A DNA stretch of 41,178 nt from Candidatus Omnitrophota bacterium. Lineage in GTDB: Bacteria; Omnitrophota; Gorgyraeia; Gorgyraeales; Gorgyraeaceae. A program made the position numbers and the translations under genes. The notes below the pieces were generated by a model. It saw nothing but the letters and a program-made list of their open reading frames with translations, was not told the origin of the DNA and did not search any database. The stretch covers positions 1-41,178 of the forward strand of contig JAHJGB010000124.1 in assembly GCA_018824725.1 (NCBI GenBank), read 5' to 3'. Below are positions 1-41,178 of this stretch, one piece after another. Position 1 is the stretch's first letter; every line of letters begins with the position of its first letter.

Positions 1-48
1 ATTTTTCGTATATTAAACTTTTTTAAAAAGTTATCCATATTAGTAGGC

Positions 49-76
49 AAAAAAAGGCCACATTTCCATGGCCTTT
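49..76 (-). terminator. Rho-independent terminator after the first homospermidine synthase gene
   Basis: Read on the minus strand, AAAGGCCA pairs with TGGCCTTT across an 8-nt loop, and the second arm runs into seven T residues. It lies about 90 nt beyond the stop codon of the minus-strand hss gene, so it is the likely end of that transcript. Nothing else recognisable lies between the window edge and position 48. Confidence 0.75.
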
Positions 77-136
77 ATATACAGCTGGATTCTTATTTTA
101 TTGAGCTAAATTGTACCAAATTATGGGCTAAAAGTC

Positions 137-170
137 AACTATAAAAACGACGATGTTGAATTTTATGGTT
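137..170. repeat. Conserved-loop hairpin repeat, copy 1
   Basis: AACTATAAAA pairs with TTTTATGGTT (one wobble pair) around a loop containing ACGACGATGTTG. The same loop recurs at 25534-25572 and 31000-31035 with different but self-complementary arms. The TAA stop codon of the first hss gene lies inside the 3' arm. Confidence 0.75.
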
Positions 171-1620
171 TGGAGAGGAAGTTTTTGAAGGCCCAGGGGG
201 TTTTTTTGTCGAGGTACGCGTTCGGGTTTTCTTTGAAGAATACCTGGTAGTTTTTGAACGGGGTCCAGTCTGAAGGTTCTGATATTAATTTTCCGAGATA
301 CGGCTTTGCTATCTTCAATATATATTCGTGGGGCAGCTCGTCAGGCTCTAATACGCCCCGGTCAGGGTTTTCTATGGCCCACATAATGCCTGACACGACT
401 CCTATGGCCACCTGAAGCGTGGTGGCATTCTGATGTTTGATTAATTTTCTGGATTCGCCTATGCTCAGCATACTGCCTGTCCACCACGAGTTATACCTGT
501 GGCCCATTATAAGCGCGCCGAGCGTATCAGAGCCGCTGATTATCTCGTCGTTCATGATGCGTATTCTAGGCTGTAATTCATAATTCCTGCACCTGAGCTC
601 GTAAAGCGAGGAAAGCGTTTCGTTGCAGGGCATATAGGCATAATGAACCGTAGGCCTGTAAACAGCTTTTCCTTTTCTCCACATAGTGAGCCTGTCTGAA
701 ATAGTAAAGGCTTCTGCATGCCTTATGACCATACCGACGACTTCGCCGTAAGGAACCCATGAGCGCACCCACGTATTCATTCCCATGCGCGAAAGAAATA
801 TCTGATTTCTGGGACCGACTTCAGGGACGTTGGCTAGTTCAGGCAATTCATTCTCGTGCGTGCCCCATCCTATCTCAGCAGGGGCAATCCCCTCTTCCCT
901 GAGGCCTTCTATGCTCCAGGTGCCTACGAATTCGTCCACCTGTTTCGGCTTATCCGTTATCTGGGTGTCGCGCTCGCTTATGTGTATTACTTTTATGCCG
1001 AGCTTCATGCTCAGCTCCGGAAACTTTTCCTCTTTTATAAAATGCTCAAGGATCTTTTCGTCTTTTTTCGCAACAGCCCTGTCTTTTAAAACCCTTTCGG
1101 CAATATCAATGATGCCTTTTTTGGTAAAATGCGAGATAAGGCCGGGATTCGCGCCGTGGTCCAGTACAGCTGTTGTGGTTTTGTGGTCAGTGTCCCACCT
1201 GGAAATCAGTTTCCAGATCTCCATCTGTTTGTAATAAAGGGATTTTTCGTAAGGCGTTTTCTTCTCGATATTGGCGTACGGGTCCCATTCTTCCACCGAG
1301 GTGTTGACATACAATACTTTATTTTCGTGGCACCAGTTAAGCATGCTCACGGATTCTATGTTCCAGGCGAGATCCACGACAAGCCCGCCGGGAGACACGT
1401 GCCTGGAAAGGGTACTGGCTATATTGACAGGCGTGATCCTTTCCTGGAAATATTTCATGCCCTTTTTTATCCAGGGGCCTAGTTCTTCGCGCTTATCCAC
1501 GAAATCTATCACGGTGATATTCTTGTAAGGGGCGCTGATGTGCTTTATCAGAAGCGGCAACGTGCATCTGCCCACTGCGCCGTGGCCTATCATGAGGATT
1601 TTATTTTTGAACTTTATCAT
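163..1620 (-). CDS. hss: Homospermidine synthase, paralog 1
   Basis: The 485-aa product matches bacterial homospermidine synthase, which makes sym-homospermidine from two putrescines (or putrescine plus spermidine) using NAD as an internal redox cofactor. The N-terminus has a Rossmann nucleotide-binding signature (GHGAVG), followed by family-typical stretches such as DLAWNIES, DHGANPGL and TYWR-like aromatic segments; the length is normal for the family. The gene is divergent from a second, clearly homologous copy, and the two align along their whole length with many identities. The ATG at 1620 sits behind an AGAAAG ribosome site and a strong promoter. The stop codon falls inside a hairpin repeat. 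Why two copies are kept is unknown; different amine specificity or separate regulation are inferences. Confidence 0.9.
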   Translation of the reverse strand: MIKFKNKILMIGHGAVGRCTLPLLIKHISAPYKNITVIDFVDKREELGPWIKKGMKYFQERITPVNIASTLSRHVSPGGLVVDLAWNIESVSMLNWCHENKVLYVNTSVEEWDPYANIEKKTPYEKSLYYKQMEIWKLISRWDTDHKTTTAVLDHGANPGLISHFTKKGIIDIAERVLKDRAVAKKDEKILEHFIKEEKFPELSMKLGIKVIHISERDTQITDKPKQVDEFVGTWSIEGLREEGIAPAEIGWGTHENELPELANVPEVGPRNQIFLSRMGMNTWVRSWVPYGEVVGMVIRHAEAFTISDRLTMWRKGKAVYRPTVHYAYMPCNETLSSLYELRCRNYELQPRIRIMNDEIISGSDTLGALIMGHRYNSWWTGSMLSIGESRKLIKHQNATTLQVAIGVVSGIMWAIENPDRGVLEPDELPHEYILKIAKPYLGKLISEPSDWTPFKNYQVFFKENPNAYLDKKTPWAFKNFLSKP

Positions 1621-1634
1621 AATTTTCTTTCTAT

Positions 1635-1663
1635 AGTTTACAACAATTCCGCGCTTATGTCAA
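1635..1663 (-). promoter_or_regulatory. Sigma70-type promoter for hss paralog 1
   Basis: Minus strand: a perfect TTGACA -35 box, a 17-nt spacer and TAAACT as -10, followed closely by the ribosome site and the ATG at 1620. The untranslated leader would be very short. An inverted repeat (1649-1669) overlaps the -35 box. Confidence 0.6.
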
Positions 1664-1669
1664 ACGCGG
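1649..1669. promoter_or_regulatory. Inverted repeat over the -35 box, possible operator
   Basis: CCGCGCTT and AAACGCGG form an 8-bp inverted repeat with one imperfect pair and a 5-nt centre. The centre and one arm contain the -35 hexamer of the minus-strand hss promoter, an arrangement typical of a repressor site. No regulator gene is adjacent, so the cognate protein is unknown. Confidence 0.4.
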
Positions 1670-1681
1670 TAAAAATTTTAT

Positions 1682-1709
1682 TTGATTAAAAAAATATTTT
1701 TGATAGAAT
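1682..1709 (+). promoter_or_regulatory. Promoter for hss paralog 2 and the decarboxylase
   Basis: TTGATT, a 16-nt A/T-rich spacer and TAGAAT, about 25 nt before an AGGGGG ribosome site. It should drive the two-gene unit hss2-decarboxylase. Confidence 0.5.
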
Positions 1710-1743
1710 AAACCTATAAAAATTAACTAAAGTAGGGGGTGTG

Positions 1744-3195
1744 ATGAGGTTCGCAGGAAAAATTCTAGTTATCGGATGCGGTTCTGTTTCGCAGTGCGCA
1801 ATACCGCTCGTATTAAAAATTATAGACGCCCCGCCAAAAAATATCACCATAATGGATTTTACGGATAACCGGTACCGCGTAAAAGACAGCCTGGATAAAG
1901 GCGTAAATTATGTGATTGACCGCGTTACCCGCGAAAACTACCCGAATCTTTTAAAAAAATACGTCGGCCCGGGAGATCTGATAATCGACCTGGCATGGAA
2001 TATAGGCTGCATGGAAATACTTCAGTGGTGCAGAGACAATAAGGTGCTGTACGTGGACACATCTGTCGAGGTCTGGGATCCCTATTCAATGGATGTCAAA
2101 GACCCGAGAAACCTGACTCTCTATGTCAGGCAGATGGAGATACGTAATCTCATCAAGAAATGGGGCGATAATAACGGCCCTACAGCGGTAGTGGACCACG
2201 GCGCCAATCCCGGACTTGTGTCCCATTTCACAAAAATCGCCCTGGAAGATATTGCCAAAAAAATTATTTCCGATAAATCTAAGGATAAGCGCGTAAAAAT
2301 ATTAAAAGAAGCCCTGGATAATAAAAATTATCCTACGCTCGCAAAAACAGCTGCTGTCAAAGTCATACACATAAGCGAGCGGGATACGCAAATCAGCGAC
2401 AAGCCCAAAGAAGTGGATGAATTTGTAAATACGTGGAGCATCGAAGGGTTTTTTGAGGAAGCCATTGCTCCGGCTGAAATGGGCTGGGGAACTCATGAGA
2501 AAAATATCCCTGAGGGCGCGTGTTTTCACAAGTCAGGGCCTAAAAACCAGATATGCCTGGAGAGCATGGGCGTAAATACATGGGTCAGATCGTGGGTGCC
2601 TGACTGCGAGATAGTGGGAATGGTCATCCGTCACGGCGAGGCATTCGGGATATCTGACAGATTAACTCTCTGGGATAAAAAAGGTAAGGCTATCTACAGG
2701 CCCACAGTGCACTATGCGTATTGCCCTAGTGACGCCGCGATAACTTCCCTGCACGAACTCGAGATGAGGCGCTATAACCTTCAGGAAAAACAAAGGATAA
2801 TGAACAACGAGATTACTAAAGGTGAAGACAGGCTAGGGGTGCTCGTCATGGGACATGATTTTAATTCATGGTGGACAGGAAGCCTTCTGGACATCGAAGA
2901 GGCAAGAAGGCTCGTCCCTAACCAGAATGCCACGACCCTACAGGTCGCAATATCAGTAGTGGCTGCTGCCAGATGGATGATAGAAAACCCCAATAAAGGC
3001 TTTAATCTTCCTGACGACCTGCCGCACGAAGACATAATGAAAATTTCAAGGCCGTACCTGGGGCCTTTTATTTCAAAACCAGTTGACTGGACGCCGCTTA
3101 AGAACTACAATAAGACTTTCCGGACGCTCGGCCTTAAAAAACCGAAAGAAAAAGATATCTGGCAGTTCACGACATTTTTAATAACCCAGTCATGA
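1744..3195 (+). CDS. hss: Homospermidine synthase, paralog 2
   Basis: The 483-aa product is a second homospermidine synthase of the same family as the divergent gene, with a Rossmann motif (GCGSVSQC) at the N-terminus and shared blocks such as DLAWNIG, DHGANPGLVSHFTK and HISERDTQI. The track begins at a GTG at 1741, but the ribosome site AGGGGG is only one base from it and is properly spaced for the ATG at 1744, so I use 1744. Its stop overlaps the start of the decarboxylase gene (ATGA), implying translational coupling: the decarboxylase would supply putrescine and this enzyme would condense it. This copy, rather than the divergent one, is therefore the likely main biosynthetic enzyme (inference). 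Confidence 0.9.
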   Translation: MRFAGKILVIGCGSVSQCAIPLVLKIIDAPPKNITIMDFTDNRYRVKDSLDKGVNYVIDRVTRENYPNLLKKYVGPGDLIIDLAWNIGCMEILQWCRDNKVLYVDTSVEVWDPYSMDVKDPRNLTLYVRQMEIRNLIKKWGDNNGPTAVVDHGANPGLVSHFTKIALEDIAKKIISDKSKDKRVKILKEALDNKNYPTLAKTAAVKVIHISERDTQISDKPKEVDEFVNTWSIEGFFEEAIAPAEMGWGTHEKNIPEGACFHKSGPKNQICLESMGVNTWVRSWVPDCEIVGMVIRHGEAFGISDRLTLWDKKGKAIYRPTVHYAYCPSDAAITSLHELEMRRYNLQEKQRIMNNEITKGEDRLGVLVMGHDFNSWWTGSLLDIEEARRLVPNQNATTLQVAISVVAAARWMIENPNKGFNLPDDLPHEDIMKISRPYLGPFISKPVDWTPLKNYNKTFRTLGLKKPKEKDIWQFTTFLITQS

Positions 3196-4319
3196 AAAAT
3201 AAATCCGGTGGCATAGAAAATCTGATACGTAAAATGCTCAAGAAGCACTCCTCCCCTCTTATGCTTATACAGGAGGAGGCGCTTGAGAAACAATTCAGGG
3301 CTTTCCTCAAAGCCCTGCCTGAAGTCATGCCTTACTACGCGATAAAGGCAAATCCGTATCCGGGAATCATTAAAAAGTTCATTGAATTAGGCGCTGGTTT
3401 TGACGTGGCGAGCGCCAACGAGATGAATACTGTTCTGGAACTCGGCGCAAATCCTGACAAAATAATCTTCGCTAACACTATAAAGTCCCATGAAGATATG
3501 AGATCCGCTTGCAAGAAAAAAGTAAAGCTCATGACCTTTGACAATGAGCCGGAATTATACAAAATAGCGAAAGCCTGCCCTGGCGCAAAAGTCATTATAA
3601 GGATCAAAGTGGCAAATATCGGCAGTATCGTAGAGCTCTCTCTGAAATTCGGGGCGGATCCGGAGCAATCGATATCCCTCCTCAAAAAAGCAAGGTCGCT
3701 GGGACTAAAACCCGTGGGCGTGAGCTTCCATGTGGGATCGCAATGCACCAATGCTGAAAATTATTTACAGGCCCTAGAGGTGTCTAGTGTGATATTCAAC
3801 GAAGCAAAACAATCAGGGATATTCTTAAATATACTGGATATAGGCGGCGGATTCCCTATAAAACATTTTGACGCTGACAGCCACCTTACATTTGAGCGCA
3901 TGGCAAACCCGATAAGGAAAAAATTACAGAGGCTTTTTGATAAAAACGTAAAGTTCATCGCTGAGCCCGGCAGATTTTTTGCAGGCCCTTCAGGAATATT
4001 GATAACGCAGGTGATAGGCAGGGCTTTCAGGAATAATAAAAACTATTATTATTTAAATGACGGCCTGTACGGCGATTTTTCAGGTATAGTGTTTGACCAC
4101 TGCAAATATGAATTCAAGACTTTAAACCGCGGGCAAAGGTTCCTGAGCACCCTGGCAGGACCTACGTGCGATTCATTTGATACGATTTCCTTAAGCGAAG
4201 ATCTTCCTGAGCTGGATGTGGGTAATGTGGTCTATGTGAAAAATATAGGCGCCTATTCATGCGCAAGCGCTGTGCCGAACTTCAACGGTTTTAAACCCGC
4301 AAAGATCGTGATGTGCTAG
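3192..4319 (+). CDS. PLP-dependent ornithine/lysine-type decarboxylase (fold III)
   Basis: A 375-aa alanine-racemase-fold (Orn/DAP/Arg decarboxylase group 2) enzyme. Visible landmarks are the PLP lysine in YYAIKANP (about residue 52), HVGSQC, the glycine-rich phosphate loop DIGGGFP, AEPGRFF, and the C-terminal active-site block GPTCDSFDTI, whose Cys and Asp come from the partner subunit in known dimers. The length fits ornithine or ornithine/lysine decarboxylase better than the longer diaminopimelate or biosynthetic arginine enzymes. Coupling to homospermidine synthase by a 4-bp overlap argues for putrescine production from ornithine; lysine decarboxylation to cadaverine remains possible. The 3' end overlaps the convergent radical-SAM gene by 29 bp. 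Confidence 0.85.
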   Translation: MKNKSGGIENLIRKMLKKHSSPLMLIQEEALEKQFRAFLKALPEVMPYYAIKANPYPGIIKKFIELGAGFDVASANEMNTVLELGANPDKIIFANTIKSHEDMRSACKKKVKLMTFDNEPELYKIAKACPGAKVIIRIKVANIGSIVELSLKFGADPEQSISLLKKARSLGLKPVGVSFHVGSQCTNAENYLQALEVSSVIFNEAKQSGIFLNILDIGGGFPIKHFDADSHLTFERMANPIRKKLQRLFDKNVKFIAEPGRFFAGPSGILITQVIGRAFRNNKNYYYLNDGLYGDFSGIVFDHCKYEFKTLNRGQRFLSTLAGPTCDSFDTISLSEDLPELDVGNVVYVKNIGAYSCASAVPNFNGFKPAKIVMC

Positions 4320-6063
4320 CTTCAAAAAATAAAATACTTCCTGCGTCGTAAAGAGGCCCATCGTATAATTCTACTATTTTCTTTCCCCTCTTCTTTATAA
4401 AATCTCTTATCGCGCAGCCGTCAGGATGATTTTTTAACGAGCCTATAAAAAATACCCTGTCTTTATGAACTCCTGATGCGCCGCCTATAAAACCAGTGCC
4501 GTAACCAGGTAGTTTTATATTTCCCGGCTTTACAAGCAAGGCATTTTTGCCCCAGATATCCTTTATGGATTTATCAGATGTAATAATACTCTTATCGTCC
4601 ACAGGCGCAATAGAACATTTCGCATATCCCTGTTTTACTTTTATAAATTTTACGTTTAGATTTTCTATATGCTTTTCGATTTTACCGTCATAGCGGATTA
4701 TGTATTTTCCGACACTGCACGCGTCGTAAATAATGTCTCCCGGATAGGCGGAAGATTTAATGACTTCGCCTTTAATACACTCATAGCCGTTATCCCTTAA
4801 AAGCCCGGCTATTTTTTCTAAATACGGTTCGTATATAACTTTTTTAGCATAAGAAAATAACATCATATCTGAGTGGCCTTTGACAGGCCCGGCCAGTTTT
4901 GGATGTAAAGGCACCTCTCTGACATAATAACCCATCTGCTTTAGTCTAAGTTTTGCTTCGGCCGGGATTCTAGGGTCAATAATGGCTATAACTTTTCTTA
5001 AATCTTTTATTTTAAAAATTTTAGACTCCCGTAATGAAATTTTAGCGCTATAAATTTTTTCCAAATATCTCTTCTCTTCTCCTTTATGCCCAGAGATGAA
5101 GCTGAAAAACTTTTTCGGGCCGTGGATTTCTATTAACCTGCGGTTTGGGATTTTTTTGGGGCCTAAAACACTTATTATTCTATTGCGCATTTGTCTGGCA
5201 CGCGCCATTTCCCCAAAGCTCACGTGATACGGCCCTGCCAGAATCGCAGCTTTTGAATTTAAATCTTCTGACGGGTGAAGGCCTATGCGGATTACTTTTA
5301 CGCCGGCTTTTTCAAAGATATCGCAAACTATAGCTGACCATTCTATTGCATCTTCGATCGAAAGCGGCTTGTATTTGCCATGTTTAAATAAATCCCCGAG
5401 CCCTGTGCCTTTTAAAACAATCGCAGGATATATGCGGCTTGTTTTTGGTTTTAACTTTACCAGCTCCAAAGCTGTCTTTATTGATTTCAGAAGCGTATCT
5501 CCGGGCAAGCCCAGCATCACCTGGATGCCTAAATCAAGGCCTGATTTTTTTATGATGCGGCTTGCGTTTTTAATCGTACTGAAATTCATGGCCCTATTAC
5601 ATTTCTTCAAAACCTCTTTATCAAGCGACTGTACGCCAAGCTCCACCAGGCATCCGCCCATTTTCTTAAACAGCTTCATTGATTTTTCAGTAACAGCCTC
5701 AGGATGCGTGGACATGCGGATCCCGGCTATTTTTTTATACATTCGCCCCGATTGCAATCGGGGCTCAGTATTCCGCCTAAGGAACCCCGGGCTTAAGCCC
5801 GGGTGGGCTCCATTTTCCACATAAGGGAAAACTGTTTCGAGGTACTTTTGCTGCAGCGCTTCAGGCAAAAGCGTAAACGTGCCGCCGAAAAAGGCAAGCT
5901 CCACCCTTTCGCGTCTTGGGATTGTTTTTAAATTTCTATCTATGACGGCTTTAATGTCTTTTTCTGAAGGGATGTTTACTGCGCCTGATATTTTATGCTG
6001 GTCGCAGTAAATGCACCTGTACGGACAGCCTGCGTGCGGGATAAATATGGGTATGATTTTCAC
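4291..6063 (-). CDS. Radical SAM protein (Elp3-like) fused to a DUF6873/GME-fold-like C-terminal domain
   Basis: The 590-aa protein starts at a GTG, 3 nt after the upstream gene. Residues about 1-330 are a radical-SAM domain with the cluster motif CPYRCIYC (Cys13, 17, 20), FFGGTF and GIQVMLGLPGD, like the catalytic half of Elp3-type proteins but without the acetyltransferase domain. The remainder (KVIAIIDPRIPAEAKLRL onwards) resembles the DUF6873 family of the guanidino-modifying-enzyme fold, with VKGHSDMM, KCSIAPVDD and a terminal DAGSILFF. Residues 84-108 are encoded by a palindromic element that interrupts the radical-SAM domain between YVE and YKKIAGIRMST. Substrate unknown. The C-terminal family assignment is from memory and less sure than the N-terminal one. 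Confidence 0.75.
   Translation of the reverse strand: MKIIPIFIPHAGCPYRCIYCDQHKISGAVNIPSEKDIKAVIDRNLKTIPRRERVELAFFGGTFTLLPEALQQKYLETVFPYVENGAHPGLSPGFLRRNTEPRLQSGRMYKKIAGIRMSTHPEAVTEKSMKLFKKMGGCLVELGVQSLDKEVLKKCNRAMNFSTIKNASRIIKKSGLDLGIQVMLGLPGDTLLKSIKTALELVKLKPKTSRIYPAIVLKGTGLGDLFKHGKYKPLSIEDAIEWSAIVCDIFEKAGVKVIRIGLHPSEDLNSKAAILAGPYHVSFGEMARARQMRNRIISVLGPKKIPNRRLIEIHGPKKFFSFISGHKGEEKRYLEKIYSAKISLRESKIFKIKDLRKVIAIIDPRIPAEAKLRLKQMGYYVREVPLHPKLAGPVKGHSDMMLFSYAKKVIYEPYLEKIAGLLRDNGYECIKGEVIKSSAYPGDIIYDACSVGKYIIRYDGKIEKHIENLNVKFIKVKQGYAKCSIAPVDDKSIITSDKSIKDIWGKNALLVKPGNIKLPGYGTGFIGGASGVHKDRVFFIGSLKNHPDGCAIRDFIKKRGKKIVELYDGPLYDAGSILFFEASTSRSLRV
5740..5814 (-). repeat. In-frame composite palindromic insertion element, copy A
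   Basis: 75 nt (25 codons) inside the radical-SAM gene. It holds a perfect 20-nt palindrome (GCCCCGATTGCAATCGGGGC, 5745-5764) and a perfect 18-nt palindrome (CCCGGGCTTAAGCCCGGG, 5786-5803), joined by GCTCAGTATTCCG. The joining segment, the second palindrome, and the ends (ATACATTCGC and CTCCATT) recur at 7612-7713 inside dus. It replaces a short loop in the protein and is open in frame. Confidence 0.85.
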
Positions 6064-6066
6064 TTA

Positions 6067-6318
6067 TTACTTGTGGAATAGGACTGTAAAAACCATTACA
6101 AGCGTGAAGAAGAAAAAGTTTACATAGGTAAAAGTCCTATATACTATGTCAGGGCTTTGTATGCCCGTAGGAAACATTGCCAGGAAACAAACCCACACGC
6201 CTATTGCCCAGTATAGGCTCAGGTCCTTGGACGAGCGGCGCTTTATAATCCTAACTATAAGCGGGATGTTCCAGAGCGGGAGTATTATGCTGGCGATTAA
6301 AGCTATCTTAGTTAACAT
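6067..6318 (-). CDS. Small PQ-loop (SemiSWEET-like) membrane protein
   Basis: An 83-aa protein with three hydrophobic segments (about residues 3-22, 37-52 and 60-81). The first helix ends in WNIPLIVRIIKRRSSKDLSL, the pattern of PQ-loop/SemiSWEET half-transporters, where a Pro in helix 1 is followed by a basic loop and SxxxLSL. Known SemiSWEETs are about 85-95 aa, work as dimers and move small sugars, so the length fits. It lies between fba and the radical-SAM gene in a minus-strand run, 3 nt from the latter. Transport of a sugar, or even of any solute, is inference; a plain hypothetical membrane protein is the alternative. Confidence 0.55.
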   Translation of the reverse strand: MLTKIALIASIILPLWNIPLIVRIIKRRSSKDLSLYWAIGVWVCFLAMFPTGIQSPDIVYRTFTYVNFFFFTLVMVFTVLFHK

Positions 6319-6323
6319 ATATT

Positions 6324-6361
6324 AAGGGGACACATCTCCGATTGGCTCTAGAACCGTCCCT
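6324..6361. repeat. Degenerate REP-like sequence
   Basis: AGGGGACA near one end and GTCCCT at the other flank about 25 nt of partly complementary sequence with CTAGAACC inside. It fills the whole spacer between fba and the PQ-loop gene and resembles the GGGGAC...GTCCCC sequence at 21263. The pairing is imperfect, so this call is weak. Confidence 0.4.
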
Positions 6362-6365
6362 ATCT

Positions 6366-7337
6366 TTATGCCTTGCCTGCGGAGCCCAGGACTTGCTCGT
6401 TTTTATGCTTATACATCTTTATAAGCTCGTCTCTTGCAGGGCCCAGGTATTTACGCGGGTCGAATTCTTTCGGGCTAGTCGCAAAAACTTCTCGTATCTT
6501 GGCTGTCATTGCGAGGCGGCCGTCTGAATCAATATTTATTTTACAGACAGCTGAAGCGGTGGCTTTTCTCAGCTGTTCTTCAGGAACGCCCGCTGTATTT
6601 TCAAGCTTTCCCCCGTATTTATTGATAAGGTCCACGTATTCTTTTGTGACAGAGCTTGCCCCGTGTAAAACTATGGGAAAACCCGGTATTCTTTTTTCAA
6701 CTTCTTCCAATATATCAAATCTCAGGGGCGGAACGCTTTCTCCGGGTTTTAATTTAAATTTATACGCGCCGTGGGAAGTGCCTATGGAGATCGCGAGGCT
6801 GTCAACGCCTGTCTTTTTTACAAAATCTTCCACTTCTTCAGGATGGGTGTAATGGCTAGCTTCGTGGCTTACCTCATCCTCTATCCCTGCCAGGACTCCG
6901 AGCTCGCCTTCTACTGTAACGTCGTATTTATGTGCATATTCGACTACTTTTTTAGTAAGGGCTGCATTGTCTTCGTATTTATGCGCTGAGCCGTCTATCA
7001 TGACAGAAGAAAATCCTGACTCTATGCAGGAAACGCAGAGTTCATAAGTATCGCCGTGGTCCAGGTGAAACGCCACAGGGATATTGGAACTTGCTGCTTT
7101 TATTATTTCCATTGAGCCCATTGCCATGTGCCTCAATAAAATCTGGTTTGCGTATTTTCTGGCGCCTGAAGAAACCTGTAAAATTACAGGAGACTTTGTT
7201 TCTATACATGCGGTGATTATTGCCTGGAGCTGTTCCATGTTATTAAAATTATAGGCTGGGATAGCGTATTTGCCCGCCATTGCCTTTTTAAACATATCTT
7301 TTGTATTAACCAGTCCTAATTCTTTGTAAGAATGCAT
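6366..7337 (-). CDS. fba: Class II fructose-bisphosphate aldolase
   Basis: A 323-aa class II (zinc) aldolase that cleaves fructose 1,6-bisphosphate to DHAP and glyceraldehyde 3-phosphate in glycolysis and runs in reverse in gluconeogenesis. The protein begins with the family-typical NTKDMFKKAMAGKYAIPAYNFNN. The metal and catalytic block HLDHGDT lies at residues 91-97, GELGVLAG and EEVEDF follow, and the later phosphate-binding segments SHGAYK, VLHGASSV and NIDSD are all present. Length is normal for the class IIA/IIB group. The ATG has a strong GGAGG site. A near-consensus promoter lies immediately upstream, partly inside the 3' end of dus, so fba can be expressed independently of dus. Confidence 0.93.
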   Translation of the reverse strand: MHSYKELGLVNTKDMFKKAMAGKYAIPAYNFNNMEQLQAIITACIETKSPVILQVSSGARKYANQILLRHMAMGSMEIIKAASSNIPVAFHLDHGDTYELCVSCIESGFSSVMIDGSAHKYEDNAALTKKVVEYAHKYDVTVEGELGVLAGIEDEVSHEASHYTHPEEVEDFVKKTGVDSLAISIGTSHGAYKFKLKPGESVPPLRFDILEEVEKRIPGFPIVLHGASSVTKEYVDLINKYGGKLENTAGVPEEQLRKATASAVCKINIDSDGRLAMTAKIREVFATSPKEFDPRKYLGPARDELIKMYKHKNEQVLGSAGKA

Positions 7338-7365
7338 GAAATCCTCCTTTTTTTATGTGATATTT

Positions 7366-7394
7366 ATTATACCATTATATTAAACGTTGGTCAA
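7366..7394 (-). promoter_or_regulatory. Near-consensus promoter for fba
   Basis: Minus strand: TTGACC, a 17-nt spacer, then a perfect TATAAT about 30 nt before the fba ATG. The -35 box lies inside the last codons of dus (stop at 7380). This is the best-matching promoter in the window. Confidence 0.7.
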
Positions 7395-8453
7395 TTTTCT
7401 AAAGGACTGGATAATCTCCAGCATGCCTTCTTTTGTCTTTGTGCGGAAAGCCTTTTCCCTGAAAGACCTGACGCTGGGGATGCCTTTTGTGTACCATGCG
7501 AAAAATTTATGAAATCTCCTGATGCCATGAAGGGCGTCATAGAAATCAATATAGGAATTCATGTGCTCTATCATAACATCAGCTATTTCATCTATACTAG
7601 GTTTTTTGATACATTCGCGGCCACCTATCCACGGCCTTAAGGCCGTGGATAGGTAATGACCGCTCAGTATTCCGTCCAAGGGATCCCGGGTTTTAGCCCG
7701 TGTGGACTCCATTATCTTTTTATTTTTTAAGAATGTCTTTATCTGCTCGAAGATCCAGGGGTTCCCCAGCGCCCCCCTGGCCACAAGTAAGCCGTCGCAT
7801 CCTGTTTCATCCAGCATTTTTTTACCAAGCTCGGGACTAAGCACATCCCCGCTTCCTATAACAGGGATGTCCAGGGCCTTTTTTACATCTTTTATGGCGT
7901 CATAATCCACTTCTCCGCTGTAGCCCTGCTCCCTGTTTCTTCCGTGGATAAATAAAGCACTTATGCCTGCGTCCTGGCTCGCAAGAGCTGAATCTTTTGC
8001 GTTTATAGAATCCCTGTCCCAGCCTGTGCGGATTTTTACAGTGACAGGCTTGGCGGAATTTTTGACAATAATCTTTAATAACTTATTCAGCTTTTTAGGA
8101 TCTTTTAATAATGCAGCGCCTTCGCCGCGGCGCGCAACCTTTTTCACAGGGCAGGCTGCGTTAAAATCCAGGACATCGTACTCGTAAGAACCGAGTACGT
8201 CTAATGCCCTGGATATAAATTCTTCTTCGCAGCCTATGATCTGTATGCCGAGCGGCCTGTCCTTAGGGCTCGTGGAAAGCATTTTCTTCGTTTTACGCAT
8301 CTTATAGCTCAGGGACCTTACATTAATCATTTCTATAAAGCCGAGCTCGCAGCCAAACCTGCGGTTTAAGAGCCTGAAAGGCAGATCACTTACCCCTGCC
8401 ATAGGCGCCAGGATGAGATTTGACTTTAATTTTAAACTTCCGATTTTCAGCAT
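7380..8453 (-). CDS. dus: tRNA-dihydrouridine synthase
   Basis: A 357-aa FMN-dependent Dus enzyme that reduces specific uridines in tRNA. The start NLILAPMAGVSDLPFR, the catalytic-loop segment DFNAACPVKKVARRGEGAALL (active-site Cys in NAACP), the phosphate/FMN segments KIRTGWD, LFIHGR and GSGDV, and DGLLVARGALGNPWIF are all family hallmarks, closest to DusB. Typical DusB proteins are about 320 aa; the excess is explained by residues about 248-281, encoded by a palindromic insertion between FLKNKKI and KKPSIDEI. The segment falls at the junction of the barrel and the helical tRNA-binding domain, where an extra loop might be tolerated. The leader carries a strong hairpin (8479-8526). Confidence 0.92.
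   Translation of the reverse strand: MLKIGSLKLKSNLILAPMAGVSDLPFRLLNRRFGCELGFIEMINVRSLSYKMRKTKKMLSTSPKDRPLGIQIIGCEEEFISRALDVLGSYEYDVLDFNAACPVKKVARRGEGAALLKDPKKLNKLLKIIVKNSAKPVTVKIRTGWDRDSINAKDSALASQDAGISALFIHGRNREQGYSGEVDYDAIKDVKKALDIPVIGSGDVLSPELGKKMLDETGCDGLLVARGALGNPWIFEQIKTFLKNKKIMESTRAKTRDPLDGILSGHYLSTALRPWIGGRECIKKPSIDEIADVMIEHMNSYIDFYDALHGIRRFHKFFAWYTKGIPSVRSFREKAFRTKTKEGMLEIIQSFRKLTNV
7612..7713 (-). repeat. In-frame composite palindromic insertion element, copy B
   Basis: 102 nt (34 codons) inside dus. It contains a perfect 32-nt palindrome at 7623-7654 (core CGGCCTTAAGGCCG) and a second imperfect one around CCCGGGTTTTAGCCCG. It shares with copy A the left end ATACATTCGC, the middle GCTCAGTATTCCG and the right end GGRCTCCATT. 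The first palindrome differs completely between copies. The element is read in a different frame here than in copy A, and both frames are open. Confidence 0.85.
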
Positions 8454-8478
8454 AGATCTTATGTTGCCTTATAGTCAT

Positions 8479-8526
8479 GATGGAAGCCCGACTCCCATCA
8501 TAAATGATGGGAGTCGGGCTTCCATC
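8479..8526. repeat. GGGAG-CCCGA-CTCCC hairpin repeat in the dus leader
   Basis: A perfect 22-bp stem with a 4-nt loop (TAAA). Each arm contains GGAAGCCCGACTCCC, itself able to fold. It belongs to the family also found at 18058, 31518 and 33905. It lies between divergent genes, just downstream of the proposed dus promoter, so it would be at the 5' end of the dus mRNA. Confidence 0.85.
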
Positions 8527-8533
8527 AAACCCT

Positions 8534-8563
8534 ATTTTACCTCATACCATTGATTTTTGGCAA
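8534..8563 (-). promoter_or_regulatory. Probable dus promoter
   Basis: Minus strand: TTGCCA, an 18-nt spacer and TAAAAT, each five of six to consensus. It overlaps the divergent promoter at 8550-8578, so the two could compete for polymerase. Confidence 0.45.
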
Positions 8564-8578
8564 ATTATATGGTATATT
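8550..8578 (+). promoter_or_regulatory. Probable promoter of the HD-GYP gene
   Basis: TTGATT, a 17-nt spacer, TATATT. The predicted transcript start falls only a few bases before the ATG at 8590, and no Shine-Dalgarno sequence is present, suggesting a nearly leaderless mRNA. Confidence 0.45.
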
Positions 8579-8589
8579 ATGTTTCTTAT

Positions 8590-9630
8590 ATGAAAATTAA
8601 AAGACGGCTTTCAAAAAATAAGAAACCCCGCAGATCATATAAAGAGCTGAAGTCCACCCTTTCTCTTGAAAGAGCGCTTCTGCAGAACCTTTTAGACAAT
8701 ATACCTGACGCCATATACTTTAAAGACACTGACAATAGGATCATCAGGGTAAACAAGTTTTACGCGGAAGGCTTTAAGCTGTCACCTGAAGACATCATAG
8801 GCAAGACTGATTTTGACTTTTTCCCCAAAGACCAGGCCCAGAGGATGTTTGAGGACGACACCTATGTGCTTAAAACCGGCAAGCCTATTATAGGTAAGAT
8901 TGAGCGCACGCTTTTGCCTAACGGCACATATAACTGCGTCACCACCACAAAGATCCCGATAAAAAATAAAGAAGGCAAAGCCATAGGCACCCTGGGAGTG
9001 ACCAGGGATATCACAGCTTACGACAATACCGAACGCACAAACCTGGACATGATAATCAATTCCCTCAAGGTCCTGGATAAGATACTTGAAACCAAAGACC
9101 CGTACACATTCGGCCACACAAGGCGTGTCTCTCTGATCGCCGAAAGAATAGCCAAAGAGCTCGGCTGGGAAGAAAACAGGGTCCTGGAATTAAAGATGTC
9201 CGCGGAACTGCACGATATAGGCAAGATACTCATACCTCTTGAGATACTCAATAAGCCCGGAAAGCTCTCAGACCTGGAATATAAAATGGTGCAGGAACAT
9301 GTGCAGCAGAGCTATGACATGCTAATACCTTACTCGTTCCCTTCACAGCTTCCTGAGGCAATATACCAGCATCACGAAAGGCTGGACGGAAAAGGCTATC
9401 CCAGAGGTTTGGTGGCTGATAAAATTTTACCCGAAGCAAAAATCCTGGCCATATGCGACGTCTTGGAAGCCATGATATCGCACAGGCCTTACAGGCAGGC
9501 ATTGGGTATGGATGTAACGCTGCAGGAGTTAAGAGACAATGCAGGCAATAAATACGATAAGGAAGTCGTAGACGTTGTTTTAAGAATAATCAATGAAAAT
9601 AACAACAAGCCTTTTTGGTTAAACTCATAA
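8590..9630 (+). CDS. PAS-HD-GYP protein, probable cyclic-di-GMP phosphodiesterase
   Basis: A 346-aa cytosolic protein without membrane helices. After a basic N-terminus and a short helical linker comes a PAS domain (LLDNIPDAIYFKDTDNRI to GTLGVTRDIT), then an HD-GYP domain with KDPYTFGHTRRV, the metal-binding LHDIGK and the signature HHERLDGKGYPRG. These residues are those required in c-di-GMP-hydrolysing HD-GYP proteins, so enzymatic activity is likely; the PAS ligand is unknown. The track starts at a TTG at 8557, but that would lie inside the promoter; the ATG at 8590 fits the promoter and begins a sensible protein. It stands 30 bp before the radical-SAM operon and may be cotranscribed with it. 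Confidence 0.85.
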   Translation: MKIKRRLSKNKKPRRSYKELKSTLSLERALLQNLLDNIPDAIYFKDTDNRIIRVNKFYAEGFKLSPEDIIGKTDFDFFPKDQAQRMFEDDTYVLKTGKPIIGKIERTLLPNGTYNCVTTTKIPIKNKEGKAIGTLGVTRDITAYDNTERTNLDMIINSLKVLDKILETKDPYTFGHTRRVSLIAERIAKELGWEENRVLELKMSAELHDIGKILIPLEILNKPGKLSDLEYKMVQEHVQQSYDMLIPYSFPSQLPEAIYQHHERLDGKGYPRGLVADKILPEAKILAICDVLEAMISHRPYRQALGMDVTLQELRDNAGNKYDKEVVDVVLRIINENNNKPFWLNS

Positions 9631-9660
9631 CCTTCTCTGTAGCCTCCCTCTCTTATTAAG

Positions 9661-10974
9661 ATGAAATTCCTTGGCATAAAACTTTCTCCCGATAAAAAGA
9701 TATTGCTTGTAATGCCGCCTCCTTTCTGGCCGAAGATGCCGCCTATAGGCATAGGGTATCTAGAGGCATTCCTGGCAGATAATAATATCAACTGCGGCAT
9801 ATTGGACCTGAATAATATATTTTATAATCTCGCTTCGGACGAACTTAAAAAATCGTGGCTAGTGAGCTGCAATACATTTCTGGAAGAAAATATTTTCAGC
9901 CTGATGCAAAAAAATCATCCTGAAGAATTTAAATCACTTATGGCTAAAATGCTGAGATATGAAATAATAGGGTTCTCATGTTTCAAAAGTAACATGCATA
10001 CTACCATGAAATTGGCAAAGCTACTTAAATCCCGTAATAAAAATATCAGGATAATATTCGGCGGGCCTGAGATGACAAGGGAATATTTCAAAAAATCCTG
10101 TAAGATTAAAGGTGCGGCTGATTTTACAGTGGTCGGCGAAGGTGAAAAGCCATTACTAGACCTTGTCCAACCTGTCCCGCCGACGCAGCGGGACAGGTGT
10201 TATTTATTTAATGAGATGGATAATCTGGATCAGCCGGCCTTTCCTACCTATAAAGGCCTTGATATGGATACATACCCGCGCAAAAACAGCGTCTCTATAC
10301 TATTTTCAAGAGGGTGCGTGAGGAAATGCAGGTTCTGCTCTGAAAGGCTTCTTTATAAAAAATTCAGGGTAAGGCCTGTTAAAAGCGTGATTGAAGAAAT
10401 CCGATATCATAAATCAAAAAATAAAACAGGTTTCTTCGTATTCCACGACTCTCTTATAAACGGCGACCTCAAAAAACTTGAAGAGCTTTGCGATGAGATA
10501 ATCAAAAACTTCGGCTCTATCAATTGGGAGGCGCAGATTGCTGTGCGTAACGATATGAGCCTGGAACTTTTAGAAAAAATGAAAAAAAGCGGGTGTTATA
10601 ATCTGTTCGTAGGACTTGAATCAGGCTCTGCCAGGACATTAAAAAATATGAATAAAGGTTTTACGCCTTTAGATGCTGTGAGGTTTTTTAAAAAATTAAA
10701 TACTAGAGGGTTATTTTTCGGGGTGAGCATTATAATAGGCTATCCCGGTGAAACAGAGACTGAATTCAGGGAAAGCCTGGACTTTATTATAAAGAATAAG
10801 CCTCTTATACCGAAAATCGAACAGGTAAACCCGTTCACTTATTACGACGGCATAAGCGCAGGCAAAAAGGCAGATAAAAATGCCCCAAAAAGGCTGGATA
10901 TTTTTATAAAAGAAATAAAATCGCATGGCTTTAAATACACAAATGCCTTCATAGGCAACCTTATAGAAAAATGA
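9661..10974 (+). CDS. B12-binding-type radical SAM protein
   Basis: A 437-aa protein. The N-terminal 130 or so residues look like a cobalamin-binding-type Rossmann domain (PPPFWPKMPPIGIGYLEAFL, FSCFKSNMHTTMKLAKLL, IIFGGPEMT, VVGEGEKPLL). The radical-SAM core carries CVRKCRFC and continues through FHDSLINGD, VGLESGSA and IIGYPGETE. The usual DxHxxG B12 histidine motif is not evident, so cobalamin binding is uncertain. A perfect-stem palindrome encodes about residues 170-180 (VQPVPPTQRDR) just before the NEMDNL linker. This is the first gene of a plus-strand series with 4-bp overlaps, so it should act together with the SPL-like proteins. Substrate unknown. Confidence 0.75.
   Translation: MKFLGIKLSPDKKILLVMPPPFWPKMPPIGIGYLEAFLADNNINCGILDLNNIFYNLASDELKKSWLVSCNTFLEENIFSLMQKNHPEEFKSLMAKMLRYEIIGFSCFKSNMHTTMKLAKLLKSRNKNIRIIFGGPEMTREYFKKSCKIKGAADFTVVGEGEKPLLDLVQPVPPTQRDRCYLFNEMDNLDQPAFPTYKGLDMDTYPRKNSVSILFSRGCVRKCRFCSERLLYKKFRVRPVKSVIEEIRYHKSKNKTGFFVFHDSLINGDLKKLEELCDEIIKNFGSINWEAQIAVRNDMSLELLEKMKKSGCYNLFVGLESGSARTLKNMNKGFTPLDAVRFFKKLNTRGLFFGVSIIIGYPGETETEFRESLDFIIKNKPLIPKIEQVNPFTYYDGISAGKKADKNAPKRLDIFIKEIKSHGFKYTNAFIGNLIEK
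10170..10198 (+). repeat. In-frame palindrome within the radical-SAM gene
   Basis: ACCTGTCCCGC and GCGGGACAGGT form a perfect 11-bp stem with loop CGACGCA. It encodes a Pro/Gln/Arg-rich stretch in an interdomain linker. The loop side resembles the CCGCCTACGCAGCGG arm of the repeat at 14889-14905. It is shorter than the composite elements in the radical-SAM/GME-like gene and dus and lacks their flanks. Confidence 0.7.
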
Positions 10975-11834
10975 TCGAATATAAAGAGGTCAAAATCTCC
11001 AGGATACTTAATCCCACAGGCATTGACCTGGGCGAATACGTGATAAACCCTTTTATGGGATGCGAATATTCCTGCCTTTACTGCTACGTAAGGTCCAATA
11101 AGGTCATCAGCAAACGCTCAGGCGAATGGGGTAAGTATGTGGATATAAGAATAAATGCCCCGGATTTATTGGAAAAAGAAATACTGGCAAAAAAGCCGAA
11201 ATGCGTGCTTTTAGGCTCCACCACAGACTGTTTCCAGCCGATTGAAACAAAATACATGATTACAAAAAGGATCCTCGAAATCCTGAATAAACATAAAGTT
11301 TATTACCACATACTTACAAGATCCCAGAATATCACAGAATACACAGATTTACTTAAACAGGGTTTTTGTAAAAAAATCTATTTTACGATAAATAACATTA
11401 CGCCTGAACTTAAAAATAAACTCGAGCCGAAAAGCCCGGGATTTGAACTTAGGGTCAAGGCCATTAACAAAATGCTGGATGAAAATATAGCAGTGGTACC
11501 ATATTTCTCGCCCATCCTGCCCTGGATATCTGACTTCAAAGACATATTTAGCCGCTTTCCAAAATCAGATTCAGTTGAATTTGAAGGCCTGAATATGACT
11601 CTTGTGAATATAAACGATATAATATCCGGAATCTCCTCTCTCTATCCCGTCTTAAGGCCGGAATACGAGAAACTGCTCAAGGACAAGACCTTTTACGATT
11701 CTTTCTGGGCTAGCGTAAAAAAAGATATAATTAGAGAGGCAATAAAGGCAAAAAAGAACTATAATATATACATTCACAATTTCCGCGCCTACTTCACCAA
11801 CAAATACGCCCCGGGGGATAAAAGAGAAAAATGA
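10971..11834 (+). CDS. Short SPL-like (SplB/COG1533-type) radical SAM protein
   Basis: A 287-aa radical-SAM protein. The N-terminal block INPFMGCEYSCLYCYVRS contains the CxxxCxxC cluster motif in the setting typical of the SplB-related group (NPxxGCxxxCxYCYxR). LLGSTTDCFQPIE and YYHILTRSQ follow, as in that group. The family is named after spore photoproduct lyase, but most such short members have no demonstrated function. It overlaps the preceding and following genes by 4 bp each (ATGA), so all three are translationally coupled. It pairs in this operon with a second, longer SPL-like protein. The C-terminal half is less conserved to my eye. Confidence 0.8.
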   Translation: MIEYKEVKISRILNPTGIDLGEYVINPFMGCEYSCLYCYVRSNKVISKRSGEWGKYVDIRINAPDLLEKEILAKKPKCVLLGSTTDCFQPIETKYMITKRILEILNKHKVYYHILTRSQNITEYTDLLKQGFCKKIYFTINNITPELKNKLEPKSPGFELRVKAINKMLDENIAVVPYFSPILPWISDFKDIFSRFPKSDSVEFEGLNMTLVNINDIISGISSLYPVLRPEYEKLLKDKTFYDSFWASVKKDIIREAIKAKKNYNIYIHNFRAYFTNKYAPGDKREK

Positions 11835-12895
11835 CGAAAAGCGAAGTGTTTTTTATAGAAGTTAAGTCTACTGATTTAGAGGCGAGATGCGAAGCGCTTC
11901 AAAAACTGCTGGAAAAAGTAACTCCTTTCAAAGATTACAAAAAAGAGGAGTTTATACCTGTAAAACTCACTATCGGGGACAGCCAGTGCGCTTATAACAT
12001 GCACCCGGAACTGGTAAAGGTGATTGTGTCCGAGATAAAAAAATCAAAGGCAAAGCCTTTTTTATTCGACACAAACGTTATATATAAAGGAGAGCGAATG
12101 AACGCGGTGAACCATTTGACCCTGGCGCAGACTAAGGGATTCGGCCACGCAAAAGTGGGCGCGCCTTTTATAATAGCTGACGGGGTATTCGGCCAGGACG
12201 GCAAAGAATACGCCATAGATTCAGAGTATCTTAAAAAAATAAAAGTCCCTTCTTTCATAGGTTCACTTGATAGCCTGCTCGTATTGTCGCACGCCACAGG
12301 CCATATCTTATCAGGATACGCGGGCGCGATAAAAAATGTCGCGATGGGCATGGTTTCAAAGCCTATGAAACAGGTTCAGCATTCATCCCTGAAACCCCAC
12401 GTGCTGGAGAAAAAATGTACTGCCTGCAGGTGCTGTATAAAAATTTGCCCCGTAGAGGCAATATCTTTTAAAAAAGAAAAGGCCTTCATAGACCAGGCAA
12501 AGTGCATTGGGTGCGGGGAATGCCTTTGCGCGTGCAAATTTGACGCTGTATTCATAAACTGGTCCGAAGACCACGATGTATTCGCAAAGCGCATGATAGA
12601 TACGGCGCATTTCATCCTCTCAAAGTTTAAAAATAAGTTTTTTATAACTTTCGGCTTTGACATCACAAAGGAATGCGACTGCATATCAATTAAAGGCGAA
12701 AAGATATTTTCGGAAAATATAGGGATCCTCGCTTCCATTGACCCTCTGGCAATAGACAAAGCGACCGTCGACCTGATAAATAAAAATAAGGACCTGTTCA
12801 GGGAAACCGGCATCCCGGCTACCTACAGGACAATATTTGATTACGGCTCTAAAAAAGGCGTTGGGAGCTTAGATTATAACCTCATAAAGATATGA
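11831..12895 (+). CDS. DUF362 protein with a 2x[4Fe-4S] ferredoxin domain
   Basis: A 354-aa cytosolic protein. Residues about 1-190 and the C-terminal part are DUF362-like (KLTIGDSQCAYNMHPELV, KAKPFLFDTNVIYKG, GSLDSLLVLSHATGHILSGYAGAIKNVAMG). A bacterial-type double-cubane ferredoxin is inserted at about residues 193-240, with CTACRCCIKICP and CIGCGECLCAC. No signal peptide is present, unlike the other DUF362 protein at 16326. DUF362 has no settled biochemical role; the two clusters suggest electron delivery, and the neighbouring radical-SAM enzymes, which need one-electron reduction, are the obvious candidates (inference). Overlaps both neighbours by 4 bp. Confidence 0.85.
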   Translation: MTKSEVFFIEVKSTDLEARCEALQKLLEKVTPFKDYKKEEFIPVKLTIGDSQCAYNMHPELVKVIVSEIKKSKAKPFLFDTNVIYKGERMNAVNHLTLAQTKGFGHAKVGAPFIIADGVFGQDGKEYAIDSEYLKKIKVPSFIGSLDSLLVLSHATGHILSGYAGAIKNVAMGMVSKPMKQVQHSSLKPHVLEKKCTACRCCIKICPVEAISFKKEKAFIDQAKCIGCGECLCACKFDAVFINWSEDHDVFAKRMIDTAHFILSKFKNKFFITFGFDITKECDCISIKGEKIFSENIGILASIDPLAIDKATVDLINKNKDLFRETGIPATYRTIFDYGSKKGVGSLDYNLIKI

Positions 12896-13587
12896 CAAAA
12901 TTCGAAACGCTGTTCGGCATAAAAGAATCCGAAGTAAAAAATACATGCGTCTTGATGCCTCTGGTGCCTAAAGATTCATTGGAACCTCTCGGCGTAAAAA
13001 AATTGTCCAAAGGCAGAATATATTCTTCAGGAAACTCCTCTTCTTTTACGCTGATAAATACGCTCATGGGCGCGGCATTCACAGGAGACGCAGCGCTTTA
13101 TCTCAGCCAGACAAATTGCAAAAACCTCATACTTTTCGGCTCATGCGGCCTTGTAAAACCATGCGAAAAACTTGACATAGGAAGCCTTGTGGCGCCTATT
13201 GAATGTTATTCCATGGAAAGTTTCTCGGATCTACTATTAAAAAATCATAATTTTAAGGCGTTTTACCCGGACGATGGCCTGTTAGGATCTTTTTTAAAAA
13301 CTAACAAATCAGTCCGGGAAGTGAGCTGCGCGACCCTGGGCTCTTTAAAACTGGAAGAAGACTATCTGGGCCTGTTTTCCGAAAAAAATATCCAGGTAGT
13401 GGATATGGAATGCTCGGGTTTCTTCTCAGCAGCCACCCAGAAAAACCTCAAGGCCATGGCCCTCTTCTATATCTCGGACATAATAAACGAAAAGCCTTTT
13501 TACGGGCCCTTGATCGATGAAGACCGGGTAAGGCTATCGTCTTCTATCAAAGAAGGCATATATTCCATATGCAGCTTTATAAAATAG
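12892..13587 (+). CDS. Nucleoside phosphorylase/nucleosidase family protein
   Basis: A 231-aa member of the PNP/UDP phosphorylase superfamily. The core signs are NTLMGAAFTGDAALYL (substrate-channel region), LILFGSCGLV, the ribose-binding VVDMECSGFFSAA with its Glu, and the late catalytic Asp region YISD. The sequence is divergent enough that the base and nucleoside cannot be read off; MTA/SAH nucleosidase, futalosine hydrolase and purine phosphorylase are all relatives. Inside an operon of three radical-SAM enzymes, an attractive role is removal of 5'-deoxyadenosine, the inhibitory by-product of radical-SAM chemistry, but this is inference. ATGA overlap upstream; 19-bp overlap with the next gene. 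Confidence 0.75.
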   Translation: MTKFETLFGIKESEVKNTCVLMPLVPKDSLEPLGVKKLSKGRIYSSGNSSSFTLINTLMGAAFTGDAALYLSQTNCKNLILFGSCGLVKPCEKLDIGSLVAPIECYSMESFSDLLLKNHNFKAFYPDDGLLGSFLKTNKSVREVSCATLGSLKLEEDYLGLFSEKNIQVVDMECSGFFSAATQKNLKAMALFYISDIINEKPFYGPLIDEDRVRLSSSIKEGIYSICSFIK

Positions 13588-14885
13588 CCTCCTATTTTCC
13601 CGGCTTCGGCGTCAATAAAAGACAGGAAATCGAACGGCTCGTTTACGAAATATCCAAAAGAGATAAAATAAGCCCGGAAGAAATACTCAATCCGATTGAT
13701 TCCAATAATTTTGAATCTGTAAAAAACAGGCTTTTAAAAATAAGGTTTCCGTACGCCTCTAGGCATAACGAGGATATAAGGCCACACCTGCCTAAAATAG
13801 CGATAAAACCCGCCAATGAGTTTAATCTCGGCGATTCGGAATTCAGCCCTGCCAGAATATTTATTGAAAAATCAGCTGCTTTATCCGGCCTGAAAAATAA
13901 CTTCAAGAAATCTTTCCCTGAAGCGAAATTCATGGAAATATCCTCGCTAAAGGATTTTATCCGGGACGATAAAACATCAGGCATATCCTCTTACAACAAA
14001 AGGCGCGACAGGGTTTTTATCACAAATGAAAAATACGACTTCTTTAAAAAATGCCCGTGCACAAAAGGCGCCGCAGGCTGCGGCTACCATATATTCAATC
14101 TCGGGTTCGGGTGCATATTTGACTGCACATACTGCTATCTCCAGGAATATAACAATGCGCCGGGGCTTATATTCCCAGCGAATATCGATAAATTCTTCGA
14201 AAGATTCAGGCGCTACAAAAAACCAAAGATGCGCATCGGAACAGGAGAATTTTCAGACTCCATGATGCTGGACCATATAACAGAATATTCACTCGATATA
14301 ATAGAATTTTTCAATAATCATAAAGACGCTGTTTTCGAATTCAAAACAAAAAGTTCCACTATAGATAATATCTTAAAGGCGAGGCATTCCGGGAATATAG
14401 TTATTTCATGGTCTTTGAACCCAAAGAAGATAATAGATAAGAACGAATTTTTTACAGCTTCTTTGAGCAAAAGGCTCGAGTCGGCTGAAAAATGTGTTCA
14501 GGCAGGCTACAAGATAGGGTTTCATTTTGACCCGGTGATTTATTTTAATGGCTGGGAAAAAGAATACCAAGGCGTAATAGATTTATTATTCAGTAAAATA
14601 AACCCCAAAGACATAGCGTGGATAAGCATAGGCACATTCAGGTTCAAGCCTGAACTAAAGCCGATAATAGAAAACCGTTTTCCGGAAAATCAAATCCTGG
14701 ATGAAGAACTTTTACTGGGATACGACGATAAACTAAGGTATCCTTACGGCCTGAGATGCAATATGTATAAAAGTCTACTTAATAGCTTTAAAAAACATTC
14801 CAGGAAATTGCCAATCTATCTATGCATGGAAGAATTTAAAATGTGGAAGGATTTGAACCTCCTCCGCTGCTTAGGTGGGGTTTAA
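13569..14885 (+). CDS. Long SPL-like radical SAM protein (spore photoproduct lyase family)
   Basis: A 438-aa protein closely matching the architecture of the spore photoproduct lyase family: an N-terminal domain of about 150 residues, then GFGCIFDCTYCYLQEY with the CxxxCxxC motif, KTKSS and GYKIGFHFDPV in the barrel, and LYLCME-type ending (PIYLCMEEFKMW). In the region aligned with the Bacillus hydrogen-donor cysteine (ACTSD), this protein reads GTGEFSDS, so that cysteine appears absent. It is unlikely to be a canonical thymine-dimer lyase, and no sporulation gene is nearby. The start overlaps the phosphorylase gene by 19 bp. The last residues and the TAA stop are encoded by a palindromic repeat, so the native C-terminus may have been altered. 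Confidence 0.8.
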   Translation: MQLYKIASYFPGFGVNKRQEIERLVYEISKRDKISPEEILNPIDSNNFESVKNRLLKIRFPYASRHNEDIRPHLPKIAIKPANEFNLGDSEFSPARIFIEKSAALSGLKNNFKKSFPEAKFMEISSLKDFIRDDKTSGISSYNKRRDRVFITNEKYDFFKKCPCTKGAAGCGYHIFNLGFGCIFDCTYCYLQEYNNAPGLIFPANIDKFFERFRRYKKPKMRIGTGEFSDSMMLDHITEYSLDIIEFFNNHKDAVFEFKTKSSTIDNILKARHSGNIVISWSLNPKKIIDKNEFFTASLSKRLESAEKCVQAGYKIGFHFDPVIYFNGWEKEYQGVIDLLFSKINPKDIAWISIGTFRFKPELKPIIENRFPENQILDEELLLGYDDKLRYPYGLRCNMYKSLLNSFKKHSRKLPIYLCMEEFKMWKDLNLLRCLGGV

Positions 14886-14905
14886 ACTCCGCCTACGCAG
14901 CGGAG
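14862..14905. repeat. GTTTAAAC-core palindrome supplying a stop codon; possible bidirectional terminator
   Basis: CTCCGCTGCTTAGGTGG pairs with CCGCCTACGCAGCGGAG (17 bp, two imperfect pairs) around GGTTTAAACT. The stop codon of the long SPL-like gene is the TAA in the loop. It sits between convergent genes, so it could end both transcripts, although there is no strong T-tract. Confidence 0.75.
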
Positions 14906-14917
14906 AAAACAAAGTTA

Positions 14918-16324
14918 TTATGGCAAAACTCGTATGGCTCTTTCGGGCCTCGTGGGGCACTTATTCTGGCAAATCCCGCATCCCACGCATAAAGAAATAT
15001 CCACATAAGGCTTGCGGATCTTTTTACCCGCAATAACTTCTTCATAGGTCTTAATGGCTTTACTGGGCACAGGGCAATGCTCTTCGCATACAATGCATTC
15101 TTTATTCTGCGACCAGGGAAGGCAGATAAATTTATCAATGAATGCCGTACCCAGCTTTTGTTCCTGTTTTTGAACCAGGCTTAATTTAGGTATAGCGCCT
15201 GTCGGGCAGACGTTTCCGCAAAGATTACAGTTATACTCGCAGTATCCTATTTCAGGCACAAGATGAGGCGCCCATATGCCGATCAAGCCTGATTCAAATA
15301 TCGCAGGCTGGAGGCCGTTGGTCGGGCAGATCTTCATGCAATTACCGCATCTTATGCATTTATTTAAAAATTCATGCTCATTTTTAACTCCCGGAGGCCT
15401 GATAAGTTTTTTCTTGGCAGCCTCTTCCCTTCCTTTAAACCCTAAAAATAAAAATGAAGACGCTATCAAGAATAAAAAATCTTTGCGCGTTATGGAATCT
15501 TTGGCCTGGGGTTTAGCAGGCTTCGCAGGCCAGACGAACCTCGTAGAATGGACAGGGCAATCATATACGCAGTCCATGCATAATACGCATTCGCTTTTTT
15601 TATAACTCATATCCTCATTTATCGCTGACATGCGGCAGTTGATTTTACACTTCATGCAATTAACGCATTTATCCACACGCCGGATTAATATAGAAAATTT
15701 AGCAACGATAGAATATATCGCGCCCAAAGGGCAGATTATGCGGCACCAGAATCTTTTCGTTGCAAACGCAAGTCCGCAGATTATAACAAAAAAACTTAAA
15801 GTGATAAAAGAGTGCGGGAAATAAAATATCTTTGTTCCGAGTATGGATAATTTCAGCATGCGGTAAAAATCATAGAGCGGCGCGTAAAAATTAAGGCTCT
15901 TTATAAGAAAAATGAATGATTTGTCCAGGGCCAGGGTAAAAGACGGTATAAAATTTAAAGAAATAAATCTCGCTGTAATAACAAGCGGATCAAAAATCCA
16001 CGCAATCTGTATCCCCAAAAAAGCGAATATAACAATAACCCCGAGCACATAATACTTAACCTTTCTAAGAAACCCGGTATCTCTATTTTTCGCTTTTATT
16101 CCGCATACATCAATAATAGTCCCAAGCGGACAAACCCATCCGCAGAAAAATCTTCCTATTATAAGGGTCGCGCCAAGCATTATCAGGGAAAACAGGCTAA
16201 ATATTGAAATAAGCGGGTCTATTTTAAAAAACGCGGCTGTGTGCGGGGTCAGCCACAAAAGATAAATAAATAATAATAGAAATAGCGCCTGGCTGAGCTT
16301 TCTGGCTAAGATTAGTTTTTTCAT
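14918..16324 (-). CDS. NapH-like membrane protein with multiple [4Fe-4S] clusters
   Basis: A 468-aa protein. The N-terminal half has several membrane helices (about residues 10-30, 38-62, 88-110, 170-190) and two CxxxCP motifs, FFCGWVCPLG and FWCRIICPLGAIY, as in NapH/NosR/CcoG membrane ferredoxins. The C-terminal half is ferredoxin-rich: CVNCMKCKINC, CVLCMDCVYDCP, CIRCGNCMKICP, CNLCGNVCP, a variant CIVCEEHCPVP and CVGCGICQNKCP. This combines a NapH-type part with a MauM/NapG-type part in one chain. It probably carries electrons from quinol or another membrane donor across the membrane. It is 1 nt downstream of the Tat-signal DUF362 gene and in an operon with tatC, so it probably reduces or serves that exported protein (inference). 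Confidence 0.82.
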   Translation of the reverse strand: MKKLILARKLSQALFLLLFIYLLWLTPHTAAFFKIDPLISIFSLFSLIMLGATLIIGRFFCGWVCPLGTIIDVCGIKAKNRDTGFLRKVKYYVLGVIVIFAFLGIQIAWIFDPLVITARFISLNFIPSFTLALDKSFIFLIKSLNFYAPLYDFYRMLKLSILGTKIFYFPHSFITLSFFVIICGLAFATKRFWCRIICPLGAIYSIVAKFSILIRRVDKCVNCMKCKINCRMSAINEDMSYKKSECVLCMDCVYDCPVHSTRFVWPAKPAKPQAKDSITRKDFLFLIASSFLFLGFKGREEAAKKKLIRPPGVKNEHEFLNKCIRCGNCMKICPTNGLQPAIFESGLIGIWAPHLVPEIGYCEYNCNLCGNVCPTGAIPKLSLVQKQEQKLGTAFIDKFICLPWSQNKECIVCEEHCPVPSKAIKTYEEVIAGKKIRKPYVDISLCVGCGICQNKCPTRPERAIRVLP

Positions 16325-16325
16325 A

Positions 16326-17312
16326 TTAGACTTCGATGGTTAATATGTCTGACTTTGCTATATCAGTATATTCGCCTTTGCCTATATTGTATTTCACAGC
16401 CTGCTTTATATAACTCATGGAAGACGGCTCCTGGCCCATCAATACGCAGGAGTACGCGTCGCACAATACAGGATCCGTGCCGACTATCAGGGTTTTCATA
16501 TCCACGACATCTGCAAGATTACCGCCTGAGGGCCCGTTTCTTTTGAGAATCCTGTAGGCGTCTATCACGTTCAGGTCAGGTTTTATGAAATCTGTAAGAT
16601 GCGCCAGCTTTGTTCCTATATCAAAATGTATGAGGCCCCTGTTGCCACTGCAGATACCCATCAGGTTTTTCATGGAAATCGTGAGGCCTGCCAGTGAATG
16701 ATGTTTCAATATAGGCACGTTTATAAAAGTATCGCATTCCAGAGCATCCCTGTAGATAGGCCAGCCTTTCATGGGGCTTTCATAATTAAATTTTGCCTTT
16801 ACCACGTTCCAGTCATCAGGAGAATAGACGTTGGCGCCTTTTTCCCTGGCGATTTTTTCTATGCCGCTATTTTTATAACAGCGCTTTTGGTCGTTACATG
16901 ACCTGTCGAATATATTTACCCTTTTAGCGCCTGAGTTAAAGCACAAATCCACAAGAGCCCCTACAACCTGAGGATTGGTATTTGCTGCCTGCTCAGGAGA
17001 ACGGTCCCATCCTATGTTTGGCTTCACAAGCACAGTGCTGTTTTTCCTGACAAATTTTCCCATCCCGCCCATTGCCTCTATCGCCTTAACAGTCATTGCG
17101 TAAGGGTCTCCCCCTTTTGCAACAACCAGGTCGTGCAGTCCTTTTATTTTTTTGCCGGGTCTTCCGGTAGAAACTTCTTCCTTGCCAAACGCGAATTTAA
17201 CGAGCGCGCTGTTTAATGCAAGGCTTCCCGCGCCTATCCCGCATAGTTTCAAAAATCCTTTTCTTGTAATTTTTCTCTTGGGCAAGCTTTCAAATATTGA
17301 AACCTTATTCAT
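16326..17312 (-). CDS. Exported DUF362 protein with a Tat-like signal
   Basis: A 328-aa DUF362 protein lacking the ferredoxin insert of its relative at 11831. The N-terminus KRKITRKGFLKLCGIGAG followed by a hydrophobic stretch is a Tat signal variant (T-R-K-x-F-L-K instead of twin Arg). DUF362 landmarks: VLVKPNIGWDRSPEQAANTN, RVNIFDRS, INVPILKHHSLAGLTISMKNLMG and DAYRILKRNGPSGG. The track begins at 17339, but the ATG at 17312 has an AAAGG site and overlaps the tatC stop as ATGA, so I use 17312. Immediate linkage to tatC supports Tat export. Function of the domain is unknown; the adjacent iron-sulfur membrane protein suggests a redox role. Confidence 0.82.
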   Translation of the reverse strand: MNKVSIFESLPKRKITRKGFLKLCGIGAGSLALNSALVKFAFGKEEVSTGRPGKKIKGLHDLVVAKGGDPYAMTVKAIEAMGGMGKFVRKNSTVLVKPNIGWDRSPEQAANTNPQVVGALVDLCFNSGAKRVNIFDRSCNDQKRCYKNSGIEKIAREKGANVYSPDDWNVVKAKFNYESPMKGWPIYRDALECDTFINVPILKHHSLAGLTISMKNLMGICSGNRGLIHFDIGTKLAHLTDFIKPDLNVIDAYRILKRNGPSGGNLADVVDMKTLIVGTDPVLCDAYSCVLMGQEPSSMSYIKQAVKYNIGKGEYTDIAKSDILTIEV

Positions 17313-18040
17313 GCCTTTCTTCTCTTTTCTATTACCCATGACGCAAATATGCCTGCCTCATAAAGCGCAAGCATAGGCACTGCGAATATCAGCATGTTCA
17401 CGATATCCTGCGTCGGCGTAATGATAGCGGCTATTATAAAGATAGCCACTATGGCGTATTTGCGATTTTTCCTAAAAAATACTGTGTTCAGTATCCTGAT
17501 ATAAGATAAAAGCGCCATGACAACCGGTATCTGGAATATCCCCGCTCCTACCAGAAGTAAAGCCCCTGCGAATGAAAAATATTTACCTATGCTTATCATG
17601 GGGGCTGCCGCGCCTTTTGCAAAACTGATAAGAAACTTAAGCGCGAAAGGCAATGCAAGAAAATAAGAAAATATTATGCCCAGCATTGAAAGTAAAAATG
17701 AGATTATTAGCCAGCTTACTATGGCTTCTCTTTGATCCCGCTGCACCGCAGGCATTAAAAAAAGTCCCAGCTGCAGCAGGATAAACGGCAGGGAGATTAC
17801 AAAACCGGCAAGGATTGACATCCTAAGATACGCGGTGAAAACCTCTGTCGGGGTAAGAAATATGAAATTTTCAATAATACCTAAGGCCGGCAGCCTCAGG
17901 ATATCGGAAATTTTATCCGCAAACATGAAGGAAAAGATAGATGCTAGTGTAAAAAAAATAAGGCTGGCAATAATGCGTTTACGCAATTCCTCAAGATGCT
18001 CTATGATTGACATCTTGTTTGGATATATATCATCAGCCAT
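17309..18040 (-). CDS. tatC: Twin-arginine translocase subunit TatC
   Basis: A 243-aa polytopic protein with about six membrane helices. The TatC signature is clear: the N-terminal HLEELRKRI, the periplasmic FLTPTEVFTAYL, the LFLMPAVQRDQREA loop and AIITPTQDIVNMLIFAVPMLALYE. TatC binds the twin-arginine signal of folded, cofactor-bearing exports. The upstream ORF start at 18055 lacks a ribosome site, whereas the ATG at 18040 follows AAAGGA at proper spacing. It overlaps by 4 bp the gene for a protein with a Tat-type signal, a direct functional link. No tatA/tatE gene is visible in the window, so the pore subunit must be encoded elsewhere. Confidence 0.93.
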   Translation of the reverse strand: MADDIYPNKMSIIEHLEELRKRIIASLIFFTLASIFSFMFADKISDILRLPALGIIENFIFLTPTEVFTAYLRMSILAGFVISLPFILLQLGLFLMPAVQRDQREAIVSWLIISFLLSMLGIIFSYFLALPFALKFLISFAKGAAAPMISIGKYFSFAGALLLVGAGIFQIPVVMALLSYIRILNTVFFRKNRKYAIVAIFIIAAIITPTQDIVNMLIFAVPMLALYEAGIFASWVIEKRRKA

Positions 18041-18057
18041 TTTTAATCCTTTCATTG

Positions 18058-18124
18058 ACTATGGGAGCCCGACTCCCGTAGTTTTTCTTGCCAGCCCTCA
18101 CTATGGGAGTCGAACTCCCATAGT
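18058..18124. repeat. Tandem pair of ACTATGGGAG hairpins
   Basis: Two 25-nt units, 18058-18082 and 18100-18124. Each is ACTATGGGAG, a 5-nt loop (CCCGA or TCGAA), then CTCCCRTAGT; the second is a perfect stem. These are the short form of the family seen as long hairpins at 8479, 31518 and 33905. They lie just upstream of tatC. Confidence 0.8.
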
Positions 18125-18142
18125 TTTACAGAGCTTTATTTC

Positions 18143-18171
18143 TTTACAAGCCATCAGGTATTAGGTATATT
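18143..18171 (+). promoter_or_regulatory. Promoter for the desulforedoxin gene
   Basis: TTTACA, a 17-nt spacer, TATATT, with a leader of about 30 nt carrying GAGGAGG before the ATG at 18210. Both hexamers are five of six to consensus. Confidence 0.55.
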
Positions 18172-18209
18172 ATAGTATATTATATGATATTTGGAAAGAG
18201 GAGGTATTT

Positions 18210-18335
18210 ATGGCTGTAAAAAAGGCCGGTGAAAAGTACAAATGCAATGTCTGCGGAAATGAAGTGACCGTGACAAAGGTAGGCGGCGGGGAACTGGTGT
18301 GCTGTAACCAGCCCATGGAAAAAACAGCCGGTTAA
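18210..18335 (+). CDS. Desulforedoxin-like protein
   Basis: A 41-aa protein too short for the ORF track: it begins MAVKKAGEKYKCNVCGNEV and ends GGGELVCCNQPMEKTAG. The CxxC plus CC pairs are exactly the Fe(Cys)4 arrangement of desulforedoxin, the small rubredoxin-like domain that also caps desulfoferrodoxin (superoxide reductase). Free desulforedoxin is usually 36-40 aa, so this is full length and lacks the superoxide-reductase domain. It has its own promoter and a strong GAGGAGG site. It probably works in electron transfer or oxygen defence of an anaerobe. Its stop codon overlaps that of the convergent GH94-like gene by 4 bp. Confidence 0.9.
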   Translation: MAVKKAGEKYKCNVCGNEVTVTKVGGGELVCCNQPMEKTAG

Positions 18336-20755
18336 ACTAACTGAACGTCTATTATATTTAAACCCTTTCCTGCCAGGCTCAGGAATTCTTCCCTTTTTAC
18401 AGGTAACATTTTTACGGCCTTGCCATTTATAGAGATATTGTCTATCTTATACTCGCCGTAATCAAGATTACCAGGATTAAAATAATTGATCCGTATAGCT
18501 TTATCTGCAAAAGTCGTAGTTACCGAAACCTTTTTGGATTTTCCGAACTGCGATTTCACCAGCTTCGGATCTATCATAAGGCTCCCCATATCCCCTCTTA
18601 CCCCGAATACCTGGGTGAGCATCGTAAATAAAAGCCAACTGGCTGAGCCTGTCAGGTAATGATACATGCCGCGGCCCTCGGAATTAAAATACTCGGGGAT
18701 GCCGGGATAAATCTTACTGATGCCCGTATTTAGGCACATGCTGCATATGGATTTTATAACCTCGTATCCTTCCCTGGCAAATCCCCTTTTATAAAGCGCA
18801 TACGCAAACATCACGTTCATGTGGCTGAAGAATGCCCCGTTTTCTTTTTCGCCGTAACTAAACCCGAATGCCCTGCCAAGATTAGGCTGGATCTCTTTAA
18901 AATCAGTGTTCAGCCTGAAACCCTCCAGAGTCTTGTCCCATAAATATCGTTTTACGCTTCTGTATATTTCATGCACCTGCTCGTCTGTAGCTATCCCGCT
19001 CATTATCGGAAATACCTGTCCTGTGAGAGTCATGCGCACACCATTTATATGATCCCCCTCCACCCTCTGGCCCAGGTTATCATAATATCCGTTAAAGAAA
19101 CTGCAGCCTGAATTAATCTTTATCCATTCATCCCTTCTTATGTGTTCCGCCAGGCTATCGGCCTTTTGGCGCAGCTCGCTTATTGTTTCCTTTTTATAAT
19201 TTATTTTTTCAAGCAAGTTTGCCAGGTCAAAAAGGTTTCCCGCGTAAGCAGCGGTAAACGCAACGCTCTCCCCGTTTTCCCCGGCCATATCAAGCCCGTC
19301 GTTCCAATCAGCGCCTTCCAGAAGAAAATTCCCGTGTTTGCCTATTTTTGTAAAAGGCCTCTGGTGCTGTAATAGGATATGTTCTAGCACGGTATCTATC
19401 CTGTCGCTTTCAAAAAAACCGGCTTTTTCAAAAAGTATATCCTTATCGCCTGACTGATTTATATAAAGATTCAAGGTCACCAGCGGCCAAAAGCCATGAT
19501 CCATCCAAGTGCGGGAAATATTATTCCTGTCAGAGATAAACTCCCCCCGGGTTTTTCCTATTATAGTGGCGTTTGAACCATCGGGCCGCACTCCCCCGAA
19601 ATTATTTATAAGCATAGCGCGCGCTTCTTCGGGATGCATTAAAAGCAGCGTCAATAAATCCTGCCACAGATCTCTCCACCCGCGGCCGCCTCTACCATAA
19701 TCAAAATCAGGAAGGAATGAACAGCCGAATATCTTTCTGAATATAGGCTGGCCGCCTACCCACTTCATCCACCTGTCAAAATCCTTGTCATCCGTAGAAA
19801 AATAAACCCCCTCCGATTTTTCAACCCAGAATTTTTTATTAAAAGCCAGGGTCTTGTTTAATTTTTTAGCGGAATTAAACTTTTGGAATATCTTCTCCGG
19901 GCTAGATTCTGTTATACCCATGGCGGCGATGTATTTCATTGATTTGCCCGGAGTTATAGAGAGTGTTTTAAATCTTACGGCGCCCATTGCCTCTTTGCCC
20001 TGCCTTCCAATGCCTGATTTTTTCTCAGGGGCTTTATTTTTTAAAACAGCTTCCGGCTTTTCAAGGCTTCCGCCTTCACCTGTAAACTCCATCAGCGTAG
20101 GAAAAACCCCTTCAGGTAAATCGGCATTACCCTGGCTCCCAAACACAAAATAAGATAATTTATTTATTTTATGGCCCCTTTCATCAAAACTCATCGTAGG
20201 AGTTACTGTAACGCCATACTTAGTTAGCCTGATTCTATTTAAAAGGGAAGTCACATGCCTGTGATCGCGAAGATTATCACTAGACCTGGCGTATATAGGT
20301 ATAGCCAGGGTAGGGGTTATTTTTAATTTCTTTTTTGAAATATTAGTGACTTCCAAAGACATCAGCTCAACCGGTTCGCCATGGGCAGGGATAAAATTTA
20401 ACGCCTCTACTTTTATCCCGAGTTTTCTATTTATCTTTATAACCTTATGCCATAAAAATCCGGCCTCCACCAATGTCTCGTCGCTCTCTCCAAAAGCAAC
20501 AGACCATGCGCAGCCAGGATCAACATACAGCCAAAAATTGCGATTATACAGGGTGTTAGCCAAATCTTCCGCGGAAACCGGGACTGTCAGGAATGAATGC
20601 TGGCCTGTTTTTATATCTCCGTGCAGATTCGGGGTGATGGAGCTCATTATGCCGGATTCGTTTGCAAGAGGGAAATAAAGCCTTGAGATTTTATCCGGGT
20701 TCTCGGCTACAAAAGTGGCGTCATCGTCTATGAATCTCCAGAACGTGTTATGCAT
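18332..20755 (-). CDS. GH94-like glycoside phosphorylase
   Basis: An 807-aa protein of the glycosyltransferase-36/GH94 type (cellobiose, chitobiose and related disaccharide phosphorylases). The N-terminal beta-sandwich (WRFIDDDATFVAENPDKISR, NFWLYVDPGCAWSVAF) is followed by an (alpha/alpha)6 barrel with YGRGGRGWRDLWQDLL, ISRTWMDHGFWP, and LLEGADWNDGLDMAGENGES; the Asp in the DWNDG block is the expected catalytic acid. The length is usual for single-domain GH94. The sugar cannot be deduced. The track start at 20812 lies inside the nitroreductase gene; the ATG at 20755 follows GGGAG and overlaps that gene by only 8 bp, so I use it. It ends overlapping the desulforedoxin stop. Confidence 0.82.
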   Translation of the reverse strand: MHNTFWRFIDDDATFVAENPDKISRLYFPLANESGIMSSITPNLHGDIKTGQHSFLTVPVSAEDLANTLYNRNFWLYVDPGCAWSVAFGESDETLVEAGFLWHKVIKINRKLGIKVEALNFIPAHGEPVELMSLEVTNISKKKLKITPTLAIPIYARSSDNLRDHRHVTSLLNRIRLTKYGVTVTPTMSFDERGHKINKLSYFVFGSQGNADLPEGVFPTLMEFTGEGGSLEKPEAVLKNKAPEKKSGIGRQGKEAMGAVRFKTLSITPGKSMKYIAAMGITESSPEKIFQKFNSAKKLNKTLAFNKKFWVEKSEGVYFSTDDKDFDRWMKWVGGQPIFRKIFGCSFLPDFDYGRGGRGWRDLWQDLLTLLLMHPEEARAMLINNFGGVRPDGSNATIIGKTRGEFISDRNNISRTWMDHGFWPLVTLNLYINQSGDKDILFEKAGFFESDRIDTVLEHILLQHQRPFTKIGKHGNFLLEGADWNDGLDMAGENGESVAFTAAYAGNLFDLANLLEKINYKKETISELRQKADSLAEHIRRDEWIKINSGCSFFNGYYDNLGQRVEGDHINGVRMTLTGQVFPIMSGIATDEQVHEIYRSVKRYLWDKTLEGFRLNTDFKEIQPNLGRAFGFSYGEKENGAFFSHMNVMFAYALYKRGFAREGYEVIKSICSMCLNTGISKIYPGIPEYFNSEGRGMYHYLTGSASWLLFTMLTQVFGVRGDMGSLMIDPKLVKSQFGKSKKVSVTTTFADKAIRINYFNPGNLDYGEYKIDNISINGKAVKMLPVKREEFLSLAGKGLNIIDVQLV

Positions 20756-21245
20756 ATTTCTCCCAGTGCAAAACATCCTTGAGGCCTCTTTTAGCGTGAG
20801 GCTTAACTTCATTTTTGGGATATCCGGCTGTTATCATGCTGACCAGCTTATACCCATCCGGCGCGTTAAATATCTTGCGGATATCTTCCGCATAATCTTT
20901 TTTATCCCCCGCTATCCAGCAGCCAGCCAGGCCCAGCGCTTCTATAGCCAAAAGCATATTCTGGGTAGCCGCGGAGCAGTCTTCAATATAGTATTTTGTG
21001 TCTTTTGAAAATACCGCTACTAGATGCGGAACATCTTTAATGAAAGGCCCGTTCGGGCACATGTCGCATATTTTTTTAAGAGTTTTTTTGTCAGATGTCA
21101 CTACAAATTCCCACGGCTGCTCATTCCTGGCAGTCGCAGCCAGCCTTCCCGCGTCTATGATTTTTTCTATAAGGAGCTTGGGCACGACTTTATCAGAATA
21201 TTCCCTGACGCATTTCCTGTTTTTTATTACTTCGAAAAAATCCAT
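20748..21245 (-). CDS. Nitroreductase family flavoprotein
   Basis: A 165-aa FMN-dependent nitroreductase-fold protein. Typical features are the N-terminal VIKNRKCVREYSDKVV (FMN phosphate-binding Arg-Ser/Cys-x-Arg region), DAGRLAATARNEQPWEF, the middle GCWIAGD and the late GYPKNE. It is on the small side for the family and lacks any ferredoxin domain. Such enzymes reduce nitro compounds, quinones or enoates with NAD(P)H; the substrate is not predictable. It has an 8-bp overlap with the phosphorylase gene downstream, implying joint transcription, but a metabolic link is not obvious. Confidence 0.85.
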   Translation of the reverse strand: MDFFEVIKNRKCVREYSDKVVPKLLIEKIIDAGRLAATARNEQPWEFVVTSDKKTLKKICDMCPNGPFIKDVPHLVAVFSKDTKYYIEDCSAATQNMLLAIEALGLAGCWIAGDKKDYAEDIRKIFNAPDGYKLVSMITAGYPKNEVKPHAKRGLKDVLHWEKYA

Positions 21246-21262
21246 ATTAACCGCCCCAGCTG

Positions 21263-21293
21263 CGCAGGGGACGGTTTAAAACCGTCCCCTGCG
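21263..21293. repeat. REP-like palindrome with a TTTAAAA core
   Basis: CGCAGGGGACGGTTT pairs perfectly (15 bp) with AAACCGTCCCCTGCG around a single A. It lies between a radical-SAM gene and the nitroreductase gene on the minus strand. The GGGGACGGTT...AACCGTCCCC form is like REP sequences mobilised by RAYT transposases in other bacteria; none is seen here. Confidence 0.8.
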
Positions 21294-21308
21294 GTAACCT
21301 ACAAGGTT

Positions 21309-22577
21309 TTATGTTTTATTAAGATTTGACGTAAACCGCCTTATCTCCCTTGCCTTACGGACATAGGCCGGCATCAAAAGTTCGGAGAAAATCGACTTAT
21401 TGTGCCACAAAGGATCGATGTTATCTTTTATTATATTATTTTCAACAAGTATCTTATAATCCAGGGTCCCGGGTATGGGGGAATAAGACGCTATAATCGC
21501 CTTTGCGCCGAGAGCATTTATAAAAATTATATCCTCCATGGTCTTTTCCATATCAATATAGCTAGCGCCCATCAATATATAAACGCCCAGATCTTTTTTC
21601 GTAAAGCCGGCTTCTTTCAGATTTCTGAGAGCGAGCTTCAGGTCATTATTACTGACCTTCCCGCCCGTAAACTGCTGGACGCCTTCATCTGAAGTCTCAA
21701 GCGATATGCGCAGCTCCCTGAAATTTGTCTTCCTAAAAAGATCCGCAAGCTCTTCGTCTATAAACCTGGCGTGCAAGCCGTTCGGCGTATGAAAAGTAAA
21801 CTGCACGCCTGAGGCGATAACAAGCCTTAAAAATCTTTTGATGCCTTCCGCGTTTCTATACAAAAGCGCGTCGTCATAAAAAACAAAGCTCTTTGTCCCG
21901 AACACCCTAGTGTAATGCATCACCTCTTCAAACAGGCTTACAGGGTCTTTCATCTCAAATTTTGCGCCGAACATCCTGGAGGCGCAGTAGGTGCACCTGA
22001 AAGGGCATCCTGTTGTAAGCTGTATCGGGAGGATCTCTTTATCCGCCAATAAATCATATGCGGGATAAAACCCGCTCTGATAAAAACATTCCTTATCAAG
22101 AAAATTGCCTTTCCACACGATATCCGCATTGCTTGTGAGGCGCGCGTGCTTATGGCAGATAGTGGCGTAAATACCGCCGAGTATGACAGGCGTATTTTTA
22201 AAACGCTCTTTCAACAGCTTTATAGCCAGATGAGCCCCGGGATACCAGTAAGTCATTCCGGAAGCTACGTAGATCTCATCTATTTCTGAAAACGCGGATA
22301 TCTTTTCCATAAACTCCGAAATAGATATGCCGTACCTGAAATAAGGCCTTTCTATATTTTTCAACATATCAGGCTTTTCCGCTTTTTCTTTTCGTATCTT
22401 TGAAAAGCCGTATTCGTCTTTGCGCCTTGCGCACCCCTGGAGGCAATCCACCAGGTCTACCCTGGCGCCTTTACTGCGCAGAGATTGGCCTATGCGTAAA
22501 AGCCCTACCGGCTTTATGCCAAAGTCATACGCGCTGAAATCATATATCCATGGATTTACTAAAAGTACTTTTTTCAT
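21309..22577 (-). CDS. B12-binding-type radical SAM protein
   Basis: A 422-aa protein with an N-terminal Rossmann-like, B12-type domain (KKVLLVNPWIYDFSAYDFG, KPVGLLRIGQSLRSKGARVDLVDC, VILGGIYATICHKHA) and a radical-SAM core with CPFRCTYCASR, FVFYDDALL and LRISLETSDEG. No DxHxxG cobalamin motif is apparent. It starts within the lemA stop (TAATG), at the end of a four-gene unit with a nucleotidyltransferase-fold protein, a TPM protein and LemA. That company is unusual for the family and gives no direct substrate clue. It could modify a lipid, cofactor or protein; the function is unassigned. Confidence 0.78.
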   Translation of the reverse strand: MKKVLLVNPWIYDFSAYDFGIKPVGLLRIGQSLRSKGARVDLVDCLQGCARRKDEYGFSKIRKEKAEKPDMLKNIERPYFRYGISISEFMEKISAFSEIDEIYVASGMTYWYPGAHLAIKLLKERFKNTPVILGGIYATICHKHARLTSNADIVWKGNFLDKECFYQSGFYPAYDLLADKEILPIQLTTGCPFRCTYCASRMFGAKFEMKDPVSLFEEVMHYTRVFGTKSFVFYDDALLYRNAEGIKRFLRLVIASGVQFTFHTPNGLHARFIDEELADLFRKTNFRELRISLETSDEGVQQFTGGKVSNNDLKLALRNLKEAGFTKKDLGVYILMGASYIDMEKTMEDIIFINALGAKAIIASYSPIPGTLDYKILVENNIIKDNIDPLWHNKSIFSELLMPAYVRKAREIRRFTSNLNKT

Positions 22578-23143
22578 TAAAAAATAACTTTCGGGACCTC
22601 TTTTGCGCCTTCCACTGCCTTAAAATAAACCCTTGGCTGGCTCAGGCCTCTCAAACTGCAGAAAACACTGCCGAATATAGTCCTCTGGTACGCGTTAAAA
22701 GTTTTTACAGCGTCATTATATCTCATCCTCTCTACCGCGATCCTGTTTTCAGTGCCTTCCAGCTGCGCCTGAAGGCTCAGAAAATTTTCATTTGCCCTTA
22801 ATACAGGATAATTTTCAGCAACCATTAAAATTTTTGACAGCGTTTCAGTGATCGCGTTCGATGTTTCTATCTTTTCTTGCGTGCTGGCTGCCTTTGCCCA
22901 CTGGCTCCTGAGCTCTGTTATTTTTTCAAAGGTGCCTCTTTCATGCTCCATATAGCCTTTTACAGTGCTCACCAGATTCGGAATCAGGTCAACCCTTCTT
23001 TGGAGCTGATTCTCAACCTGAGCCCAGGTATTATTCACCTGCTCGTCCAGGATCACAGGCTTATTAAGCCCTGCTATTACCATGCCTCCTAAAACCACTA
23101 TCACCCCTAAAATAACCAATAAAACCATTCCTATTTTTTTCAT
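22577..23143 (-). CDS. lemA: LemA family protein
   Basis: A 188-aa protein with one N-terminal membrane helix (about residues 5-25) and then the helical LemA domain: VNNTWAQVENQLQRRVDLIPNLV, KGYMEHERGTFEKITELRSQW, and the C-terminal AVERMRYNDAVKTFNAYQR. The family-typical ending with a Phe/Pro-rich strand is present. LemA proteins are found next to TPM-domain or peptidase genes and are thought to act at the envelope, but their molecular role is not settled. A GGAGGG site precedes the ATG. The gene lies 19 nt behind the TPM gene and shares a base with the start of the radical-SAM gene. Confidence 0.92.
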   Translation of the reverse strand: MKKIGMVLLVILGVIVVLGGMVIAGLNKPVILDEQVNNTWAQVENQLQRRVDLIPNLVSTVKGYMEHERGTFEKITELRSQWAKAASTQEKIETSNAITETLSKILMVAENYPVLRANENFLSLQAQLEGTENRIAVERMRYNDAVKTFNAYQRTIFGSVFCSLRGLSQPRVYFKAVEGAKEVPKVIF

Positions 23144-23162
23144 ACCACCCTCCTTGGTTTAA

Positions 23163-23906
23163 TTACCAGCTGCCTGAGGCGCCACCGCCGCCAGAAAAAC
23201 CGCCTCCGAAGCCTCCAAACCCTCCGCTAAATCCGCCTGAATTTCCTCCGCCTGACCAATAACCTCCGCTCTTACCGCCTACCCGGCCTGACATCGGAAA
23301 AAACCAGAAAAGGCGGATCCTTATTAATATTATAATAACAAAAATAATAAATAAAAAGTCAAAAATGGAAGGCTGCTTTGAAGAGGCGGCTATTTTTATA
23401 TTTTCTAATTCAGAGATTTCTACATGATATTCGCCGGCTATAAGCTTACTTACAACTGCCGCGCCCTGAAGAATCCCGGCGTTGTAATCCCCGCTTTTAA
23501 AAAACGGGCGCATAAACTTTTCGATTATATTTTTAGCCAGCACATCAGGTATTGCGCCTTCCAGGCCATATCCCACTTCTATCCTTACCTGCCTGTCTTT
23601 TACAACCACCAGGATCAGGACGCCGTTATCTTTGCCTTTTTGGCCGATGCCCCATTTTTCAAAAAGCTTTACCGCATAAGTTTCTATATCCAGCGGCGCA
23701 GTCGTATCCAGCGTCAGGATAGCCAGCTGGCTCGTGGTTTTAGCTTCAATCTCCGAAGAAAGCGCAGCGAGCTTTGCTTTTGCTTCATCTGATAAAATGC
23801 CTGCGTAATCATTTACATAACCTGCGTAGTTCTGGAAACGCGGCTCTTCGCAGAGTCCGATGCCTGTAAAAATAAAAAAGGCGGCTATTATAAATATCTT
23901 TTTCAT
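23163..23906 (-). CDS. TPM-domain (YgcG-like) exported protein
   Basis: A 247-aa protein with a signal peptide (residues 1-19, ending before EEPRFQ), a TPM domain (VNDYAGILSDEAKAKLAALSSEIEAKTTSQLAILT to VEVGYGLEGAIPDVLAKNI), one membrane helix at about 185-200, and a glycine/serine-rich tail ending in GGGGASGSW. This is the standard YgcG layout; TPM domains have been associated with phosphatase activity or with photosystem repair in chloroplasts. It is typically encoded next to lemA, as here. It overlaps the preceding nucleotidyltransferase gene by 4 bp. Confidence 0.9.
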   Translation of the reverse strand: MKKIFIIAAFFIFTGIGLCEEPRFQNYAGYVNDYAGILSDEAKAKLAALSSEIEAKTTSQLAILTLDTTAPLDIETYAVKLFEKWGIGQKGKDNGVLILVVVKDRQVRIEVGYGLEGAIPDVLAKNIIEKFMRPFFKSGDYNAGILQGAAVVSKLIAGEYHVEISELENIKIAASSKQPSIFDFLFIIFVIIILIRIRLFWFFPMSGRVGGKSGGYWSGGGNSGGFSGGFGGFGGGFSGGGGASGSW

Positions 23907-24625
23907 GAAAGCTTTTCTATCTCCTTCAGGTACTTTTCAAAAAATACCTCTACGTCCTCGCCTTTTATCTTTTCATCGTTCATCCTGTCTCTCAGAATAG
24001 CTATAAACACGTCTTTGGAAAGGCCGTAATAATTGCAGAACTCTATGAGTATCTGTTCTTTATCCACAGGAGGCTTTTGGGGCTTCTGCCTTAAGAGCGC
24101 CCTGAATACAGGGATCAGTGAATTCAAGGATTCTTTCATGAGCGCCTCGACGCCTTTTTTCTTAAGCCCTATTTCCAGATAAGCCTGGCGGATCCTTATA
24201 AGCTTTCCCTCTATCTCTTTTTTGCAGAAAAGCCTCAGGTTAGCTTCGTCTATCTCTAAGCCGCTGAACACGTCTTTGCCGTAGACTAAAATATTATTTT
24301 CTTTTATCTCAATAAATTCTATGGGGAAGGTGTCCTTGGATGTTGCAATGCGGGACAGAGATAAAAATAAAGGCGCTGTTATTCTTCTGGATATGCCGGA
24401 ATTTATAACCCGGAGAGAATCTTTCAGCTGCTTTAATCCAAGATCCTTGAATACAACAGCCAGATTTATATCTGATTTTTCGGGAATGAAATACTTCCCG
24501 GTAGCGCTCCCGTACAAAACTACAGAGATTATATTTTCTTTATGTATTTCAAGGAGCTTGATAAGATAAGGCTGAATAACGGCCTTTAATTCAGGCTTTA
24601 TGCCGTCTAATTTTAAACTTTCCAT
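23903..24625 (-). CDS. Nucleotidyltransferase-fold protein, possibly degenerate
   Basis: A 240-aa protein with an N-terminal Pol-beta-type nucleotidyltransferase motif: VVLYGSATGKYFIPEKSDIN, where known enzymes have GS followed by DxD metal ligands. Here the pair reads SDIN, so the second acidic residue is Asn; together with a long helical C-terminal region this suggests a weakened or altered activity. The track start at 24670 extends into a palindromic repeat; the ATG at 24625 with GAGGAAA upstream is preferred. It is the first gene of the TPM-LemA-radical SAM unit. The role is unknown; nucleotide transfer to a small molecule or protein is the family precedent. Confidence 0.7.
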   Translation of the reverse strand: MESLKLDGIKPELKAVIQPYLIKLLEIHKENIISVVLYGSATGKYFIPEKSDINLAVVFKDLGLKQLKDSLRVINSGISRRITAPLFLSLSRIATSKDTFPIEFIEIKENNILVYGKDVFSGLEIDEANLRLFCKKEIEGKLIRIRQAYLEIGLKKKGVEALMKESLNSLIPVFRALLRQKPQKPPVDKEQILIEFCNYYGLSKDVFIAILRDRMNDEKIKGEDVEVFFEKYLKEIEKLS

Positions 24626-24641
24626 GTTAAATTTTCCTCTG

Positions 24642-24693
24642 AATTTTGCCCCCGCCGCTTTGCTTCGCAAAGCGAAACAGCGGGGACAAAATT
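24642..24693. repeat. Palindromic repeat upstream of the nucleotidyltransferase gene
   Basis: AATTTTGCCCCCGC at the left end pairs with GCGGGGACAAAATT at the right end (one wobble pair), and the inner CGCTTTG...CAAAGCG forms a second stem. It lies between the marC stop and the following minus-strand gene, so it may separate the two transcripts. The right arm plus T/A flank could act as a terminator. Confidence 0.7.
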
Positions 24694-24704
24694 GGTTAAG
24701 GAAT

Positions 24705-25286
24705 TCATAGGTGGAATATCTGGATAATGCCTTTCCGGATAAGCATTACTGCTATTGCAGCTAAAAGAAGATTTGTAACTTTTGACAATGCCCTTGAACC
24801 AGCCTTCCCGAGAATTTTTATTATGACATCGGAAAGCGAAAGTATGACGCCTGCCAATAAAATATTGATCAGCACTGATATGAGCGTGGCAGGCAGGCCG
24901 TATTCACCTCTCATAATAAGCGATGTGGTAAGAACAGCCGGCCCTACGATAAGAGGCGTGCCTAAGGGTACGGCCCCAAGTTCCTGATTAGCATAATGGC
25001 TCCCCTTGCCAGGCCCCCTGATGTCCGCAACGGCAATATAAAAAAGAATCGAGCCTCCGGCGACCATGAAATCGCCCAGGGTGATACCCATAAGGTTAAA
25101 AACAGCCTTGCCGAGGAATATAAAACATACTGCCAGGCACATGGCTGTAATCATTGACTGAAATATTATTCTGGATTTTTCTTCTTTCTTGTGGCTTTCC
25201 GTGAGGCTGACAAAAAGCGGCAGTATACCTATAACGTCAACCGCCACAAAGATAGGAATAAAAGCCAATAAGACATTCTTAATCAT
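24705..25286 (-). CDS. MarC family integral membrane protein
   Basis: A 193-aa protein with six hydrophobic segments and the MarC/UPF0056 pattern: the start VLLAFIPIFVAVDVIGILPLFVSLT, the middle GDFMVAGGSILFYIAVADI and the conserved AVPLGTPLIVGPAVLTTSL. MarC proteins were once linked to multiple antibiotic resistance, but that link has not held up, and their substrate is unknown. The length is normal. A promoter lies about 200 nt upstream, and a possible 39-aa ORF lies in the leader between them. Confidence 0.88.
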   Translation of the reverse strand: MIKNVLLAFIPIFVAVDVIGILPLFVSLTESHKKEEKSRIIFQSMITAMCLAVCFIFLGKAVFNLMGITLGDFMVAGGSILFYIAVADIRGPGKGSHYANQELGAVPLGTPLIVGPAVLTTSLIMRGEYGLPATLISVLINILLAGVILSLSDVIIKILGKAGSRALSKVTNLLLAAIAVMLIRKGIIQIFHL

Positions 25287-25313
25287 GATCTACCTCTTTC
25301 CGGTAGCCGTCGC

Positions 25314-25433
25314 CTATTTATTTTTTCTTTTTCTTTCCTGCTGCTTCAATAGGCCTTTTATATTTTTGATTAAAAGATATGCCCTGACTTTATTAATTCT
25401 GATAAAACCGCGAGGCTTTTTACTGTCTTCCAT
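25314..25433 (-). CDS. Possible small basic protein (39 aa) in the marC leader
   Basis: An ORF absent from the track: it begins MEDSKKPRGFIRINKVRAY and ends KQQERKRKNK, rich in Lys and Arg with an amphipathic middle (LLIKNIKGLLKQQ). It lies 27 nt upstream of marC, downstream of a good promoter (25500-25528). The ribosome site is poor (only AAAGAA at a distance). I do not recognise a family. It could be a real small protein, a leader peptide for marC, or chance; the promoter and the clean ending make it worth testing. Confidence 0.35.
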   Translation of the reverse strand: MEDSKKPRGFIRINKVRAYLLIKNIKGLLKQQERKRKNK

Positions 25434-25499
25434 TGATGCAATTCTTTCTATCTATATTAAGGCTGCTTTATAATTTTAAACCAATGTGCCGATGGAAAT

Positions 25500-25528
25500 A
25501 TAATACATATAATAGGCATCATAGTCAA
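25500..25528 (-). promoter_or_regulatory. Promoter upstream of the small ORF and marC
   Basis: Minus strand: TTGACT, a 17-nt spacer, TATTAT; both hexamers are five of six to consensus. The leader to marC would be about 205 nt and includes the 39-aa ORF. Confidence 0.6.
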
Positions 25529-25533
25529 GACCA

Positions 25534-25572
25534 AACAACTAGAAAAACGACAATGTTGATTTTCTAGTTGTT
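25534..25572. repeat. Conserved-loop hairpin repeat, copy 2
   Basis: AACAACTAGAAAA pairs perfectly (13 bp) with TTTTCTAGTTGTT around CGACAATGTTGA. The loop matches copies 1 and 3; the arms differ at compensating positions (for example TAGAAAA/TTTTCTA versus TATAAAA/TTTTATG). The stop codon of the UPF0016 gene overlaps the edge of the arm. Confidence 0.85.
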
Positions 25573-25843
25573 ATAGTTTGCCGAAGAGCATCAGTACGCC
25601 GAGTATTATAAATAACGACGCGCCGCAGTATTTTATGATTTCCGGTTTTATATATTTTCCGAGCGTAGCGCCTATTAAAACCGAAACAGCCGTAATGATC
25701 ATGTATGCGCAAACCGAACCGAAAAATACCGTCAAGGGCTTCGCTGACTTTGAAGCCATGCCTATCCCCACCATCTGCGTCTTATCCGCCATCTCCGCAA
25801 AAAATACAGCTGTAAACGTGGCAAAAAATATTTTCAAATCCAT
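25571..25843 (-). CDS. UPF0016/GDT1 family cation exporter, single-domain form
   Basis: A 90-aa protein with three hydrophobic segments and the signature EMADKTQM (consensus E-x-G-D-K/R-T/S, here Ala at the third place). Full-length GDT1/MneA-type exporters of Mn2+ or Ca2+ have two such repeats in about 190-200 aa, so this is a half-size protein that would have to act as a homodimer or with a partner. No second half is visible in the window. The distance to the porin gene is 33 bp on the same strand. Reading the cation as manganese is by family precedent only. Confidence 0.8.
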   Translation of the reverse strand: MDLKIFFATFTAVFFAEMADKTQMVGIGMASKSAKPLTVFFGSVCAYMIITAVSVLIGATLGKYIKPEIIKYCGASLFIILGVLMLFGKL

Positions 25844-25876
25844 GCTGCCTCCTGAATAATCAGCGCTCTGCGCATT

Positions 25877-27196
25877 TTAAAACTGGGTTGTCATGATAGC
25901 TGTTAACTGGTCGTTACTGGCCTCTTGCGTAGAAGGGCCTGTTTCCCTATTCCAATCGTAACCAAGTTTCAGAAGCGTGTTATCACTCCATCTGTATCCC
26001 ATGCCAAGCGAATAACGGTCATACTTATTCGCGGTAACGCTGTTCAATCCTGCCGTTACTTCATCTTCCAGGTTCACATAACTATATCTCCCGGCGGCAT
26101 AAACCTTCTTGGTTAAATTATACATGCCCTCGATAAAAGCAAAATCCCCCGCTCTTTCAACTGCTCCTGCAGTGCTCGTAATATCATGAAATCCTCCGTA
26201 CGAAAGCCTTACGATAGCCTTGCTGTCAGAATAAGCAAGCGGGTCTAGCGGCTTTTTGCCTTTTTTAAAATCATATCTTGTGTCAAATTCCCATATATTT
26301 CTCTGCCAGTCAGTTGCGCCAGTAGGTCTGGTCTTTAACCCTGCTATGGATAATTCTGAATCAGAAGACTTCAACCTGCCTGAATCATAATAGCTGGCAG
26401 ATAGATAGAGCGGCTCGATGGGCGCATAATACAGTTTCCCCATAAACGCCTTTCCGTTGCCTGAATCAGAACCTGCGGTAGTATTACCATCACTTATAGA
26501 AGTGACCCAGCCTAGAGGCTTTAATCCTGCTTTGTCTAATTTTATTTTACCTGCTAATTCTAATCCTTCATCGTTGACAGTAGCATTGGCCGCAGAAGTA
26601 GATGGTAAAACACCATCTACTATATTATTAGACCATGTCTCTTCCCCAAAACCAAGTTTAAATCTGCCAAGCCTGCTCGAAAGGCTGAAAGGCGTATCTT
26701 TCAAAGATGGTATAAAATCCGTGGACTGCAGATAAAAGTAATCCAATAACGGGTTTGTTGTTGATATGCCTGTCACGCCATTATCCAGCTTAAACCGCAT
26801 AACCACTGTATTTACCTCGTCAGGCTGAAAACTGAATTGGAGTTTTGCGTCCGGCATCTCAAAAGACCCTGAAGAAAACGAGCCTGCGCTCCCTGATTTA
26901 TAATATCCTGTTGCCAACCTGCCCTTTATTTTAAGGTTTGACAGCGCATTTGAAAGGTCCACTTTCGGAGCCGCGCCTGCCGGACCGGTTTCCTTTATCT
27001 TTGCGAGCTCTTCTTTTGTCTTGGCTGTTTCATTCTTTGCCTGTAATTGCTCAGATTCCAGCTTTTCAATACGCTGCATAAGCTGCTGAACCTGCTGTTT
27101 CAATGCCTGGATTTCTTCATCTGTACCTGCAAAACTGCAAGGGATAAACAAAGCCAGCAACGCTAACGCCAGCATAGATATCAATATGCTTTTCAT
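25877..27196 (-). CDS. Outer-membrane porin-like beta-barrel protein
   Basis: A 439-aa protein. Residues 1-23 (MKSILISMLALALLALFIPC) are a signal peptide with a possible lipobox-like Cys or an ordinary cleavage at FAG. A coiled coil follows (TDEEIQALKQQVQQLMQRIEKL), and then a long alternating beta-barrel pattern ending in Phe (TAIMTTQF), as required for outer-membrane insertion. This coiled-coil-plus-barrel layout is known from phosphate- or substrate-selective porins and from OmpM/SLH-like proteins, without an SLH domain here. The track extends the ORF 38 codons upstream, but the ATG at 27196 has an AGGAG site and directly begins the signal peptide. Substrate unknown. Confidence 0.82.
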   Translation of the reverse strand: MKSILISMLALALLALFIPCSFAGTDEEIQALKQQVQQLMQRIEKLESEQLQAKNETAKTKEELAKIKETGPAGAAPKVDLSNALSNLKIKGRLATGYYKSGSAGSFSSGSFEMPDAKLQFSFQPDEVNTVVMRFKLDNGVTGISTTNPLLDYFYLQSTDFIPSLKDTPFSLSSRLGRFKLGFGEETWSNNIVDGVLPSTSAANATVNDEGLELAGKIKLDKAGLKPLGWVTSISDGNTTAGSDSGNGKAFMGKLYYAPIEPLYLSASYYDSGRLKSSDSELSIAGLKTRPTGATDWQRNIWEFDTRYDFKKGKKPLDPLAYSDSKAIVRLSYGGFHDITSTAGAVERAGDFAFIEGMYNLTKKVYAAGRYSYVNLEDEVTAGLNSVTANKYDRYSLGMGYRWSDNTLLKLGYDWNRETGPSTQEASNDQLTAIMTTQF

Positions 27197-27310
27197 ATTC
27201 ACTCCTATCAATCCTTTTTCTCTCAGATTTCGCAGTGTAGCGGGACAAACCTTGATAAGATCTGCAGTAATGCCTATGGTGTAAAGAGACGTGGTATGTT
27301 TTTCTTGCAC
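27197..27310 (-). other. In-frame MerR-like helix-turn-helix leader ahead of the porin
   Basis: A GTG-started stretch of 38 codons, in frame with the porin and without an intervening stop. It encodes SLYTIGITADLIKVCPATLR followed by NLREKGLIGV, which is the first helix-turn-helix of MerR/HspR-type regulators (Y-x-I-G-x-x-A-x-L-x-x-V-x-x-x-T-L-R-x-x-E-x-x-G-L-I). AGGGA lies 6 nt before the GTG, so it may be translated. The rest of a regulator (wing, effector domain) is missing. It may be the remnant of a regulator gene, or a leader peptide whose codons overlap the porin ribosome site. Confidence 0.55.
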
Positions 27311-27337
27311 TTTATTTCCCTATGTATAATAGATATT

Positions 27338-27366
27338 TTTATATCATATATAATTATTGTTCGCAA
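27338..27366 (-). promoter_or_regulatory. Promoter of the porin transcript
   Basis: Minus strand: TTGCGA, a 17-nt spacer, TATAAA. The leader to the porin ATG at 27196 would be about 135 nt and contains the MerR-like reading frame. Confidence 0.45.
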
Positions 27367-27397
27367 GTACTTTTTTATTTTTAGAAAAAAGGGTATA

Positions 27398-29287
27398 ATG
27401 GTGGGTATGATTTATGACCCTTTTCAGGAAAAAGCTATCAATTACATCAAGGAAGGTTATTCTGTAATAGTGTCTGCCCCCACAGGCGCAGGCAAAACCG
27501 TCATAGCCGAACACGTGATAAATGACTGCCTGGCCAAAGGCACCAAGGCTATATACACAGCTCCTATAAAAGCTCTCTCTAACCAGAAATTCAGGGATTT
27601 CCAGGAAAATTTCAAAGACCATATAGGCATACTCACGGGAGACGTAACGATAAACCCTGCTGCATCAATACTTATCATGACAACAGAAATCTTTAGGAAC
27701 AAAGTACTGGAAGAAGAAACCAACCTGAACGAATATTCCTGGATAATTTTTGATGAAATACACTATCTGGACGATTACGAGCGCGGCACTGTATGGGAAG
27801 AGTCTCTCATATTTCTGCCGCCCAGGATGAAAATGCTCGCGCTTTCAGCGACCATACCCAATATAGACGAATTTGCCAGGTGGATCGAGTCGATACACAA
27901 AAAACCTCTTAAAGTAATCAAAGAGGATAAAAGGCCTGTGCCGCTCCATTTCTTTTTTCAATGCCATAACAAAATTCTGGATAATACCATAGCTATAAAA
28001 AATATCGGGCGACATGAACAGTTCAAGCCGAATAAGCCTGTAGGGCTGATAAAATACCTTTTTGAAAACAATAAATTGCCTTGTATCTATTTCTGTTTCT
28101 CAAGAAGGCACTGCGAAAGGCTCGCAGAGGAAATCATGTGTTTTGATTTTTTAAATTACGATGAAAAACAGGCTATAAAAACTCTTTACCGCGAGCTGCG
28201 GCAGAGATTTGACCTTTTGAATGAAAAAAGCGCTGAGGCCATGCTTCCTTTTGTAGAAAAAGGTATTGCATTTCATCACGCCGGGATGATGCCCACGCTG
28301 AAGGAAGTAGTGGAAAGGCTTTTTACTTCCAGATTGATAAAAGTGATATTTACAACAGAGACATTTGCGCTGGGCATAAACATGCCGGCGCGGACAGTCG
28401 TGTTTAATGAGCTCAGGAAATTCTACGGAAATTTTTACAGCGCCTTGAAAACAAGGGATTTCTATCAGATGGCAGGCCGCGCAGGAAGGCGCGGCATAGA
28501 CGAAGAAGGCTTTGTCTATTCCCGGATAAACCCGCACCATACTTCCGGCCAGGAATTAAATAAAATAATTTACGGCACCCCGGAAAAGGTGGAAAGTAAA
28601 TTCAATGCATCTTACGCCACCATATTGAACCTTTACAGTAAATACAAAGAAAAATTATATGAGATCTATCCTCTTTCATTTCATTATTTTCAGGCAAATA
28701 AACACTCAAGGCAAAAAGCCCTGGACCTTTTGTATAATAAAGTCAGGCTGTTGAAGGACCTGGGATATATAAAAAATAATTCTCTTACAAAAAAAGGGGA
28801 ATTCGCCAGTAAAATCTACGGTTATGAACTCTCGCTCGCAGAGCTTTACGAAAGAGGGATTCTGGAAAACCTATCAGAAACAGAGCTTGGAATACTCTGC
28901 CTCGGCCTTGTATTTGAGCCGAGAAAGACCAGTATCCTGCCCAAGCTCTCTAAGACCGCAAAATCCATTAAAAATATCACTGATACGGTCCTGGAAATAA
29001 TAGAAAAATCCGAGAGAAAGATGAGGATAAGGCCTTTCAGCAAAAGATATTACTATCATCTTTCGCCCTGCCTGGAGGCGTGGGTAAGAAATGAAAGTTT
29101 TGACAATATCCTGCGGCATACAGATTCTGACGAAGGAGAGATAATACGCTATTTCAGGATGGGGGTCCAAATACTAAGGGAACTCATGGACACACCCTGC
29201 TCTCCGGAATTCAAAGAAAAGGCGCTAAAATTAATCCGCATCATTAACCGCGATATAATAGACGCGGAAAAACAGCTAAGAGGGTAG
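27398..29287 (+). CDS. Ski2-like DExH-box RNA helicase
   Basis: A 629-aa superfamily 2 helicase. Motif I is APTGAGKTV, motif II IIFDEIHYLDD (DEIH), motif III LSATIP, and motif VI QMAGRAGRRGIDEEG. The helicase core ends near residue 370, and the rest is a helical region as in the Ski2/Mtr4 group. Such proteins unwind RNA for 3'-5' decay in eukaryotes and archaea; bacterial members (as in actinobacterial HelY) are less studied. The upstream 34 codons of the track ORF are hydrophobic and have no ribosome site; the ATG at 27398 follows AAAAGGG and is used here. It is divergent from the porin and overlaps the convergent ygiQ gene by 12 bp. Confidence 0.87.
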   Translation: MVGMIYDPFQEKAINYIKEGYSVIVSAPTGAGKTVIAEHVINDCLAKGTKAIYTAPIKALSNQKFRDFQENFKDHIGILTGDVTINPAASILIMTTEIFRNKVLEEETNLNEYSWIIFDEIHYLDDYERGTVWEESLIFLPPRMKMLALSATIPNIDEFARWIESIHKKPLKVIKEDKRPVPLHFFFQCHNKILDNTIAIKNIGRHEQFKPNKPVGLIKYLFENNKLPCIYFCFSRRHCERLAEEIMCFDFLNYDEKQAIKTLYRELRQRFDLLNEKSAEAMLPFVEKGIAFHHAGMMPTLKEVVERLFTSRLIKVIFTTETFALGINMPARTVVFNELRKFYGNFYSALKTRDFYQMAGRAGRRGIDEEGFVYSRINPHHTSGQELNKIIYGTPEKVESKFNASYATILNLYSKYKEKLYEIYPLSFHYFQANKHSRQKALDLLYNKVRLLKDLGYIKNNSLTKKGEFASKIYGYELSLAELYERGILENLSETELGILCLGLVFEPRKTSILPKLSKTAKSIKNITDTVLEIIEKSERKMRIRPFSKRYYYHLSPCLEAWVRNESFDNILRHTDSDEGEIIRYFRMGVQILRELMDTPCSPEFKEKALKLIRIINRDIIDAEKQLRG

Positions 29288-30988
29288 CCGGGCCGGCTGG
29301 ACTAAAGCCCTCTGCCAGTTTCTTTCCTTGATATCTTTGGCTACGTAAACACTTTCTCCGGTAAACGGGTTTTTACCTGTCCAGTACATGGCAGCTGATG
29401 CAGTCATCGGAAGGGGTATAAAATCCTGGATCTGTTCCGGCCTGATTTTTTTTTCTGAAAAGTATCGCGCCATTTCCAGGCTTGCAGGCTTATCCGCGCC
29501 CGGATGAGATGTTATAAAATAATTCACGATAAACTGTTTCTTGCCAAGTTCTCTATTTACATTCTGAAACCTCTTTACAAATCTTTCATATACCCTGATC
29601 CCGGGCTTATTCATAAGCTCCAGGACCTTACCGGAGACGTGTTCAGGAGCTACTTTCAGATAACCGCTTACATGTTCCCTGCATAAAGCCTTCAGGTATC
29701 TGTCAGACTGCTTGTCTGTCAGGAGATCGTATCGCAGACCGCTTCCTATAAATATATGTTTCACGCCTTTAATCTTTTTAACCCTGTCCCAGAGGCTCAG
29801 GGTTTCGTCGTAGCCAAGCTCAAGATTAGGGCATTTCGAAGGCATAAGGCATTTTTTATCTTTACAAGCCCCGCGCCTCTCCCATGATTTGCAGCCTGCG
29901 GCGTATAAATTCGCGGTAGGGCCTCCTATATCCGTTATCGTACCTTTGAAATATTTTTGCTGCGTCAGAATTTCTATTTCTTTAACTATAGATTCCCTGC
30001 TCCTTGACTGTATTATGCGGCCCTGATGAATCCCCAGAGAACAGAAGCTGCATTCACCGCTACAGCCCCTGTGGGAGATTATTGAATTTTTTATCGTCTC
30101 AAAACCCGGCACCCCTCCCTCTTTGTCATAGCTGGGATGGGGCAGCCTCACATAATCAAGCAGATATATATCGTCCAGCTCTTTAGGGGTCAGGGGTTTT
30201 TCCGGAGCTAGCTGTACGACAAATCTATCGCCGTGCTTCTGGGCAATAGTTTTGCCTCTCACAGGATCAGACTCCAGATAAAATAATTTGAACGCTTCGT
30301 TAAACTTATCTTTATTTTTTTCAACCTCTTCAAAAGAAGGTATTTCTATATAATTTTTCAGGCCATCCAATGTCTTTTTTACAATCACTGTCCCGCGTAT
30401 ATTATCAAAACTTTTTACGTCTTCGCCTTTCTCTATGCGCCTGGCTATTTCTACAATCTGTTTTTCTCCCATGCCGTAGGCAAGTAAATCCGCTTTTGCA
30501 TCTAAAAGAATCGAGCGGCGCACCGTGTCTGACCAGAAATCATAATGAGCCAGCCTTCTCAGGCTAGCCTCTATGCCGCCTAGCACAATCGGCGTGTCTG
30601 GAAAAAGTTCTCTTATCTTGTTCGCGTAAACAATTGTGGCCCTGTTAGGCCTCAAACCTATCCTGCCCCCCGGCGAATAATCATCTTGTTTCCTCTTGGA
30701 GCGATTGATGGTGTAATTAGAAAGGATCGAATCCAGATTGCCTGCTGTAATCCCGAAAAATAACTTTGGTTTTCCCAGTTTTAAAAAATCATCCGAGGTC
30801 TTCCAGTCAGGCTGGCTGATAATACCTACTTTATACCCGGTCTGCTCCAAGACCCTGGCAATAACAGCTGCGCCAAAAGAAGGATGGTCCACATATGCGT
30901 CGCCTGTCACAAGGATAACATCCAGATGATCCCAGGCTCTATCTTTAATATCCTGCCCGCATACAGGCAAAAACTTTGATTTCACCAT
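29276..30988 (-). CDS. ygiQ: YgiQ family radical SAM protein
   Basis: A 570-aa protein of the UPF0313/YgiQ family. Landmarks are an N-terminal region (DVILVTGDAYVDHPSFGAAV, GIISQPDW, FFGITAGN), DDYSPGGRIGLRPNRATIVY, GGIEASLRRLAHYDFWSD, the radical-SAM site HRGCSGECSFCSLGIHQGR and the C-terminal LKVAPEHVS and QDFIPLPMTASA. Length is slightly below the E. coli protein's. The function is unknown, but it is one of the most widespread uncharacterised radical-SAM families. The ATG at 30988 follows GGAAGGG; the TTG start in the track is less likely. Confidence 0.92.
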   Translation of the reverse strand: MVKSKFLPVCGQDIKDRAWDHLDVILVTGDAYVDHPSFGAAVIARVLEQTGYKVGIISQPDWKTSDDFLKLGKPKLFFGITAGNLDSILSNYTINRSKRKQDDYSPGGRIGLRPNRATIVYANKIRELFPDTPIVLGGIEASLRRLAHYDFWSDTVRRSILLDAKADLLAYGMGEKQIVEIARRIEKGEDVKSFDNIRGTVIVKKTLDGLKNYIEIPSFEEVEKNKDKFNEAFKLFYLESDPVRGKTIAQKHGDRFVVQLAPEKPLTPKELDDIYLLDYVRLPHPSYDKEGGVPGFETIKNSIISHRGCSGECSFCSLGIHQGRIIQSRSRESIVKEIEILTQQKYFKGTITDIGGPTANLYAAGCKSWERRGACKDKKCLMPSKCPNLELGYDETLSLWDRVKKIKGVKHIFIGSGLRYDLLTDKQSDRYLKALCREHVSGYLKVAPEHVSGKVLELMNKPGIRVYERFVKRFQNVNRELGKKQFIVNYFITSHPGADKPASLEMARYFSEKKIRPEQIQDFIPLPMTASAAMYWTGKNPFTGESVYVAKDIKERNWQRALVQPARLPS

Positions 30989-30999
30989 ATACCCTTCCA

Positions 31000-31035
31000 A
31001 ACAACTATAAAAACAACAATGTTGAATTTATTGTT
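31000..31035. repeat. Conserved-loop hairpin repeat, copy 3
   Basis: AACTATAAA and TTTATTGTT flank ACAACAATGTTGAA, matching copies 1 and 2. Further T/G-rich sequence (to about 31053) can also pair with the ACAACAAT of the loop. It sits between the ygiQ start and the yjbQ stop, both on minus. Confidence 0.75.
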
Positions 31036-31064
31036 AAAAGTGTTATTGTTGTCATAATTTTAAA

Positions 31065-31481
31065 TTAGTCTCCTATTATTTTTATTAAAATTCTCTTTTT
31101 TCTCTGGCCGTCGAATTCGCCGTAGAAAACCTGTTCCCACGGCCCGAAATCAAGCTCGCCTTTTGTTACCGCTACCACAACTTCCCTTCCCATAATAGTC
31201 CTTTTAAGGTGCGCATCGCCATTGTCTTCTCCTGTGAGATTATGCTTATACTTATCAACTCCGTATGGCGCGAGCTTTTCCACCCATTTCAGGAAATCTT
31301 CATGCAGGCCGCTTTCGTTGTCATTTATGAATACGCTGGCTGTTATATGCATTGCATTCACAAGGCAGATGCCTTCTTCTATGCCGCTTTTTCTGACAGC
31401 GTTTTCTACCTCCGAAGTAATATTCACTATCTCGTATCTATTTTCGGTATTCATCCAGATGTATTCTGTAAAATGTTTCAT
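31065..31481 (-). CDS. yjbQ: YjbQ family protein (UPF0047)
   Basis: A 138-aa protein of the YjbQ/secondary-thiamine-phosphate-synthase-like family. The typical motifs are [23 protein letters not shown] (His and Glu of the active site), the middle [20 protein letters not shown] and the end [23 protein letters not shown]. The protein is the usual length and forms trimers in known structures. It has low thiamine phosphate synthase activity in E. coli; the physiological role is unclear. It is flanked by hairpin repeats on both sides, so probably it is transcribed alone. Confidence 0.92.
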
Positions 31482-31517
31482 AACTCACCTCATTTTCGTT
31501 CGCCGAACGGAGTAGTT

Positions 31518-31559
31518 ACTATGGAAGTCCGACTCCCTGTGGGAGTCGGACTTTCTATA
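31518..31559. repeat. ACTATGGAAG hairpin at the end of hemW
   Basis: GTCCGACTCCC pairs with GGGAGTCGGAC around TGT, and the outer ACTATGGAA with TTTCTATA imperfectly. It belongs to the ACTATGGGAG family. The hemW stop codon lies in its 3' arm. Confidence 0.8.
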
Positions 31560-32688
31560 AAAATGCCGATGAAACAGTGTCTGAAAACAAAAAACCTTTT
31601 TCAGTAAGCACTATACCTGTCCTCTCCCGAGTCACTTTATCTATTCTATACTCCAGAAGATTGTCTTTGAAAAGTTCATCAAGAACGCCTTTTTCCAGGA
31701 TATCCTCGAAATCAAAGCCTGTTTTATTTTTAAACCATTCATAATCTATTCCCTGTTTCGTCCTTATTTTCACTGCCGCAGCCTCTTTTGCCATTCTGAC
31801 GCCTGATAGATTTTCCCTGTACGCAATAAGGCTCACGCCTTTTTCGTACCTATCAATGTATTCCTCTACCCCGGCTACATTTTCAGAACGGCCGCTTTCT
31901 ATATACGAAACAGCTGACGGCCCCAGGCCTATATAAGGATTATTATCCCAGTAATTCAAATTATGAGCGCATTCAAAACCTGGCTTTGCAAAATTTGAAA
32001 CCTCATAATGATTAAAGCCTTTAGCGGGCAGATAAGACATTGTATATCGATACATCTCTGCCATGGTTTCATTATCCAGAGGCGCAATGCGATTTTTTTC
32101 TCTCATCCTGAATAAAGGCGTATCTTTTTCATAACTAAGGGAGTAGCAGGATATGTGCTGGCTAGCGCATCCTGCGACATTTGCAAGGTCAGCCTGCCAC
32201 GCCTTTAAATCTTCTGTGCTTATGCCGAATATCATATCAATACTTATATTTTTAAAGCCTGCTTTCTTTGAAAGCTCTATCGCTTCCATTGCCTCTCTTG
32301 CGTCATGAATCCTTCCAAGCGTTTTTAATTTTTTATCATCAAACGACTGGACCCCTATACTGATGCGGTTTACGCCTTTATCCAGAAATAATTTAAGTTT
32401 TTCTGAATCCACGCTTTCCGGATTCGTCTCTATTGTAAATTCCATATCAGATTTTAGAAATTTTTTTAAACCTGATAATAATTTATCCAATAAATTCAGG
32501 CTTAAAATGCTCGGGGTGCCTCCGCCTATATAAATAGTTGAAAAATCCTGATTCAATCCCTGAAGCTGTTTTAAAATCACTGATATGTATGAACCCGCCA
32601 GGCTTTCGGAATACTGGGCGCTGTAAAAATCGCAATACAGGCACTTCTCTTTGCAAAAAGGGATATGTATGTATAATGCGGATTTCAT
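31555..32688 (-). CDS. hemW: HemW-like radical SAM protein (coproporphyrinogen III oxidase-like)
   Basis: A 377-aa radical-SAM protein of the HemN/HemW family. The start ALYIHIPFCKEKCLYCDFYS carries the CxxxCxxC motif, followed by TIYIGGGTPSIL, ISIGVQSFDDKKLKTLGR, SIDMIFGI and FNHYEVSNFAKPG. The length and the NLNYWDNNPYIGLGPSAVSY block indicate HemW (a heme chaperone) rather than HemN, which is longer and has an extra cysteine near the cluster motif (CxxxCxxCxC). No other heme genes are in the window. It overlaps the upstream DUF523 gene by 4 bp. Confidence 0.88.
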   Translation of the reverse strand: MKSALYIHIPFCKEKCLYCDFYSAQYSESLAGSYISVILKQLQGLNQDFSTIYIGGGTPSILSLNLLDKLLSGLKKFLKSDMEFTIETNPESVDSEKLKLFLDKGVNRISIGVQSFDDKKLKTLGRIHDAREAMEAIELSKKAGFKNISIDMIFGISTEDLKAWQADLANVAGCASQHISCYSLSYEKDTPLFRMREKNRIAPLDNETMAEMYRYTMSYLPAKGFNHYEVSNFAKPGFECAHNLNYWDNNPYIGLGPSAVSYIESGRSENVAGVEEYIDRYEKGVSLIAYRENLSGVRMAKEAAAVKIRTKQGIDYEWFKNKTGFDFEDILEKGVLDELFKDNLLEYRIDKVTRERTGIVLTEKGFLFSDTVSSAFL

Positions 32689-33176
32689 GCGTTGGGCTTA
32701 CAGGCAAAGATATTTTTTATGAATTTCTTTTTACAATTTTCATCTCGAAGCCTTTCTTCGTCTTCTACAGGCAAGGCGCGAAAACGCTTTATAACTTCCA
32801 TTGCGAAGATACCAGTGCCTTTTTTATGAAACACTTTATGCAAACCGCAACTTGGAGAATTATTTTTAAAAATAAAACCTGAGATATTCTCCTTTTTAAG
32901 CTCATTTAGCCTTTTTTCAGACCACTTAAGCATTCTATCTGTATGGTCTATCTTGGAATTTCTTGTGACAAGCCTGATAGACTCAACAGTACCCACCAAA
33001 TGCATTGCCTCTCTTGGGATCCCGAGCCCGCATTCAGTTTCAGGACATACACCGGTCCATTCAACGAACTTGCCAATCGTATCTTTCAGATAATGATCCA
33101 GCTTATGCCCGCCGTCATATCTGACGTTCTCGCCCAAAAGACAGCTAGATATCCCAAGTTTAATCTTCTTATCCAT
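32685..33176 (-). CDS. DUF523 (TudS-type) protein
   Basis: A 163-aa DUF523 protein. Conserved elements are the start KLGISSCLLGENVRYDGGHK, VCPETECGLGIPRE and FKNNSPSCG with their cysteines. These are the cluster ligands in TudS, a DUF523 enzyme reported to desulfurate thiouracil using a [4Fe-4S] cluster. It lacks the DUF1722 extension found in longer homologs. Whether this protein has the same activity is not certain, but all the cysteine positions known to matter appear present. It is 4-bp coupled to hemW and shares one base with cutA. Confidence 0.82.
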   Translation of the reverse strand: MDKKIKLGISSCLLGENVRYDGGHKLDHYLKDTIGKFVEWTGVCPETECGLGIPREAMHLVGTVESIRLVTRNSKIDHTDRMLKWSEKRLNELKKENISGFIFKNNSPSCGLHKVFHKKGTGIFAMEVIKRFRALPVEDEERLRDENCKKKFIKNIFACKPNA

Positions 33177-33499
33177 TATCTTCTCGGGGTTTCATCGGAA
33201 AGCCACTTCAAATAATCCTTACTCCCCTTTATAATAGGAATGGCTATAATTTCAGGGACTTCATAAGGATGTATTTTTTTAACTGCGCTTTCCAGTTTTT
33301 TATAAAGCCTGCCTTCGGTTTTTATGGCCAAGGCCCATTCCGTTGTCTTTTCGACTTTGCCTTTCCACCTGTATACGCTTTTAAACGGGCCTATAATCTG
33401 CACGCACGCGGCAAGCCTCTTGTCAATAAGCGCCTTTGCTATTTTCTCAGCCCCAGCTTTGCTGGATATAGTCGTGATTACCTGTATATACCTATTCAT
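33176..33499 (-). CDS. cutA: CutA family protein
   Basis: A 107-aa CutA homolog: YIQVITTISSKAGAEKIAKAL, LAACVQIIGPFKSVYRWKGKVE, and the C-terminal HPYEVPEIIAIPI are the family signature. CutA is a PII-like trimer; the original copper-tolerance link in E. coli has been doubted. The length is normal. The stop/start junction TAATG with the DUF523 gene indicates coupling. Confidence 0.94.
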   Translation of the reverse strand: MNRYIQVITTISSKAGAEKIAKALIDKRLAACVQIIGPFKSVYRWKGKVEKTTEWALAIKTEGRLYKKLESAVKKIHPYEVPEIIAIPIIKGSKDYLKWLSDETPRR

Positions 33500-33516
33500 A
33501 TAAAATTCAGCTGTGG

Positions 33517-33867
33517 CTATACATCTGATTCGACTTCAATGTTATCTATGTAAAATTCTTTGCCAGGACTCATCAAAACGCCCAGACCGCGGCATTTTGG
33601 ACAGTTAAAATCCGTTTCCTGATGTTCAAATATTTCGCCGCAGTCTTTACATTTTAACTTTGATTTAACGGGTTTAATAATAAGTTTCGCGCCTTCAAGA
33701 ATATTTTCTTTGGAAAGATTATTAAAATACATCCTGATAGATTCTTCCTGTAATCCTGAAAGTTCGCCTAAAATAAGCGTAACGCTGGTTATTTTTTTAG
33801 CATCGGAGTTTTTTGCTTTTTCCAGTATCTGCTTAACCATCCCTTCCACAATATGATACTCATGCAT
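33517..33867 (-). CDS. hypA: Hydrogenase nickel-insertion protein HypA
   Basis: A 116-aa HypA homolog. It begins MHEYHIVEGMV (the Met-His-Glu that binds nickel), continues with VTLILGELSGLQEESIRMYF, and has a zinc site formed by CKDCG and CPKCRG. HypA delivers nickel to [NiFe] hydrogenase or, in some bacteria, to urease. No hydrogenase, hypB or other hyp gene is visible here. The C-terminal tail (GKEFYIDNIEVES) is typical of the family. It is 17 bp upstream of cutA and probably begins this four-gene unit (hypA-cutA-DUF523-hemW). Confidence 0.92.
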   Translation of the reverse strand: MHEYHIVEGMVKQILEKAKNSDAKKITSVTLILGELSGLQEESIRMYFNNLSKENILEGAKLIIKPVKSKLKCKDCGEIFEHQETDFNCPKCRGLGVLMSPGKEFYIDNIEVESDV

Positions 33868-33904
33868 TACAAAATATCTCCTCTCTATTTGTCAACTACT
33901 ACCT

Positions 33905-33951
33905 TCACTATGGGAGCCCGACTCCCATCGGGAGTCGGGCTCCCATAGTGA
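33905..33951. repeat. Long ACTATGGGAG-family hairpin after phoU
   Basis: TCACTATGGGAGCCCGACTCCC and its exact complement form a perfect 22-bp stem with loop ATC. Each arm also contains GGGAGCCCGACTCCC, able to fold on its own. It begins 2 nt after the phoU stop, so it may end or stabilise the 3' end of the pst-phoU mRNA. Confidence 0.88.
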
Positions 33952-33953
33952 CC

Positions 33954-34625
33954 TTATTCTTTTAGTTTCTCCGGGTGGTGCTTTACAACCTCTGCCTGAA
34001 CCATGTATATCACATCTTCTGCAATATTTGTGGTGTGGTCGCATATGCGTTCCAAGAAACGCGCTATCAATAACAGCTGGACAGCCCTGGGGGCGCTGGA
34101 AGAGTCCTTTGCCATATAATCTTCTGTTAATTCTTTCTGGACCAGGTCGCGCAGGGCATTAGCCTCCGGATCGGATAAGAGTACTTTTTTGGCAAGTTCT
34201 ATGTCCCTTTTTATGAAAGCATCTATGGACATCTTAACCATATTCTGAGCTACAGAAGTCAACTTAGGTATATCAATCAAAGGTTTTAATAATGGCTTAT
34301 CTACTAGCTCAAGCGTGCGCTGAGCTATATCCACAGCAATATCAGCTATCCTTTCCAGCTCAGCGTTTATTTTCATGCCTGTTGCAATAAAGCGGAGATC
34401 CTTGGCCATAGGCTGGTACCGGGCTATCAGGTCTATACACTTTTCATCTATAGCCAGCTCCAGATTATCGACATCATTATCATGATCAATAACCGCATGA
34501 GCTAACTTCGTATCCTGATTTTTCAAAGCCTCCACAGATTTATAAATAGCCTCTTCTGCAAAGGCGCCCATTTTCAGTATTTCCTGATTTAAATCTTTTA
34601 ACTCCTGGTCAAAATGTCTTTCCAT
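33954..34625 (-). CDS. phoU: Phosphate transport regulator PhoU
   Basis: A 223-aa all-helical protein with two PhoU repeats, each with an ExxxD-type metal-binding motif: one from HFDQELKDLNQEILKMGAFAEEAIY to ELERIADIAVDIAQR, one from VKMSIDAFIKRDIE to RFLERICDHTTNIAEDVIY. PhoU links the PstSCAB transporter to the phosphate-sensing kinase PhoR and limits uptake. No phoR or phoB is in the window. It is the last gene of the pst operon, with a strong AAGGAGGG site, 14 bp behind pstB. Confidence 0.95.
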   Translation of the reverse strand: MERHFDQELKDLNQEILKMGAFAEEAIYKSVEALKNQDTKLAHAVIDHDNDVDNLELAIDEKCIDLIARYQPMAKDLRFIATGMKINAELERIADIAVDIAQRTLELVDKPLLKPLIDIPKLTSVAQNMVKMSIDAFIKRDIELAKKVLLSDPEANALRDLVQKELTEDYMAKDSSSAPRAVQLLLIARFLERICDHTTNIAEDVIYMVQAEVVKHHPEKLKE

Positions 34626-34639
34626 ACAAACCCTCCTTT

Positions 34640-35395
34640 TTATCCATACCTGCCTGTAATGTAATCTTCTGTGCGCTTATCGCTGGGAGCAGTAAATATT
34701 TCATGCGTATCGCGGAATTCTACAAGTTCTCCAAAAAGCATAAATCCTGTATTGTCTGAAACGCGCGCTGCCTGCTGCATATTATGCGTAACTATTATTA
34801 TAGTATAGTTATTCTTAAGCTCCCTCATCAATTCTTCTATCCTGGCTGTTGATTGCGGATCCAATGCGGAACACGGCTCATCCATTAATAATATATCTGA
34901 CTTTACAGCTATGAGCCTCGCGATGCAAAGCCTCTGCTTCTGTTCTAAAGATAGCTTCATGGCTGATTTATTCAGCCTGTCTTTCAATTCATCCCACAAA
35001 AGTACGCTTTTTAAACTTTCTTCAACAATATCGTAAAGTTTGTCTTTTTTTATGTTATCTCCGTGAATTTTTTCTCCGAAAACTATATTTTCATAAATAG
35101 ATAACGGGAACGGGTTTGGCCTCTGAAAAACCATTCCTACTTTTTTTCTTAAATTCACAAGGTCTATGTCCGGATTAAGGATATTTTCACCTTCAACAAG
35201 AATTTCGCCATTCATTTTAACGCCTTCTATCAGGTCATTCATGCGGTTAAATACCCTGAGCAAAGTAGACTTGCCACAGCCTGAAGGCCCGATGATGGCT
35301 GTAATCTTATTTGCCTTGAAACCGGAATTTACGTTTTTTAAGGCCTGAAAATCTCCATACCATAGATTTAAATTTTTAGTTATTATCTTTTCCAT
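34640..35395 (-). CDS. pstB: Phosphate ABC transporter ATPase PstB, variant copy
   Basis: A 251-aa ABC ATPase. Walker A ([13 protein letters not shown]), the Q-loop region, Walker B ([11 protein letters not shown]) and the switch histidine (IIVTHN) are intact. However, the ABC signature, which is LSGGQ in PstB and in the neighbouring copy, reads LSLEQ ([15 protein letters not shown]). In ABC dimers the signature Ser/Gly bind the other subunit's ATP, so this may form an asymmetric heterodimer with the second PstB. The track start (TTG 35398) is replaced by the ATG at 35395, which overlaps the other pstB stop (TGATG). Confidence 0.9.
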
Positions 35396-36141
35396 CAACC
35401 AAATTTTCCTCTGATGTATCCGTCTGTGCGCTTATCTCTAGGCGCTGTAAAAATTTTGTCTGTCTTATCCAGTTCAACAAGTTCGCCGTTTAGAAAAAAA
35501 GCTGTCCTGTCGCCTACCCTGGCTGCCTGTTTTACATTGTTAGTCACAAGGATTATCGTATATTTTTCTTTTAATTTAACCATGGCATCCTCTACCTTTG
35601 CCGTAGAAATAGGGTCAAGGCCTGAGCATGGTTCATCAAAAAGAATCACTTCAGGTTCCACTGCAAGAGTTCTGGCTATACATAAACGTTGCTGCTGGCC
35701 GCCGGATAATTTAAACGCTGACTCGGTAAGCCTATCTTTAACCTCATCCCACAGATAACCCTGCCTCAACGCCTCTCTTACTTTTTCCGCCATTCTGGTT
35801 TTATCAGTTAAACCGTGCATCCTGACGCCATACGCTACATTATCGAATATTGATAATGGAAGAGGCAAAGGTAATGCAAAAACCATTCCTATTTTTCTTC
35901 GCAAGAGCTCCACATCTATTTTCATTATATCTTCTTTTTCGAACATAACATTTCCGCTCATCCTGAAATTAGGGTTAAGGTCATTCATGCGATTAAGCAT
36001 CCTTAAAAAAGTGGTCTTGCCGCTATTGGACGGACCTATGACGCTTAAAACTTCATTGGGCAGGATCTGCATGCTGACATCTTTTAATGCCTGAGTAGAA
36101 TCAAACCAGATGTTAAGATCATTTATTTCAAATTTTACCAT
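35395..36141 (-). CDS. pstB: Phosphate ABC transporter ATPase PstB, canonical signature
   Basis: A 248-aa PstB with Walker [12 protein letters not shown], the signature [14 protein letters not shown], Walker [14 protein letters not shown], and an H-loop region that reads [10 protein letters not shown], with Asn where the switch His is expected. So this copy keeps the signature but lacks the H-loop histidine, and its partner gene keeps the His but has an altered signature: a complementary pair. It overlaps pstA by 7 bp and is coupled to the second pstB by TGATG. Confidence 0.9.
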
Positions 36142-36986
36142 TTCTTTTTCTTTCTGAATTTATAACGTATGATTATTGCCACCAGATTCATAAATAAAAC
36201 CAGCGCCAGTAATACAAAAGCAGTCCCGTATCTTATTTTCTCATCAACATTTGGCACCTGGGTGGAGATAACATACAGATGATACGGCAGGGCCATTGCT
36301 TGGTCAAAAATAGATTTCGGAAGCTGCGGCAGATAAAAAGCAGCAACTGTAAATAGTATCGGCGCTGTCTCTCCGGCAGCTCTTCCCAGCCCCAGAATAG
36401 TTCCTGTCAAAATCCCAGGTATGGCATTCGGCAGGACAATATGACGTATAGTCTGCCACTTACTTGCTCCCAAAGACAGGCTTACCTCCCGGAATGACTG
36501 AGGAACGCTTTCAAGCGCCTCGCGCGAAGTAGTAATTATTATAGGAAGTATCATTATTCCAAGCGTAAGAGAACCTGAAAGAATCGATGCCCCGAATTTA
36601 AAAAATACGACAAAAAGCGCCAGGCCGAAAAGCCCGTAAACCACTGACGGCACCCCTGCCAGATTAACAATGGCCAGTTTTATAATGCGATTAAGCGGAT
36701 TATCTTTAGAATATTCGCTTAAATATATTGCAGCTAAAAGACCTATGGGCAAAGCAAATATAATTGCCCCTGTAACTAAATATATTGTTCCTACGATTGC
36801 AGGGAATATGCCTCCGGCGCGCATTCCCTGCCTCGGGACATCAGAGAGAAACTGCCAGTTTATGGCAGGCAAGCCTTTTTGAATAATAATTACAACTATC
36901 AGGCTCACAGGCACCACTATTAAAAGCATTGCCACCAGTAAAAAGAAAAAAGCGATATTCTGCGTTCTATGAGGATTTCTCTTCAT
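36135..36986 (-). CDS. pstA: Phosphate ABC transporter permease PstA
   Basis: A 283-aa inner-membrane permease with about six helices. The PstA features are the first helix then [48 protein letters not shown] and the ATPase-contact EAA loop [20 protein letters not shown]. It forms the channel together with PstC. It overlaps pstC by 4 bp (ATGA) and pstB by 7 bp. Confidence 0.94.
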
Positions 36987-37846
36987 TGTTTTTTATGCAG
37001 GAATAAATCCGCTGTTACGTTAACTATAAAACTTATGACAAATAAAACTATGCCTACAGCAAAAAGAGCGAAATAATGTTCGCTGCCGACCACTGCCTCT
37101 CCCATCTCAGCTGCAATAGTAGCTGTTAAAGTACGGACCGGGGCCAAAATACTATTTGGTATAACAGCCGCATTTCCTGTAATCATCATAACTGCCATGG
37201 TCTCGCCGATCACCCTTCCTATCCCTAGCATTATAGCAGCCAGTATGCCGCTAGATGCAGCAGGAAGCATGATCCGCCATATTGTCTGCCAGTGAGTTGC
37301 CCCAAGCGCAAGAGCGCCTTCTTTGTAAGTTTTCGGGACAGAATAAAGCGCATCTTCAGCGATTGAGACTATTGTAGGCATAGCCATAAAAGCAAGCATT
37401 ATAGAGCCTGACAATGCTGTCAAGCCTGTCGGCAGATGAAAAATATTTTTTACAAGAGGCACAAGGGTCACCATACCTATAAATCCTAACACCACGCTTG
37501 GGATTGCAGCCAAAAGCTCTATGCCTGCCTTAAGAGTTTCTTTAATCTTTCCGGGCGCAACTTCTGCAATATAGACTGCGCAGCCCACTCCTATAGGAAT
37601 AGAAATAATAGCTGCGCCTAAGGTAACCAATAATGACCCGAGAATCAGAGGAAGTATTCCCAACTGCGGCGGTTCTGAAATAGGATACCAACTTTTACCG
37701 AATAAAAAATTAAAAGGGCTTACAGTATTAAATACTGAAAGCCCTTCTTTAAGAAGAAACAGGAATATCAATACAACAAAAAATATTGAGGCAATGCCGC
37801 TGATAAGTATCAGCTTCTCTATGATAAATTCTTTAAACTTACGCAT
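36983..37846 (-). CDS. pstC: Phosphate ABC transporter permease PstC
   Basis: A 287-aa permease: an N-terminal helix (ILISGIASIFFVVLIFLFLL), FNFLFGKSWYPI, IGVGCAVYIAEVAPGK, LAAIPSVVLGFIGMVTLVPLV and the EAA loop VPKTYKEGALALGATHWQTIW. The track begins at a TTG in the palindromic repeat at 37856; the ATG at 37846 (MRKFKEFI) is the sensible start, although its ribosome site (AAAGGA) is unusually close. The repeat between pstS and pstC lies just upstream and would form a strong hairpin in the mRNA, probably lowering expression of the membrane part relative to pstS. Confidence 0.93.
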   Translation of the reverse strand: MRKFKEFIIEKLILISGIASIFFVVLIFLFLLKEGLSVFNTVSPFNFLFGKSWYPISEPPQLGILPLILGSLLVTLGAAIISIPIGVGCAVYIAEVAPGKIKETLKAGIELLAAIPSVVLGFIGMVTLVPLVKNIFHLPTGLTALSGSIMLAFMAMPTIVSIAEDALYSVPKTYKEGALALGATHWQTIWRIMLPAASSGILAAIMLGIGRVIGETMAVMMITGNAAVIPNSILAPVRTLTATIAAEMGEAVVGSEHYFALFAVGIVLFVISFIVNVTADLFLHKKQ

Positions 37847-37855
37847 ATCCTTTAC

Positions 37856-37907
37856 AGTTAGCCACAAAGTAGGGGAGGTTTAAACCGCCCCTACTTTGTG
37901 GCTAACT
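37856..37907. repeat. GTTTAAAC-core palindrome between pstS and pstC
   Basis: AGTTAGCCACAAAGTAGGGG pairs with its exact complement around a GGTTTAAACC core, with a single A/G mismatch: a 52-nt nearly perfect palindrome. It starts 3 nt after the pstS stop and ends 9 nt before the pstC start. It has no T-tract, so it more likely stabilises the pstS mRNA or attenuates the rest than terminates fully. Confidence 0.88.
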
Positions 37908-37910
37908 AAT

Positions 37911-38765
37911 TTACTTGCTAACTGGGACGAAATCAGTGGCTAAAACTATATCCTGGCCTTCTTTGGAAAGCGCAAAATCAATAAACTTTTTTACCAGGTC
38001 CTGAGGCGCGCCATTTGTATAAATAAGCAATGGCCTTGATATAGGATATTTATTGTTCAAAACATTTTCAATTATAGGCTCCACATATTCTGATTTTTCA
38101 TCTTTGGCTATAGCAACTGGTTTTTGCTTGGCTGAAATATAGCCCATACCATAATATCCTATAGCGCTGGAATTTCCAGCCACTTCATCAGCAATGGCCT
38201 GGGATGACGAAAGCATCAAGGCGCCAGGCGAAAACTCTTCTTTGCTATTCGGATCATTTTTTCTTAAAACATGCTCTTTAAAATAAACATGCGTGCCTGA
38301 ATTCACTTCGCGGGAAAGCACCACTATTCTTTCATCTTTACCGCCAAGTTCTTTCCAATTAGTTATCCTTCCCGTAAAAATACCTGAAAGCTGGTCCAGT
38401 GTAAGTTTATCCACAGGATTAGAGGGATTGACTACCACTGCTAAACCGTCCAAAGCTACTTTAATCTCATTCGGATTTATGCCTTTCTTATTTGCCAGGC
38501 TTATTTCTTTTTCTTTTATATTCCTAGAACTCATTGCAATATCGCACGTGCCGCTTATGAGGCTGGAAAGCCCTGTGCCGGAACCCCCTCCTGTAACAGC
38601 AACAAAATCTCCAGGATTTTTTTCCATATATTTCTCAGCCCATGCCTGGCCTAAATTAACCATGGTATCGGAACCTTTTATCTGTATAGAATTCTTGCTC
38701 TGGCCAGCAAGCGCAGAAGCCGCAAACATGAAAATAGCCAAAATAAATACTGCTTTCTTAAACAT
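37911..38765 (-). CDS. pstS: Phosphate-binding protein PstS
   Basis: A 284-aa periplasmic binding protein. Residues 1-20 (MFKKAVFILAIFMFAASALA) are a signal peptide, and the mature part begins QSKNSIQIKGSDTMVNLGQ. Phosphate-binding features include the GSDTMVNL loop, GGGSGTGLSSLISGTCDIAMSSR, and REVNSGTHVYFKEHVL. Typical PstS is 280-370 aa; this is the short form. The start has an AGGAGG site. It is the first gene of the operon, and the region 38766-38831 holds a TATAAT-like sequence but no convincing -35 or Pho box that I can fix. Confidence 0.95.
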   Translation of the reverse strand: MFKKAVFILAIFMFAASALAGQSKNSIQIKGSDTMVNLGQAWAEKYMEKNPGDFVAVTGGGSGTGLSSLISGTCDIAMSSRNIKEKEISLANKKGINPNEIKVALDGLAVVVNPSNPVDKLTLDQLSGIFTGRITNWKELGGKDERIVVLSREVNSGTHVYFKEHVLRKNDPNSKEEFSPGALMLSSSQAIADEVAGNSSAIGYYGMGYISAKQKPVAIAKDEKSEYVEPIIENVLNNKYPISRPLLIYTNGAPQDLVKKFIDFALSKEGQDIVLATDFVPVSK

Positions 38766-38831
38766 CTTTCCTCCTGAATATTATAAATTTTCTCATGTTA
38801 ATCATAGGAAATATATTTTACCCCTAAAAGC

Positions 38832-38867
38832 AAAAAATCCCAAGCAAATTCTGCCTGGGATTTTTTT
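38832..38867. terminator. Bidirectional Rho-independent terminator
   Basis: AAAAAATCCCA and TGGGATTTTTTT form the stem of a hairpin with an inner CAGG-like pairing. Minus-strand reading gives a T-run of six after the stem, placing it after mscL. The same hairpin reads as a terminator on plus as well. Confidence 0.8.
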
Positions 38868-38902
38868 GCCTTGCCACTCATTGGATAACTCTAACTGCCT
38901 GA

Positions 38903-39247
38903 TTATTTTGCTGCGCTTTTTTTCAAATAATTAATACCTTTAACTGCTAGAAAAATACAAAACGCCACAATCAAGAAATCAATTACTGTGTTTATAAATA
39001 ACCCGTAATTAAGAGTAACTGCCGGAATTGACGGAGTTGGTGGCGTATTAATAACTGCTTCCTTAAGAACTACTTTCAGGCTTTTGAAATCAACTCCTCC
39101 AAGCAATATTCCTAAAGGCGGCATCATTACATCGCCTACCAGAGAAGTGACTATTTTTCCAAACGAAGCTCCGATTACAATGCCTACTGCCATATCCACT
39201 GCGTCGCCTTTAACGGCAAATTCCTTAAATTCCTTGATAATAGACAT
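38903..39247 (-). CDS. mscL: Large-conductance mechanosensitive channel MscL
   Basis: A 114-aa protein: an amphipathic N-terminus, first helix [28 protein letters not shown] (the gate-forming segment), a loop with [14 protein letters not shown], and a second helix [18 protein letters not shown], ending in a Lys-rich tail. MscL opens under membrane tension to release solutes during osmotic downshock. The length is slightly short because of a reduced C-terminal helix bundle. It lies 18 bp behind the DUF4870 gene and is followed by a terminator. Confidence 0.96.
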
Positions 39248-39265
39248 TAGGCCACTCCTTTTTTA

Positions 39266-39601
39266 TTACGCCTGCTTTTCCGCCATATCTCCGACTATGG
39301 GCAATTTGAACTTCTCTCCCTGATAAGACTTGATCATCAAAACTACCCAAAGTATCAGGCTTGCAATACTTATTATAGGTATTATTATAGCTCCTACTAC
39401 AGGAATAAATGCAAATACTATCTGAATCACAAATAATCCGCCAAAGGTTATTATGGATTGCATTGCGTGAAACCGCACAAATTTATTTTCTTTCTCAATT
39501 ATTAAAAAGATAACCCCTGTAAGAACACCCAACACATAACTTAATAGGGCTGCTACATTAGGCTGTATGCCGGTTGAGGTCTTTCCCAGATCATTTGCCA
39601 T
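39266..39601 (-). CDS. DUF4870/Tic20-like small membrane protein
   Basis: A 111-aa protein with three hydrophobic segments. NVAALLSYVLGVLTGVIFLI, then ENKFVRFHAMQSII, and the helices to the end match the DUF4870 family (distantly Tic20-like). The charged loop KENKFVRFHAMQ is the family's most conserved stretch. The function is unknown. It lies 17 bp after the GIY-YIG gene and just before mscL on the same strand. Confidence 0.82.
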   Translation of the reverse strand: MANDLGKTSTGIQPNVAALLSYVLGVLTGVIFLIIEKENKFVRFHAMQSIITFGGLFVIQIVFAFIPVVGAIIIPIISIASLILWVVLMIKSYQGEKFKLPIVGDMAEKQA

Positions 39602-39618
39602 ATACTCCTCCTTTTTGG

Positions 39619-39858
39619 CTATAGCTTTATCAATGCCAGTTTTTTATTTCTTGTCCAGCTTTTGATTTCTGATTCACGCTTGAGAGCCAGGGATCTATCT
39701 GGATATGCTTTTTTATATAACAATTTTACCGGCCGGCGGGCCATGGTACAGTGGCCGCCTTTGCCGGAATTGTGTTCTTTTATGCGGCGAGGAATATCAG
39801 TAGTAATTCCGGTGTAAAGGGAATTGTCAGAACAGGAAATTATATAGACATGCCACAT
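39619..39858 (-). CDS. GIY-YIG nuclease-like protein (UPF0213/YhbQ)
   Basis: A 79-aa single GIY-YIG domain: WHVYIISCSDNSLYTGITTDIPRRIKEH, with VYI and YTG as the GIY/YIG halves, the Arg of RRIKEH, and the Glu of KRESEIKSW as the metal ligand. UPF0213 proteins are 80-100 aa with no other domain, so this is complete. The nuclease role in vivo is unclear. It is closely spaced with neighbours on the same strand. Confidence 0.9.
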   Translation of the reverse strand: MWHVYIISCSDNSLYTGITTDIPRRIKEHNSGKGGHCTMARRPVKLLYKKAYPDRSLALKRESEIKSWTRNKKLALIKL

Positions 39859-39894
39859 ATTGCAGATATATTTAAAGCCTTGAGACGCTACCTT

Positions 39895-40062
39895 TTAACG
39901 GCCGCTATCTTTACGCTTCGAGAAACATTCTTTGCAGTATACAGGACGGTCTCCGCTGGGCTTGAAAGGAACTTCGCATTCTTTCTTGCATTCTGAACAA
40001 GTCACCTTATGCATTTCCCTTGGTCTCCCGCCGAATCCGCCATCACGTTCTTGAAACCCCAT
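39895..40062 (-). CDS. Small zinc-ribbon (CxxC-CxxC) protein
   Basis: A 55-aa protein absent from the ORF track. It begins MGFQERDGGFGGRPREMHK; a CSECKKEC block and PVYCKECFSKRK provide the four cysteines of a zinc ribbon, separated by the family-typical EVPFKPSGDR. It belongs to the short CxxCx(n)CxxC proteins common in candidate-phylum and delta-group bacteria, with an unknown role, perhaps nucleic-acid binding. An AAGGAG site precedes the ATG. It lies between the csp gene and the GIY-YIG gene on the same strand. Confidence 0.85.
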   Translation of the reverse strand: MGFQERDGGFGGRPREMHKVTCSECKKECEVPFKPSGDRPVYCKECFSKRKDSGR

Positions 40063-40095
40063 ATTATCTCCTTTTTAATTTTCTTTGCATCAAAG

Positions 40096-40299
40096 TTATA
40101 CCTTTCTTACATTTGTTGCCTGAGGGCCTTTTGGTCCTTGTTCTACTTCAAACTCTACTTCCTGGCCTTCGCCTAAAGATTTAAAACCTTCTCCCTGAAT
40201 TGCCTTATGATGAACAAAACAATCTTTCGATCCATCATCCGGGGTGATAAATCCATAACCTTTCTGGTCATTGAACCACTTCACTTTTCCTTTTGCCAT
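40096..40299 (-). CDS. Cold-shock-domain protein (CspA family)
   Basis: A 67-aa single cold-shock domain. The RNP1-like [10 protein letters not shown] and RNP2-like DCFVHHKAI motifs are intact, and the protein starts [15 protein letters not shown] and ends QATNVRKV as expected. Such proteins bind single-stranded nucleic acids and melt RNA structure. A strong GGAGG site lies upstream. A TTGATA...TAAAAT pair with a short 15-nt spacer overlaps the preceding terminator and could be the promoter, though the spacing is poor. Confidence 0.96.
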
Positions 40300-40348
40300 T
40301 ATCCGCTACCTCCTTCCGATAAGATTTTAGTAAATAACATCGAGTATC

Positions 40349-40390
40349 AAAAAAAACCGCAAGGCGAATTATCTTTTACCTTACGGTTTA
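40349..40390 (-). terminator. Rho-independent terminator after the cNMP-binding gene
   Basis: On minus, AACCGTAAGG pairs with CCTTGCGGTT (one wobble pair), then eight T residues. It separates the cyclic-nucleotide-binding gene from csp. Confidence 0.75.
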
Positions 40391-40483
40391 AAATCTCTAC
40401 TCACCTATTTACTATTCGACTCATTATATTTCTATTCTCTGTATTTGTCAATAAAATTAACTTGGCTGTAACTTATGATGCCT

Positions 40484-40948
40484 TTATTTATTTTCTACAT
40501 TTATACTATAAACATCCAGAAGCTGGAGCCTTGTCGCTTCGAGGCGCTGGGTAAAAACACTCATAAGCCTCTTTAATAACTCATATCCTAAGTCAGAATT
40601 CTTTTCACATTTTTCTCTCAGGCATTTTCCATCCAATACCACTGCCCTGGTATTTTCCACAGCTTCAGCGCTGAACCGATATCTATACGGCGGGATAAGC
40701 CATGACCATCCCAGGATATCGCCTTCTTTAATAGTCTGTATCGGATTCTGGCGGCGCTGGTCTATATAGATAGCTACAAGACCGCCGCGAATGACATAAA
40801 ACTTATCCGCAGATTGGCCCTCTTTGAGGATAACCTCTCCCTTTTTAAATACAGCGTTAGAAGCGCAGCCCACTATAAAATCGAAATATTTTGACGGCAA
40901 ATCTTTGAAAAACGAATGCTCTTTCAAAATAGATTCAATTGTTATCAT
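40484..40948 (-). CDS. Stand-alone cyclic-nucleotide-binding domain protein
   Basis: A 154-aa protein consisting of one CRP-type cNMP-binding domain: FKDLPSKYFDFIVGCASNAVFKKGEVILKEGQ, then FYVIRGGLVAIY, and a helical tail LKRLMSVFTQRLEATRLQLLDVY. There is no helix-turn-helix, so it is not a DNA-binding CRP. The phosphate-binding cassette (GDILGWSWLIPPYRYRFSAEAV) lacks the usual GE..LL and R-A-A arrangement, so nucleotide binding may be lost or altered. The ATG at 40948 follows AGGAGG; the six upstream codons in the track are unlikely. Related stand-alone domains act as regulatory subunits or in envelope signalling; no partner is identified here. Confidence 0.82.
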   Translation of the reverse strand: MITIESILKEHSFFKDLPSKYFDFIVGCASNAVFKKGEVILKEGQSADKFYVIRGGLVAIYIDQRRQNPIQTIKEGDILGWSWLIPPYRYRFSAEAVENTRAVVLDGKCLREKCEKNSDLGYELLKRLMSVFTQRLEATRLQLLDVYSINVENK

Positions 40949-41082
40949 CTGTCCTCCTTGTTTCAAAAAAATGGCTCCCCGTATTGGCCGAGTTTCGCAA
41001 CTTCTTGGAGGAGTTTAGGCCATATTGTATCACAGAAGAAGCGAATAAGCTATATAAAGAACTTGCTATTGCGTAAAGCATC

Positions 41083-41178
41083 CTATCCCGCAAAAAATCC
41101 AAAAAAGGTCAAAATAGCGCCAAGGATAAGCGTAACAATTGGATGAATTATTTGCAAGCTTTTATTTTTCTGGTAAGC
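41083..41178 (-). CDS. C-terminal fragment of a membrane protein (cut by the window edge)
   Basis: The last 31 codons of a minus-strand reading frame open to the window end: AYQKNKSLQIIHPIVTLIL and then GAILTFFGFFAG. They form one hydrophobic helix, as at the end of a multi-pass membrane protein. The frame is continuous to the edge and ends at a TAG. I cannot name the family. It would be upstream of the cNMP-binding gene on the same strand. The spacer 40949-41082 has a GGCC...GGCC imperfect palindrome but nothing I can name. Confidence 0.4.
   Translation of the reverse strand, partial: AYQKNKSLQIIHPIVTLILGAILTFFGFFAG

Follow-up and report, generated by a model that had tools for sequence, protein, structure and literature searches.

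A hairpin element inserted at GAAAAT^AAA, within and outside protein genes, in genomes of Omnitrophota

Two in-gene copies at the locus

The window analysed here, the whole stretch of 41,178 nucleotides from a Candidatus Omnitrophota bacterium (contig JAHJGB010000124.1), carries on its minus strand a gene for an Elp3-like radical-SAM protein of 590 amino acids (4291-6063), with Radical_SAM_C and DUF6873 domains. The frame of this gene stays open through a 75-nt insert of 25 codons, GGAGCC...GCGAATGTAT (5737-5811, minus strand), which is referred to as copy A and is recognised both by a covariance-model (CM) match and by the lack of a counterpart in aligned relatives. Stem A of the insert (5775-5808, minus strand) has outer pairs formed by GCCCA (5808-5804) with TAGGC (5779-5775) around an inner palindrome, CCCGGGCTTAAGCCCGGG (5803-5786), and stem B (5737-5771, minus strand) pairs ATAC (5771-5768) with the terminal GTAT (5740-5737), enclosing the palindrome GCCCCGATTGCAATCGGGGC (5764-5745). 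On the same strand the insert is flanked by the two halves of its target, GAAAAT on the left (5812-5817), defined by the profile of 45 copies and by empty sites in congeners, and AAA on the right (5734-5736), defined by that profile.

When positions 5300-6700 are read directly for palindromes, copy A yields two perfect ones, at 5745-5764 (20 bp) and 5786-5803 (18 bp), linked by a 21-nt joint, TCAGTATTCCGCCTAAGGAAC. The palindromes had been described correctly in the initial annotation, but the joint given there, GCTCAGTATTCCG, starts inside the first palindrome and covers part of the joint, and what had been seen as two palindromes plus a linker is really two compound stem-loops, each preceded by GGA.

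When 59 relatives are searched, the alignment of the radical-SAM protein splits into residues 1-84 and 110-582, and in congeners the aligned halves are directly adjacent or one codon apart. A codon alignment with 10 congeners and 5 other members of the family, all without the insert residues, shows that the window copy alone has gained 75 nt, located between GTG-GAA-AAT and AAA-AAA-ATA, in agreement with the exactly 25 added codons proposed at the outset; no distant homologue with the same residues was seen. Loci L100 and L103, from two further genera of the family, have an even shorter loop, and one congener (G007) gave no orthologous match to the gene. The register of copy A is ambiguous by 3 nt: the interval first proposed, 5740-5814 (residues 84-108), has the correct length, but 5737-5811 (GGAGCC...GTAT, residues 85-109) fits better, since congeners have AAT or another codon directly before AAA-AAA-ATA and other copies break at AAAAT^A. 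In an AlphaFold model of the protein (mean pLDDT 76) residues 85-109 have a pLDDT below 50 and lie in an alpha-to-beta loop, between a helix (68-83) and a strand (112-119). The alpha-to-beta loops of such barrels face away from the active site, and the insert is predicted to form a flexible loop on the barrel face away from the iron-sulfur cluster.

The copy in dus that the initial annotation had pointed to is real. Copy B (element 7609-7713, insert 7609-7710, minus strand) adds 102 nt, or 34 codons, with a class c stem B, to dusB (7380-8453, minus strand), which encodes tRNA dihydrouridine synthase B (TIGR00737 over cut-off) and is the sole close copy of its segment in the genome. Alignment to 1vhn puts the insert where the barrel gives way to the C-terminal helical domain. 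A structure model of Dus built from 5 sequences has a mean pLDDT of 47, with coil at the insert, and was otherwise unused.

Copies, anatomy, target and movement

The CM finds 53 matches in the 1.66 Mb genome (a MAG of 181 contigs, 93% complete), from which 47 distinct copies were collected and 45 were delimited and analysed in full. These 45 are 66-156 nt long; 25 lie within ORFs, where they add 20-40 amino acids, and 20 lie outside. With up to 3 mismatches allowed, the core GGGCGGAATACTGAGC matches the genome 58 times and the reversed control pattern 9 times, and the copy number is far above chance; the further copies that the initial annotation had anticipated amount to about 50.

The element is laid out as AAAAT-GGA-(stem A)-GGA-(stem B)-A. 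Stem A consists of GCCCA...TGGGC enclosing an inner CCCGGGC hairpin, and stem B of ATAC-TGA-GC...GC-GAAT-GTAT enclosing a variable hairpin, which falls into at least three sequence classes, the main three being CCCGAT..ATCGGG, CCGCCATT..GTGGCGG, and GGCCATT..TGTGGCC with a further inner hairpin. The ends, GGAG... and ...GTAT, are not inverted repeats of each other, and the near-repeat AATG occurs at both. Across 39 copies 93.9% of cells in helices 1-4 are paired, and there are 39 double-change cells against 17.6 after shuffling, with slid controls lower, the double changes coming mostly from the swap of stem B class (17 copies at each of two pairs). An alternative fold of stem A, GGAGCC with GGTTCC, gave many A-C mismatches, and GCCCA/TGGGC was chosen.

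Other repeats accompany some copies. Stem A of two in-gene copies (L022 1447-1545; L034 523-627) contains, at an identical position, a palindromic block of 21 nt (CCTGCCT..CCGGCAGGCAGG) that adds exactly 7 codons, and a further repeat (CCCTCGACTTCGCTCGGGATG...GGTGAGCTTGTCGAACC) is nested within or beside element copies (L035 1465-1620; L068 around 1500-1660).

What did the sites look like before insertion? Host segments, 16 in all and stripped of the insert, were combined into a chimeric query for a search of 11 congeners; the 72 stretches retrieved supply about 16 empty sites at codon resolution. The sequence before insertion can be read from codon alignments for HolB, MurF, UvrA sites a and b, NadE, ValS, TrxB and DusB, as well as for a DHODB-like protein, DUF3786, a QueE-like protein, a CAAX protease and a polysaccharide deacetylase; the empty sites of TilS and ValS are seen in part, and that of MurB rests on unbroken congener alignments. 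For instance, the empty site reads AAGAAAATAGAC in HolB, AGGAAAATAAAG in MurF, AAGGAAAATAAGCC in TrxB and AAGGAAAATAACAAG in QueE. Empty sites are AAAAT, or close to it, followed by A, and GGAGCC...GCGAATGTAT has been inserted between, repeatedly and with exact junctions. The flank profile of the 45 copies is G-A-A-A-A-T ^ A-A-A, in which the left G is found in 34/45, the left A positions in 36-44/45 and the T in 45/45, with A at the three right positions in 39/45, 41/45 and 35/45. There is no duplication longer than 2 bp at GAAAAT^AAA, and a duplication of 2 bp would be indistinguishable from none because AT is common to the element ends and the target.

Within the window 67 of the 70 AAAATAA sites are in coding DNA, against 25 of the 45 surviving copies, a difference that fits the loss of damaging insertions. 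Copies outside ORFs lie between genes or at their ends, in many cases where the TAA of the target had been a stop codon. A bias between leading and lagging strands was considered, given that the element strand is the G-rich strand in 34/45 loci (p=8e-4), but the skew follows gene direction and the bias is thus inseparable from the location of the A-rich target mostly on coding strands. In several genes for secreted proteins (L023, L051, L066, L011 and L032) the insertion lies 3-9 codons past the start and immediately ahead of the hydrophobic part of the signal peptide, where ATG-TAT-AAA, contributed by the element, could provide a new start.

With no gene of its own and two compound hairpins, the element would depend on an enzyme supplied in trans. 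The leading guess, a tentative one, is that it may have moved as single-stranded DNA through an HUH-type enzyme, as hinted at by the two subterminal hairpins each following GGA, the absence of long terminal inverted repeats, the conserved target flank and the complementarity of GTAT to ATAC; this anatomy fits that described for IS200/IS605 ends (PMC6006769). The ATAC/GTAT complementarity belongs to the right end, and the left end has no equivalent tetranucleotide pairing, the GGA before stem A showing no obvious pairing with AAAT, unlike an IS608-type guide. A Y1 transposase would be a plausible mover but not a supported one, given that a search of 28 genomes revealed no link between Y1/RAYT transposases and the element by position or distribution.

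It is unlikely, although this alternative survives better than those that follow, that the element is of REP type in the strict sense, moved by the genome's own RAYT/Y1 transposases. The GGA(G/A) in front of its hairpins resembles the foot described for REPs, GT[AG]G (PMC6006769), and Y1 genes are present in this genome, four in number, and in 12/12 genomes of the genus. However, GGA(G/A) is not the GT[AG]G foot, and the 32 loci around the Y1 genes of the family gave one element match only, at E 2.4. Moreover, Y1 genes are equally present in element-free genera, a genome with 12 element matches (G230, 89% complete) has no Y1 match, and 25/45 copies are intragenic, unlike REPs. The four Y1 genes are RAYT-like (L132-L135), one of them, L135, has a long C-terminal extension, and none is near an element.

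Reading frame, host genes and distribution

The 25 ORF-internal copies, 18 in gene orientation and 7 reversed, use five of the six frames. Length is divisible by three in 25/25 of them against 11/20 of the other copies (Fisher p=1.9e-4), frame statistics of this kind being independent only for the approximately 17 sites with homology on both sides, as ORF-internal status is partly defined by an open frame. In loci of other genomes the same property holds, by our own count, for 15/15 in-ORF copies and 6/11 others, and in-gene copies of congeners keep the frame too, for example within Mfd (L272), MoaA (L274) and an RNA methyltransferase (L267 and L268), genes named by eye only. Additional nested blocks also preserve it, as in the in-gene copies of NadE (129 nt), a porin (99 nt) and GT2 (105 nt). 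The frame in use is further reflected in the stem A loop, where the base before AAG gives a stop in one frame or another. This base is T or C in copies read in plus frame 0 (one shifted by an indel), and A, G or C, or the loop is absent, but never T, in plus frame 1, although joint probabilities for such stop avoidance overstate the case because of the partly open-frame-defined ORF-internal status.

Lengths divisible by three and a loop base that follows the frame used favour translation of the insert, which is very probably read through rather than spliced or bypassed. That it is instead removed after transcription, by self-splicing or excision by a nuclease, or skipped by the ribosome, leaving the protein unchanged, is very improbable. 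Strong hairpins and the near-repeat AATG at both ends do recall bypass elements, and the hosts include probably essential enzymes. Removal or skipping, however, needs neither lengths divisible by three nor frame-specific absence of stops, both of which hold; 7/25 in-gene copies are reversed, so that a signal at the RNA level could not be the same; and the element has no match in Rfam. Precedents for ribosome skipping are the mitochondrial byp elements, which are short hairpins within genes, and the hop of T4 gene 60. Short in-gene hairpins are shared with byp elements, but the frame and stop constraints point here to translation and not to bypass.

The host genes probably include many essential enzymes. 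DusB, UvrA, ValS, NadE, MurB, MurF, TilS and TrxB score over their NCBIfam cut-offs and HolB falls just below, and no interrupted gene segment, each having been checked, has a second close copy in the genome. UvrA carries two insertion sites, with elements in opposite orientations, and in alignments to solved structures the blocks either side of the first insert meet at residue 210 of chain 9gxk_A.

Every genome of the genus (12/12) holds the element, with 2-19 CM matches in each of the 11 congeners. There were no CM matches in 6/7 other genera of the family and one weak match in the remaining one (G015), while distant Omnitrophota families have 12 (G230, f3), 9 and 5 (G221 and G201, f46) and 1 (G177, f42). 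A sample of 384 genomes of the phylum has the core pattern in 12, in agreement with the CM picture, and the exact 20-base core occurs in 16 public stretches, all from Omnitrophota, including the MAGs UBA10183, GWA2_41_15 (Hainich), LacPavin SED5_MAG_41_13 and CG22 43_16. A virus was rejected as carrier, the lone exact core match in IMG/VR lying in a GC-rich gene that has nothing else of the element and being a product of chance.

There is almost no prospect that the extra residues belong to a loop that was ancestral to these proteins and disappeared from their relatives: nothing was found in favour of this, the same DNA is found in many unrelated proteins, in differing frames and both orientations, and the insert is missing at its site from most or all congeners. 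An assembly or binning artefact is just as remote, for although the genome is a MAG of 181 contigs, the element recurs inside contigs with orthologous flanking genes, in 12/12 genomes of the genus and in MAGs from different projects, and the ValS site is filled in three species with differing sequences.

These three are G000 (the present genome), G002 and G005, and on the genus tree the site is empty in close relatives of G000 and G005. UvrA site a is filled with similar copies in G000 and G009, and the GT2 site is filled in G000 and has a shortened copy in G008. Either precise loss or repeated hits would explain why, at ValS (L200, L201 and L202), UvrA (L181 and L182) and GT2 (L230), non-sister species are filled and closer relatives empty.

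In G005, UvrA site a is occupied by another palindromic insert, GATTCCGCAAAAGCTTTTGCGGAATC-AAGCAAAAATAAACGCCAGTCGGCATTTTTGCTTG, which likewise keeps the frame (L306, G005:C1:3514-3565). This second family (GATTCCGCAAAAGCCTTTGCGGAATC-AAGCAAAAATAA.CGCCAGTCGGCATTTTTGCTTG, sometimes then TTGACA) is unrelated to the first. It has relatives in 7/8 genomes searched, with one in frame in G002 (L302, G002:C295) and others intergenic (L299, G000:C180; L296-L301), and in several genomes the first family is nested at a GAAAATA site within copies of the second (L055, L056 and L039 in G000:C153, C161 and C53; L281 in G011:C54). A more speculative picture, doubtful as it stands, is that Omnitrophota may harbour several unrelated palindromic families for which protein genes are a routine habitat and which are moved by an undescribed system targeting GAAAAT^AAA, where insertions would tend to be survivable as the target is a stop in one frame and Lys/Asn/Glu in the other two, with ValS, UvrA and GT2 either hit repeatedly or cleared by precise loss.

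By far the most credible account is of a miniature, non-autonomous hairpin element of about 60-155 nt with target-specific insertion, whose frame-neutral copies are kept and translated. Insertion has a strong sequence preference for GAAAAT^AAA, with no duplication of host sequence beyond the ambiguous AT; in coding DNA this target encodes Lys/Asn/Glu/Ile stretches, often surface loops. Insertions persist if they add a multiple of three bases and introduce no stop in the frame used, and the insert would then be translated as an extra, probably disordered segment. Judging from the host list, enzymes that are single-copy and probably essential (DNA polymerase delta', MurF, valyl-tRNA synthetase and UvrA) seem able to accept 20-40 foreign residues, and the in-gene copies would represent a natural scan of the tolerance of proteins to insertion.

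Comparison with known systems

Two long-standing questions, how Rickettsia palindromic elements move and whether gene-invading selfish DNA is peculiar to host-restricted bacteria, become testable by comparison through an independent case that offers a sharp target, many congeners and empty sites known exactly. A literature search found no paper on such elements in Omnitrophota.

With IS200/IS605-type non-autonomous elements and the REP/TnpA-REP system the element shares two subterminal hairpins, a conserved flank, the absence of a long TIR and of a long target duplication, and a terminal tetranucleotide with its complement on the 5' side of hairpin B, but it differs in being largely intragenic and in having no linked transposase, no GT[AG]G foot and no clear guide-target pairing on the left. 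Coxiella QMITEs, enterobacterial RU/ERIC and other bacterial MITEs are likewise non-autonomous with some in-frame insertions (PMC5896051, PMC2229807), although most of them end in inverted repeats and, where this is known, duplicate their target, and conserved housekeeping genes are less usually the site of their in-frame insertions.

The closest likeness in behaviour is to Rickettsia palindromic elements (RPE), which the initial annotation had rightly named as a precedent. Most examples of such in-frame insertion to date come from Rickettsia and its relatives, but these are not the sole precedent, as in-frame cases are also known in Wolbachia, enterobacterial RU elements and Coxiella QMITEs (PMC2229807, PMC5896051). 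RPEs are 105-146 bp in length with a 12 bp TIR, and the first report described 19 within genes (as reviewed in PMC2229807); close to half are inserted in ORFs, and one conserved peptide is described (PMC10969869). In common with the RPE families and Wolbachia palindromic repeats, the element is a short hairpin repeat in many copies, within and outside genes, in frame in conserved genes and with no encoded enzyme (PMC2229807, PMC10969869). Yet the RPE1 model TIGR01045, the one RPE model searched by name, gave 0 matches in the genome at E<=10, and the element peptides gave 0 NCBIfam matches. The element is thus RPE-like but not filed as an RPE, on account of the lack of RPE1 sequence homology and of terminal inverted repeats. 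As the initial annotation had supposed, it is an independent case separate from the Rickettsia elements, because it belongs to another phylum, is unrelated in sequence and does not match the RPE1 model. What sets it apart from RPEs is, beyond the different phylum, a pair of separate compound stems in place of a long terminal inverted repeat, the use of five of the six frames rather than one conserved peptide, and a specific target, GAAAAT^AAA, for which the empty sites are known exactly.
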